From assembly GCA_017450925.1 (NCBI GenBank), contig JAFSSS010000051.1, forward strand, positions 1-46,320: 46,320 nucleotides of DNA, written 5' to 3'. Positions 1 through 46,320 of this stretch are shown in pieces (position 1 is the first letter of the stretch; each line of letters opens with the position of its first letter). This DNA is from Ruminococcus sp. (GTDB taxonomy: Bacteria > Bacillota > Clostridia > Oscillospirales > Ruminococcaceae). The notes beneath the pieces were generated by a model. The model ran no database searches and was not told the DNA's origin. It saw nothing but the letters and a program-made list of their open reading frames with translations. A program made the translations under genes and the position numbers.

Positions 1-187
1 CGCACGACCCGCGGCTAACGCCTCTGCACATCATCTGCTTGCCAGCTTTCCGTCATATTACCCAAATTCTCCTTGACGTTGCGCAAAGCGAAGCACACTT
101 CGCTCGCAAGCCTGCGTCGAATTTAGGCAATCTGACGAAAAGCTGGACGGCGCATCTGATGCACAGGGGTCGTGCGGTGTTGCCTTA
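1..187. repeat. Long palindromic intergenic repeat, copy 1 (family A)
   Basis: A non-coding imperfect inverted repeat. The left arm begins CGCACGACCC and carries CCAGCTTTCCGTCATATTACC; the right arm carries GCAATCTGACGAAAAGCTGG and ends GGTCGTGCGGTGTTGCCTTAA. The two arms are imperfect reverse complements, and a nested palindrome (AGCGAAGCACACTTCGCT) sits at the centre. The same element occurs in the opposite orientation at the far end of the window with a shorter centre. This suggests a MITE-like or other mobile palindromic repeat. No open frame is convincing. The left boundary may lie outside the window. Confidence 0.8.
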
Positions 188-212
188 AATAACCGATAGA
201 AAAATTTGATCG

Positions 213-326
213 CTATACTTTGAGGTCACTACCCTCGCAGATCTGCTGGACGAGCTTCACGAAGTCCGGAACGAACCTCCTGCTTTCGGATTTGTGGGTG
301 TAGAGGGCGCAGGGCTGCTTATTTCA
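213..326 (-). pseudogene. Remnant of a LysR-type regulator C-terminus
   Basis: A short minus-strand frame without a start codon encodes about 35 residues (KQPCALYTHKSE...DFVKLVQQI) ending at TAG. The pattern (a CA-x hydrophobic strand, then a terminal helix with F-V-K-L-V) resembles the last strand and helix of LysR substrate-binding domains. The intact LysR at 1307-2179 ends in a comparable CAFMKVDN...FIEILK pattern. It lies directly downstream of a broken lipoprotein start, so a deletion probably joined two decayed genes. The family assignment rests on a short stretch and is tentative. Confidence 0.35.
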
Positions 327-328
327 AG

Positions 329-456
329 TCAGACGGGGTATATGTTCCCGCCGCTTTCAGCAACGCCGGGAGCAGAGGCAGGATCAATGCTGCCGCAGGC
401 GGTCAGCATTGATCCCATTATAAACGCCGCGATACAGTTATAACTCTGTTTTTCAT
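329..456 (-). pseudogene. Frameshifted lipoprotein N-terminus, translationally coupled to the SDR gene
   Basis: The ATG at 456 overlaps the stop of the upstream SDR gene as ATGA and opens MKNRVIT, a normal lipoprotein signal start. That frame stops after 12 residues. The next frame continues the signal peptide as NCIAAFIMGSMLTACGS, with a perfect LTAC lipobox, and stops at 329. The distance from ATG to that stop is 128 bases (3n+2), so a one-base deletion in the signal peptide codons fits. After the lipobox only about 20 residues remain. I read this as a decayed lipoprotein gene; flavodoxin-like lipoproteins often sit in such clusters, but nothing here proves the original function. Confidence 0.6.
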
Positions 457-1295
457 ATCGCGCCTTTTTCAGTCGGCCGAAGCTCGCCGTAGAAATAACC
501 GGATGTTGCACCGCCGTCACACAGAAAGGTCGAGCCTGTGATAAATGCAGCCCTATCGCTCATCAAAAGCTCTGCCACATTTGCGACTTCATCGGCAGTA
601 CCCGGTCTGCCTGCCGGACACTTTGCAAACATATTCTTGTAAAAATCGCCCCTCGGGCCGTTGAATTCGTCTATCGCAAGGGGTGTAACGATGATACCGG
701 GCGCAATATCATTGAGCCTTGCGCCACGCTTTCCCCACTTGACGCACTCCGCCATAACACGCTTTTCGTTGCAGCGCTTTGCCATTTGATAAGCGTGGAG
801 AGTATCTCGGATGTTTTCGGGCTTGAGTATATCAAGGTCAAGCAGCTCCTCGGTGGGTGTCATCGCAAGCTGAAAGTCCTCCTTAGCAGTAAGCTGGGGC
901 ATTCTCCAGCCCGACTGACTGGAAATTGTAACTCCGCAGCCGCCGTTTGCAATGACCTTGCCGACCTCTTCAAGCAGCACGGCTGTGCCGTAAAGATCGA
1001 CCTTCAGTATCGCTTCAACGGAAGCCTGCGAGGGCGAAACTCCTGCACCGTTCACAAGATACTTGATCTCGCCGAACTCCTGCGCCTTTGCGATCATCGC
1101 AAGAATGCTCTCACGGCTTGACAGATCCATTTCAAAGGGTTCTGTGTCAAAGCCTGCATCATTCATGATCTTAGCTATCGTATTACAGTTATCCATATTC
1201 TTATCACCGAGGACGATCTTCCTGCCATAGCCTATACGCCTTGCAATAGCCATGCTGATCTGTCCTGCGCCTGTTACGATCATGACTTCCTTCAT
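453..1295 (-). CDS. SDR-family NAD(P)-dependent oxidoreductase
   Basis: A 280-residue short-chain dehydrogenase/reductase. The N-terminus has the Rossmann motif (TGAGQISMAIA, residues about 8-18) followed by an acidic residue in a LGDKN turn after strand 2. A VNGAGVS segment corresponds to the NNAG motif, SSQSG supplies the catalytic serine region, and YQMAKR supplies Tyr-x-x-x-Lys. The C-terminus has the usual FITGSTFLCDGG segment. Substrate is unknown. The start is set by GAGGTG eight bases upstream of ATG. It lies 11 bases after the LysR gene in a flavodoxin/NTF2/LysR/SDR operon. Redox partners with a co-transcribed LysR suggest a response to reactive small molecules or quinones, but that is inference. 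Confidence 0.9.
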   Translation of the reverse strand: MKEVMIVTGAGQISMAIARRIGYGRKIVLGDKNMDNCNTIAKIMNDAGFDTEPFEMDLSSRESILAMIAKAQEFGEIKYLVNGAGVSPSQASVEAILKVDLYGTAVLLEEVGKVIANGGCGVTISSQSGWRMPQLTAKEDFQLAMTPTEELLDLDILKPENIRDTLHAYQMAKRCNEKRVMAECVKWGKRGARLNDIAPGIIVTPLAIDEFNGPRGDFYKNMFAKCPAGRPGTADEVANVAELLMSDRAAFITGSTFLCDGGATSGYFYGELRPTEKGAI

Positions 1296-1306
1296 TTTTA
1301 TTCACC

Positions 1307-2179
1307 TCAAAATTGATCTTTCAGTATTTCGATAAATTCATTGGAATGCTTTTTGGGGTTATCGACCTTCATAAAAGCACAGTACCGCCTAATGATCGGC
1401 TTGCCGTTTCGCAGGAGCCTGACCGCCTTCGTGGTGGTCTGCACCGCATCACCGCTGCCCTCTATCGGCATAAATCCCTTGCCTTGAATGACCTGCATCA
1501 ACGCATCGTCGATAAACTCCGTGAAATATATCTCGCTTTGAAAGCCTAAGTCATTCGCATAAAAGCTGCGTTCTGTTTCCTGCTGATCGGGTGAGGAAAG
1601 GAGTATCAGCGGAGTGTTTTTAAGGTCTGATATTTCTGCCTCGTCAAGCTGTGCAAGAGGTGAATTTGACGATATTTCCGCATAATATTCCCGGATATCA
1701 AGCACGATATTCACATACTCGTCAGAGAACGCCCTGCGCTGATCGTTGAGGACAATATCAAGCTCACCGTTTCGCAGAAGTGCGTAAAGTGCATCATGAT
1801 TGCCGTGTGTGACCTCTACCGTCACATCGGGATACTGCACTGTGAATTTTGACACGGCGCTGTTGAACTCCTTGCCGCTGTAGCCTTTGAGCAGCCCGAC
1901 CTTCAGCAGCTCGCCGCTGTTGCCCGACTGCCTTTGCAGCTCACGCAGCATATTATCATAATCCGCCACCAGTACAAGGCTTTTCTTGTAGAAAAACTCT
2001 CCTGCGGGAGTCAGCGTGAAGCTGCGCTTTTTGCGCTCTAAAAGCGTAACACCCAGTTCATCCTCAAGCGCCTTGATCTGCTGTGAGATCGCCGACTGCG
2101 AGATAAAATGCTCCTCTGCTGCGGCGGTGAAGCTGCCGAGCCGTACCACCGACTGAAAATAGCGTATCTGTTTCAGCAT
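1307..2179 (-). CDS. LysR-family transcriptional regulator
   Basis: A 290-residue LysR-type regulator. Residues 1-60 hold the winged HTH (MLKQIRYFQSVV, AAEEHFISQSAISQQIKALE, LGVTLLER), followed by the linker helix and a two-lobed substrate-binding domain to the C-terminus. Two ATG codons are adjacent. The Shine-Dalgarno GAGGTG lies within the end of the preceding gene, two bases from the first ATG and five from the second, so the second start (2179) is preferred. Its placement inside the operon, rather than divergent from it, implies autoregulation with the oxidoreductase genes. The effector cannot be read from sequence. Confidence 0.9.
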   Translation of the reverse strand: MLKQIRYFQSVVRLGSFTAAAEEHFISQSAISQQIKALEDELGVTLLERKKRSFTLTPAGEFFYKKSLVLVADYDNMLRELQRQSGNSGELLKVGLLKGYSGKEFNSAVSKFTVQYPDVTVEVTHGNHDALYALLRNGELDIVLNDQRRAFSDEYVNIVLDIREYYAEISSNSPLAQLDEAEISDLKNTPLILLSSPDQQETERSFYANDLGFQSEIYFTEFIDDALMQVIQGKGFMPIEGSGDAVQTTTKAVRLLRNGKPIIRRYCAFMKVDNPKKHSNEFIEILKDQF

Positions 2180-2188
2180 CATCTCACC

Positions 2189-2557
2189 TCAATAGGTCGA
2201 GGCGCTCGCCAGTGCAAAGCGCCAGTCACTGTTTTTCTTCACAAGCTGAAACCGCAGCTGCAGCCGCCAGCTATGCGTTCCGCCGCCGAATACCGCCGCT
2301 GTGACCCTGCTCCTGCCGACCAGCACAGCCGTATCGCCCTTGATCTCTGCCTGCATATCTTCATGACCTGCGGAGTAATAATTCAGCGTGCCGTCCATTA
2401 TCGCATTAATGTAGTCCTGCTTGCTCTGCCGCATACCCGTCATGTGAACAAGCACAAAGCCTTCATCGTGGACACGTTCAAGCTCGGCTCTGTCCTTGTT
2501 CACCATAGCGGTGTACATATCCTTGTAGAGCTGAATGATCTGTTCCTTGTCGGTCAT
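2189..2557 (-). CDS. NTF2-like / SnoaL-like small protein
   Basis: A 122-residue protein of the NTF2-like superfamily, with the typical opening (IIQLYKDMYTAMVNKD, then the VHDEGFVLVHMTG strand) and a C-terminal pair of strands (SWRLQLRFQLVKKNSDWRFALAS). Such domains form cone-shaped dimers that bind or isomerise small molecules, or act only as ligand-binding folds. The ATG at 2557 overlaps the flavodoxin stop as ATGA, so translation is coupled. An in-frame GTG at 2575 is possible but lies inside the flavodoxin gene without a better ribosome binding site. Function within the operon is unknown. Confidence 0.8.
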   Translation of the reverse strand: MTDKEQIIQLYKDMYTAMVNKDRAELERVHDEGFVLVHMTGMRQSKQDYINAIMDGTLNYYSAGHEDMQAEIKGDTAVLVGRSRVTAAVFGGGTHSWRLQLRFQLVKKNSDWRFALASASTY

Positions 2558-3069
2558 ACGCTTTTCTTCGCCCACGCAGCCACCTTGCTCTCGGAGTTTT
2601 CCGACTCTGCCCCGTGAACCGAAAGGCCAGCCTTCACAGTCGCGCCCTTGCAGAGAGCCTTCAGATCGCGCTCGCTTGAACCCATACCGCTGCCCTCGTT
2701 GGTGCAGAAGGGGATGACCGTCTTGCCGGTAAGGTCATTCTTTTCAAGGAGCGTGAACATACACATGGGCATCGTCCCCCACCAGTTGGGATAGCCGACA
2801 AAGATCGTGTCGTAGTCCTCAAAGCTGGCGGGATAAGCCTTGATCTCGGGGCGAGCCTTGGCACGAAGCTCCTGCTTTGCCTCCTCGATGCAGGTCATGT
2901 AGCTTTCGGAATAGGGCTTGACGGTATCGACCTCAAAGAGATCGCCGCCCACAGCGTTTTGGATGTACTCCGCCACACGCTCGGTGTTGCCCTTGGCGAT
3001 AGTTTTTAAGCCGCCGTTCCAGTAGTTTTCGCCCTTGCGGGAATAGTAAACGATAAGTATTTTAGACAT
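2554..3069 (-). CDS. Flavodoxin (flavodoxin_4-like)
   Basis: A 171-residue flavodoxin. KILIVYYSRKGEN at the N-terminus forms the first strand and an unusual FMN phosphate loop, ending TIAKGNTERVAEYI. The aromatic flavin-stacking segment is VGYPNWWGTMPMCMFTLLE, and FCTNEGSGMGSSERDLK forms the later loop. It probably carries one or two electrons from FMN to an unknown partner. GGAGG lies two bases from the first ATG (3075) but eight from the second (3069), so the second start is chosen. It heads the operon with the NTF2-like, LysR and SDR genes. The nearest upstream gene is over 400 bases away, so its promoter should lie just upstream. Confidence 0.9.
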   Translation of the reverse strand: MSKILIVYYSRKGENYWNGGLKTIAKGNTERVAEYIQNAVGGDLFEVDTVKPYSESYMTCIEEAKQELRAKARPEIKAYPASFEDYDTIFVGYPNWWGTMPMCMFTLLEKNDLTGKTVIPFCTNEGSGMGSSERDLKALCKGATVKAGLSVHGAESENSESKVAAWAKKSV

Positions 3070-3492
3070 AATCATTACCTCCGGATCTGTTTGATGTTCA
3101 TATTATACCACGGAAATCAAGATAAATCAATCGGAATTTCGGATGAATATGATAAGTTTTACTTATGAATGAAGCAGGAGCATACGGAATCAAAGCATGA
3201 TACTTTAATGACCTCGTACACTATTGAAACGAAACAGCAGATAACGCCCTATGCTCGATCAGCAAGCCTTTTGAGCTTCTTCCTTTCGAACAGTTTGTTT
3301 TTGTTGCGCCGGCTCGGAAATTGAAAAAAACAGGCTCTGATGCGTTTGGATCAGCATCTGAACCTGTTTATCGTTTTTGAAATATACAGATCATAATAAA
3401 GTGCGCAGATACGCTGTTTGCTCCGGCATCCTTAAATGTGGCTAACGCCGGTCTCCCGCTTTGACACAGCCTTATCGCCGGTCTGTTTTGTA
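3070..3492. other. 423-base gap between two minus-strand operons
   Basis: No convincing gene is seen. The flavodoxin promoter should lie at 3076-3160, which is AT-rich. The centre holds a terminator hairpin for the gene to the right (entered separately). The stretch 3376-3492 has no recognisable element. Confidence 0.5.
3324..3367 (-). terminator. Rho-independent terminator after the nucleotide-sugar dehydratase gene
   Basis: On the minus strand, ACAGGTTCAGATGC pairs with GCATCAGAGCCTGT across a 16-base loop (14-bp stem, one mismatch), followed by a run of T residues. It lies 126 bases downstream of the stop at 3493. Confidence 0.75.
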
Positions 3493-5409
3493 TCAGCTCG
3501 TATGCAGCTCTTTTCTGTTGAACTCCTCGGGAGTGGTAAAGGTGGGAACTATTCGGTGGAGAGCCGCAACGGCTTCGGCCTCGTCGTCCTTTTCGGCGTT
3601 CAGCTTGAGCATTTCAAGGTCTGCCACAAAGGTGGGCTCGTCTATCTCGATCTGCTTTCCGATGAAGATCAGCTTGTTCTGGGTACTCTTGAGCCCCTCC
3701 TCCATCATAAGAAGCTCCTCTCGGATCTTTTCGCCGGGGCGCAGGCCGGTGAACACGATGTCGATATCCTCGTTGGGCACCTTGCCGTACATTCTTATCA
3801 GATTTTCCGCCAGCGTTACTATCTTCACGGGCTGTCCCATATCAAGCACGAAGATCTCGCCGCCGTGGGCGATAGCTGCCGCCTCCATAACAAGGTTCAC
3901 GGCCTCGGGTATCGTCATGAAATAGCGGATGATCTCGGGGTGAGTAACGGTAACGGGGCCGCCGCGCTCGATCTGCTTTTTGAACAGCGGGATAACAGAG
4001 CCGTTGGAGCCAAGCACGTTGCCGAAGCGGGTGGTAACAAACTCTGTCCTTGTATCGGGCTGCTGTGAGAGATACTGGATGACCATTTCGCAGCATCGCT
4101 TTGAGGCACCCATGACGTTTGTGGGGTTTACGGCCTTATCGGTAGAGATCATCACGAACTTTTCCACGCCGTGATACTCTGCCAGTGTTGCCACATTAAA
4201 TGTACCGATGACGTTGTTCTTGATAGCCTCCATAGGACTGACCTCCATAAGGGGGACGTGCTTGTGAGCCGCCGCATGGAAGACGATCTGTGGCTTATAC
4301 TTCATGTAGATCTGGTTCATACGGTGATAATCCCTCACCGATGCGATAAGGGTTACGAGGTTCAGACTGTCGCCGTACTCCATTACCAGCTCCTGCTGAA
4401 TCTCGTAGGCGTTGTTTTCATAGATATCAACGATAACGATCTGCTTCGGGCCGAACTTGGCGATCTGCCTTACCAGCTCCGAGCCGATCGAGCCGCCGCC
4501 GCCTGTTACCATGCAAACCTTGCCGGAGATAAAGGCCTTGATGTCCTTATTGTCAAAGGAGATCGGGTCACGTCCCAGCAGATCCTCGATGCGGATATCC
4601 CGCAGCTGGCCGATGATAGGCTTGTTCTCGTTGAAGATAAGGTCGCCGATAAAGGGGATGACCTTGACATTGACCTTCGTGTTCTGACAGATATCGAGGA
4701 TGTTGCGCTTCTTCTCCTCCGGGCAGGAGGGGATAGCGAAGATGATCTGTTCAACGTTAAATTCCTTTACGAACTCGGGGATATTCTCGGTAGTTCCAAC
4801 GACTGTAACGCCGCCCTCGAACTGCTTGCCGATCTTTGCGGGGTCATCATCCACCACGCAGACGGGGTCATATCTTGCCGAAGCGTTTTTCTCCTTAAGC
4901 AGCTTTGCGCGTTTGATCTCGGTCATCATAAGCTCGCAGGTGGTGCCGGCGCCGACGATCATAGTCCGCTTGCCGCTGCCCTTGGGATTGCTGGCCGATA
5001 GGGTAATAAAGGCGCTCTTGAAGAGAAACCTAAACAGCATGATCCCGGCGACAGAGATCCCGACGTGCAGTGCGGTAAAGGCGGGATAGAACTGTGAGGT
5101 CATCAGATAGGTGACCGAGTAAGCCAGCAGGAAGCCCGAGAGGGCGCCCACAATGCAGAAGGCATAGTCCTTGGATCTGAAATAGCGCCACATTTTGCTG
5201 TAAAGCCCGCAGAAGGTCATAGATGCCACGCAGAAGAATGCGCTCATGACCATGTTCTCGGTAACGTGTCTGCCGCCGATAGCTTTGGAAAAAGCAGACA
5301 GTATAAAATTTGCGATCAGTGCTGACACAACGATTATGAATACATCGGCAATTGCCAGCAGCAGCTTACGCTTGTTGAAATTTTGCAGGTAGGAAGATAA
5401 CTTTTTCAA
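3493..5409 (-). CDS. Membrane nucleotide-sugar 4,6-dehydratase/epimerase (CapD/EpsC/PglF family)
   Basis: A 638-residue protein with four N-terminal membrane segments (about 16-38, 52-74, 82-103, 113-132), a CoA-binding-like Rossmann domain (IVGAGTTCE, about 151-159) and a C-terminal extended SDR domain with TGGGGSIGSE at 302-311. The active site reads STDKAV (422-427) and MGASKR (433-438). Methionine takes the place of the usual catalytic tyrosine, which is characteristic of PglF/CapD-type UDP-GlcNAc 4,6-dehydratases. It likely makes a UDP-4-keto-6-deoxy sugar for surface polysaccharide or glycan. AAGGGG nine bases before a TTG at 5409 supports that start. A GTG at 5430 would add seven residues but has no ribosome binding site. 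No other glycan genes are adjacent. Confidence 0.92.
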   Translation of the reverse strand: MKKLSSYLQNFNKRKLLLAIADVFIIVVSALIANFILSAFSKAIGGRHVTENMVMSAFFCVASMTFCGLYSKMWRYFRSKDYAFCIVGALSGFLLAYSVTYLMTSQFYPAFTALHVGISVAGIMLFRFLFKSAFITLSASNPKGSGKRTMIVGAGTTCELMMTEIKRAKLLKEKNASARYDPVCVVDDDPAKIGKQFEGGVTVVGTTENIPEFVKEFNVEQIIFAIPSCPEEKKRNILDICQNTKVNVKVIPFIGDLIFNENKPIIGQLRDIRIEDLLGRDPISFDNKDIKAFISGKVCMVTGGGGSIGSELVRQIAKFGPKQIVIVDIYENNAYEIQQELVMEYGDSLNLVTLIASVRDYHRMNQIYMKYKPQIVFHAAAHKHVPLMEVSPMEAIKNNVIGTFNVATLAEYHGVEKFVMISTDKAVNPTNVMGASKRCCEMVIQYLSQQPDTRTEFVTTRFGNVLGSNGSVIPLFKKQIERGGPVTVTHPEIIRYFMTIPEAVNLVMEAAAIAHGGEIFVLDMGQPVKIVTLAENLIRMYGKVPNEDIDIVFTGLRPGEKIREELLMMEEGLKSTQNKLIFIGKQIEIDEPTFVADLEMLKLNAEKDDEAEAVAALHRIVPTFTTPEEFNRKELHTS

Positions 5410-5469
5410 ATAGCTTAACCCCTTATACACATATGTCTGTGATTATTCTGTGATTATATATCTCTAACT

Positions 5470-5498
5470 ATTATAGCGCAAAAGTCGTTTTGTGTCAA
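5470..5498 (-). promoter_or_regulatory. Sigma-A promoter of the dehydratase gene
   Basis: On the minus strand TTGACA and TATAAT are separated by 17 bases: perfect consensus, about 60 bases upstream of the start. Confidence 0.85.
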
Positions 5499-5565
5499 TA
5501 ATTAATTTATGGAATTTGATGCCAGTGGTCTGACGTTTTCATGTAGGTTATACAAATATCAAGCA

Positions 5566-7461
5566 TCAGCTGCGGGGCGCCTCACGCTTATGACTGCGTT
5601 TTTCGGAATACATCCGCTCGTCTGCAAGGCGGATGCTCTCGTCCAGCTCCTCGGCGCTTGAAAGCATAGAGGAAAAGGCACCGATGCTTATCTCGACCTT
5701 GAAAACGGCTCTTGCTCTGGCCTCATGCTCGGCAAGTGCCTGACGGATCCTGCGGCCGTAGCTCTCGATATACTCCTCGTCGGAGGAAGCGGAAAGCACA
5801 ATGAACTCGTCCCCACCGAACCGCGAGCAGATATCGCCCTCGGCCGAGCATTTTACAAGCGCCGCAGCCAGCTCCTTGATAGCCTTGTCGCCCTCGTCGT
5901 GACCATAGACATCGTTTATACCCTTGAGGTTATCCATATCCACCGAGAAGATGACCCCCTGCCTGCCGTTTCGGGCAAGCCTGCGGACGAGCTTGACGGC
6001 GTTCTTGTAAAAGCCCCGCCGGTTATACAGCCCTGTCATCGGGTCGTGGACGTGCATTTCCGCCAGACGGGTATTGGCACGCTCTATAAGCATTCTGATG
6101 CGGAAGCTTTCCAGTATCTGGTTCGTAAGCATGGTAAATCTGCGTTTGAAGCGGAAATGCGGTTGAGCCACATCCAGGCGGAAGGCTATATAGCCCAGCA
6201 GCTCGTCCTCGTGATGCAGGGGGGCGAACATAAGACTGCCCAGCTCTGCCAGTGTTTCGTCCATATCCGGCAGCAGCGAAAGCGTATCGAAGAGGGTGTC
6301 ATTCTTTGAGGGATCGACGGTGTACATCAGCAGCCGCATCCTGTCGGTGAATTTGCCGGAGAAGCGTTTTTTGGAGCGCTTGTCGGAGAAGTAATCCACA
6401 TCCACGCAGCACCAGGTCTGTATATCGCAGTAGTGGTGGATGACCTCGACCAGCTTGGGAATCTTCGTACAGGAAAGCCCTCTTGCAAGATAGGTGAACA
6501 TATAGTTCTCGTGGTTATCGTCCAGCAAGAAATCGGAATTGAGCTGCATCACCTTGTCGGCTATCACCGACATATTCACAGGCACGCACCCGCAGGACTG
6601 GGATATCCTGATCCGATAGGGTATCTCCAGCACATCCGGCAGCACTTGATGCTCTGTCAGCCTTACGGCGGCGCTGACGGCGGCCATGCCTGCCTCGTTG
6701 ATATTGACGGAGCAGGTGGTCAGACGGGGAGTGTTGTATTTTTCCAGATCTATCCCGTCGAAGCCGGTGACGATGATATCCTCCGGCACATCCAGTCCAT
6801 GCTCCTTCAGCACATGGCAGACCTCGAGCGCCATAGAGTCGTTGGCACAGATTATAGCCTCGGGCAGCTCGTCGGGTCTTTCGAGCCACTGCTCGGTGAC
6901 GCGGCGTGCAGGCTCTGACCAGAAATCGCCGTAGCCCAGCCTTTTCTCGTCGAACTCAATGCCCTCCTCCGCCAGCACCTTTTTGAAGCGTGAGATCCTC
7001 TCGTCAGAGAAGCTGTTGCCTTTGAAGCCGGCCATGAAGTTGAACCTGCGGCAGCCGTGGACGGTGATTATGTGGCGCACGATCTCTTCAAAGCTGTCGC
7101 CGTAATTGAACACGACGCTCACGCAGCCCTCGATCCTTCTGTCCATTGAGATGACGGGGATGCCGCGGCTGTGAGCCCTTTCAATGATATCATAGGTGAC
7201 CTTGTCGTACTTAATGGATTCGGGCATGACGATAAGGGCGTCCAGCAGGTCAGAGTCAGTGAGACTGTAGATGCCTGCTTCGCCGTCGGCATACGCATTA
7301 TCCTTATACAGATCGGTAAAGGTGCTGAACACCAGCGTTCTGAACCCGAGGGGCTCGGCATTCCTTACCACGGCCTGCACCAGCTCGGTTACATTATCCT
7401 CCTGTATCCCGCCGGCGCAAACACCCAGCACCTTATACTGTTTACCGTTATGTTCGATCAT
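5566..7461 (-). CDS. LacI-type periplasmic-binding-fold sensor fused to a GGDEF domain
   Basis: A 631-residue protein. Residues about 10-290 match the ligand-binding domain of LacI/GalR repressors (ALIVMPESI, IPVISMDRR, AIICANDSMALEVCHVLKEHG, IVTGFDGID), but no DNA-binding HTH precedes it. Residues about 300-460 are a mixed region with a GAF-like feel. Residues about 462-625 form a GGDEF domain with HDPMTGLYNRRGF and an intact RFGGDEF (GGDEF 549-553). The inhibitory RxxD I-site is AEGD, so product inhibition is probably lost. I see no signal peptide or membrane segment, so it should be a cytoplasmic diguanylate cyclase responding to a sugar-like or other small ligand. It follows the LUD gene by 19 bases, probably in one transcript. 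Confidence 0.88.
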   Translation of the reverse strand: MIEHNGKQYKVLGVCAGGIQEDNVTELVQAVVRNAEPLGFRTLVFSTFTDLYKDNAYADGEAGIYSLTDSDLLDALIVMPESIKYDKVTYDIIERAHSRGIPVISMDRRIEGCVSVVFNYGDSFEEIVRHIITVHGCRRFNFMAGFKGNSFSDERISRFKKVLAEEGIEFDEKRLGYGDFWSEPARRVTEQWLERPDELPEAIICANDSMALEVCHVLKEHGLDVPEDIIVTGFDGIDLEKYNTPRLTTCSVNINEAGMAAVSAAVRLTEHQVLPDVLEIPYRIRISQSCGCVPVNMSVIADKVMQLNSDFLLDDNHENYMFTYLARGLSCTKIPKLVEVIHHYCDIQTWCCVDVDYFSDKRSKKRFSGKFTDRMRLLMYTVDPSKNDTLFDTLSLLPDMDETLAELGSLMFAPLHHEDELLGYIAFRLDVAQPHFRFKRRFTMLTNQILESFRIRMLIERANTRLAEMHVHDPMTGLYNRRGFYKNAVKLVRRLARNGRQGVIFSVDMDNLKGINDVYGHDEGDKAIKELAAALVKCSAEGDICSRFGGDEFIVLSASSDEEYIESYGRRIRQALAEHEARARAVFKVEISIGAFSSMLSSAEELDESIRLADERMYSEKRSHKREAPRS

Positions 7462-7480
7462 CGTAAATCATCCTTACCAA

Positions 7481-8149
7481 TCAGAATCCAAGGCTCTCCT
7501 TTACGAGGATGACCTTCATCCTGCCCTTGTTCCTCTGCCAGGCGGAGACCACATAGTTGCAGCAGATACGTCCCTCGCTCCTGCAGCCCGAGGGCATATC
7601 GCCGCCGGCCTTGAGCGAAACGCACTCGCCGGTGACGGTGCAGGGGGTATTGCAGTTGAGTCTGTCTGCATTCGGGGGAGCGGCACAGGTCTTGACCCGC
7701 TTAACGGCATCGTCAACAGTTCTTACGACCTTATTGCAGCCCACTATGAATATCACCGACTTAGGCCCGTAGAGTATAGCGGCCACGCGGTTCGAGTTTC
7801 CGTCAACGTTATACAGCTCGCCGTTTTCGGTGACTGCGTTGGCAGAGGTCAGGAACACATCCGCGGTAAAGGTCCTGCGGTAGATATCCTCCACGGACTC
7901 ACGGTCGGAGGCCTGTGAGCGGTCAAGGAAATTATACTTTCCGCTTTTCATCAGCTCAAGGACGCCGCTCTCCGCCAAAGTAACAGAGCCGCCGCAGGAG
8001 ATAGTGTCGTTTTCCTTCATAAGGCTTTCTGTGATCTTGACAGCGTCGGCACAGTCTTCGGCGATATAGGCGTCGATATTATTCTTACGAAGATTTTCTG
8101 CAGTACGTTCAAGCTTTCTCTCGATCGTTCTTTTCATGATCTCGTTCAT
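7481..8149 (-). CDS. LUD-domain (LutC/YkgG-like, DUF162) protein
   Basis: A 222-residue LUD-domain protein. The family core is visible as ISCGGSVTLAESGVLELM (about 50-68), DVFLTSANAVTENGELYNVDG (about 97-117) and the VIFIVGCNKVV strand (about 131-141). The C-terminus has a cysteine cluster (TCAAPP, NCNTPC, GECVSL, GRICCNY), as is common in stand-alone members. Lactate-utilisation LutC proteins belong to this family, but no lutA or lutB is present, so the specific role is unknown. GGAGTG lies before the ATG at 8149. The GGDEF sensor gene follows closely and may be co-expressed. Confidence 0.85.
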   Translation of the reverse strand: MNEIMKRTIERKLERTAENLRKNNIDAYIAEDCADAVKITESLMKENDTISCGGSVTLAESGVLELMKSGKYNFLDRSQASDRESVEDIYRRTFTADVFLTSANAVTENGELYNVDGNSNRVAAILYGPKSVIFIVGCNKVVRTVDDAVKRVKTCAAPPNADRLNCNTPCTVTGECVSLKAGGDMPSGCRSEGRICCNYVVSAWQRNKGRMKVILVKESLGF

Positions 8150-8369
8150 TATATCACTCCGTTCATAAACCTGTATATAAAAGCATATAATTCAACTGGA
8201 GCCGTTGGTGCAGCGCTCTGAAAAAGCGTTTGCGCACAGAGGCTATACATTTATATAATAGCACACATACAGTATTTCGTCAAGTGAAATCTTTAAAAAT
8301 ACGTTAATACGTTTAAGAAAAACCTTGATAATATGCTTTAGAAAACTATATCTGAATGGAGGAAAATGC

Positions 8370-8642
8370 ATGACAGATATTACAGGGGTACACAGTCTGA
8401 TACTTGAGAACCGCTCACGGCTGGAGCTGACGGGGGTAACGGATGTTGACCGCTTCGACGAGCAGGAGATCGCACTTTTCACCCAGCAGGGAGAGCTGAC
8501 CGTCCGCGGCAGCGGGCTTCACATCAGCGAGATGAGCGTTGACCGGGGAAAGCTTTCGGTAGAGGGCGAGGTAACGGCGCTGATCTACGGCGACAAGGAC
8601 AGAAAGAAAAGGCTTTCGTTTTTCGGAAAGCTTGTGAAATAA
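8370..8642 (+). CDS. yabP: Sporulation protein YabP (YabP/YqfC family)
   Basis: A 90-residue protein with the YabP/YqfC pattern: a strand-rich fold opening HSLILENRSRLELTGVTDVDRFDEQ and continuing LHISEMSVDRGKLSVEGEVTALIYGD. In Bacillus, YabP is a sporulation protein made in the mother cell. GGAGGA before the ATG at 8370 sets the start; an in-frame extension to 8325 lacks a ribosome binding site. It is followed by yabQ after one base and then divIC and yabR, the same order as in Bacillus subtilis. This is strong evidence for an endospore-forming ancestry. Confidence 0.93.
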   Translation: MTDITGVHSLILENRSRLELTGVTDVDRFDEQEIALFTQQGELTVRGSGLHISEMSVDRGKLSVEGEVTALIYGDKDRKKRLSFFGKLVK

Positions 8643-8643
8643 G

Positions 8644-9126
8644 ATGACAGAGCTGCTTTACATGACGGATGAAAATGTCTTTCCGTTAAGGCAGTCGGCG
8701 GCCTTCGACCACGAGACCTTTGCCTGTGCCTGTCTGCTGGGGATAATACTCGGGGCGGTGTATGATACCATACGCGCGGTCAGACGGGGAGCCCGCCTCG
8801 GCAGGGCGGCGGAGAACCTTTCGGATTTCTTTTACACGCTCTTTTTCTTCTTCTGCTATTTTATCCTATCGGCGGCACGGACGGGTGAGCCCCGGCTGTT
8901 CACCCTCGCGGCGATGCTGGCGGGCGCTGCTGCGGAGCGCTTTACTCTCGGAAGGCTGCTGATGCTTGTGTTTTCGCATATATCAAGGCTGTTCAGAAGG
9001 CTTTACGACCGCACCCTCGGCAGGGCAATTGCTAAAATTATACAAATAATCAAGTCCCGATTTGTTAAAAGTAAATCTAAATTGAGAAAATTTCAAAAAA
9101 ACAGGAAAAAGGTCTTGAAAGTGTAA
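8644..9126 (+). CDS. yabQ: Spore cortex biosynthesis protein YabQ
   Basis: A 160-residue membrane protein with the YabQ layout: an amphipathic N-terminus, then CACLLGIILGAVYDTIRAVRR, a second membrane segment (LFFFFCYFIL), a third (LFTLAAMLAGAAAE) and a fourth around LLMLVFSHI, ending in a very basic tail. YabQ is required for spore cortex formation in Bacillus. It starts one base after yabP ends, so the two are co-transcribed. The promoter of the next gene begins inside its last codons. Confidence 0.9.
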   Translation: MTELLYMTDENVFPLRQSAAFDHETFACACLLGIILGAVYDTIRAVRRGARLGRAAENLSDFFYTLFFFFCYFILSAARTGEPRLFTLAAMLAGAAAERFTLGRLLMLVFSHISRLFRRLYDRTLGRAIAKIIQIIKSRFVKSKSKLRKFQKNRKKVLKV

Positions 9127-9143
9127 ATATTTTGTTGTATAAT
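9115..9143 (+). promoter_or_regulatory. Sigma-A promoter of divIC, overlapping the end of yabQ
   Basis: TTGAAA at 9115 and TATAAT at 9138 are 17 bases apart. It gives the division gene expression independent of the sporulation pair. Confidence 0.75.
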
Positions 9144-9192
9144 ATATTAGGTTCATTGGGTCATTACGATTTCGGGAAAGGAAGTGCGGGAT

Positions 9193-9525
9193 ATGGCAGA
9201 GCAGCAGGCTGAAGTCAAGCAGGAACGCAGGTCTCACAGCAGGTTTGGTCACTTTATCGCCTTTGCCGCAGTCCTGTGCTTGATAATCTATGCTATTTTC
9301 AACATCATTTCCCAGCAGGCACAGATCGTTGAGCTGAAAAAGCAGAGCGAGGCTCTTGCTGCGCAGATCACCGATCAAGAGCAGAAGAACGACGAGTATA
9401 TCCGTCTGCTGCGCTCGGGGGATGAGGCTGAATACATGGAAAGAATAGCTGTGGAGCAGCTGGGGTATGCTTATCCCGGTGAGCGCCGCTTCTATATCGT
9501 TGAACGCAATGACGACGAGAAGTAA
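9193..9525 (+). CDS. divIC: DivIC/FtsB-family septum formation initiator
   Basis: A 110-residue bitopic protein: a short basic cytoplasmic start, one membrane segment (GHFIAFAAVLCLIIYAIF), an extracytoplasmic coiled coil (QAQIVELKKQSEALAAQITDQEQK) and the conserved terminal EYMERIAVEQLGYAYPGE motif. It should act in the divisome with FtsL-like partners. The ATG at 9193, about ten bases from AAGGAA, is preferred over an in-frame GTG at 9184 that touches the ribosome binding site. Gene order yabP-yabQ-divIC-yabR is conserved with other spore formers. Confidence 0.92.
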   Translation: MAEQQAEVKQERRSHSRFGHFIAFAAVLCLIIYAIFNIISQQAQIVELKKQSEALAAQITDQEQKNDEYIRLLRSGDEAEYMERIAVEQLGYAYPGERRFYIVERNDDEK

Positions 9526-9562
9526 AACAATCTGAAGAAAGCAAAGAGGTAAGGAAAAGCTG

Positions 9563-10069
9563 ATGCAGCTCGAGGTAGGTAAAATTTACGAAGGCAAGGT
9601 AACCGGTATCACTAAGTTCGGGGCTTTTGTTGAGCTTGACAAGGATACCACCGGTATGGTACATATTTCCGAGGTCGCTAATTCATTTGTCAATGATATC
9701 AGGGAGCATCTTACGGAAGGACAGGCAGTTAAGGTAAAGGTGCTTTCGGTGGGCGAGGATAAAAAGATAAGCCTTTCTATCAAGAAGGCTCTTCCCGCAC
9801 CCGAGAGAAAGGCTCCCGACCGCCGTCCCGGCGGGGCGCGTCCCCAGCAGGGCAGGCCTGCGGCGCCGGCGGCAAGAAGAAAATTCGAGCGCCCCGAAAA
9901 ACAGGATTTTGCCAAGAACCCTCCCCCGGTATATGATGCCGGTGAGGGCAGCCGTGATGCAGGCTTTGAGGATATGCTTAGCCGCTTCAAGGCCAGCAGT
10001 GAGGAGCGCATCTCTGACCTCAAGCACGTTATGGACGGCAAGAGAAGGAATACCTCGAGAAGAAAATAA
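9563..10069 (+). CDS. yabR: YabR-like S1 RNA-binding protein
   Basis: A 168-residue protein with one S1 domain at residues about 3-72 (VGKIYEGKVTGITKFGAFVEL, GMVHISEVA, GQAVKVKVLSVGEDKKISLSIKKA). It is followed by a long, basic, proline/arginine-rich and probably disordered tail (APDRRPGGARPQQGRP). The final segment, FEDMLSRFKASSEERISDLKH, looks helical; this short motif is common at the end of clostridial YabR-like proteins. It probably binds RNA or ribosomes. It lies 37 bases after divIC and is closed by a terminator. Confidence 0.92.
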   Translation: MQLEVGKIYEGKVTGITKFGAFVELDKDTTGMVHISEVANSFVNDIREHLTEGQAVKVKVLSVGEDKKISLSIKKALPAPERKAPDRRPGGARPQQGRPAAPAARRKFERPEKQDFAKNPPPVYDAGEGSRDAGFEDMLSRFKASSEERISDLKHVMDGKRRNTSRRK

Positions 10070-10075
10070 AATACA

Positions 10076-10115
10076 CGCCGCTTTTCGGTCAACGTCTGAA
10101 AGGCGGCGATTTTAA
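10076..10115 (+). terminator. Terminator after yabR
   Basis: CGCCGCTTTTCGG pairs with CTGAAAGGCGGCG (13 bp including G-T pairs, 7-base loop), followed by ATTTTAATGTT. Confidence 0.7.
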
Positions 10116-10136
10116 TGTTGAGGGGCTGTGCAGAAA

Positions 10137-10811
10137 ATGAAAAGGATAATTGCTGCCATAGCAGCAGCGGCTTCGGCTGCTCTGATGCTCTGCTCGTGCA
10201 TAGGCGGAGCAGCTGACGCAGAGGGCGGCGAGCTTATCAAGAAGGCGCGTGCGGCTTACAGGGAGCTGGACAGTGCAAGGGTGCTGATGACCAATACCGC
10301 CACGGGCGAGGTGGAGCAGGAGTTTACCTTCAAATACGACGAAAAGGACATCCTTATCTACTCCTACCGGGGGAAGAGCGAGAAGAACGAATATGCTCAA
10401 TACAACAACGGTGCCGAGCTTTTCACCTATGAAAACGGCGAGGTGACCTACAAGCAAAAGGGCGACGAGGGATTTGTGCTGTATATGCGGGAGACGACAC
10501 ATCCGCAGGCGGACGAGGGGCTGATACTTTACTCACCGAAGGCGATAACCGAGGCCTCGCAGAAGGAGGAGAACGGCCTGACGCACATTCATCACGTCTA
10601 TGATGTTTCAAAGATAGGAGCCGCCTCCGAAAGCGGGACTGTCACGGCCTTTTCCGCCGAGTATTATTTCAGCGGCGAGGCGCTGCAGTATTTCGTGGAG
10701 ACCACCACTGTCGAGGAAAACGGCGCCGAAAAGCAATATGCCTACAAGGTGGAGATCACCGAAAAGAATGCGGTCGATAAGGTCGAGAACACAGTCAAGG
10801 CGTATGAATAG
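10137..10811 (+). CDS. Putative lipoprotein of unknown function
   Basis: A 224-residue secreted lipoprotein. The signal peptide is MKRIIAAIAAAASAALMLCSC, with cysteine as the lipidation site. The mature part is strand-rich (TNTATGEVEQEFTFKYDE, YAQYNNGAELFTYENGEVTY) and resembles the LolA/LppX-like fold seen in many clostridial lipoproteins, but I cannot name a family. GAGGGG is eleven bases from this ATG; an in-frame GTG at 10128 is only two bases from it. It has its own terminator and stands between the yabR block and the NRPS gene. Confidence 0.75.
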   Translation: MKRIIAAIAAAASAALMLCSCIGGAADAEGGELIKKARAAYRELDSARVLMTNTATGEVEQEFTFKYDEKDILIYSYRGKSEKNEYAQYNNGAELFTYENGEVTYKQKGDEGFVLYMRETTHPQADEGLILYSPKAITEASQKEENGLTHIHHVYDVSKIGAASESGTVTAFSAEYYFSGEALQYFVETTTVEENGAEKQYAYKVEITEKNAVDKVENTVKAYE

Positions 10812-10823
10812 CTGAAAGATGAT

Positions 10824-10856
10824 AAAAAGGAGCGCTTGCCGGGCGCTCCTTTTTTG
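10824..10856. terminator. Bidirectional terminator between the lipoprotein and NRPS genes
   Basis: AAAAAGGAGCGC and GCGCTCCTTTTTT form a 12-bp stem around a 7-base loop, with T runs on both strands. It serves both converging genes. Confidence 0.88.
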
Positions 10857-10869
10857 TGATGAAGGGGAC

Positions 10870-13800
10870 TTATCTGCTGAGGTTGTCGCTGTCGAAGAAG
10901 CTGAAGCCGCCGAGGACGCTGATGAAATCGTCAACATAGCGGTCGTTGCTCGCATTCCAGAAGAAGCCGAGACGGGCAAGCACCTGAGTGGTGTAATGTG
11001 CGGTGAAGGGCAGCTGTACAGCATGGCTGCCGTGTGCGGTGTCCATATAGGCTATCATGCTCTGGAGGATAGCGGCCTTGTCGGGATCCTTTTCGGCCTC
11101 GGACACGGCGGCGGCAAATTCGTCATATTCAACGAAACGGATATCCATGCCGTTTGCGTTCATGCGGCGGATGATGTCTCCCAGCGGGAGGGTGTGGTTA
11201 TTCACTGCGTTGAACAGGCAGCATTCCCTGGGAGTGCGCGCCAGCTTCAGAAATGCGCGGCAGGAAACGTCGATCGGCCCCATGCAGACCTGGTTCTCTA
11301 TCATCTGATAGGGGAAGCAGCCCAGCATACTGTAGGAGCGCAGACGTCCCATGAAGCTGTTGGTAAGGAAGTTGATCTGGAACTCGCCGTCAGACTCGCG
11401 GGCAGCAAGCGTGCCAACACGAATGACCTTGGCATCCAGCCCATTTACCGCCGCTTCAAGCACGGCTCGCTCGCCCATAAGCTTTGAGGCGGTGTACTTG
11501 TTGTCAAGGGTCTGTCCGAAGTAAAGGGACTGCTCGTCCAGCGAGGACTGGGGCAGGCTTTCGGGAGCCTCGGACGTTCCCGCAACGGAGATCGTGGAGA
11601 AGTGGATAAGCCTTGCGTTAAGGCTCCGGCAGAGGCGGATGCAGTTCACCGCACCTCCGATGTTGATGTCCTCGATATCAGTGCCGCTGGAGAAGTGCTT
11701 TACGTTGGCGGCACAGTTGAACACGGTATTGATCGGCAGGCTCTCGAACTGCCGGAAGCTCTCGTAGTCGGTAACGTCGCCGTCCAGCGCTGTGACGCGC
11801 TGATCTATGACGGAGTTGTAGCGGCTGCCGAAATAGTAGAACATCATGCTCTTGATGCGGTCGCCTGCACTGGGGTATCTGCCCTTGCGGATAAGACACC
11901 AGGCGGTGCCGCTTTCCTCGTCAAGATACTGTGCCAGCAGGTGAGCGCCCATGTAGCCGGTGGCACCGGTTATCATTATATTCCCGAGATCGCGCATAGT
12001 GCCGTTCAGGAAGGACTCGACTGTGTTCTTTTTAAGGAGGCCGTTTATCTCGGAGTAGTCGTAGCTGTCGAAGTCAAAGAGGCTGCCGCTCTTGGCTTCG
12101 TTCCCGGCAGCGAAAAGCTCTGCCAGCGCCCGGGGGGTGGTGTATTTGAACACATCACCGTAGGTGACGGGATAGCCGTTTTCCGATGCTGCCAGCACCA
12201 CAGAGGTAACTATCAGCGATGTTCCGCCAATCTCGAAGAAATCATCGGTGGCGCCGACGCGGTCAAGCTTGAGTGCCTTGGCGAAAGCATCGCAGAAAAA
12301 GCGCTCGGCCTCGTTGGCGGGCTCTGTGAACTCGCCCATATTCACCGGAACAGGCTCCGGCAGGCGTTTCAGGTCGGTCTTGCCGTTGGGGGTCATGGGC
12401 ATTTCAGACATTTGCAGGAATGCTGTCGGCACCATGTAATGGGTCAGATGCTTTTTAAGCTCTGCCCGCAGCCCGTCGATATCGACGGGGACATCGGCGG
12501 TGAAATAGGCGCAGAGGTTTTCCTGTTCGTTGATCCTGCGAATGACCACTGCCGCCTTTTTGATATGGGGCTGCGCCTCGATAAGGCCGATGATCTCGTC
12601 CAGCTCGATGCGCAGGCCGCGAAGCTTGACTTGATTATCCAGCCGCCCGAGGATCATGACATTCCCGCCTTGATCCCATTTTGAATAGTCGCCGGAGCGG
12701 TAAACTCTCTCGCCGTTATAGTCGATGAAGCGTTCGGCGGTCATTTTCTCCAGATTCTTATAGCCCCGTGCCACGCCGGTGCCGCCGATAAGCAGCTCGC
12801 CCACTGCGCCGTATGGAGTAAGGTCTCCGAACCTGTCAACGATGTATTCGGTATAGTTGAGCAGAGGTCTTCCCACGGTGATGTGGTCGGCATTTGTGAG
12901 GTCGGCCGCGTTGCAGGAGACGGTTATCTCGGTGGGGCCGTAGGTGTTCATGATGCGGGTAGCGGGGCAGCAGCGGCTGATGCTGTCTCTAAGGCTCATG
13001 GGATAGCCCTCGCCGCCGGACATTACCAGCCTGCAGCGTGACAGCGCCCTGACAAAGGGCTCATATTCCATATACTGTGCCAGACGGGAGGGTGTGGCGT
13101 TGATGCAGTCGGCGGAGTATTTATCCATAAGCTCTGCGAGAACGCGGGGGTCGTTCATCTGATCGTCGCCGGCGAAGATCAGCGTTTTGCCGTTGCAGAG
13201 GGCGGCGGTATGCTCCTTGAAGGACATATCGAACGACACGGTGGTGACTGACAGATAATTCTCGACGCTGTCGCTGATGAACTTCATATGGGGGTTAGCC
13301 GGGTGGGGATAAAGATAATTGCAGATGCCCCTGTGATGCAGCATTACGCCCTTTGGCTTGCCGGTGGAGCCGGAGGTGTAGATCATATATGCCAACTCGC
13401 TGTCGGACATTTTCACATCCGGGTCGGAGGTGTCGCTGCCGGAAAGCAGGTCGGACACATCTATCGCCTTTTCGGCGGGGTAGTCGGCAAGCTTGTCGGA
13501 GGTGGTGATGATGAAGGCTGCCTCGGAGTCGGTGATTATATGGTTGATACGGTCGGCGGGATACTGGGGGTCGCAGGGGATGAAGGCGGCACCCGCCTTG
13601 TTCACGCCGAACATACAGGCGAAGAAGGCAGAAACTCTCGGAAGGAGTATAGCAACGCTCGAACCGACAGTAACGCCTCTGGCGATCAGTCCGTTAGCGG
13701 CGATGTTGGCCTTCTCATTCAGCTCTCTGAAGGTATAGACAGCGTCCTCGGCGATAAGGGCGGTTCTGTCGGGCGTTTTCTCCGCATGGGCTTCAAACAG

Positions 13801-16800
13801 CTTATGCAGCAGGGTAACGGGTATATCCGCCCTTGCCTCGGAGGCAAAGCCCTCAAGCACCCTGCGCTGTCTCTCGGGCATAGCTGTGGCCTCGCGGACA
13901 GTGGCTGCTCCGCCGACGATAAGAGAGACAGTATGGTGCAGCTGCTCCGAAAAATTCTCTGCAACGGTGTCGTCGAACAGCTCGGAGGAATACTGCAGCA
14001 TGAATTTCAGTCCGCTTTTGGTCTTGCGGATGACGATGCCGATATCGCGGCTCATCTTCTGCAGGGGGGTGTCAAAGCTGACCTGCAGCTTGCCGTCGTC
14101 ATAGGCGGAGGGGAAATTCATATAGTTCACGCTGATGTCAAAAATGGGATTGCGGGACTCGTCCCTTTGGCGGACGTATTTCTTAACGACCTCCTCAAAG
14201 GGGAGCTGTGCGCCGTAGGTGACGTTTCTCACAGCCTCGCCCACCGAGCGGATATAATCCGCAGCCGAAAGGCTTCTCACGGGACGGATGCGGACGGGGG
14301 CAGTGTTGACGAACATTCCGATAACGCTTTCCGCTCCGTTGGGACGCATATTCGTGGGGATGCCGAGGACGATATCCTCGGAGGCGGTATATTTGGCGGC
14401 AGTCAAAGCGGCGGCGGAGAAGATAAGCTCAAATTCGGTCACGCCGAAGCCCTTGGCGGCACGGCTTATCTGTGCGGCCTCGCTGCTGCTGTAGGAGGTA
14501 TCTATCTGTCTATCGGAAAGGGGATGCACACGGGGACGCTTGCCCTTGAGGGGAAGGTCGGTCACGGGTATGCCGTCGGCAAACAGCTTGTCGTAGTATT
14601 CAAAGCCCTTGGTGTAGTCGGCAGAGAGGCTCTGCTCGAATATGTCGGAAAGCTCCAGCTCGGGTGGCGTCAGCTCCTCGCCTTTAAGGGCAGAGATAAG
14701 CTCACGGCAAAGCGTTTCGGCAGAGCCGCCGTCAAAGGCGATATGATGCACCGCGATGTGCAGCAGGGCTCCGCCCTCGGGAAGCTCATACACCACCGTC
14801 CGCACCGGGATGCCTGCGCTTAGGTCAAAGGGCTCGGCATAGGCCTCGGACTCACTGCGGGCCTGCTCCTCGGAAAGGGCGGCAGAGACGGTTATCTCCG
14901 GCAGTTCCTCGGTGACTATTCTGACGGGGATGCCGTTCCTCTCGGCATAGCGGGAGTGGAAGGCCTCGTGCAGAGAATACACGGTCTTGACTGCGGAAAC
15001 TATTCCGGCGGTGTCGGCACCCCTGATGCCGAATATCAGATTGAGCAGATATACGGTAGAATCCGGATCCATTTTCTGCTCGATATACATCCCTCTCTCG
15101 TAGGGCGTGAGGGGATAGACGGTGTCACGCTTTTCCTTGCGGGTAAGCTTTTGCGAAACAGCCTTGGTGAGCATTACCCGCTCGATACCCCGGGGAGTAT
15201 CACCGGCGAAGATATCCGCGGTGCGGATGCTGTACTGACGGCATTCGGCGGCTACGGCTGCAGAGCGTATAGAGTCGCCGCCGAGAGCGAAGAAGGAGTC
15301 GTCAGCACCCACGTTCTTCACGCCGAGTATCTTTTCAAAGGCGGCACAGATTGCTTTCTGCATATCTGTTTCGGGGGCGGCGTACTCCGCCTTGAAATCT
15401 CCCGCCTCTGGCGGCAGCAGGGCAGAGCGATCCAGCTTGCCGTTGGCATTCAGCGGCAGTTTGTCCAGTTTGATATAGAAGGCGGGGAGCATATAAGCGG
15501 GCAGCTTGTCAGAGATGCAGGCCTTGATATAATCCCCGTCAATATTTTTGTCGGTAGTGTAATAGGCGGCAAGATAAACCTGTCCGTAGGAGTTCTTATG
15601 GTCTCTTACCGCCGCCTCGCGCACACCCTCGACCGCGCGGATGACTGCCTCGGTCTCGCCAGGCTCGACACGCTGGCCGTTGATCTTTATCATCCAGTCG
15701 CGGCGGTTGAGATAGACTATATCGCCGTTCTCGTTCCTGCGGACGATGTCGCCGGTATGCAGAAGCGTATCATAGCCGTCGCTTTCCTTGAAGGGGTTGG
15801 GAACAAAGGTCTTGGCGTTCTGCTCGGGAAGCCCGAGATAGCCCGAGGCAAAATGCCCCGCAAGGCAAAGCTCGCCCTCCTCGGACTCTCTGCCCTCCTC
15901 GTCAAGTATATATGCGAACACAGACTCGATAGGTCTGCCGATAGGGGTGTTCTCGTATTTCCTGTCGATACGGAAATAGGTGGCCGCACCGCCTGTTTCG
16001 GTCTGGCCGAAGGAGCAGATGATGTCATAATCCTCTGAATAAGCGTCGGTGACTCTCTCGCCGCCCACCAGCAGGCATTTCAGACTTGTGCCGCTGCCGT
16101 CGAAGAGCCGCAGCACCTTGGGGCTTATGAAGGAGTGGGTAACGCCGTATTCCTTGAAGCACTCTGCCAGCATGAAGGGGTCTCTGATGACCTCAAAGGG
16201 CAGCAGCAGGCCGACCGCGCCCGTGTAAAGCGGAGCCCATGCCAGATGCAGCGACACCACAAAGGAGAGAGAGGCGCCGATAGCCTGTACCGCATCTTCG
16301 GAAATATCCGTGATCTTGCAGTAGCGTGTGACAGAGCCCAGCACGCTTATAAAATCATGCAGCACGCCCTTTGGTCTCCCGGTAGAGCCGGAGGTATAGA
16401 TCAGCACAGCGGGTGCGCTGTCCTCCGTGTTAACTGTATCTGCAAGCGGCTCCTCCATTTCTATGCCGCGCATGAACCTTGGATCTATCACAGCGGCAGC
16501 ACCGCAGTTTTCGCGGATGAACTCAAGCCTGTCCTCGGGGTATTCGTCGGACAGCGGAGCATAGGCGGCTCCCGCATACCACACGCCCAGCTGGGCGGCG
16601 AGATAATTGATGCTGCGGGGCAGCTCAACGGTAACAAAGCTGCCGGGGGTCACGCCGAGCCTTACGAGCCTTGCAGCGATCCTGCGGGCGAAAGTGTCGG
16701 CTTCCTCGAAGGTGAGGCTCCCCCCCTCCGTATCCATAAAGGCTGTCTTATCCCGAAAGGCAGAGATGTTTTCCGTGATGACCGAGAGTAATTTATTCAT
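10870..16800 (-). CDS. Two-module NRPS, A-PCP-C-A-PCP-reductase
   Basis: A 1976-residue nonribosomal peptide synthetase. Adenylation domain A1 (about 1-465; YTSGSTGRPKGV 135-146; NANGKLDR 451-458), carrier PCP1 (GGDS, Ser510), condensation domain (about 560-980; HHIAFDG 685-691), A2 (about 1000-1480; YTSGSTGKPKGV 1141-1152; YGPTE 1287-1291), PCP2 (GGTS, Ser1528) and a terminal thioester reductase (about 1605-1970; TGATGYMG 1611-1618, YTASK 1769-1773). The reductase should release the chain as an aldehyde with NAD(P)H. A2 keeps the alpha-amine-binding Asp (1191). In A1 that position is Val181 and the A5 motif is FGQTE rather than YGPTE, so A1 may load a carboxylic acid lacking an alpha-amine. 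GGAGGATTCAGT before the ATG at 16800 fixes the start. No epimerase, methylase or thioesterase is seen. Product: N-acyl amino aldehyde or dipeptide aldehyde (inference). Confidence 0.95.
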   Translation of the reverse strand: MNKLLSVITENISAFRDKTAFMDTEGGSLTFEEADTFARRIAARLVRLGVTPGSFVTVELPRSINYLAAQLGVWYAGAAYAPLSDEYPEDRLEFIRENCGAAAVIDPRFMRGIEMEEPLADTVNTEDSAPAVLIYTSGSTGRPKGVLHDFISVLGSVTRYCKITDISEDAVQAIGASLSFVVSLHLAWAPLYTGAVGLLLPFEVIRDPFMLAECFKEYGVTHSFISPKVLRLFDGSGTSLKCLLVGGERVTDAYSEDYDIICSFGQTETGGAATYFRIDRKYENTPIGRPIESVFAYILDEEGRESEEGELCLAGHFASGYLGLPEQNAKTFVPNPFKESDGYDTLLHTGDIVRRNENGDIVYLNRRDWMIKINGQRVEPGETEAVIRAVEGVREAAVRDHKNSYGQVYLAAYYTTDKNIDGDYIKACISDKLPAYMLPAFYIKLDKLPLNANGKLDRSALLPPEAGDFKAEYAAPETDMQKAICAAFEKILGVKNVGADDSFFALGGDSIRSAAVAAECRQYSIRTADIFAGDTPRGIERVMLTKAVSQKLTRKEKRDTVYPLTPYERGMYIEQKMDPDSTVYLLNLIFGIRGADTAGIVSAVKTVYSLHEAFHSRYAERNGIPVRIVTEELPEITVSAALSEEQARSESEAYAEPFDLSAGIPVRTVVYELPEGGALLHIAVHHIAFDGGSAETLCRELISALKGEELTPPELELSDIFEQSLSADYTKGFEYYDKLFADGIPVTDLPLKGKRPRVHPLSDRQIDTSYSSSEAAQISRAAKGFGVTEFELIFSAAALTAAKYTASEDIVLGIPTNMRPNGAESVIGMFVNTAPVRIRPVRSLSAADYIRSVGEAVRNVTYGAQLPFEEVVKKYVRQRDESRNPIFDISVNYMNFPSAYDDGKLQVSFDTPLQKMSRDIGIVIRKTKSGLKFMLQYSSELFDDTVAENFSEQLHHTVSLIVGGAATVREATAMPERQRRVLEGFASEARADIPVTLLHKLFEAHAEKTPDRTALIAEDAVYTFRELNEKANIAANGLIARGVTVGSSVAILLPRVSAFFACMFGVNKAGAAFIPCDPQYPADRINHIITDSEAAFIITTSDKLADYPAEKAIDVSDLLSGSDTSDPDVKMSDSELAYMIYTSGSTGKPKGVMLHHRGICNYLYPHPANPHMKFISDSVENYLSVTTVSFDMSFKEHTAALCNGKTLIFAGDDQMNDPRVLAELMDKYSADCINATPSRLAQYMEYEPFVRALSRCRLVMSGGEGYPMSLRDSISRCCPATRIMNTYGPTEITVSCNAADLTNADHITVGRPLLNYTEYIVDRFGDLTPYGAVGELLIGGTGVARGYKNLEKMTAERFIDYNGERVYRSGDYSKWDQGGNVMILGRLDNQVKLRGLRIELDEIIGLIEAQPHIKKAAVVIRRINEQENLCAYFTADVPVDIDGLRAELKKHLTHYMVPTAFLQMSEMPMTPNGKTDLKRLPEPVPVNMGEFTEPANEAERFFCDAFAKALKLDRVGATDDFFEIGGTSLIVTSVVLAASENGYPVTYGDVFKYTTPRALAELFAAGNEAKSGSLFDFDSYDYSEINGLLKKNTVESFLNGTMRDLGNIMITGATGYMGAHLLAQYLDEESGTAWCLIRKGRYPSAGDRIKSMMFYYFGSRYNSVIDQRVTALDGDVTDYESFRQFESLPINTVFNCAANVKHFSSGTDIEDINIGGAVNCIRLCRSLNARLIHFSTISVAGTSEAPESLPQSSLDEQSLYFGQTLDNKYTASKLMGERAVLEAAVNGLDAKVIRVGTLAARESDGEFQINFLTNSFMGRLRSYSMLGCFPYQMIENQVCMGPIDVSCRAFLKLARTPRECCLFNAVNNHTLPLGDIIRRMNANGMDIRFVEYDEFAAAVSEAEKDPDKAAILQSMIAYMDTAHGSHAVQLPFTAHYTTQVLARLGFFWNASNDRYVDDFISVLGGFSFFDSDNLSR

Positions 16801-16839
16801 ACTGAATCCTCCGTTCTGTCCGTTTTGATCGACCCCTTT

Positions 16840-16868
16840 ATTATACCACAAACCCCGGGGATATGCAA
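16840..16868 (-). promoter_or_regulatory. Promoter of the NRPS gene
   Basis: On the minus strand TTGCAT and TATAAT are 17 bases apart, about 40 bases before the start. The spacer contains the palindrome ATCCCCGGGG-T, a possible operator. Confidence 0.65.
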
Positions 16869-17002
16869 TATACAAATCTATCGTGATCTGTAAAAAATAT
16901 CCCGCTCGGATGTGCATTGTGCATTGAAGCAAATCGTTTTATACAGCAATTCATATCGAGATCGGGATAAACAAGCTTTTCGGGAAAGTTTTTGTCATGC
17001 TC

Positions 17003-17031
17003 TTGAAATCATGCAGGGAATGTGGTAGAAT
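17003..17031 (+). promoter_or_regulatory. Promoter of the STAS/PP2C pair
   Basis: TTGAAA and TAGAAT are 17 bases apart. It is divergent from the NRPS promoter about 140 bases away. Confidence 0.65.
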
Positions 17032-17065
17032 ATATCCATACTATGAAAGGAAAGGAATGGTAACC

Positions 17066-17356
17066 ATGACAATAACAAAGGAGATAAACGGGAACAGCGC
17101 AGTCATTGCTCTTGAGGGCTGGCTGGATACTCCTGCGGCGGCAGAGTTCAAGGCTGTGCTGGACGGCATCGGGGACGAGGTCACGGAAATGACTATCGAC
17201 CTTGAAAAGCTGGAATACATCTCTTCGGCAGGGCTGCGCCTTGTGGTGGCGGCTCACAAGAAGATGAACGGCGCTCTCACGGTGAAGAATGCATCTGTCG
17301 AGGTGCTGGATGTTTTCAGAATGACCGGCTTTGACAAGCGGATCAACATTCAATGA
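17066..17356 (+). CDS. STAS-domain anti-anti-sigma-factor-like protein
   Basis: A 96-residue STAS protein. The core is MTIDLEKLEYISSAGLRLVVAAHKKM (about 42-67), with serines 53 and 54 in the region phosphorylated in RsbV and SpoIIAA proteins. It would bind a kinase/anti-sigma partner when unphosphorylated. The ATG at 17066 is about nine bases from AGGAA; an in-frame ATG at 17057 is too near the ribosome binding site. Its stop overlaps the next gene as ATGA, so the two are translated together and probably act on each other. No sigma factor or separate anti-sigma gene is nearby, so the final target is unknown. Confidence 0.92.
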   Translation: MTITKEINGNSAVIALEGWLDTPAAAEFKAVLDGIGDEVTEMTIDLEKLEYISSAGLRLVVAAHKKMNGALTVKNASVEVLDVFRMTGFDKRINIQ

Positions 17357-19326
17357 AGGGCGGTCATATAAAAAAATACCGCGCCCAGCGCAGGATAGCG
17401 GTGATCTCTGTGGCGCTTATCATCTTCACAGCTCTGATGCTGACGCTTTTTTCTGCGATCTACTATGACCGCTTCACTATCGAAACCTGCACCGACAATG
17501 CAAAGCGCTTCAAGGCGGAGCTGACGGAGTCCTTGGAGTATCTGAATCTTGATACTCTGGATGACGACGGTGACAAGGCTCTGCGCTATGACACACTGCG
17601 CCAGTTTCTAAGACGGCTCTGTGCCTCCTCGGGCATAGAGTATATCTATCTGTTCAGAGCGGGCTTTGACGACGATAATATGCACTACATCATGTCGGCC
17701 GCTGTCGAGGACGATCTGGACGAGGTCATCAGCAGAGAGCGCGGCAAGGATGCAAGCATCTACATGGATGACCGAAGCTATATAGACAAGGCGCTGGAGG
17801 GTGAGCTTGCAGGCCCCGAAAGGCTGAACAACGAGTTCGGCAGAGAGCTTGCGTACTATTTCCCTATGTATGACAAGCAAAAGCGGTTGAGCTATATCGT
17901 GGGGATAGATTACAACATTTCCCGGATACGGAGTCAGGCTATAGCTTATGTGTTGAGAACTGTGCTGATAGTAACTGTTGTGCTGCTGGTGGTAATGACT
18001 GTTATGCTGCTTGTGTTGAGGAAGAAGCTGTTCATCCCGGTAAGGCGCATCGCCGAGCAGATGAATTCCTTCGACCCCGAAAAGGAGCAGGAAAAGCTGC
18101 AGCTCAATTCCTATTACGAGATCGTGGAGATCAACGAGTCCTTCAACAAGCTTTCCGGGGATATCGTGGGATATATCCGCAACATACGCTCTATGGCGAA
18201 TGAACGCGCCAAAGCCTCGGCAGAGCTTAGCATTGCAAGGAAGATACAGATCGGCATGGTGCCGATGAGCTTCAGCCGCGTTGGACCCGGGTACGAGATC
18301 AATGCGATCGCCTGTCCGGCCAGAGAGGTCGGAGGGGATCTTTATGACTGCTTTGAGGCGGATGAGAGGGTCTGCACCGTCATAGCCGACGTTTCGGGAA
18401 AGGGAGTTGCGGCGGCTCTGTTCATGAGCATGGCCAAGCACATCATCAGAGACAGACTGAAAACGAGCCTTGACCCCGCCTGCGCTCTCAACGCTGCCAA
18501 TGAGGAGCTTTGTGCGGAAAACCCCGAGGGAATGTTCGTTACCGCATTTGCGGCTGTCCTTGATACAAGAACGGGAGAATGGATATACGCCAATGCGGGA
18601 CACACACATCCGCTTATCTCCGACAGCAGCGGCAGGAGGTACCTTGTCCCGGATACCGGCATCGCTCTTGGTCTGTTTGAGGATGCGGGGATCGTCAACG
18701 AATCTGTGATACTTGAAAACGGTGCCTGTGTGTCTGTCTATACCGACGGCATCACGGAGGCGGTATCAAAGGACAATGTGCTGTTCGGCGAGGAACGCCT
18801 GCTTGAGGCCTGCGCCGGGAATACGGCCGCCGAGGCTGTTGAGTCCGTAAAACGCGCTGTAGCTGACTTTACGCTGGGAAACGAGCAGTCGGACGATATG
18901 ACGATGCTGGCACTTAGGTTCGATGCGGCAGACAGGATCGTAAGCGAGCGGCTGGCGGCGGAGATGCCGTCCCTTGCGAGAATGCGTTCACTGCTGCTTG
19001 ATGCGGCGGCTGACTTTGAGAACAAGCGGCATATCGCCCTTGCCTGTGAGGAGATCTTCGTCAACATCGTGGATTATTCCGGCACCGACACCATAGGCGT
19101 TATAATCGGCAGCGGCCGGGGCAGACTGACTGTGCGTTTTGAGGACAGCGGCAAGCCCTTTGACCCTCTGACGGAAATGCCCGAGGAAAAGGAATTCGAT
19201 GAATACGACACCGGCGGCATGGGCATTCGGATGATGACAAAGATCGCTGACAAGCTTCGCTATTCAAGGATCGGCGGCAGGAACATCCTTGTAATGTCGT
19301 TTACGTCCGAAAAGAAAGAACAGTAA
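17353..19326 (+). CDS. Membrane PP2C (SpoIIE-type) phosphatase fused to an RsbW-like kinase domain
   Basis: A 657-residue partner-switching protein. Membrane segments at about 15-37 and 196-222 flank an extracellular sensor of roughly 155 residues. A HAMP-like stretch (about 225-285) leads to a PP2C/SpoIIE phosphatase (about 310-525) with metal ligands in GGDLYD (327-332), ADVSGKG (345-351), YTDG (463-466) and SDDM (513-516). Residues about 530-652 are an HATPase (GHKL) domain with ACEEIFVNIVDYS, FEDSGKPFDP and GGMGIRMM (621-628). One chain can therefore dephosphorylate and phosphorylate STAS proteins. The overlapping upstream STAS gene is the obvious substrate. The sensor's signal is unknown. 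The divergent NRPS is a possible output, but nothing in the sequence proves it. Confidence 0.93.
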   Translation: MKGGHIKKYRAQRRIAVISVALIIFTALMLTLFSAIYYDRFTIETCTDNAKRFKAELTESLEYLNLDTLDDDGDKALRYDTLRQFLRRLCASSGIEYIYLFRAGFDDDNMHYIMSAAVEDDLDEVISRERGKDASIYMDDRSYIDKALEGELAGPERLNNEFGRELAYYFPMYDKQKRLSYIVGIDYNISRIRSQAIAYVLRTVLIVTVVLLVVMTVMLLVLRKKLFIPVRRIAEQMNSFDPEKEQEKLQLNSYYEIVEINESFNKLSGDIVGYIRNIRSMANERAKASAELSIARKIQIGMVPMSFSRVGPGYEINAIACPAREVGGDLYDCFEADERVCTVIADVSGKGVAAALFMSMAKHIIRDRLKTSLDPACALNAANEELCAENPEGMFVTAFAAVLDTRTGEWIYANAGHTHPLISDSSGRRYLVPDTGIALGLFEDAGIVNESVILENGACVSVYTDGITEAVSKDNVLFGEERLLEACAGNTAAEAVESVKRAVADFTLGNEQSDDMTMLALRFDAADRIVSERLAAEMPSLARMRSLLLDAAADFENKRHIALACEEIFVNIVDYSGTDTIGVIIGSGRGRLTVRFEDSGKPFDPLTEMPEEKEFDEYDTGGMGIRMMTKIADKLRYSRIGGRNILVMSFTSEKKEQ

Positions 19327-19359
19327 AAAGACCAATTTCGATAAGTGCTGCTGTAGTCG

Positions 19360-19556
19360 ATAATGGATAACGGATAATGAAAAGAGAGCGTCCTTGGCGC
19401 ACGAATGCCCATTCGGGCGCTGCAGAGAGTTCGTATAAATGCAATTGTGCATTATATCAAAACGATCTGCGGTGTTCGAGCCGGACAAAGCGAATGTTCC
19501 ATTCGCTTCCGCGCCAAGGACGCTCTTTTCATTATCAAATATCAGCTATCCATTAT
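19360..19556. repeat. Long palindromic intergenic repeat (family B)
   Basis: The left arm (19360-19400) ends GAGCGTCCTTGGCGC and the right arm (19511-19556) begins GCGCCAAGGACGCTC. Outer parts ATAATGGATAAC and GCTATCCATTAT also pair. Nested palindromes inside include GCGAATGTTCCATTCGC. It separates two converging genes, and its right arm overlaps the stop codon of the PPTase gene. Non-coding. Confidence 0.8.
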
Positions 19557-20204
19557 CAACTGTAAATGACAGTCTGTCATTTGCCTTAAGTCCTCCGTCA
19601 GCGCGGAGAGGCTGACGGGGATAAGCGCGGCATCATCTCCGTCGGCAGAGACAGCGGCGATGCTGCTGCTGCCCCGGTCGATGACGGTGATGCGCCCGAG
19701 GGCGGCGGTGTCGGCAGCTTTAAGGTCGTCGGTGATGCCGGTGCCGAGCATTTTCAGATATGCCTCCTTCATAGCCCAGATGCGGGTGAAGGCTCTGGCA
19801 GGGTCGTCGGAGCTGCGGACGGCGGCGGCCTCCGCTTCGGAGCAGACCGCCTTTACAACAGCCTCTCCGGGATAGGTTATGTCCTGTATGTCGCCGCCGA
19901 CCTCGCTGTCGGACAGCACGCATATGCAGCCGAGAGGGCAGTGGCTAAGGCTGAAATGCACCTCAGGGCGGTCGGCAAGATAGGGCTTGCCGTTCGCGCT
20001 CACGGCAAGGGTGAAATCAGCTATGCCCCGGCTGTGCTTCAGACCGTATGTCAGCAGCCGGTAGGCTGCAGCGCAGGAGAGCCTGTCCCGGCGGAAGCGG
20101 TAGCGCCGGGCTTTCTGCTGCCGGTATTCCGGCATGGACTGTATCATAGCTGTCAGAGCCGCATCCGTGACGGAGCTGTATTCGTCAAAAAGATATATCT
20201 CCAT
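19542..20204 (-). CDS. Sfp-type 4'-phosphopantetheinyl transferase
   Basis: A 220-residue PPTase that would attach phosphopantetheine to carrier serines (510 and 1528) of the neighbouring NRPS. Motifs in order: RRYRFRRDRLSCAAAYRLL, GKPYL (72-76), FSLSHC (84-89), VGGDIQ (102-107), WAMKEAYLKMLG (143-154). The usual metal motif is VGIDIE; here Asp105 and Glu147 remain but the second acidic residue is Gln107. The last five residues and the stop lie inside palindromic repeat B, so the native C-terminus may have been replaced by the repeat insertion. A second carrier-protein role in fatty acid synthesis is possible. Confidence 0.9.
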   Translation of the reverse strand: MEIYLFDEYSSVTDAALTAMIQSMPEYRQQKARRYRFRRDRLSCAAAYRLLTYGLKHSRGIADFTLAVSANGKPYLADRPEVHFSLSHCPLGCICVLSDSEVGGDIQDITYPGEAVVKAVCSEAEAAAVRSSDDPARAFTRIWAMKEAYLKMLGTGITDDLKAADTAALGRITVIDRGSSSIAAVSADGDDAALIPVSLSALTEDLRQMTDCHLQLIMDS

Positions 20205-20259
20205 ATTCTCACCGCCTTACAGGATTATCATATCACACCGAGGCTGCGGCGTCAAGAGT

Positions 20260-20288
20260 TTGACAAAGCGTTTGAGGTGTGATATAAT
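20260..20288 (+). promoter_or_regulatory. Sigma-A promoter of the GNAT gene
   Basis: TTGACA and TATAAT, both perfect, with a 17-base spacer, 39 bases before the ATG. Confidence 0.85.
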
Positions 20289-20327
20289 TTATCGGTAACC
20301 TTTGGTAGTGAATGCAGGGAAAAAGCT

Positions 20328-20876
20328 ATGGATAAACTGTTTGATGTCATCCCCCGGACAGAGGGGGAGAGAATAGTGCTGGAGAGGCTCTGCAGCCGGG
20401 ATATCCCGGCGCTTGAGGAGCTGGTCTCGGACGGAGAGGTCTATCGCTATCTGCCGTCCTTTCTTGCCGAAAGGCAGGGCGGAGATATGCAGCAGCTCAT
20501 CGGCCGGCTGTACGGGGAATGCATTTTGAAAAAAGAGACGCTTATACTCGGCATATTTGAGAAGCCGGAGCGGAGGTTTTGCGGCCTTGCCGAGCTTTAC
20601 GGCTATAAGGAAGAGCGGTATTCGGTCTGCATCGGCTACCGCCTTAGCCGTGACTGCTGGGGAAAGGGCATTGCGACCGAAACGGTAAGGCTGATAGCGG
20701 AGCATCTCCGAACACATACGGATATCAGATATTTAAACGCCAGCTGCATGACCGATAATTCCGCCTCGGCAAGAGTGCTGGAGAAATGCGGCTTCGTGCG
20801 GACGGAAAGAGCCGTCCGGGAGGACTGGGGGCTGGCGGAGCCGGTGTATGCCGATAAGTGGCAGCTCTCGGTGTAA
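20328..20876 (+). CDS. GNAT-family N-acetyltransferase (RimJ/RimL-like)
   Basis: A 182-residue GNAT protein. The opening TEGERIVLERLCSRDIPALEEL is typical of the RimJ/RimL group, the acetyl-CoA site is CWGKGIATETVRLIAEH (about 109-125), and the closing motif is NSASARVLEKCGFVR. Substrate is unknown; family members modify ribosomal protein N-termini, amino acids or antibiotics. It has its own consensus promoter, and the following operon has another, so it is likely a single-gene unit. A tailoring role for the neighbouring biosynthetic genes is only a position-based guess. Confidence 0.88.
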   Translation: MDKLFDVIPRTEGERIVLERLCSRDIPALEELVSDGEVYRYLPSFLAERQGGDMQQLIGRLYGECILKKETLILGIFEKPERRFCGLAELYGYKEERYSVCIGYRLSRDCWGKGIATETVRLIAEHLRTHTDIRYLNASCMTDNSASARVLEKCGFVRTERAVREDWGLAEPVYADKWQLSV

Positions 20877-20901
20877 AACGCAGGCAGTGCGACGCAGCTT
20901 G

Positions 20902-20930
20902 TTGACTTTATTGCAGGAACGCGGTATAAT
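20902..20930 (+). promoter_or_regulatory. Sigma-A promoter of the PqqD/kinase/peptidase/exporter operon
   Basis: TTGACT and TATAAT with a 17-base spacer, 45 bases upstream of the first start codon. Confidence 0.85.
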
Positions 20931-20975
20931 AACGTCGTAAGAGGAGCGCTCGGGATATAGAAAGGAACCGTAAAA

Positions 20976-21239
20976 ATGAAGCTTAGGAAAGATTTTATCG
21001 TACATAACACGGATAAGGAGACCATGCTGGTGGCGACCGGCAAGGCGAAATTCTCCGGGCTGGTAAAGGGAAACCTTATGCTGGGGGAGATACTCTCTCT
21101 GCTCGGAAAGGAGACCGCCGAGGAGGAGGTCGTCCGCAAAATGCGGGAGAAGTACGATGCCCCCGCCGGGAAGATCGAGGCCGATGTTCACAAGGTCATC
21201 TCCGAGCTGCGGAAGATCGGTGCGATCGAGGGTAAGTAA
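20976..21239 (+). CDS. PqqD-like peptide-binding chaperone
   Basis: An 87-residue PqqD-family protein (also called RiPP recognition element). It has the small winged-helix pattern: DFIVHNTDKETMLVATGK strands, LVKGNLMLGEILSLLGKETAEEEVVRKM helices and the closing HKVISELRKIGAI helix. Such domains hold leader peptides and present them to maturation enzymes. The stop overlaps the next ATG (TAATG), so it is tightly coupled to the kinase-like gene. No precursor peptide or radical SAM enzyme is visible in the window, which leaves its peptide partner open. Confidence 0.88.
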   Translation: MKLRKDFIVHNTDKETMLVATGKAKFSGLVKGNLMLGEILSLLGKETAEEEVVRKMREKYDAPAGKIEADVHKVISELRKIGAIEGK

Positions 21240-21967
21240 TGACGGGTTTATACAGGATCGCCGGAAAGGTGATCGAGGTACGCTCGATCTATAGCAGGGT
21301 GCATGAATACTGCCGGGATTACCGCTTTGACGGCACGCCCGATCTCACCGTTGCTGTTTCGCAGGAGGATATCGGCTATGAACGTGAGCGGGAGAGAGCC
21401 GCGGCGCTGCTTGAGGGCAGACAGCCCTATATCCCCGCGGAGGACAGCCTTGAGGAGCTGGCCGTCTATCGGAAGATCGCCGAGGGGATGCTGGAATATG
21501 ATACGTTTCTGTTCCACGGCTCCTGCGTTGCGGTGAACGGTGAGGGATATCTTTTTACCGCAAGCTCCGGGACTGGCAAATCCACCCATACCGCGCTGTG
21601 GAGAAAGCTGCTGGGGGATAGGGCGGTAATGGTGAACGACGATAAGCCCCTTATCCGCGCGGACGGCAGCGGAGTGACGGTCTTCGGCACGCCCTATAAC
21701 GGCAAGCACCGTCTCGGGGCTGATATAGCCGTGCCGCTGAAGGCGGTCTGTCTGCTTGAACGCGCCCCCGAGAATACGATAGTCCCTGTAACAAGGGATG
21801 AGGCCTATGTAAGGCTGGTGCAGCAGACCTACCGTCCCGCCGAGCCTGTTCTGATGATGAAGACCATGAAGCTTATAGACAGGCTGGCTGACGGCGTGAA
21901 GCTTTACCGGTTGGGCTGCAATATGGACATAGAGGCGGCAGCCGTCGCCTACGAGGGAATGAAATGA
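21239..21967 (+). CDS. HPr-kinase-like P-loop protein (RiPP-associated serine kinase type)
   Basis: A 242-residue protein with the HprK/PEP-carboxykinase-like kinase fold. The P-loop is ASSGTGKST (108-116), preceded by FHGSCVAV (92-99), and the acidic pair VNDDKPL (132-138) matches the HprK catalytic or metal segment. It is shorter than HprK and lacks the N-terminal regulatory domain, so it is not the carbon-control enzyme. Relatives sit beside PqqD-like and exporter genes in peptide maturation clusters and may phosphorylate a peptide serine or a cofactor. It overlaps both neighbours and belongs to the exporter operon. Confidence 0.82.
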   Translation: MTGLYRIAGKVIEVRSIYSRVHEYCRDYRFDGTPDLTVAVSQEDIGYERERERAAALLEGRQPYIPAEDSLEELAVYRKIAEGMLEYDTFLFHGSCVAVNGEGYLFTASSGTGKSTHTALWRKLLGDRAVMVNDDKPLIRADGSGVTVFGTPYNGKHRLGADIAVPLKAVCLLERAPENTIVPVTRDEAYVRLVQQTYRPAEPVLMMKTMKLIDRLADGVKLYRLGCNMDIEAAAVAYEGMK

Positions 21968-22407
21968 CTTTTGAGGATTATCTTGAGAAAAACGGCGAGC
22001 TGACCTATTCCAATGTGGGCACCAGCATGATGCCCCTGCTGCGTCAGCACCGCGACCTGTTTACCGTAAGGCGAAAGGGAAGAGCCAGATGCCGGGCGGG
22101 GGACGTGGTGCTTTACAAGCGGCCGCCGGACAGATATGTGCTGCACAGGATCATCAAAGTGCTGCCGGACAGCTATGTGATCCTCGGGGACAACTGCTTT
22201 GCCAAGGAATACGGTATCAAGGACAGCGATATCCTTGCGGTCATGACCGGCTTCGTCCGCGGCGGCAGGGAGCATTCCGTGAACGACCGGGGGTATCGGC
22301 TGTATTCCGCGGTCATCATGCACACTGTCCCGGTAAGGATCGCTGTGAAAAAGCTGAAATTCAGACTTAAAGGCTTAGCCAAGAGAATACTGTATGGAAA
22401 GAAATAA
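21964..22407 (+). CDS. S24/S26-type (signal-peptidase-like) peptidase
   Basis: A 147-residue peptidase-like protein. VGTSMMPLL (18-26) supplies the nucleophile Ser21, GDVVLYKRPPDRYVLHRI (46-63) supplies His61, and VILGDNCFAKEYGI contains Asp76. Histidine in place of the bacterial lysine marks the ER/archaeal/SipW type of signal peptidase. I see no clear N-terminal membrane anchor; a hydrophobic patch near VIMHTVPVRIAV is weak. It probably cleaves a peptide leader or signal before or during export. It overlaps the kinase-like gene (ATGA) and the exporter gene by 14 bases. Confidence 0.83.
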   Translation: MTFEDYLEKNGELTYSNVGTSMMPLLRQHRDLFTVRRKGRARCRAGDVVLYKRPPDRYVLHRIIKVLPDSYVILGDNCFAKEYGIKDSDILAVMTGFVRGGREHSVNDRGYRLYSAVIMHTVPVRIAVKKLKFRLKGLAKRILYGKK

Positions 22408-24109
22408 TGCGGTAAAATGGCTCTATGCCGTTCCCGGAAAAAAGAAATGGTATATCGCTGCGCTTGTTCTGATCCAGTCGCTCAACGGAGCCGGCGGGGT
22501 ACTGTATGCGCTGCTGTTAAGGAACATCGTCGATAGCGCGGTCTCGCATAACAGTACAAAATTCTGGACCTATGCTGCTCTGACCGTCCTGCTCACCGCG
22601 GGACAGATAGGATTGAGGGCTGTTATAAGGTGGCTAAGCGAGTTGGCAAGGGCTTCGCTTGAAAACATCTTCAAGGCGAGACTGATGAAGAACATACTGA
22701 AAAAGGATTTTGCCAGCGTCAGCGCTTTGCATTCGGGAGAGTGGCTCAACCGTCTCACCAACGACACGGCTGTTATAGCTAACGCCTACGTCGATATCCT
22801 GCCGGGACTGGCGGGCATGGCGGTCAAGCTGATCTGCGCTGTGGTCATGATGATCGTGCTGGACAGCTTTTTTGCACTGCTTCTGCTGCCCTGCGGGATC
22901 GTTCTGCTGCTGACCACCTACGGCTTCCGCAAAAGGCTGAAAAGGCTGCACAAGAACGTGCAGGAAAAGGACGGCGCTCTCTGCATCTTCATGCAGGAGC
23001 GCATCGGGAGCCTTATGATGATACGCTCCTTTGCAGCAGAGAAGCAGGCCGAGGCAGACGCCCTTGATAAAATGAATGCCCATAAGGACGCCCGTATGCG
23101 CCGCATGAGGTTTTCAAACCTCTGCAACATCGGCTTCGGCGCCGCTATGAGCGGGATGTATCTCTTCGGGGCGGTATATTGCGCCCACGGCATCCTTAAC
23201 GATACCATATCCTTCGGCACCATGACTGCGATAACACAGCTTATCTCACAGATACAGTCGCCCTTTGCCAACATCACAGGCTATCTGCCGCGGTTCTATG
23301 CGATGACCGCCAGCGCGGAGCGGCTTATGGAGATCGAGCAGTTCGGCGAGGACGGTGAGGAGGCTCTGCCGCTTGATGAGGTCAGAGCCTGCTACAGGGA
23401 CAGCCTTGAAAGCATCGGGCTGAAGAATGCGGAGTTTACCTACTATCCTAATGTGGAGAACATTGAGACTCTGACAAAGGAGGATCAGCCGCTGGTGCTG
23501 AAGAATATCTCCGTCAGCATCGGAAAGGGCGAATATGTGGCGTTCACGGGGCACAGCGGCTGCGGGAAATCAACTGTGCTGAAGCTGCTGATGAGCATCT
23601 ACAAGCTGGACAGTGGCGAGAGATATCTCACTGTCAAGGAAGGACAGTCCGAAAAATTGGACAACAAATGGAGGCGGCTCTTCGCCTATGTCCCGCAGGG
23701 GAACCAGCTTATGTCCGGCACTGTGAGAGAGGTCGTCAGCTTTGCCGACAGCAGCGCCTCCTCGGATGAGGAACGGATAGAGAGGGCGCTGAAGATCGCC
23801 TGCGCGGACGAGTTTGTTTCGGGGCTTGAAAACGGCATCGACACCCGCCTCGGCGAGAGGGGAACAGGCCTTTCAGAGGGGCAGATGCAGCGCATCGCCG
23901 TGGCAAGGGCGCTTTTCTCTGACAGTCCCGTACTGCTGCTTGACGAGGCGACCTCGGCGCTTGACGAGGCCACCGAAAAGCGGCTGCTCGAAAATCTTCG
24001 CAGCATGACCGACAAGACAGTGGTGATAGTCACACACCGCCCCGCCGCACTGGAGATCTGCGACAGAGTCCTGCGGTTTACGGAAAACGGTATCGAGGAA
24101 CAGAACTGA
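22394..24109 (+). CDS. ABC exporter (fused membrane and ATPase domains)
   Basis: A 571-residue half-transporter. The six-helix exporter domain covers about 18-310, including segments near 20-42, 60-80, 140-160, 160-176, 245-265 and 272-290. The ATPase domain (about 342-568) has Walker A GHSGCGKST (386-394), signature LSEGQ (493-497, usually LSGGQ), Walker B VLLLDEATSALD (513-524) and the switch histidine in VIVTHRP. It should work as a dimer. As the last gene of the PqqD/kinase/peptidase operon it probably exports the matured product. Export of the NRPS product is an alternative because no other exporter is near. A terminator follows directly. Confidence 0.92.
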   Translation: MERNNAVKWLYAVPGKKKWYIAALVLIQSLNGAGGVLYALLLRNIVDSAVSHNSTKFWTYAALTVLLTAGQIGLRAVIRWLSELARASLENIFKARLMKNILKKDFASVSALHSGEWLNRLTNDTAVIANAYVDILPGLAGMAVKLICAVVMMIVLDSFFALLLLPCGIVLLLTTYGFRKRLKRLHKNVQEKDGALCIFMQERIGSLMMIRSFAAEKQAEADALDKMNAHKDARMRRMRFSNLCNIGFGAAMSGMYLFGAVYCAHGILNDTISFGTMTAITQLISQIQSPFANITGYLPRFYAMTASAERLMEIEQFGEDGEEALPLDEVRACYRDSLESIGLKNAEFTYYPNVENIETLTKEDQPLVLKNISVSIGKGEYVAFTGHSGCGKSTVLKLLMSIYKLDSGERYLTVKEGQSEKLDNKWRRLFAYVPQGNQLMSGTVREVVSFADSSASSDEERIERALKIACADEFVSGLENGIDTRLGERGTGLSEGQMQRIAVARALFSDSPVLLLDEATSALDEATEKRLLENLRSMTDKTVVIVTHRPAALEICDRVLRFTENGIEEQN

Positions 24110-24116
24110 TATAATG

Positions 24117-24147
24117 AAAAAAAGCACCGGGTCACGGTGCTTTTTTG
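24117..24147 (+). terminator. Terminator of the exporter operon
   Basis: AAAAAGCACCG and CGGTGCTTTTTT form an 11-bp stem with a GGTCA loop, eight bases after the stop. Confidence 0.88.
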
Positions 24148-24264
24148 CGAACAGTACAGTTGTTGTGAGTTTCAGTGCATAAAGGATAACGATACAAGCA
24201 AGGAAACACCGGCTATAGCCAGTATGATCCTCTGCTATGTCTGCTTCCGAGCCCGGCAAAATGA

Positions 24265-24297
24265 AACGCCCTCACCCATTTTACGGGTGAGGGCGTT
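24265..24297 (-). terminator. Hairpin terminator downstream of tRNA-Ala
   Basis: AACGCCCTCACCC pairs perfectly with GGGTGAGGGCGTT (13 bp, 7-base loop). On the minus strand it is followed by TCATTTTG. A second hairpin (GCAGGGGC/GCCCCTGC) lies directly between it and the tRNA end. Confidence 0.7.
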
Positions 24298-24319
24298 GGG
24301 TGCAGGGGCACGCCCCTGC

Positions 24320-24395
24320 TGGTGGAGTATAGGGGATTTGAACCCCTGACCCCCACACTGCCAGTGTGGTGCGCTTCCAGCTGCGCTAATACCCC
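24320..24395 (-). tRNA. tRNA-Ala (anticodon GGC)
   Basis: A 76-base cloverleaf including an encoded CCA. Acceptor arm GGGGTAT/ATACTCC carries the G3-U70 wobble pair that identifies alanine tRNAs. The D arm is GCGC...GCGC, the anticodon arm is CCACA-CTGGCAG-TGTGG with GGC at positions 34-36, and the T arm is AGGGG-TTCAAAT-CCCCT. Confidence 0.95.
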
Positions 24396-24413
24396 GGATA
24401 TCAGTACCTATAT

Positions 24414-24442
24414 ATTATATCAAATAATCACTGCGTTGTCAA
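24414..24442 (-). promoter_or_regulatory. Promoter of tRNA-Ala
   Basis: Perfect TTGACA and TATAAT on the minus strand with a 17-base spacer, about 19 bases before the tRNA. Confidence 0.85.
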
Positions 24443-24500
24443 GAGGTTGAATGAAATTTTTTTCGCTTCTGACAGAAGTACCCTTAAAGGCCAAAATCTA

Positions 24501-24529
24501 TTGACAATTCTGATAAAAAGTGGTATAAT
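24501..24529 (+). promoter_or_regulatory. Promoter of the crAss001_48-type small gene
   Basis: Perfect TTGACA and TATAAT with a 17-base spacer. Confidence 0.85.
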
Positions 24530-24585
24530 ATGATACAGGTCGTGAGACAAGATGACCTTATATGTAATAGAAGGAGGCCATATCT

Positions 24586-24834
24586 ATGGAACTGAAAGAA
24601 ACTATTGATCTGATGCTGTCCGATAACAGAAAAGACAGACTTAAAGCCGAATACTGGCAGACTAAGGCAAGGCTTGAGAAGCTGCATACTTATATTTCCA
24701 AGCTTGAGGCAGGCGGTGAGCCGGACGTTGATGACAGCGTAGATGTGCTGCAGGCTCAATATACTGCTATGAATGAGTATCTGTATTTCCTTGAATTGAG
24801 AATGAAGATGTACGGCTTCCTTGCTGCAGAGTGA
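24586..24834 (+). CDS. Small protein of the crAss001_48-related type
   Basis: An 82-residue helical protein. It opens MELKETIDLMLSDNRKDR, continues KAEYWQTKARLEKLHTYISKLEAG and ends MNEYLYFLELRMKMYG. This pattern (ELKDTIDLM, RFKAEYYQ, R-x-E-K-L, then a final helix reading YL-x-x-LE-x-R) recurs in phage and integrative-element small proteins called crAss001_48-related. Function is unknown. It has a perfect promoter and a strong ribosome binding site (AGAAGGAGG), so it should be well expressed. Outside an obvious phage context it may be a domesticated gene; its position next to a tRNA is also a common site for integrated elements. Confidence 0.75.
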   Translation: MELKETIDLMLSDNRKDRLKAEYWQTKARLEKLHTYISKLEAGGEPDVDDSVDVLQAQYTAMNEYLYFLELRMKMYGFLAAE

Positions 24835-24866
24835 TGCGGCGGACAACAGAAAACTGAAAACGGTCT

Positions 24867-24899
24867 GGCCTTGCCCTATGCGGCGAGGTCAGTTTTGTT
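24867..24899 (+). terminator. Probable terminator after the small gene
   Basis: GGCCTTGCC pairs with GGCGAGGTC (9 bp with G-T pairs, 6-base loop), followed by AGTTTTGTT. Confidence 0.55.
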
Positions 24900-24925
24900 A
24901 GATGATTTATGACGGAGTGTTTTAT

Positions 24926-25843
24926 ATGAGTGAAAATGTATATTCAAAGCTGAATGAGCTGCCCGTGGGCGATGCGCCGGAAAGCATTACCGAGGGCTGT
25001 CTGGTGCTGGAGGGAGGCGCTTTCAGAGGCGTTTACACCAACGGCGTGATAGATGCGCTGATGCAGGCGGGCATCTGCTTTCGCACCACCTACGGCGTTT
25101 CGGCGGGGGCGCTCAACGGCATCACCTACGTTTCGGGACAGATCGGACGTTCCGCAAGGGTGAACCTTAGGTATCGTCACGATAAACGCTATGTGGGCTG
25201 GGACGCCCTAAAGGGCAACAAGGGTATCATCGGCTTTGATTTCGTTTTCGGTGAGCTTCCCGAGATCGAGCCTCTCAACAGGGAACGGCTTATGCGCCCG
25301 GAGACGGAGCTGTTTGCAGTCGCCTCCTGCCTTGAGACCGGCAAGGCCGTGGCCTTCGGCAAGGAGAACGGCCTTGAGGGGCTGTTAAAAGCAGTGCAGG
25401 CCTCGGCCTCCATGCCCTATGTTTCAAAGCCTGTGGAGATAGACGGGAGGCACTATCTCGACGGCGGCTGCGCCTCGAAGATCCCCTATCGCTTTCCCCT
25501 TGCAAGAAAGATAGACAAGATACTGGTCGTCAGGACACGTCCGAGGGATTACAGAAAAAAGGTGAGCCGCTCAAGACGGCTTGACGCGGCAAAGCTGGTC
25601 TTTAGGAATTATCCTAAGTTTGTAAGATCAATAAACCGCACCAACGCCTACTACAACCGCCAGTGCGACGAGCTGGAGCAGCTTGAGGCAGAGGGACGCA
25701 TCTTCGTTATTGCGCCGTCGGAGCCTGTCACCGTCAGCCGTCTTGAGGGGGATATGGAAAAGCTGGGAGCCCTCTATCATCTCGGCTACAGCGACACTGT
25801 GAACAGCATACCTGCTCTGAAAGAGTATCTCGACAGAAAGTGA
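24926..25843 (+). CDS. Patatin-like phospholipase
   Basis: A 305-residue patatin-family serine hydrolase. GGAFRG (30-35) forms the oxyanion hole, GVSAG (57-61) holds the nucleophile Ser59, and LDGG (178-181) gives the dyad Asp179. The rest fits the RssA/YjjU type of cytoplasmic patatin. It would release fatty acids from phospholipids or acyl lipids. GGAGTG eight bases before the ATG at 24926 favours that start over one at 24902. A palindromic repeat follows the stop. No obvious functional link to neighbours. Confidence 0.9.
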   Translation: MSENVYSKLNELPVGDAPESITEGCLVLEGGAFRGVYTNGVIDALMQAGICFRTTYGVSAGALNGITYVSGQIGRSARVNLRYRHDKRYVGWDALKGNKGIIGFDFVFGELPEIEPLNRERLMRPETELFAVASCLETGKAVAFGKENGLEGLLKAVQASASMPYVSKPVEIDGRHYLDGGCASKIPYRFPLARKIDKILVVRTRPRDYRKKVSRSRRLDAAKLVFRNYPKFVRSINRTNAYYNRQCDELEQLEAEGRIFVIAPSEPVTVSRLEGDMEKLGALYHLGYSDTVNSIPALKEYLDRK

Positions 25844-25860
25844 TGCCGCGCCCGCTCAAC

Positions 25861-25956
25861 TAAAAAAGAAGAAAGAATAAATCAGAAACAAGGTATTGCC
25901 TTAAATTCGTCCGCATCGCGGACACCTTGTTTATTCTTTATTCTTTCTTCTTTTTT
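25861..25956. repeat. Palindromic intergenic repeat (family C), copy 1
   Basis: The left arm TAAAAAAGAAGAAAGAATAA...AACAAGGT pairs with the right arm ACCTTGTT...TTCTTTCTTCTTTTTTA over about 34 positions. A nested GTCCGC-ATC-GCGGAC hairpin lies inside. The interior also contains ATTGCCTTAAATTCG, close to a string in family A. It may serve as the terminator of the patatin gene. Confidence 0.75.
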
Positions 25957-25976
25957 ATTTATTCTTTTTAGCGTTG

Positions 25977-26008
25977 GCGGCGGCGAAATACTTGCTTATC
26001 GCCGCCGC
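25977..26008. other. GC-rich hairpin between the patatin and prfB genes
   Basis: GCGGCGGCGA pairs perfectly with TCGCCGCCGC (10 bp, 12-base loop), 42 bases from the prfB stop. It lacks a T run on either strand, so it is not a standard terminator. Confidence 0.6.
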
Positions 26009-26050
26009 GCTGTGTTCATTATCGACTGTCAACTATCAGCTGAACAGGCC

Positions 26051-27184
26051 TTAGTCCCGTGCGTCCTCTTCGCTGAGGTTGCCGAGAGAGAGTGATTTCA
26101 GATAGGCATTGATGAAGCCGTCGAGATCGCCGTCCATTACTGCCTGAATGTTGGCGGTTTCATAATCGGTGCGGTGATCTTTTACCAGCTGATAGGGCAT
26201 GAATACATAGGAGCGTATCTGGCTGCCCCACGCTATCTCCTTCTGAACGCCCTTGATGTCCTCGATCTTCTCAAGGTTCTGCTGCAGCTTGATCTCAAGC
26301 AGCTTGGCTTTCAGCATACGCATAGCGTAATCCCGGTTCTGGAACTGGGAACGCTGGGTCTGGCAGGCCGCCACGATGCCTGTGGGCTTGTGTATCAGAC
26401 GAACTGCCGAGGAGGTCTTGTTGATGTGCTGTCCGCCGGCGCCGGAGGAACGATAGACCTGCATCTCGATGTCCTCGGGACGAATGTCGATCTCCACATC
26501 CTCGGGCAGGTCGGGCATTACGTCCACCGCCGCAAAGGAGGTGTGCCTTCTGCCCTGCGAGTCAAAGGGAGACACACGCACAAGACGGTGGATTCCCGCC
26601 TCGCCCTTCAGATAGCCGTAGGCGTTCTCGCCCTCGATAGCGATAGAGGCTGACTGCAATCCCGCCTCGCTGCCCTCAAGCACATCAAGCACGTTCACCT
26701 TGAAGCCGTGAGCCTCGCCCCAGCGGGTGTACATACGGTAGAGCATCTCGTTCCAGTCCTGTGCCTCGGTACCGCCGGCACCGGAGTGGAAGTTGAGGAT
26801 AGCGTTGTTCTTGTCGTATTCGCCCGTCAGCAGGGAAGCGAGGGTGAGGGCATCCACCTGCGCCGCAAGGGACTCCAGCTCAGCTTCGATGTCAGCGATC
26901 ATGCTTTCGTCATTTTCCTCGGCGGCCATTTCGAGCATTACCTCGATGTCCTCGGCGGACTGGGTGAGCTTGCCGTATTTTTCGAGCCTGTCCTCGAGGG
27001 TACGGGTCTCTTGCAGAACCTTCTGTGAGTTCTCGAGGTCGTCCCAGAAGCCGGGCTCGGCAGCCTTGTTATGCAGCTCCTCCACCCGCTCCTTTGAGTT
27101 CTCGATATCAAAGACCTCGGAAAGCTCCTTTATTTTCGGCTTATAGCTTTCCAGCTTAGACCGAAGATTTTCCAAAAATATCAT
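26051..27184 (-). CDS. prfB: Peptide chain release factor 2
   Basis: A 377-residue class I release factor for UGA and UAA. SPF (205-207) is the RF2 stop-codon recognition tripeptide and GGQ (250-252, in SSGAGGQHINKT) triggers peptide release. Unlike many bacterial prfB genes it reads through in one frame without the programmed +1 frameshift. A CTTTGA string remains at 27108-27113 but is read as GTC TTT GAT. GGGAG nine bases before the ATG fits the start. An ATGACA/TATAAT promoter lies directly upstream. Confidence 0.97.
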   Translation of the reverse strand: MIFLENLRSKLESYKPKIKELSEVFDIENSKERVEELHNKAAEPGFWDDLENSQKVLQETRTLEDRLEKYGKLTQSAEDIEVMLEMAAEENDESMIADIEAELESLAAQVDALTLASLLTGEYDKNNAILNFHSGAGGTEAQDWNEMLYRMYTRWGEAHGFKVNVLDVLEGSEAGLQSASIAIEGENAYGYLKGEAGIHRLVRVSPFDSQGRRHTSFAAVDVMPDLPEDVEIDIRPEDIEMQVYRSSGAGGQHINKTSSAVRLIHKPTGIVAACQTQRSQFQNRDYAMRMLKAKLLEIKLQQNLEKIEDIKGVQKEIAWGSQIRSYVFMPYQLVKDHRTDYETANIQAVMDGDLDGFINAYLKSLSLGNLSEEDARD

Positions 27185-27218
27185 AGTTCATTACTCCCAA
27201 AAAATATAGTTACATATT

Positions 27219-27247
27219 ATTATAACACACTTTTCGGGATTTGTCAT
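27219..27247 (-). promoter_or_regulatory. Promoter of prfB
   Basis: ATGACA and TATAAT on the minus strand with a 17-base spacer, 35 bases before the start. Confidence 0.65.
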
Positions 27248-27272
27248 TAGTTTTTTGAAAAAAATCTTGGTT

Positions 27273-27503
27273 TTATCTGAATGTATCATAAAGCTTTTGA
27301 GTGGGTCTATATTCACCGCAAGAATAGGTTTTATTTGTATACTCAAGGTAGCCTTCGTGACAAAGTATCTGCAATTCATTTCTCAATGCTGATTCGCTTA
27401 TGCCTTTATTGAGTAAATTCATTGCTTCTGATTGTTTCCAAGGATATCCTACCTTTATTTCTTTGAGTAATATATCATCAATTATTATTTGCCTAATATT
27501 CAT
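27273..27503 (-). CDS. Small winged-helix-like protein in an AT-rich islet
   Basis: A 76-residue product from the ATG at 27503. The pattern QSEAMNLLNKGISESALRNELQILCHEGYLEYTNK (helix, turn, helix, then strand pair) resembles a small winged-helix DNA-binding fold, but no family is recognised. It begins 13 bases after the upstream lipoprotein stop and may share its transcript. The ribosome binding site is weak. An in-frame start at 27629 would overlap the lipoprotein gene and is less likely. The base composition is far more AT-rich than the flanks, suggesting acquisition by transfer. Confidence 0.55.
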   Translation of the reverse strand: MNIRQIIIDDILLKEIKVGYPWKQSEAMNLLNKGISESALRNELQILCHEGYLEYTNKTYSCGEYRPTQKLYDTFR

Positions 27504-27516
27504 TCTACACAACTTT

Positions 27517-28326
27517 TTATAAATCGCTTGAATCAATGATACGTTCATCACTCTTTTCTCGTATAAAACGCTCATATGGGTAAATTGATATATTGTCGTT
27601 AAATATTCTAAGTTTGCCCTCAAATTCACCCTTTGTATATTTAATCATGGATATACCAATTATATAATCATCAAACCGAAAGTTAAATCTATAATAATTA
27701 TCTCTTACTTGGAATCCGTAATAGTTTTTATAGATGTAATTTATTATATTTTCAGCTAACGTAGTTCTTTGGTCCTTTGGGAATGCTTTTAAATCAAAAA
27801 AAGTAGTTACAAACAAGAGCTTATTTAACATTTTAACGTCTCTTTCTTTAGAGGCCTCAGAGGTATACTCGTCCCATTTTTTCGCATACTGGTCTGCTTT
27901 GGCAGTACCAAATTCAATGTATCTAATCCCATAAGTATCTGAATCAACAACTGAACAATAAGGAAATCCGTCAACACTCAGATACACTATACCCCTATGC
28001 TCGTCTTTATCCTTGTCATTAATTGTCTCTACGTTCTTTAATACCATAAATTCTTCTTCCTTAGCTTCTTCGGTATTCTTAATAGATTTATTGAGAAAAG
28101 CTATCAACTTCTCATTTGTATTAATCATAAACTCTTCATTAATTGAATCGGCTACACTTTCAGCAACTTCAGATTCAATAGCTTCTTTTGTAGTAGTAGA
28201 AATCGTAGTGACGATATTACCTTTAAAGGAAGAATTAGCTTCCTCGTTGCTACCTTGGTTCTCGCATCCAACACAAAGTATTGCAATAACTGCGGCAAAG
28301 AATACAATAGAATGTTTTTTTAACAT
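27517..28326 (-). CDS. AT-rich lipoprotein of unknown function
   Basis: A 269-residue protein with a lipoprotein signal (MLKKHSIVFFAAVIAILCVGC, lipid on the final Cys). A Ser/Thr/Glu-rich linker follows to about residue 70, then a globular region with GIVYLSVDGFPYCSVVDSDTYG and a tyrosine-rich part (YIYKNYYGFQVRDNYYRFNF). I do not recognise the family. Codon use is strongly AT-biased compared with prfB and pyk on either side. It lies between a zinc-ribbon membrane protein and a small putative DNA-binding protein, all on the minus strand. Confidence 0.75.
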   Translation of the reverse strand: MLKKHSIVFFAAVIAILCVGCENQGSNEEANSSFKGNIVTTISTTTKEAIESEVAESVADSINEEFMINTNEKLIAFLNKSIKNTEEAKEEEFMVLKNVETINDKDKDEHRGIVYLSVDGFPYCSVVDSDTYGIRYIEFGTAKADQYAKKWDEYTSEASKERDVKMLNKLLFVTTFFDLKAFPKDQRTTLAENIINYIYKNYYGFQVRDNYYRFNFRFDDYIIGISMIKYTKGEFEGKLRIFNDNISIYPYERFIREKSDERIIDSSDL

Positions 28327-28384
28327 AGATTACTCCTCCTGTTTATCTCATTTTGTTTACTCAATATGTTAATCACATTTTTTA

Positions 28385-28969
28385 TCAATAGTGTGCAGAA
28401 ATTGTTGCACTTTTAACATTTGAACTTGATACTGACGTAGTGATGTATACATAATCGCTCAAGGTTAATTCTTGTGCCGCATTCAGTCTTTGACTGATTA
28501 TTGAGCGTCCGAGTTCATTACCCGAACTATCAAAAAAACTGAAAGTGATACCGAAAGTTTCTGCCGAAGATTTTGTGTTCTTAATATTCAACGAATATTT
28601 GATCATAGATTCAGAAGATACAGTAAAATCTACATTAGTTATAGCACAGCCGTTGCAATTTACTGAATTGACAGGAATACTGTTTGATGAAGCAACATTC
28701 CTGTTTGAATCATTTTTGTTGTAAAAGAATGAACCATGTTCTTTCTGATTTTTTGATCCTGCCCAAATAATCAATATAACTAATAAGCTAAGGGTAATAA
28801 AAGCGAATATCTTAACACCTCTTCTCATAACTGGCACTTTTTGAACGGAATTGTCCGAATAAGTCAGCGAAGCTGCATTTACCATATTGTGCGATACTCT
28901 CCAACCACATTTGGGACAGAATATTGTGCCTTCATCAAGTTCTTTTCCACAGCTACTGCATATAGACAC
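28385..28969 (-). CDS. Zinc-ribbon membrane protein with an extracellular strand-rich domain
   Basis: A 194-residue protein. The N-terminus is a zinc ribbon (CSSCGKEL...FCPKCGW, two CxxC pairs), followed by one membrane segment (VKIFAFITLSLLVILIIWAG, about 52-71). The C-terminal 100 residues form a strand-rich FxLYD-like domain (ITNVDFTVSSESMIKYSLNIKN, FGITFSFFDSSGNELG). Such proteins are common in clostridia and have no assigned role. It is AT-rich like the neighbouring lipoprotein, which suggests both arrived together. Confidence 0.8.
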   Translation of the reverse strand: MSICSSCGKELDEGTIFCPKCGWRVSHNMVNAASLTYSDNSVQKVPVMRRGVKIFAFITLSLLVILIIWAGSKNQKEHGSFFYNKNDSNRNVASSNSIPVNSVNCNGCAITNVDFTVSSESMIKYSLNIKNTKSSAETFGITFSFFDSSGNELGRSIISQRLNAAQELTLSDYVYITTSVSSSNVKSATISAHY

Positions 28970-29111
28970 TATAAAACCTCCCTAATATATAATAATCTCG
29001 TTAACAATATTATACATCATTAAAACAAATTTGTCAACTACTTATGTATAAAAATCCACCATAATGATACAATAAACCTGTAAACTAATCTTAGACAGGA
29101 GTTGAGTTATT

Positions 29112-29396
29112 GTGGATTTTGGCAGCAGATTAAAGGAACTGCGCCGGCAGAGCGGACTAACACAGCAGCAGCTTGCTGACCGTATCGGCGTGACAAAATC
29201 GGTCATTTCTTTTTACGAGCTGCGGGAACGCTCCCCCTCGCCCGAGGTGCTGGCTAAGCTGGCCTACGTCTTTCATGTCAGCACAGACTGGCTGCTGGGC
29301 ATCCAGCAGGGCAAGACACTTGACGTCTCCGGCCTTGATGACGATGATATAAAAGCCGTCGCGCTGATAGTGGAACGGCTCAGATGTAAAAAATAA
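29112..29396 (+). CDS. XRE-family HTH regulator
   Basis: A 94-residue protein with a Cro/C1-type HTH at residues about 5-60 (RLKELRRQSGLTQQQLADRIGV, SFYELRERSPSPEVLAKLAYV, STDWLLGI) and a short C-terminal helix (DIKAVALIVERL). The start is GTG, about ten bases from AGGAG. Small single-domain XRE proteins often control adjacent genes. Its GC content matches the main chromosome rather than the islet next door. A bidirectional terminator separates it from pyk. Confidence 0.9.
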   Translation: MDFGSRLKELRRQSGLTQQQLADRIGVTKSVISFYELRERSPSPEVLAKLAYVFHVSTDWLLGIQQGKTLDVSGLDDDDIKAVALIVERLRCKK

Positions 29397-29428
29397 CACC
29401 CGCAGGGAGTTCCTTTGCGGGTGTTATT
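29392..29428. terminator. Bidirectional terminator between the XRE gene and pyk
   Basis: AATAACACCCGCA pairs with TGCGGGTGTTATT (13 bp, 11-base loop). It includes the XRE stop codon. Confidence 0.85.
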
Positions 29429-29448
29429 GTTATGCGGACGTGTGCAGC

Positions 29449-30870
29449 TTACTTCACCGTCTCCACCTTGATAAGATTGGTCGTTCCGCTGCGGCCGAGG
29501 GGGACGCCGGCGGTCACTACCACAAGGTCGCCCTCCTTGATGTAGCCCAGCTTTTTCGATACGTCGATAGCGTGGGCGATAAGATCGTCGGTGTTGGTCT
29601 GCTCCTCAATAAGTCCGGGACGCACGCCCCATGACATATTCATGTGGCGGCAGATCGTTTCATCCGTGGTGAGGCCGATGATCGGGCAGTCGGGTCGGAA
29701 TTTCGACAGCTGGCGGGCGGTCGCTCCGCTCTTGGTGACGGTCATCACCGCTGCCGCACCGAGGTCGTGAGCCGTAGTGACCGTCGCGTGAGAGATGGCC
29801 TCTGTCACCGATGCGCTGCGGGAGTCGTCCCGCTGGCGGAAGCGCTTGATGTAGTCGATATCCTTCTCGGTGGTCTCTGCGATGAGAGCCATGGTCTTTA
29901 CCGCTTCGATAGGAAATGCACCCGCAGCGGTCTCGCCGGAAAGCATGATAGCTGATGTGCCGTCATAGATCGCATTGGCAACGTCAGTGATCTCGGCACG
30001 GGTGGGGCGGGGATTGGTTATCATCGACTCCAGCATCTGTGTGGCGGTGACCACCTGCTTGCCTGCGTTGTAGGCCTTATGTATAAGCTCCTTCTGTATA
30101 GCGGGTATCTGCTCGAAGGGTATCTCAACGCCCATATCGCCCCGGGCGACCATGATGCCGTCAGCAGCGTCAAGGATCTCGTCTATATTGTCAACGCCCT
30201 CGGCATTCTCGATCTTTGCGATTATGCGGGGATTGTTCCAGCCCAGCGACTGAGTGAATTTTCTGAGATAGATGACATCGGCGGCAGTTCTTACGAAGGA
30301 GGCGGCGATGAAGTCAAAGCCCATTTTCGCACCGAAGGCAAGGTCGTCCATATCCGCATCGGAGATATAGGGCATGGACAGCTTTACTCCCGGGACATTG
30401 ATGCCCTTGTGGTCGGAGAGCTTTCCGCCGTGCTTGACCTCGCAGACTATGTCAGTGCCGTTTATTGCGGTCACGACAAGCTCGATCACGCCATCGTTTA
30501 TAAGTATCCGCGAGCCCGCGGAAACGTCCTTCGGCAGATGCTCAAAGGTTATTGAGGCTATCTCATCGGTGCCCTCAACATCACGGGTGGTGAGGGTGAA
30601 TGTGCTGCCGTCCTTTATCTCGACCGGCTTGTGATCTTTGAAATCCCGCAGGCGTATCTCCGGACCCTTGGTATCGAGCAGGCAGGCCACGTTGAGCCCC
30701 AGCTCCCTGCTCATGCGGCGGACGGTCTCGAAGCGCTTCTGATGAACAGCATGCTCCGAATGGGAGAAGTTGAACCTTGCCACGTCCATTCCCGAGAGCA
30801 TCAGCTCGCGCAGGACGCTTTCATCATCGGTGGACGGGCCTATAGTGCAGACGATCTTGGTTTTTCTCAT
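29449..30870 (-). CDS. pyk: Pyruvate kinase
   Basis: A 473-residue pyruvate kinase, converting phosphoenolpyruvate and ADP to pyruvate and ATP in glycolysis. Visible motifs: KIVCTIGPSTDD at the start, ARFNFSH substrate segment, LLDTKGPEIR, the KIENAEG lysine motif, GDMGVEIP metal segment and TATQMLESM. It lacks the extra C-terminal PEP-utiliser-like domain found in Bacillus enzymes. It is a single gene with a consensus promoter upstream and a terminator after it. Confidence 0.97.
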   Translation of the reverse strand: MRKTKIVCTIGPSTDDESVLRELMLSGMDVARFNFSHSEHAVHQKRFETVRRMSRELGLNVACLLDTKGPEIRLRDFKDHKPVEIKDGSTFTLTTRDVEGTDEIASITFEHLPKDVSAGSRILINDGVIELVVTAINGTDIVCEVKHGGKLSDHKGINVPGVKLSMPYISDADMDDLAFGAKMGFDFIAASFVRTAADVIYLRKFTQSLGWNNPRIIAKIENAEGVDNIDEILDAADGIMVARGDMGVEIPFEQIPAIQKELIHKAYNAGKQVVTATQMLESMITNPRPTRAEITDVANAIYDGTSAIMLSGETAAGAFPIEAVKTMALIAETTEKDIDYIKRFRQRDDSRSASVTEAISHATVTTAHDLGAAAVMTVTKSGATARQLSKFRPDCPIIGLTTDETICRHMNMSWGVRPGLIEEQTNTDDLIAHAIDVSKKLGYIKEGDLVVVTAGVPLGRSGTTNLIKVETVK

Positions 30871-30908
30871 ACTATATACACACCTTTCGGATAATCATTC
30901 CGACTATT

Positions 30909-30937
30909 ATTATATACCAATTCAGCAGGATAGTCAA
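30909..30937 (-). promoter_or_regulatory. Promoter of pyk
   Basis: TTGACT and TATAAT on the minus strand with a 17-base spacer. Confidence 0.8.
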
Positions 30938-30991
30938 TGCTTTTTTGTAACAGTTTTTTACACAGCCGTGCAAAAATTTGGTGTAAAGCTA

Positions 30992-31020
30992 TTGCAATTT
31001 ACAGACGGGTGTGTTATAAT
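30992..31020 (+). promoter_or_regulatory. Promoter of the ABC-F operon
   Basis: TTGCAA and TATAAT with a 17-base spacer, 40 bases before the ATG. Confidence 0.75.
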
Positions 31021-31060
31021 TACAATGTATCGACAAATTCTGCAGTATGGAGAGTATGAA

Positions 31061-32677
31061 ATGATAACCGTAAACGAGCTTACACTTTCGTTCGGAGGTC
31101 AGCTGCTGTTCAAGGACGCAGACCTCAAATTTACCGCGGGCAACTGCTACGGCATCATCGGTGCCAACGGGGCAGGAAAATCTACCTTTTTGAGAATACT
31201 TACGGGTGAGATCGAGCCTACCAAGGGCGAGGTCATCATCGACAAGGGCGTGAGAATGTCGGTGCTGCGGCAGGACCATTTCGCCTTTGACGAGTATAAC
31301 GTGCTTGATACCGTCATCATGGGAAACAAGCGGCTTTATGACATTATGCAGGAAAAGGACGCCCTTTATGCCAAGGAGGATTTCACCGAGGAGGACGGCG
31401 ACCGCGCCGGGCAGCTCGAAAGCGAGTTCGCCGAGCTTAACGGCTGGGAGGCCGAGTCGGATGCTTCAAAGCTGATACAGGGTCTCGGTCTGCCGGAGGA
31501 GCTGCTCTATGCACAGATGTCGTCGCTTTCCGGCAACGAGAAGGTCAAGGTGCTGCTGGCACAGGCGCTTTTCGGCAATCCGGATGTCATCCTGCTGGAC
31601 GAGCCTACCAACCACCTCGATATCGACGCTATCCGCTGGCTGGAGGATTTCCTTTCCGAGTATTTCGGAACGGTGCTGGTGGTGTCCCATGACCGCCACT
31701 TTCTGAACAACGTCTGCACCCATATCGTGGATATCGACTATACGAAGATAAAGATGTATGTCGGCAACTATGAGTTCTGGTACGAGTCCTCACAGCTGAT
31801 GCAGAGGATGATAAAGCAGCAGAACAAAAAGGCCGAGGAGAAGATAAAAGAGCTGCAGGAGTTCATCAACAGGTTCTCGGCCAACAAGTCCAAGTCCCGG
31901 CAGGCCACGAGCCGCCGCAAGCTGCTGGATAAGCTGTCGGTGGAGGAGCTGCCTGCATCCTCGCGGAAATATCCCTACATCGGCTTTGAAATGGATAGAG
32001 AGCCCGGCAAGGAGATACTCCGGGTAGAGGGGCTTTCAAAGACCGTTGACGGCGAAAAGCTGCTGAACAACGTTTCCTTTACCCTTGCGCGCACCGACAA
32101 GGTGGCGTTCATAGGTGAGAGCGAGCAGGCGATAACAGCACTGTTCGAGATACTTGCCGAGCAGGACGAGGATTTCGAGGGAAGCGTCAAGTGGGGCTCA
32201 ACGACCTCGCGCTCATATTTTCCCAAGGACAACAGCGCCTTCTTCAACGGCTGCGATATGACTATAGTTGACTGGATAAGACAGTATTCCACAGGCGAGG
32301 TGACCGACACCTTCCTGCGGGGCTTCCTCGGGAAGATGCTTTTCTCGGGAGACGAGATATACAAAAAGGTGGACGTGCTTTCGGGCGGCGAAAAGGTGAG
32401 ATGTATGTTCTCGCGGATGATGCTCTTCGGCTCAAACGTCCTGCTGCTGGACAGGCCTACCAACCACCTTGACCTTGAGTCCATAACCGCAGTGAACAAC
32501 GGCTTGAGAGACTTTAAGGGAGTTGTTCTGCTGGCATCTCACGACCACGAGATAATGCAGACGGTGGCAAACAAGATAATCGAGATAACTCCCGAGGGCT
32601 GCATCTGCCGCGAGGGAACCTATGAGGAATACCTCGACTACAGACGGGAAAGAGGAATGAAGTCTTTCGTCGAGTGA
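31061..32677 (+). CDS. ABC-F family ATPase (YbiT-like) with a degenerate second site
   Basis: A 538-residue soluble protein with two ATPase domains and no membrane part. Domain 1 has Walker A GANGAGKST, signature LSGNEKVKV and Walker B VILLDEPTNHLD. A charged linker (QQNKKAEEKIKELQEF) is the P-site tRNA-interacting type. In domain 2 the Walker A position reads GESEQAITALFE without the Lys-Ser/Thr, and Walker B reads LLLDRPTNHLD, with Arg replacing the catalytic Glu; LSGGEKVR is intact. ABC-F proteins act on ribosomes. The start at 31061 follows GGAGAG and the promoter; a longer in-frame extension to 30770 crosses the promoter and is not real. Confidence 0.93.
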   Translation: MITVNELTLSFGGQLLFKDADLKFTAGNCYGIIGANGAGKSTFLRILTGEIEPTKGEVIIDKGVRMSVLRQDHFAFDEYNVLDTVIMGNKRLYDIMQEKDALYAKEDFTEEDGDRAGQLESEFAELNGWEAESDASKLIQGLGLPEELLYAQMSSLSGNEKVKVLLAQALFGNPDVILLDEPTNHLDIDAIRWLEDFLSEYFGTVLVVSHDRHFLNNVCTHIVDIDYTKIKMYVGNYEFWYESSQLMQRMIKQQNKKAEEKIKELQEFINRFSANKSKSRQATSRRKLLDKLSVEELPASSRKYPYIGFEMDREPGKEILRVEGLSKTVDGEKLLNNVSFTLARTDKVAFIGESEQAITALFEILAEQDEDFEGSVKWGSTTSRSYFPKDNSAFFNGCDMTIVDWIRQYSTGEVTDTFLRGFLGKMLFSGDEIYKKVDVLSGGEKVRCMFSRMMLFGSNVLLLDRPTNHLDLESITAVNNGLRDFKGVVLLASHDHEIMQTVANKIIEITPEGCICREGTYEEYLDYRRERGMKSFVE

Positions 32678-32688
32678 GATAAACGGCG

Positions 32689-33300
32689 GTGAGTCTGGTG
32701 GACAGCGAGAAGAATACTGATAAGGTGCAGGATAAGGAGGCGGCTCCCGCAGCGGAGGATAAAACCTCTGAAGCAGCGCCTGTTGAAAAGAAAAGGCGCA
32801 GGAAGTTCCGTTTTGCAATGGCTGCGGTAACGCTGGTGTTCGCAGGACTTGCGGCGGCAGGGTTCGTCCTTGCCGAAAAGCTCCGGGACAAGGAGCAGGA
32901 GTGCCGCATGACAAAGCTGCCCTCGGGTCTGAACGCCGTGGATACCGTAAAGCAGTATTTCAGATACTGGGATGAGGGAAACAACGAGGGGATGAACCAG
33001 GCCGCTCTGCCGGACGAGAACCGCGACCCCACCGGCGACGACGAGTGCTTCAATTTAGGCCTTTGCTATTTCTGCGATATCGAGCTGACCCGCGCAGAGC
33101 AGCTGAAGGAGGTCGCCGAGGGCTTTGAGGGCTGCTATGAGAGCGCTGTGGTCTCGGTGGATTTTACCTATAAGACCCGCTGGGGCTTCGGCGACAGCAA
33201 TATGGATGAAGTGAACAAAAACTGGGAGTTCTTCTTGGCGAAGATAAACAAGGGCGATGATTACAGGATAATCACCGTCGAAAGACCCGAAAGCAGGTGA
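32689..33300 (+). CDS. Membrane-anchored extracellular protein of unknown function
   Basis: A 203-residue protein with an acidic then basic cytoplasmic start (VEKKRRRKFRF), one membrane segment (AMAAVTLVFAGLAAAGFVLA) and an extracellular domain. The latter has a helix-rich, NTF2-like feel (AVDTVKQYFRYWDEGNNEGM, GCYESAVVSVDFTYKTRWGFG, DDYRIITVERP). No family is assigned. The GTG at 32689 or 32698 could start it; neither has an ideal ribosome binding site. It lies 11 bases after the ABC-F gene and seven before the glycosidase gene, so all three are probably one transcript. Confidence 0.7.
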   Translation: MSLVDSEKNTDKVQDKEAAPAAEDKTSEAAPVEKKRRRKFRFAMAAVTLVFAGLAAAGFVLAEKLRDKEQECRMTKLPSGLNAVDTVKQYFRYWDEGNNEGMNQAALPDENRDPTGDDECFNLGLCYFCDIELTRAEQLKEVAEGFEGCYESAVVSVDFTYKTRWGFGDSNMDEVNKNWEFFLAKINKGDDYRIITVERPESR

Positions 33301-33307
33301 TGATATT

Positions 33308-34948
33308 TTGCAGCTGAAAAGAATACTTGTGCCGGTGATAATCGGAGCAGCGGCAGCAGCGGCCTCGGTGACAGCCTTTGTGTCCTTTGATGCTGACAGC
33401 ATCAGAACTGATGCGGGGGGCTATGCAGAGACTTCAGCCGTGATCGCGGTATCACAGACCACCGAGGCGTCGTCATCAGTGACGACCACCGCTTCGAGCG
33501 CTGCGACAACGGTGACGAGTGCTTCATCATCCGCAAAGAAGACCTCTGCCTCCACCAAGAAGACCACTGCGAAGACAGCAGAGTCATCTGCGGCAAAGAA
33601 GACCACCAAAAAGACTGTCTCCGGGACAGCCTCTGCGGAAAAGTCGGTGGAAAAGACCACGACGACCGTAATGGCGGCTTTGGAGATACAGAAGGTGGAG
33701 ACCACCACTACCAAAAAGACCACCGCGAAAAAGAAGACCACCACCACCGCTGCAAAGAAGACTGAAAAGGCCACTGCCACCACCACCCCCGCGCCGGAGG
33801 AGATACTTCCCGAGGGCATGGTAAAGACCGAAACAGGCAGCGGGCGGGTCATCATCAATTACAGTCAGCAAAAGGCTATGTGGGTCTCGCTGTTCGAGCT
33901 GGAAAGCATGATGAAGGGACAGAGCGAGTCACAGTTCAGATACAATTTCGAGCAGCTTTGCCGCAATTGCTCAAGCCTCGGCATCAACACGCTTTACGTT
34001 CATGCAAGGGGGCTGGGAGATGCGTTCTACGAGTCGAAGCTGTTCCCCTGGTCGGAGTATGCCTCCGGCAAGGTGGGCAGAAGTCCGGGCTATGACCCGT
34101 TCAAGATAATCACTCAAACGGCTCACAGCTATGACCTGTCCGTTCATGCGTGGATAAATCCGTTCCGCTGCGGAACTCCCTCGGAAATGTCGGCAACTCC
34201 CGACGGATATCTTATCAAGCAGTGGTACAACGACCCGGATAGGTATCTTGAGTTTGTATCCTATTCGGAGTTCTACGGCAAATACTGGCTGAACCCGGGC
34301 ATCGGCTCGGTGCGCTCGCTTATCGCCAAGGGCGTAAAGGAGCTGGTCAGCGGCTATGACATCGACGGCATACACATCGACGATTATTTCTACCCCACGG
34401 AGGAGACCTGGTTCGACGAGGCCACCTACAGAAACTACTACATGGCGGGAGGAAAGCTTTCCCTCCGGGACTGGAGGCTTTGGAACTGCACCCAGACCGT
34501 AAAGGGCATCTATGACACGGTCAAGGCAGAGAACAGTGCGCTGGTGTTCGGCATCGCGCCGCAGGGGAATTACGAGAACAATTACAACTATATGTTCGCT
34601 GATGTTGCCCTTTGGCTGTCACAGCCGGGCTACTGCGATTACCTTGCGCCGCAGATATACTTCGGCTACGAGAACCCGTGGAAGCCCTTTGCAAACACTC
34701 TTGCACAGTGGGCATCGCTGCCGCGGGACAAGAGCGTTTCGCTCGTGATCGGCATTGCAGCTGCAAACATGGAGCTGAATGACGAATACTATGGTGATGT
34801 GGGCATCATTGCGCGGCAGATTAGGGACAGCTTTTCCTACGGAGCGGGAACTGCGATCTACCGCTACGACAGCCTTTTTGCTCCTGCTGAAGGCTACGGC
34901 TACCGCGCCGCCCGGGAGACAGAGGAGATAAGACAGGCGCTTAAATAA
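33308..34948 (+). CDS. Secreted GHL10-like glycoside hydrolase
   Basis: A 546-residue exported protein starting with TTG, placed six to seven bases after AGGTGATG. The signal or anchor segment is RILVPVIIGAAAAAASVTAFVS. Residues about 40-165 are a low-complexity linker of Thr, Ser, Lys and Ala (KKTTAK, TTTTKK repeats). The catalytic part (about 180-545) matches GHL10/DUF187-type TIM barrels: INTLYVHARGLGDAFYES, LSVHAWINPFRC, YDIDGIHIDDYFYP, FGIAPQGNY and CDYLAPQIYFGY. These enzymes act on cell-wall-type or exopolysaccharide glycans. The linker may span the wall. It is the last gene of the ABC-F transcript. Confidence 0.88.
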   Translation: MQLKRILVPVIIGAAAAAASVTAFVSFDADSIRTDAGGYAETSAVIAVSQTTEASSSVTTTASSAATTVTSASSSAKKTSASTKKTTAKTAESSAAKKTTKKTVSGTASAEKSVEKTTTTVMAALEIQKVETTTTKKTTAKKKTTTTAAKKTEKATATTTPAPEEILPEGMVKTETGSGRVIINYSQQKAMWVSLFELESMMKGQSESQFRYNFEQLCRNCSSLGINTLYVHARGLGDAFYESKLFPWSEYASGKVGRSPGYDPFKIITQTAHSYDLSVHAWINPFRCGTPSEMSATPDGYLIKQWYNDPDRYLEFVSYSEFYGKYWLNPGIGSVRSLIAKGVKELVSGYDIDGIHIDDYFYPTEETWFDEATYRNYYMAGGKLSLRDWRLWNCTQTVKGIYDTVKAENSALVFGIAPQGNYENNYNYMFADVALWLSQPGYCDYLAPQIYFGYENPWKPFANTLAQWASLPRDKSVSLVIGIAAANMELNDEYYGDVGIIARQIRDSFSYGAGTAIYRYDSLFAPAEGYGYRAARETEEIRQALK

Positions 34949-34955
34949 GCGCTGG

Positions 34956-35097
34956 CGCTAAAATAAAGAATAAATAATAAAGAATAAAGAATAAACAAGG
35001 TATCGCCTCCGGCGATGATTTAGAGATCCGTCCGCAAAGCGGACACCTTGTTTATTCTTTTTTCTTTTTTCTTTTGTCTGTATTATTTATTCCTTGC
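34956..35097. repeat. Palindromic intergenic repeat (family C), copy 2
   Basis: An AT-rich left arm built of AATAAAG units ending AATAAACAAGGT pairs with a right arm beginning ACCTTGTTTATTC. The inner hairpin GTCCGC-AAA-GCGGAC matches copy 1 at 25861. It separates converging genes and may serve as a terminator. Confidence 0.75.
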
Positions 35098-35117
35098 GGG
35101 ATAGGCGTTGGCCTGTG

Positions 35118-35891
35118 TCAAGTCTCGCGGCCGGTTTTTTCCTTTCTCCACTGGGAGGGGGTCATGCCGGTTATCTGCTTGAACTGTCTGGAAAAATGGA
35201 CAGTATTGCTGTAGCCGCAGGCAAAGGAGACCTCCTCGATAGTCATTTCGGTAAAGGCGAGATCGTGCCTTGCCTGCTCGATTCGGGAGCAGATCACGTC
35301 ACGGTTGCAGGTCACGCCGAAGGCGCGCTTGTAAAGCGTGTGCAGATAGGGTTCGCTCACATTCAGCAGCGCCGACATACGGGTAACGCTCCAGTCCTCC
35401 TCCGGGGCAGAATATATCCTGCTGCGGAGATCAAGCAGCTCGCGGTAATGTGCGATGCCTGCGCCGCTGCCCTGATTTTCGGAGAACACCTCTGTCAGCA
35501 GCGCCTTGACCAGATATCCCGCTGTCTGCATATTATCGGTGCGGAAATAGCAGTCGGAGATCAGCTTGAAATACTGCGACACATCTATGCTCTCGCCGAT
35601 GAACACCGGAACGTCGTATCTGACGCCTGTACCGGCCGCCCAGCTGGGGGAGCATTCAAACTGCATCCAGTCGTTTACATACTCTTTCTCGCAGGCACTG
35701 TAGTGTTGAGGAGTGCCTCGGTCGTATATCATAAAGGTGTCCGGCTCGGTGCGGACGGTCTTGCCGCCGATAAGGAAATCGGCCTTGCTTTTCACGAACA
35801 GCATAAGATAGCCGTCGAAGCCCCGGGGGCGGTCGTGGACGAAGCTGCTGTCGTGGTGGCAGGCGCATCCCATACGGTGTATCTTGAACAT
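35118..35891 (-). CDS. AraC-family transcriptional regulator
   Basis: A 257-residue regulator. The N-terminal cupin-like domain (GFDGYLMLFVKSKADFLIGGKTVRTEP, FMIYDRGTPQHYS) likely binds a ligand. The C-terminal double HTH covers about 165-250 (VTRMSALLNVSEPYLHTLYKRAFG, EEVSFACGYSNTVHFSRQFKQITGMTPSQWR). AAGGAGGAG lies before the ATG. The upstream gene is ridA on the same strand, with a hairpin between them, so expression may be partly coupled. The target is unknown; carbohydrate-use genes are usual for this type. Confidence 0.92.
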   Translation of the reverse strand: MFKIHRMGCACHHDSSFVHDRPRGFDGYLMLFVKSKADFLIGGKTVRTEPDTFMIYDRGTPQHYSACEKEYVNDWMQFECSPSWAAGTGVRYDVPVFIGESIDVSQYFKLISDCYFRTDNMQTAGYLVKALLTEVFSENQGSGAGIAHYRELLDLRSRIYSAPEEDWSVTRMSALLNVSEPYLHTLYKRAFGVTCNRDVICSRIEQARHDLAFTEMTIEEVSFACGYSNTVHFSRQFKQITGMTPSQWRKEKTGRET

Positions 35892-35914
35892 AGTTCACAC
35901 TCCTCCTTTAACGA

Positions 35915-35943
35915 AAAGCGCCCGCCTTTTCAGCGAGCGCTTT
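35915..35943 (-). terminator. Hairpin between ridA and the AraC gene
   Basis: AAAGCGCTCGC pairs with GCGGGCGCTTT on the minus strand (11 bp, one mismatch), followed by TCGTT and then the AraC ribosome binding site. It may end or attenuate the ilvA-ridA transcript. Confidence 0.6.
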
Positions 35944-35962
35944 GTATCTGCTGAAAGATCTA

Positions 35963-36337
35963 TCAGAGTTCAGCGATGACCTCGACCTCTACAAGAACAT
36001 CCTTCGGAAGCTCCTTTACAGCTACGCAGCTGCGGGCGGGCTTGCTTGAAAAATACTCGCCGTAGATGCCGTTGAATGCGGCAAAGTCGCTCATGTTCTT
36101 TAAGAAGCATACGGTCTTGACTGCCTTGTCGAGCGAGCTTCCGGCTGCCTCGAGAACAGCCTTCAGATTTTTGCACACCTGCTGTGTCTGCCCCTCGATA
36201 TCGGCGGCCTCGACGCTGCCGGTGGCGGGGTCGATAGCGATCTGACCCGAGGTGAATACCAGCGAGCCTACGATCTTTGCCTGAGAATAAGGTCCGATAG
36301 CATCCGGAGCGTTCTTGGTGTAAACTGTCTGTGCCAT
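35963..36337 (-). CDS. ridA: RidA-family enamine/imine deaminase
   Basis: A 124-residue RidA/YjgF protein. Typical segments are DAIGPYSQA, LVFTSGQIAIDPATG and the closing PARSCVAVKELPKDVLVEVEVIA, which includes the conserved arginine that binds the substrate carboxylate. RidA hydrolyses 2-aminoacrylate or 2-aminocrotonate released by PLP enzymes such as threonine ammonia-lyase. That enzyme is encoded 24 bases upstream, so the pair is functionally matched and shares the T-box leader. Confidence 0.95.
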   Translation of the reverse strand: MAQTVYTKNAPDAIGPYSQAKIVGSLVFTSGQIAIDPATGSVEAADIEGQTQQVCKNLKAVLEAAGSSLDKAVKTVCFLKNMSDFAAFNGIYGEYFSSKPARSCVAVKELPKDVLVEVEVIAEL

Positions 36338-36361
36338 AGTTTTTTCCTCCTGTAGGTTTGA

Positions 36362-37561
36362 TTATTTATTTACGATCTTAAAGCCGTTGGCGGCAAGTGC
36401 GTCTCTGATCTGACGGATATGCTCGAAGTCTCTGGTCTCCATTACTATGCGGAGGATGCAGTCGGTGATATCGCTGTCCTCGCTGGCACGCTCGTGGTGG
36501 ATAGAAACAACGTTTCCGCCCAGCGAAGCGATGATCTTTGAAACGCCGAGAAGCTGTCCCGGCTTGTCCTCAAGCTGGATAGCCATTGTATCGCTCCTGC
36601 CGGATTTCAGCAGACCTCTCTTGATAACACGGGAGAGGATAGTAACGTCGATGTTTCCGCCGGAGACAAGGCATACCACGTTCTTGCCCTCGACAGGCAC
36701 CTTCCCGAACATTACGGACGCTACGGAAACTGCTCCCGCGCCCTCCGATATCAGCTTGTGCTGCTCGATAAGAGCAAGGATAGCCGACGAGACCTCGTCA
36801 TCGGTGACGGTAACGATATCGTCAACATACTTTTTGCAGTATTCAAAGGTGTTTGCGCCCGGCTCCTTGACCTTGATGCCGTCGGCGATAGTGGCGACAG
36901 AGTCAAGGCACTTGATCTTATCCTCGGCAAGAGACTCCACCATTGAGGGGGCGCCGCTGGCCTGAACGCCATAGACCTTGATGTTCGGGTTGAGGGATTT
37001 CAGTGCAAATGCCACACCGGAGATAAGTCCGCCGCCGCCGACCGGGACAACTACTGCGTCCATTTCCGGCAGCTGCTCGATCAGCTCGAGGCCGATAGTA
37101 CCCTGACCGGCGATAACGTTCTCATCGTCGAAGGGGTGGATAAATGTATAGCCGTGCTTGTCGCGCAGCTCAAGAGCCTTGTTGTAGGCATCATCGTAAA
37201 CGCCCTCGACAAGACAGATCTCTGCGCCGTAGCCTCTTGTTGCCTCGACCTTGGAGATAGGAGCGCCGTCAGGCAGGCAGATAAGCGACTTGATGCCGTT
37301 CTTTGCGGCGGCCAGTGCCACGCCCTGAGCATGGTTGCCTGCCGAGCAGGCGATAACGCCGTGGCTCTTCTCCTCATCGGAAAGCTGTGATATCTTGTAG
37401 TAAGCGCCTCTTACCTTAAAGGAGCCGGTGATCTGAAGATTTTCTGTTTTCAGATAAACATTGGCCTTAGGGTTGATCTTGGGGGCTTTGATGACCTCAG
37501 TCTCCCTGACGACCTGCTTGAGAACGTGTCTTGCGTGATAGACCTTGTCGAGTGTCAGCAT
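36362..37561 (-). CDS. ilvA: Threonine ammonia-lyase with a C-terminal ACT-like domain
   Basis: A 399-residue PLP enzyme that converts threonine to 2-oxobutanoate, the first step to isoleucine. ITGSFKVRGAYYK holds the PLP lysine (Lys49), and VVPVGGGGLISG is the phosphate-binding glycine loop. Residues about 325-399 form an ACT-type domain (IQLEDKPGQLLGVSKIIASLGGNVVSI). AAGGAAGG before the ATG at 37561 sets the start; an in-frame extension to 37813 runs through the T-box leader and is false. The isoleucine-type leader argues for a biosynthetic role rather than a purely catabolic one. Confidence 0.94.
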   Translation of the reverse strand: MLTLDKVYHARHVLKQVVRETEVIKAPKINPKANVYLKTENLQITGSFKVRGAYYKISQLSDEEKSHGVIACSAGNHAQGVALAAAKNGIKSLICLPDGAPISKVEATRGYGAEICLVEGVYDDAYNKALELRDKHGYTFIHPFDDENVIAGQGTIGLELIEQLPEMDAVVVPVGGGGLISGVAFALKSLNPNIKVYGVQASGAPSMVESLAEDKIKCLDSVATIADGIKVKEPGANTFEYCKKYVDDIVTVTDDEVSSAILALIEQHKLISEGAGAVSVASVMFGKVPVEGKNVVCLVSGGNIDVTILSRVIKRGLLKSGRSDTMAIQLEDKPGQLLGVSKIIASLGGNVVSIHHERASEDSDITDCILRIVMETRDFEHIRQIRDALAANGFKIVNK

Positions 37562-37597
37562 AACGATTGACCTTCCTTTTTGATTTTGGATTGATAT

Positions 37598-37856
37598 AAA
37601 AAAGCTCCGCCCCTTTACAGAGGCGAAGCAATGCTCCGTGATACCACTCTGCTTGCAAAGCGCCAAGGCGCCGTGCCGCTCAATTCTCCGTAACGGGGAG
37701 CTCCGTGCCGTGCTACTTGGCAAAACGCCTTTCGGGGGCAGGCTCGGGAATGATACAGCTCTGCAGCCTTGCCGTCCGGCTCGCAGCTTTCCCGGACTCT
37801 CTTGGGCAGGCATCAGCAGGACACGTTTCCGTCAGCGCCTCTGATATATTTATCCG
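37598..37856 (-). promoter_or_regulatory. T-box riboswitch leader, probably isoleucine-specific
   Basis: On the minus strand a conserved T-box core reads AGAGTGGTATCACGGAG (37634-37650). It is followed by a terminator, GCTTCGCCTC/GGGGCGGAGC with a T6 run (37598-37629). Upstream, stem I carries AGAGAGTCCGGG and GCGAGCCGGAC. A GTATCA stretch places ATC (37752-37754), an isoleucine codon followed by A, where the specifier is expected. Uncharged tRNA-Ile would stabilise the antiterminator and switch on ilvA-ridA. Confidence 0.9.
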
Positions 37857-37862
37857 TTTACT

Positions 37863-37892
37863 ATTATATCACTCCTTGCATAAAATTGTCAA
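37863..37892 (-). promoter_or_regulatory. Promoter of the T-box/ilvA/ridA transcript
   Basis: Perfect TTGACA and TATAAT on the minus strand with an 18-base spacer. Confidence 0.85.
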
Positions 37893-37935
37893 GGGGTTCA
37901 GATGATCTATTTTTTTATTATTTTCTGAATAATTC

Positions 37936-37964
37936 TTGACAATGCACTCGTGTTAGGATATAAT
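37936..37964 (+). promoter_or_regulatory. Promoter of the DUF975/CmpB-like membrane gene
   Basis: Perfect TTGACA and TATAAT with a 17-base spacer, 35 bases before the ATG at 38000. Confidence 0.85.
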
Positions 37965-37999
37965 AAAGTGTGCGTTCTAAAACGATTAAGGAGCAGATT

Positions 38000-39910
38000 A
38001 TGGGTTCTGACTGGAAGATCATGGACATACTTAGGTCGGCTTGCGGATGCGTCAGAAGAAACTTCGTGGCGTGTCTGTCGGTCTGCTTTGTCATGGTTTT
38101 TATTGCGGGGCAGTATGGCGGCTCGACCCAGTTCATCGCCAGCTACGATATGCAGAACGTGGCCAACATCCGTGTGGATGCGGCAGGAAAGCGCGAGGTG
38201 GTGGAGGCTGTCCTCAACGGTGGGCTGACGCCCGAGGCGGCCTCGGAGCAGTATAATATCAACGACACCGACGCGGTCAGAAACTGGGTCTCGACATATA
38301 AGGATTACGGCGAGAACTCTCTGAACGCCAAGGAGCTTACCTTTTTCCATTCGGGAAACGAAAGCTCCAACTGGGCGCTTATCGACGAAACTGTAACGCT
38401 TATCTCCGGCAGGCAGCGTCCCATGACGGCCTTCGTCAGCGACACGACCCTCCGCCACGAGCAGCAGGTGTCGGACGCCTTTGACATGGTGACCAAGGAG
38501 TATTCGCCCCATTTTCAAGTGCTGGGAGCGATACTGGCTTTCTTTTCGGATAAGTCCGCGTGGGATATCGTCGTAACTGTGGCAACGTCGCTGTTTTCGA
38601 TACTGGCGGCTGTGTTCGTCACCGACACGCTTATAATCGGTGAGCGGAGGTTCTTCCTTGAAAACCACGCCTACCGCCGCACGACTGTCGGGCGCATGGG
38701 CTTTATGCTCAAGGAGAGGTTTTTTAAGCCGCTGAAAACGATCGTGCTGATGCACATCCTGCGGGGACTCTGGTTCTTTACCGTTATCGGCGGGTTCTAC
38801 AAGACCTATGAGTATTACATGATACCGTTTATCCTTGCTGAAAACCCCAACGTCGGCACTAAGGAGGCCTTTGCCCTTTCAAAGACGATGATGCGCGGCA
38901 GCAAGTGGAGGACGTTTTTGCTCAATGCCTCGTTCTGGCTGATCGAGATACCCATTATCGTGGTCTCGGTGCTGATAAGCCTGTTTCTTATGGGCGAGGA
39001 TTACAAATTCATCAGCGGCATTTTCGCTTATCTCTGTCTCGGCGTTGCAAGGATAGGCTTCCTGAACGCATTCAAGACCGCAGCCGATACAGAGCTGTAT
39101 TTTGTTCTGAGGAGCAAGGTGATCGCTGAGGGCTGTGAGTTTTCTGAATGCCTTAACGACAGCCTTCTTGACCCGGCGGCTCTTGACGAGAGCAGGGAGC
39201 AAGAAACGAACATAGGCGTTATGGATGTTCGTTCCATTCGCGCCCTTGACCGCTATCCCGGGTCTGACCAGCACGGGAAGACGGAGTATATCGGCATCAC
39301 CAAAAAGCAGATCCTTATCCGTCACGACTACCACCGCAGCTACAAGCTGACCTCGGCGGTGATGATGTTCTTCTCCTTTGCCTTTATCGGCTGGCTGTGG
39401 GAGGTCATCATCCATATCATCGAGGACGGCGAGCTGATTAACCGCGGTTCGCTCCACGGCCCGTGGCTGCCTATCTACGGCATCGGCGGGACAGCGGCAG
39501 TGCTGTGCCTTAAAAAGCTCCGCGACAATCCCCCTGCGACCTTTATGATAATAGTTATCGCCAGCGGCATCTTCGAGTATCTCACAAGCTGGTACTTCGA
39601 TAAGGTCAAGGGGCTGCAGTACTGGAACTACAACGGCTATTTCATGAACATAAACGGCAGGGTATGCCTTGAGGGACTGGTGGTCTTCGGCTTTGCGGGA
39701 ATGGCCTGCATCTATATCTTTGCACCTGTCATCGACGATATCGCCGCGAAGGTGCCGGAGAGGATAAAGCGGATCGTCTGCGCGGGGCTTGTGGCGGCTA
39801 TACTCTTTGACGCGGTATATTCCTACTTCGAGCCCAATAAGGGCAAGGGCATAACCGACTATATCGGGGCGCCCTTCAGCGTCGTTTCCCAAGAGGAACT
39901 GAATATATGA
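38000..39910 (+). CDS. Membrane fusion protein: DUF975-like part plus CmpB-like (PF06541) part
   Basis: A 636-residue membrane protein. A first membrane segment (about 22-42) is followed by a soluble insert (about 45-165), then a DUF975-like region (about 175-370; YYMIPFILAENPNVGTKEAF, SKTMMRGSKWRTFLLN) and a C-terminal ABC_trans_CmpB-like region (about 450-620; FAFIGWLWEVIIHIIEDGEL, GSLHGPWLPIYGIGG, WNYNGYFMNINGRVCLEGL). The insert contains EVVEAVLNGGLTPEAASEQYN and DAVRNWVSTYKDYG (66-104), which reads like the HTH of IS3-type transposases. AAGGAG six bases before the ATG at 38000 sets the start; an in-frame GTG at 37970 overlaps the promoter's start point. Function unknown, possibly transport or surface remodelling. 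Confidence 0.82.
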   Translation: MGSDWKIMDILRSACGCVRRNFVACLSVCFVMVFIAGQYGGSTQFIASYDMQNVANIRVDAAGKREVVEAVLNGGLTPEAASEQYNINDTDAVRNWVSTYKDYGENSLNAKELTFFHSGNESSNWALIDETVTLISGRQRPMTAFVSDTTLRHEQQVSDAFDMVTKEYSPHFQVLGAILAFFSDKSAWDIVVTVATSLFSILAAVFVTDTLIIGERRFFLENHAYRRTTVGRMGFMLKERFFKPLKTIVLMHILRGLWFFTVIGGFYKTYEYYMIPFILAENPNVGTKEAFALSKTMMRGSKWRTFLLNASFWLIEIPIIVVSVLISLFLMGEDYKFISGIFAYLCLGVARIGFLNAFKTAADTELYFVLRSKVIAEGCEFSECLNDSLLDPAALDESREQETNIGVMDVRSIRALDRYPGSDQHGKTEYIGITKKQILIRHDYHRSYKLTSAVMMFFSFAFIGWLWEVIIHIIEDGELINRGSLHGPWLPIYGIGGTAAVLCLKKLRDNPPATFMIIVIASGIFEYLTSWYFDKVKGLQYWNYNGYFMNINGRVCLEGLVVFGFAGMACIYIFAPVIDDIAAKVPERIKRIVCAGLVAAILFDAVYSYFEPNKGKGITDYIGAPFSVVSQEELNI

Positions 39911-39912
39911 TA

Positions 39913-39957
39913 TGCAATGCACAGTGGGAACAGCTTTCCATTGTGCATTTTGCATTG
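39913..39957. repeat. Short palindrome with TGCATTGTGCATT-like units
   Basis: AATGCACAGTGG pairs with CCATTGTGCATT across a short loop, and GCAATGC with the downstream GCATTG. Similar ATTGTGCATT strings occur at 16910-16925 and 19443-19453. It lies just after the membrane gene's stop and could end its transcript, though a T run is weak. Confidence 0.5.
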
Positions 39958-40011
39958 AATTGCGTGATGCGGCAACTGCAAAATCGGCAAAATGCTGTGG
40001 ATAAAAAACAC

Positions 40012-40040
40012 TTGTAATTCTGTGCTGTTTGTGATATGAT
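40012..40040 (+). promoter_or_regulatory. Promoter of the proB-proA region operon
   Basis: TTGTAA and TATGAT with a 17-base spacer, 36 bases before the first start. No further strong promoter or terminator is seen before 46147. Confidence 0.6.
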
Positions 40041-40075
40041 TATTATGTATTACTATGTAAAACAGGAGGGCAATC

Positions 40076-40489
40076 ATGGATACACTTATGACTCTTTTCG
40101 TTGAATCTGACGGCAGCAAGATGCAGAACGTCTATACGCCCCTCTCGCTGACTGCACACCTTATATTCTGCTTTCTGGCAACAGCGCTTTATCTGACAAT
40201 GTACTACCGCCGTGGCTCGGTGCATTATCTGCTGCTGATGTTTGCGATAGATGCGACTATCATCACCCAGTACTGGACATCCTCTGCGGCTATCACTACG
40301 CTGGGGATCATAGAGGTGCTGCTTATCGGAGCGACTATATTCTTCTATGTTAAGTATTCCAAAAAGCTGAAGGCCGAGAATGCCGCCAAGGAGGCCGCCC
40401 GCAAGGAGGCAGAGGAGCGTGCCAAGGCCGCCGAAAAGGCAGAGACCGAGGAGAATGCCAAAATAGTGGATAACGCTTTTGACGATTGA
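40076..40489 (+). CDS. Small membrane protein with a charged coiled-coil tail
   Basis: A 137-residue protein with three hydrophobic segments (about 24-43, 48-64, 70-92) and a C-terminal Ala/Glu/Lys-rich coiled coil (AAKEAARKEAEERAKAAEKAE) facing the cytoplasm. No family is recognised. A strong GGAGGG ribosome binding site lies before the ATG. The next gene begins nine bases after its stop, making it the first gene of a long operon. Confidence 0.78.
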   Translation: MDTLMTLFVESDGSKMQNVYTPLSLTAHLIFCFLATALYLTMYYRRGSVHYLLLMFAIDATIITQYWTSSAAITTLGIIEVLLIGATIFFYVKYSKKLKAENAAKEAARKEAEERAKAAEKAETEENAKIVDNAFDD

Positions 40490-40498
40490 GGTGGCAGG

Positions 40499-41452
40499 AT
40501 GAAGCTCGTTATTCTTGACTCCGAGACCGTGACGAGAAACGATGTCTCGCTGGACGGCATAACCTCGCTGGGGGAGTCCGAGGTATATGGATATACGCCG
40601 AACGATCAAGTGGCAGAGCGCATCGGCGATGCGGATGCGGTGATCTGCAATAAGTGTCTGGTAACACGGCAGGTGTTCGAGGCCTGCCCGAATTTGAAAT
40701 ATGTGGGGCTGTTCGCTACCGGCTACAATAATGTGGATACCGAGGCCGCCAAGGATCACGGAGCAGTGGTCTGCAATGTGCCGGGCTACTCCACCGATGC
40801 TGTGGCGCAGCATACCTTTGCACTGATACTGGAGTTTTATGACCGCACCGCGGAATATACCGCATCCACCGCCAAGGGCGACTGGGTCAACTACAAGCTG
40901 TTCTCCTATTTCGGCATTCCCACCTTTGAGCTGGCAGGGAAGACCCTCGGCATAGTGGGCTACGGCGCTATAGGCCGCAAGGTCGGGGAGATAGGACGAG
41001 CCTTCGGCATGAAGACCGTGACCCATACCCGTTCACCTCACAGGGTCACGGACGGCACCCCCTGTCTTGAGCTGGAGGAGCTGTTGAGGGTAAGCGATAT
41101 CGTGACGCTCCACTGTCCGCTGACTGCGGATAACGGCCGGATGATACGGGAAGAGACACTCGGCCTTATGAAGCCGTCGGCTGTACTTATCAACACTGCC
41201 CGGGGCGGGCTGGTGGATGAACAGGCTCTTGCCGATGCTCTGAACAAGGGCGTTATCGCCGGAGCGGGCATCGACACCCTTACCTTTGAGCCTATGCGGG
41301 AGGACTGTCCTCTGCGGGGAGCTAAAAACTGCCTTATCACTCCCCATGTGGCATGGGCGCCGAGGGAAACGAGAGAAAGACTGCTGGATAGGGTAGCGGC
41401 AAATATCAAAGCGTGGCGGGACGGAAGCCCCATGAACGTTGTGAATAAATAA
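40499..41452 (+). CDS. D-2-hydroxyacid dehydrogenase
   Basis: A 317-residue NAD-dependent enzyme of the D-isomer-specific 2-hydroxyacid dehydrogenase family. GYGAIG (154-159) is the nucleotide loop. Catalytic residues are Arg235 (NTARGG), Glu264 (LTFEP) and His283 (TPHVAW). The closest-looking group is glycerate/hydroxypyruvate reductase-type enzymes, judged by ATGYNNVD and NVPGYSTDAVAQ. It reduces a 2-oxoacid or oxidises a D-2-hydroxyacid in the cytoplasm. The specific substrate cannot be fixed from sequence. It follows a small membrane gene and precedes a Nudix gene in one operon. Confidence 0.92.
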   Translation: MKLVILDSETVTRNDVSLDGITSLGESEVYGYTPNDQVAERIGDADAVICNKCLVTRQVFEACPNLKYVGLFATGYNNVDTEAAKDHGAVVCNVPGYSTDAVAQHTFALILEFYDRTAEYTASTAKGDWVNYKLFSYFGIPTFELAGKTLGIVGYGAIGRKVGEIGRAFGMKTVTHTRSPHRVTDGTPCLELEELLRVSDIVTLHCPLTADNGRMIREETLGLMKPSAVLINTARGGLVDEQALADALNKGVIAGAGIDTLTFEPMREDCPLRGAKNCLITPHVAWAPRETRERLLDRVAANIKAWRDGSPMNVVNK

Positions 41453-41466
41453 CAGGGGGTACAGCT

Positions 41467-41988
41467 ATGACTGAACTGTTTGATCTGTATGACGAGAAAA
41501 TGCACCCGCTGGGGGAGATCTGCGAGCGGGGAGATCCTGTTCCGAGAGGAAAGTATCATCTGGTGGTCTCGATACTCCCGGTGAATTTTGAAAACAAGGT
41601 GCTTATCACAAAGCGCTCGCTTGACAAGACCTTCGGCGGACTGTGGGAGATCACGAGCGGCTCCGTCATCTCCGGCGAGACTCCGCGGCAGGGTGCTGTC
41701 CGGGAGCTGAAGGAGGAGACAGGCCTTACCGCTCTTTCCGATGCACTGGACTGCCGGGGACACCTGATCTACAAGAGCGAAAGGCACAACCATATCAGCA
41801 TTTTCTATCTCTTCCGCGCGGATTTCCACGAGGACAGCATCGTCCTCCGTCCCGGAGAGACCGATGCCGCAAGGCTGGTCTATCCGTCGGAGATAGAACG
41901 CATGGCAAAAACGGGCGAATTCATCCCTTATCTGTATCTTAGGGCAAAGACGTTCTTCGCGGACATCTTCGGCGAGGAGCTGCCCTGA
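41467..41988 (+). CDS. Nudix hydrolase
   Basis: A 173-residue Nudix protein. A perfect Nudix box runs from Gly65 to Leu87 (GSVISGE at 65-71, RELKEETGL at 79-87). The N-terminal segment MTELFDLYDEKMHPLGEICERG resembles the IDI-like/YfcD subgroup, which hydrolyses nucleoside diphosphate-linked substrates; the exact substrate is unknown. It starts 14 bases after the dehydrogenase stop. Confidence 0.92.
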   Translation: MTELFDLYDEKMHPLGEICERGDPVPRGKYHLVVSILPVNFENKVLITKRSLDKTFGGLWEITSGSVISGETPRQGAVRELKEETGLTALSDALDCRGHLIYKSERHNHISIFYLFRADFHEDSIVLRPGETDAARLVYPSEIERMAKTGEFIPYLYLRAKTFFADIFGEELP

Positions 41989-42020
41989 CACAGCATATCA
42001 TACCGAAAGAGGAAAGTATA

Positions 42021-42809
42021 ATGAGCAAGGAAAGAAAAAGAATAGTAGTTAAGCTTGGCACATCCACCTTGACGCATAAGACGGGTAAGCTGAACATAAG
42101 GCGCATCGAACGGCTGGTGAAGAACCTTGCCGACCTGCACAATGCGGGGAACGAGCTGGTGATCGTATCCAGCGGAGCCGTCGGCCTCGGAATGGCAAAG
42201 CTGAATTTGATGCAGAAGCCTAAGGAAACACCCTTGAAGCAGGCCTGCGCCGCTATCGGCCAGTGTGAGCTGATGTATTTCTATGATAAGCTGTTTTCGG
42301 ACTACAGTTTGAATGTGGCACAGGTGCTGCTGACCAAATACGTCCTGCTGGAGGACAGGCGGGTGAACGTGCAGAACGCCCTTGAGGAGCTGCTTTCCCG
42401 CAATGTTATCCCTATCGTCAACGAGAACGACACGGTGGCTATCGACGAGCTGGAGCTTGAGGTGGGCGAGAACGACTCTCTTGCCGCAACGGTGGCAACT
42501 ATCGTGGATGCTGACCTTTTGATAATCATGTCGGATATCGACGGACTTTATGACTCCGACCCGCGCAGCAGCGAAAATGCCAAGCTGATACCCGTGGTGG
42601 AGGAGATCACCGAGGAGATCCGTCAGCTTGCGGGCGGTGCAGGCTCGAAGCTGGGAACAGGCGGCATGAGGACCAAGATCGCCGCGGCAGAGATCGCCAA
42701 CTCCCACGGGATAGATATGGTGATAGTCAACGGGCGCAATCCCGACAACCTTTACGATGTGTTTGAAAAGGGCGCGGGTACGCTGTTCAAGGCGAAGAGA
42801 AATAGCTGA
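42021..42809 (+). CDS. proB: Glutamate 5-kinase (kinase domain only)
   Basis: A 262-residue amino acid kinase that phosphorylates glutamate at the gamma-carboxyl group, the first step to proline. VVKLGTSTLT opens the fold, VSSGAVGLGMAKL is the substrate loop, NENDTVA and DIDGLYDSDPR mark the glutamate and ATP sites, and TGGMRTKIAAAEIA the later helix. The C-terminal PUA domain of longer ProB enzymes is absent. Its partner proA is in the same operon but three unrelated genes further on. Confidence 0.96.
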   Translation: MSKERKRIVVKLGTSTLTHKTGKLNIRRIERLVKNLADLHNAGNELVIVSSGAVGLGMAKLNLMQKPKETPLKQACAAIGQCELMYFYDKLFSDYSLNVAQVLLTKYVLLEDRRVNVQNALEELLSRNVIPIVNENDTVAIDELELEVGENDSLAATVATIVDADLLIIMSDIDGLYDSDPRSSENAKLIPVVEEITEEIRQLAGGAGSKLGTGGMRTKIAAAEIANSHGIDMVIVNGRNPDNLYDVFEKGAGTLFKAKRNS

Positions 42810-42838
42810 TAGCGGCTGACAGGATCGGGGGTTGCTGT

Positions 42839-43621
42839 ATGTACGGAGAGATCACCTTTTCAGCTGATGCTCTATGGGGCTATGTGTATGAGGTGCTGTT
42901 TTCCGTCTGCTTTCCGATCCTGCTTTTTATAATACTTAGACGCAGGCACGTCTGTAGGGTGCGCGTCCTGCTGACCGGCTTTGTGACCTATTTTTTGGTG
43001 TCGCTGGTAAGGCAGGGGTTCCGGGTGCTGCTGCTGACCGACAGCGTTAGGCAGCTGCCGGCGCTGTTCTATACAGTCTCGGCGCTGCTTTCGGGAGTGC
43101 TGGAGGAGCTGGGAAGATATCTTGCTTTCAGATATGCTTTGGACGGTTTCAGCGACGGCAGGGATGCTGTTGCCTACGGCATCGGCCACGGCGGAATGGA
43201 GCAGATGTTCGGGAACGGATTGCAGTCGTTCAGCTTTCTTTGGTGGGGCATGGATTGCAATTCAAAGGGCTTTGCCGCTATGACTGCCGGAATGGAGCCG
43301 GAACGCATCTCCGCGTTTTATGACAAGCTTACGGCTGCTGCCGACAACTCCTTTTTGTGGAGCCTTTTAACTTCAATAGCCTGGGCGGAGAGCATGGCGA
43401 ACCACATCGCGCTGTCGGTGCTGGTGCTTATGGCGGTGCATTACCGGGGGCAGAGAAATTTGCTGTTTGCGGCTATGGCTATACATACGTTTATGGATAT
43501 CCTGCCGCCGCTGCTGGTGTGGACAGGCATACCGCTGCCGTTCGCAGCGGATCTGATCATTATGCTGATACCCATTATCTTCACGGTGAAAATGTGGAAA
43601 AAATACGGAGGTGGTGCGTAA
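42839..43621 (+). CDS. YhfC-family putative intramembrane protease
   Basis: A 260-residue membrane protein with about seven hydrophobic segments. The conserved family residues are visible as EELGRYLAF (89-97) and GIGHGGMEQM (114-123), the Glu and His groups expected of the glutamic-type intramembrane proteases related to CPBP/YhfC. The stop overlaps the next start as TAATG. Placement between proB and a phospholipase-like gene gives no clear role. Confidence 0.87.
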   Translation: MYGEITFSADALWGYVYEVLFSVCFPILLFIILRRRHVCRVRVLLTGFVTYFLVSLVRQGFRVLLLTDSVRQLPALFYTVSALLSGVLEELGRYLAFRYALDGFSDGRDAVAYGIGHGGMEQMFGNGLQSFSFLWWGMDCNSKGFAAMTAGMEPERISAFYDKLTAAADNSFLWSLLTSIAWAESMANHIALSVLVLMAVHYRGQRNLLFAAMAIHTFMDILPPLLVWTGIPLPFAADLIIMLIPIIFTVKMWKKYGGGA

Positions 43622-44250
43622 TGTCATCGCTGATGATGCATCTTGCGGTCGGATACAGGCTGGCAGAGAGATACGATGTGGGAGACCGACAGCGGTTCCT
43701 GTTCGGGTCTGTCATCCCGGATGCTGTGCCGAAGGAGCAGAGCCACTTCTTCCTCTTTTACGACAACGGCACCCGCAAGACCTACGACCTCACCGGCTTT
43801 CGGGAAAGATACCGGGAGCATATGCGGGACGGGCTTTATCTCGGCTACTATATGCATCTTATAGAGGACATAGTCTTTCGGGACTATTTCTATCATACGG
43901 TGGGATATGTCCCCGCTGATGAAAAGCTGAAGCAGCTGCATGATGATTACAGCGTGCTGAACGGCTATATCATCGAAAGCTGCGGCATCAGAGAGATCCC
44001 CGATGTGCCGAAGGGCGCGGAGAAGGAACCGCTGCTGCGGGAGCAGGGCATCGAACCTGCGGAGCTGATGCGGGAGCTTCGGGAGGGGCTGAAAAGCAGG
44101 ATCGCCGGCAGGACGGTCTGGTTCTCAAGAGAAAATGCCGACGAATACCTAAAGAGAGCCGCCGCCGTCTGCGGAGAGGAGCTGCGGGCGCTGGCGGGAC
44201 TGAACAGCCACATCAGAGAAAAGGATTTTTCGTGGCTGAAGCATAACTGA
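43621..44250 (+). CDS. Zn-dependent phospholipase C-like hydrolase
   Basis: A 209-residue protein with the pattern of the zinc-dependent phospholipase C fold (PF00882 type): MMHLAVGYRLAERY at the start, FLFGSVIPDAVPKEQSHF with metal-binding Asp and His, and LGYYMHLIEDIVFRDYF with a further His and Asp. No signal peptide is seen, so it is probably cytoplasmic. The ATG overlaps the YhfC stop, so the two are translated together. The family often has no known substrate. Confidence 0.82.
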   Translation: MSSLMMHLAVGYRLAERYDVGDRQRFLFGSVIPDAVPKEQSHFFLFYDNGTRKTYDLTGFRERYREHMRDGLYLGYYMHLIEDIVFRDYFYHTVGYVPADEKLKQLHDDYSVLNGYIIESCGIREIPDVPKGAEKEPLLREQGIEPAELMRELREGLKSRIAGRTVWFSRENADEYLKRAAAVCGEELRALAGLNSHIREKDFSWLKHN

Positions 44251-44268
44251 CAACAGGGGGGCGGATAT

Positions 44269-44856
44269 ATGGGATATGTAATAATAGGCTGTCTGCTGGC
44301 GGGAACAGTCCTGCTGCTGATATATGATCTTAGATTTGCGGATAAGCGCAGGCGGAAGCTGACCGCCGCGGTGGATGCGGTGTTCACGGCGATAGCTGCG
44401 GCCTCGGTGCTGTATGCAGTGTTTGCCAATATATCCTATAAGGACGACAAGGATAAATACGATATCATCGGGGACGACGTTGTGGGAGCGGTCAGATATA
44501 TGAAGACCGAGAACGACCACTATATTTTCAGCCGCTCACAGATCATGTCGCCGGCGGAGCTGATCGCGGTGCCTAAGTCTGCGGCGGAGCTGCCGTCGCT
44601 GTCGGTGGTCTATCCCTATGTAATTATCTGCTCCCAGTGGGGAGCGGAAAGCTATGATGCGGACTTTCCCTCCGGTAAATGTCAAGTGATGACAGGAGTC
44701 GTAAAAATGCGGACGGAGCATATCGGCTTTGCGTTTCTGACCTCGATGTTCTCGGCATCGGTGATGTTCATATATAACCTGATCGTGTTCATTCGCACAT
44801 TCGCTGACAGAAGAAAGGACGCCCGGGAAAACAGTACCGGCGGCTCGGATAAATAA
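44269..44856 (+). CDS. Membrane protein of unknown function
   Basis: A 195-residue protein with three membrane segments: about 2-20 (YVIIGCLLAGTVLLLIYDL), about 33-53 and about 155-176 (FLTSMFSASVMFIYNLIVFI). A soluble domain of about 100 residues lies between the second and third, with strands such as VVGAVRYMKTENDHYIFS. No family is recognised. The gene follows the phospholipase-like gene by 18 bases and precedes proA by 22. Confidence 0.75.
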   Translation: MGYVIIGCLLAGTVLLLIYDLRFADKRRRKLTAAVDAVFTAIAAASVLYAVFANISYKDDKDKYDIIGDDVVGAVRYMKTENDHYIFSRSQIMSPAELIAVPKSAAELPSLSVVYPYVIICSQWGAESYDADFPSGKCQVMTGVVKMRTEHIGFAFLTSMFSASVMFIYNLIVFIRTFADRRKDARENSTGGSDK

Positions 44857-44878
44857 TCATATCAAGGAGATGTTCAAC

Positions 44879-46132
44879 ATGGGCTATATCGAAACTCTCG
44901 GACTGAACGCAAAGGCCTGCAAGACCGAGCTTGCAAATGCATCGGCTGCAAAGAAGAACGATGCGCTTTTGGAGATCGCGCACATCCTTAGACGCTGCGC
45001 CCCCAAGATCATCGAGGCTAATCAGATCGACCTTGAAAACGCCGTAAGGCGCAATATGACCCCCTCAATGCAGGACAGGCTCCGGCTGGACGAAAAGCGC
45101 ATCGAGGGCATCGCTGCCGCCTGCGAAAAGCTGACGGCGCTGGATGATCCTATAGGCGAGGTCATGGGCGGCGGAACTCGCCCCAACGGAATGCGGATCA
45201 CTAAGATCAGAGTTCCTATGGGCGTGGTGGGAATGATCTACGAGGCACGCCCGAATGTTACCGTTGATGCAGCGGCGCTCTGTCTGAAAAGCGGGAACTG
45301 CGTTATCCTCCGGGGCGGCAAGGAGGCTATCAACACCAACAAGATGCTGGCGGCACTGATGCGCCGCGCCGTTGAGACTGCCGGCTTTGACCCCAACATC
45401 ATCCAGCTCGTTGAGGATACCGACCGGGGCATCGCCACGGATATGATGCAGGCCAACGGCCTTATCGACGTGCTTGTTCCGAGAGGCGGCGCACAGCTTA
45501 TCAAGGCCGTGGTGCAGAACGCCACCGTGCCGGTCATCGAGACGGGAACAGGCAACTGCCACGTTTATGTGGATGAAAGCGCCGACCTTGACATGGCTGT
45601 GAACATCGTTGACAACGGCAAGACACAGCGCCCCTCGGTGTGCAACGCGATCGAGACCGTGCTTGTTCACCGCGATGTGGCTGATGACTTCCTGCTGATG
45701 ATGAAGAACCGCCTTGACGAGCATCATGTCGAGCTGCGGGGCTGCCCGATAACCCGGATGATACTGGGCGAGGAAAATGTCGTTCCCGCCGACGAGGACG
45801 ATTACGCCACAGAGTTCCTTGACTACATCCTTGCGGTGAGGGTCGTCGATGACATGGCACAGGCGCTGGAGCATATCGCAAAGTATTCCACCGGGCATTC
45901 GGAATGCATCGTGACTGAAAGCATTTTCGCGGCGGAGGAGTTCCAAAAGAGGGTCGATGCCGCCTGCGTGTATGTGAACTGTTCAACACGCTTTACCGAC
46001 GGCGAGGAATTCGGCCTCGGCGCAGAGATAGGCATTTCCACGCAGAAGCTCCACGCAAGAGGGCCTATGGGTCTGCGTGAGCTGACCACGATGAAATATC
46101 TGATAAACGGCAACGGACAGATAAGAGGCTGA
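44879..46132 (+). CDS. proA: Glutamate-5-semialdehyde dehydrogenase
   Basis: A 417-residue gamma-glutamyl phosphate reductase, second enzyme of proline synthesis, using NADPH on the ProB product. Visible: IRVPMGVVGMIYEARPNVTVDAAALC, LRGGKEAINTN, VPRGGAQLI, the catalytic cysteine in SVCNAIETVLVH and STRFTDGEEFGLGAEIGIST near the end. AAGGAG nine bases before the ATG at 44879 supports that start; an in-frame ATG at 44870 touches the ribosome binding site. Last gene of its operon. Confidence 0.96.
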   Translation: MGYIETLGLNAKACKTELANASAAKKNDALLEIAHILRRCAPKIIEANQIDLENAVRRNMTPSMQDRLRLDEKRIEGIAAACEKLTALDDPIGEVMGGGTRPNGMRITKIRVPMGVVGMIYEARPNVTVDAAALCLKSGNCVILRGGKEAINTNKMLAALMRRAVETAGFDPNIIQLVEDTDRGIATDMMQANGLIDVLVPRGGAQLIKAVVQNATVPVIETGTGNCHVYVDESADLDMAVNIVDNGKTQRPSVCNAIETVLVHRDVADDFLLMMKNRLDEHHVELRGCPITRMILGEENVVPADEDDYATEFLDYILAVRVVDDMAQALEHIAKYSTGHSECIVTESIFAAEEFQKRVDAACVYVNCSTRFTDGEEFGLGAEIGISTQKLHARGPMGLRELTTMKYLINGNGQIRG

Positions 46133-46146
46133 CTGTGAGAGCAATG

Positions 46147-46183
46147 ATATCGGAGAGGCAGAAATGCTTCTCCGATATTTTAT
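46147..46183 (+). terminator. Terminator of the proB-proA operon
   Basis: ATATCGGAGAGGCA pairs with TGCTTCTCCGATAT around a GAAA tetraloop (14 bp), followed by TTTATT. Confidence 0.9.
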
Positions 46184-46320
46184 TAAGGCAACACCGCACG
46201 ACCCCTGTGCATCAGATGCGCCGTCCAGCTTTTCGTCAGATTGCCTAAATTCGACGCAGGCTTGCTGACGCAAGTCAAGGAGAATTTGGGTAATATGACG
46301 GAAAGCTGGCAAGCAGATGA
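46184..46320. repeat. Palindromic intergenic repeat, copy 2 (family A), cut by the window end
   Basis: It begins TTAAGGCAACACCGCACGAC and matches the reverse complement of positions 187 down to about 32, except that the central nested palindrome is replaced by a shorter CTGACGCAAG. It follows the proA terminator directly. The other end lies beyond the window. Confidence 0.85.

Follow-up and report, generated by a model that had tools for sequence, protein, structure and literature searches.

The window, by which we mean the whole 46,320-nt stretch that was analyzed, is one entire contig from a Ruminococcus sp. genome (2.03 Mb in 83 contigs, 66.6% complete). It carries one gene of a nonribosomal peptide synthetase (NRPS; Table 1), which encodes the one condensation (C) domain found in this 66.6% complete genome. 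The NRPS reading frame was listed as 10870–16932 on the reverse strand, from a TTG. The ATG at 16800, which has a GGAGG upstream on the same strand, appears to be the likelier start and is used for all residue numbers here. Pfam reports two stretches of AMP-binding, two PP-binding matches, one Condensation and one NAD_binding_4 match in the protein. Our own domain models, run on the whole window and on the overlapping pieces L001 and L002, give the order A-T-C-A-T-R (A, adenylation; T, carrier; R, reductase). The A-PCP-C-A-PCP-reductase order of the initial annotation is thus borne out by both methods, and both find one amino-acid module only. The serine motifs of both T domains are present, HHIAFDG of the C domain lies at residue 685, and the R domain has TGATGYMG at residue 1611 and YTASK at residue 1769.

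Table 1. Features of the NRPS locus, in window coordinates
Feature	Coordinates	Strand	Basis or remark
NRPS gene, 1976 aa, A1-T1-C-A2-T2-R	10873..16800	-	stop codon 10870-10872; Pfam, own domain models, motif reading
A1, loading adenylation domain, residues 1-466	15403..16800	-	Pfam, alignment, motifs
Codon of Val181, position of GrsA Asp235	16258..16260	-	alignment, numbering from ATG 16800
FGQTE, residues 264-268, replacing YGPTE	15997..16011	-	alignment, motif
Lys455, position of GrsA Lys517, kept	15436..15438	-	alignment, motif (NGK)
T1 carrier domain (GGDS)	15181..15375	-	domain models, motif
Condensation domain, HHIAFDG intact	13855..15123	-	Pfam, motif, C-domain tree
A2, Asp at 235, code DMKNMGTVSK, predicted Glu	12355..13812	-	pocket code, from which Glu is predicted
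T2 carrier domain (GGTS)	12115..12309	-	Pfam, motif
Terminal reductase domain (TGATGYMG, YTASK)	10873..11988	-	Pfam, motifs
Terminator-like stem, 12 pairs, directly 3' of NRPS stop	10824..10854	-	1 found vs 0.4 expected in shuffles
STAS domain protein, anti-sigma antagonist type, divergent from NRPS	17066..17356	+	ORF listed from 16997
SpoIIE-type phosphatase with C-terminal HATPase_c_2	17353..19326	+	Pfam
4'-phosphopantetheinyl transferase	19542..20204	-	Pfam, NCBIfam

Antisense reading frames across the NRPS gene (for example, 13288–14823 on the forward strand) were taken as spurious. Between the NRPS and STAS genes, two promoter-like sites were found where 1.1 would be expected, so no weight is put on them. 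When this region was aligned with that of the related locus L094 in search of a conserved regulatory motif, little was kept apart from the ribosome-binding region and the ends of the coding sequences. The 4'-phosphopantetheinyl transferase encoded nearby is the likely activator of T1 and T2. No acid-supply genes were recognized among 25 proteins of the window scanned with Pfam, the NRPS included, and none were recognized among the recurrent neighbors of other loci. Farther along the contig are a gene of the amino acid kinase family (42021–42809) and one of the aldehyde dehydrogenase family (44870–46132), possibly glutamate kinase and semialdehyde genes.

The unusual part of the NRPS is its first adenylation domain, A1. 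The initial annotation had pointed out Val181 in A1 where A2 has Asp1191, and both residues indeed align with Asp235 of GrsA. It had also read FGQTE for YGPTE, which we confirm, with Gln replacing the proline at position 325. An aspartate displaced by one or two positions can be ruled out, since the sole Asp in residues 166–200, D169, stands 12 residues before V181 and none lies within 11. On the amino acid adenylation model TIGR01733, A1 scores 253.1 bits, below the cut-off of 317.4, as do the A1 domains of the relatives L011 (277) and L012 (274.2), whereas A2 passes it with 342.4. The other motifs of A1 are in place (YTSGSTGRPKG at residue 135, LHTGD at 347 and RRDWMIKINGQRVE at 366), and across 31 aligned loading domains 43 columns are invariant, the catalytic ones among them. 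Because all the motifs searched for are intact, A1 looks re-specialized rather than dead. Its fold is predicted with a mean pLDDT of 90.3 and a pTM of 0.78. A comparison of this fold with PDB chains did not separate the acid classes among the 50 matches listed; StsA, DhbE and FAAL chains are absent from those 50, and the list therefore excludes nothing.

Relatives of the enzyme were collected from other genomes. One scan of named genomes returned 29 loci, mostly rumen and gut metagenome bins by their titles or project codes, and in the genus of the window an A1 match at 1e-80 or better occurs in 7 of 16 genomes, the source genome included. Writing A* for an Asp235-less loading domain, the complete long forms are mostly A*-T-C-A-T-C-A-T-R, with one module more in L018. 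Seven short forms are complete (the window, L011, L094, L096, L097, L114 and L118), and an eighth, L115, is cut by its contig. Genome G756 holds both a short form (L114) and a long one (L116), with nearly identical A1 pocket codes. Identity to the window in L011, L094, L096 and L097 is 52–67% for A1, 70–88% for A2 and 73–83% for R; that is, among these four short forms the loading end varies and the amino-acid end is kept.

Several other arrangements were seen among the relatives. Proteins of about 940–1020 aa with the order A*-T-C are encoded in L048, L049, L050, L054 (cut by its contig), L055 and L119. Each has an acyl-type A domain, and its frame lacks one for an amino acid; HHxxxDG is present in all five that were checked (all but L119). 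Two further A*-T-C proteins, at L014:7079–9970 and L028:9974–12880, have a C domain with no HHxxxDG match, which in L028 reads NHAISDG, and the one in L014 precedes another protein of the order A*-T-C-A-T-C. At L018:353–11812, three amino-acid modules come after A*, of which two are near copies, and then a reductase cut at the contig end. The long forms of the window's genus, L116 and L117, have the Gln/Glu-like code DAQDTGTIYK in their middle A domain, unlike the DAMFSG type common in other long forms. Relatives in bins named Bacteroidales, Treponema and Acholeplasmatales (L015, L033, L036 and L021) could reflect either horizontal transfer or mis-binning. In the metagenome contigs of L024, L036 and L039, the NRPS genes are broken up over two or more frames.

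To see how far the substitutions of A1 extend, the A domains were divided by the residue at 235 and then read at 325 and 330, in GrsA-type numbering. In the main count, all 38 domains without Asp235 also had no Pro325, and all 78 with Asp235 had it. The later loci added six of six on either side (window rows counted once), which brings the totals to 44/44 and 84/84. L047–L050, L054, L055 and L061, which stand outside the main count and were read separately, gave seven of seven non-Asp235 domains without Pro325 and one of one Asp235 domain with it. In these tallies near-identical rows such as L012 and L013 are counted apart, a fragment in L062 is left unscored, and L001–L010 were excluded because they duplicate other rows or form part of them. 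The Asp235 rows comprise A domains of other NRPSs (C-A-T-C-A-T-R enzymes, L051 and L098) besides the later modules of the A* enzymes. The non-Asp235 rows were mostly fetched by their likeness to A1 and therefore represent relatives, not independent events. Among the proteins listed, the non-Asp235 domain is the first A domain in its reading frame.

Position 330 follows the same division, with G, A, S or C in 36 of 37 non-Asp235 rows and V, I, L or M in 74 of 77 Asp235 rows of the main set; the later short form L118, with I, breaks the pattern. In the non-Asp235 rows, residue 235 is V or I in 36/37 and residue 325 is M in 16/37, and Lys517 is kept in every one (37/37). Aligned in the same way, the E. 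coli proteins EntF, EntE and FadD read D/P/V, A/M/G and F/L/P at 235, 325 and 330, although the EntE letter at 235 is unsure because the aligned stretch has gaps and DhbE has Asn there (excerpt of PMC11253843). The mean summed side-chain volume at 301, 322, 330 and 331 is 357 in the non-Asp235 rows and 451 in the Asp235 rows, a weak hint of a roomy pocket in the former. D197, G295 and V301 of DltA presumably correspond to positions 235, 324 and 330. It is through these three residues that DltA holds the alpha-amine, according to the available part of a review (PMC11253843). The comparison supports the view that a clade of loading A domains shares the loss of the alpha-amine signature as a conserved trait. 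The 235/325/330 signature could help genome miners to separate acyl loaders from amino-acid domains, a distinction that code-based predictors probably get wrong. A literature search brought up no paper that we recognized as dealing with this Asp235-less clade.

Phylogeny bears on where such a domain came from. The loading A domains form one clade (31 rows, 100/99), separate from EntE and FadD, and A1 groups with NRPS A domains in a tree that was built without any FAAL. Descent of A1 from an EntE/FadD-type ligase was considered and rejected, as EntE, FadD and one acyl-CoA ligase fall outside the NRPS A rows (100/98); these three, on long branches, make up the whole ligase side of the tree. The short-form A1 domains fall together in a group of 10 rows in which two long-form A1 domains of the window's genus are nested, so the short label needs two changes on the A1 tree.

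The C domains were placed in a tree of 70. All 24 C domains that follow A* in long forms lie in two groups, of 14 and 15 rows, each with support of 100/99. Internal C domains are absent from both, except for one of L018, a tandem copy. Three of the nine N-terminal C domains of C-A-T-C-A-T-type enzymes join these groups (L099 and L045 the first, L052 the second); the ones from L053, L060 and L101 group with one another instead, and the ones from L046, L062 and L063 fall in other places of the tree. The C domains of L015 and L024, listed as first, come from fragments of split genes. The short-form C domains form a single group of five on a long branch, in neither post-A* group, and because the C domain of the window stands apart in this way, the C-domain argument is indirect for its NRPS. 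An earlier tree had united EntF with the short-form C domains; this was long-branch joining and is superseded by the 70-domain tree.

The second adenylation domain is more conventional. Its code is identical in all seven complete short forms, and the terminal A domains of L052 and L101, both C-A-T-C-A-T-R enzymes, read DMKNLGTVSK, one letter away. The lysine at 239 of A2 is one that we take to suit an acidic side chain, as in a Glu code. Given this Lys239 and the near match to L052 and L101, the terminal residue is probably Glu, which A2 would load.

Taken as a whole, the sequence points to A1 as a carboxylic-acid loading domain that would have arisen within the NRPS A-domain lineage. A1 would adenylate an acid without an alpha-amino group and put it on T1, and the C domain would couple this acid to the amino acid, most likely L-Glu, loaded on T2 by A2. 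The R domain would then reduce the thioester by two electrons and free an N-acyl amino aldehyde, most likely an N-acyl-glutamyl aldehyde. The NRPS would thus be a shortened relative of the N-acyl dipeptide aldehyde NRPSs whose acyl group comes from an A-T pair of its own; as the identity of that group, we favor a medium-chain or aromatic acyl over very small ones. We regard this product as on balance probable and as the best reading, given the missing alpha-amine signature of A1, the single amino-acid module, the intact reductase and the placement of the long-form C domains. The initial annotation had argued for an N-acyl amino aldehyde instead of a dipeptide aldehyde; the same four points support that claim in part, for the acyl cap more than for any one class of acid.

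A close match to the signature of A1 is found in a keto acid domain, that of StsA, and A1 might activate an alpha-keto or alpha-hydroxy acid; the amino aldehyde would then carry an alpha-keto- or alpha-hydroxy-acyl group. In StsA, Ile stands at 235 and Met replaces the YGP proline, and its M415P mutation abolished adenylation (excerpt of PMC11253843); the V or I at 235 and frequent M at 325 of the non-Asp235 rows agree with this. However, a residue other than proline at 325 also occurs in EntE (M) and FadD (L), and the hydroxy acid domains in the part of the review available have Ala or Gly at 235 (PMC11253843). The keto modules of cereulide synthetase embed a ketoreductase in the A domain (excerpt of PMC4455996). 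A1 has just 466 aa, and no ketoreductase family appears among the Pfam matches of the NRPS at E 0.001. The gap between A* and T never exceeds 110 aa in the domain-scanned loci, so none of these has an embedded ketoreductase. This absence is the main argument against an alpha-keto acid, despite the close StsA signature match, and we consider the alternative unlikely.

If A1 still activated a hydrophobic amino acid, the expected product would be a dipeptide aldehyde, with closure to a pyrazinone as in aureusimine. The domain order is that of AusA, and the AusA model NF047350 is the best NCBIfam match of the protein, yet its 907.6 bits are far below the cut-off of 2500. The A domain of McyG has Val at 235 like A1 and yet activates L-Phe (excerpt of PMC11253843). 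Against this stand the score of A1 under the TIGR01733 cut-off and the joint change of three alpha-amine-linked positions throughout the clade, which make an amino acid substrate rather improbable. The lower conservation of A1 than of A2 in the short forms could also indicate that A1 is vestigial and that T1 is loaded in trans or never. The ATP-binding and lysine motifs are kept, however, as are the invariant columns and Lys517 noted above, and we think this very improbable indeed.

N-acylated dipeptide aldehydes from gut bacteria inhibit cathepsins and proteasomes (excerpt of PMC8518294). A protease may be the target of the window product as well, the initial annotation having placed it in a class that often inhibits such enzymes. 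If A1 does load a free acid, it would tie such a putative inhibitor directly to gut or rumen acids, and acyl aldehydes of one residue would form a smaller class than the dipeptide aldehydes of the literature compared.

The genes around the NRPS suggest a means of control. The NRPS has at least one of STAS, SpoIIE and a fusion of a MATE transporter with HATPase_c_2 no more than 4 kb away in 13 of 21 long A* loci, all five short forms, six of eight C-start loci and six of eight A*-T-C-only loci. The long A* loci counted are those with a flank of 2 kb or more on one side, the A*-T-C-only class includes cut or split genes, and L013 was dropped. L094, L096, L097, L099, L100 and L101 entered this count by way of the MATE fusion, and L060 was added once both searches had found it. 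L014, L016, L035 and L062 are among the loci with none of the three genes; the later short forms L114, L115 and L118 each have at least one. L094, L115 and L118 show the same divergent STAS-SpoIIE layout as the window. Besides the window, loci with partner-switching genes (STAS, SpoIIE, RsbW-like ATPase) next to the NRPS include L012, L017, L025, L026, L034, L044, L094, L096, L097, L116 and L118. The source genome has in all six SpoIIE and nine STAS matches. The HATPase parts keep the E..N box and the DNG motif, and the STAS proteins keep an ISSAG-like serine motif.

Examples of the MATE-HATPase_c_2 fusion are L011:15947–17689, L012:2913–4673, L044:10645–12396 and L094:16511–18247. At 1e-60, 73 of 396 family genomes have a match, many to the MATE part alone, and loci were obtained for 30 matches. 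Among these, NRPS domains lie within the 1.5-kb flanks in 13 of 14 loci scoring above 400 bits (the exception being L071; four of the 14 are alignment seeds, namely L064–L066 and L067, whose contig equals that of L011 in length) and in none of the 16 below 350 bits. Three further matches above 400 bits lie outside the 30 loci, and one of them (L105) has an adjoining A* piece. In the wider order, 2 of 295 genomes have a match at 1e-90, L060 beside an NRPS and L059 beside STAS and SpoIIE genes. Some low-scoring relatives adjoin SpoIIE or STAS genes. The window itself contains no such fusion, and the source genome has three full-length matches outside it; these, together with the lower-scoring copies away from NRPSs, rule out MATE-HATPase as an NRPS-only gene.

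The RsbW/RsbV/RsbU partner-switching systems are the model for control by STAS protein, ATPase and phosphatase. By analogy, a dephosphorylated STAS protein would bind the RsbW-like ATPase and so gate export. A broader scenario, which we offer as tentative and less likely than not, is that the clade, common to anaerobes of gut and rumen, consists of free-acid loaders that stand in for a starter C domain fed by acyl-CoA or ACP, and that their N-acyl aldehydes, single-residue N-acyl-glutamyl ones among them, might be exported by a MATE pump whose fused RsbW-like ATPase is switched by the STAS protein and SpoIIE phosphatase next to it, a phosphatase signal thereby gating the release of a protease inhibitor. 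The partner-switch neighbors make both regulation and export testable.

Among characterized systems, the nearest are the NRPSs of ruminopeptin and other gut N-acyl dipeptide aldehydes, a family that Guo 2017 and Schneider 2018 reportedly defined. A terminal reductase is common to both, as would be an N-acyl cap and, by prediction, Glu at the aldehyde end; the terminal A domains are related, and some first C domains of that family are related to those of our long forms. For a Glu-type terminal A domain, the comparison was with L052 and L101, from whose code that of A2, with its Lys239, differs by one letter. The rup enzyme, whose layout we take to be C-A-T-C-A-T-R, differs from the window NRPS, in which A*-T would load the acid, there is no N-terminal starter C domain, and one amino-acid module is present, not two. 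AusA, the aureusimine synthetase, presumably shares the order A-T-C-A-T-R but couples two amino acids, whereas A1 of the window is without the alpha-amine signature. The keto acid modules of StsA and CesA1 resemble A1 in the aliphatic residue at 235 and the residue other than proline after the A5 glycine, and differ in their embedded ketoreductase. The myxochelin synthetase MxcG couples an acid to an amino acid and has a reductase to release the product, with a separate aryl-acid ligase; the loader of the window is instead fused and of NRPS A-domain descent. The best reading is therefore that the window NRPS is kin to the gut peptide-aldehyde NRPSs and would be new in its A*-T acid loader and its single residue.
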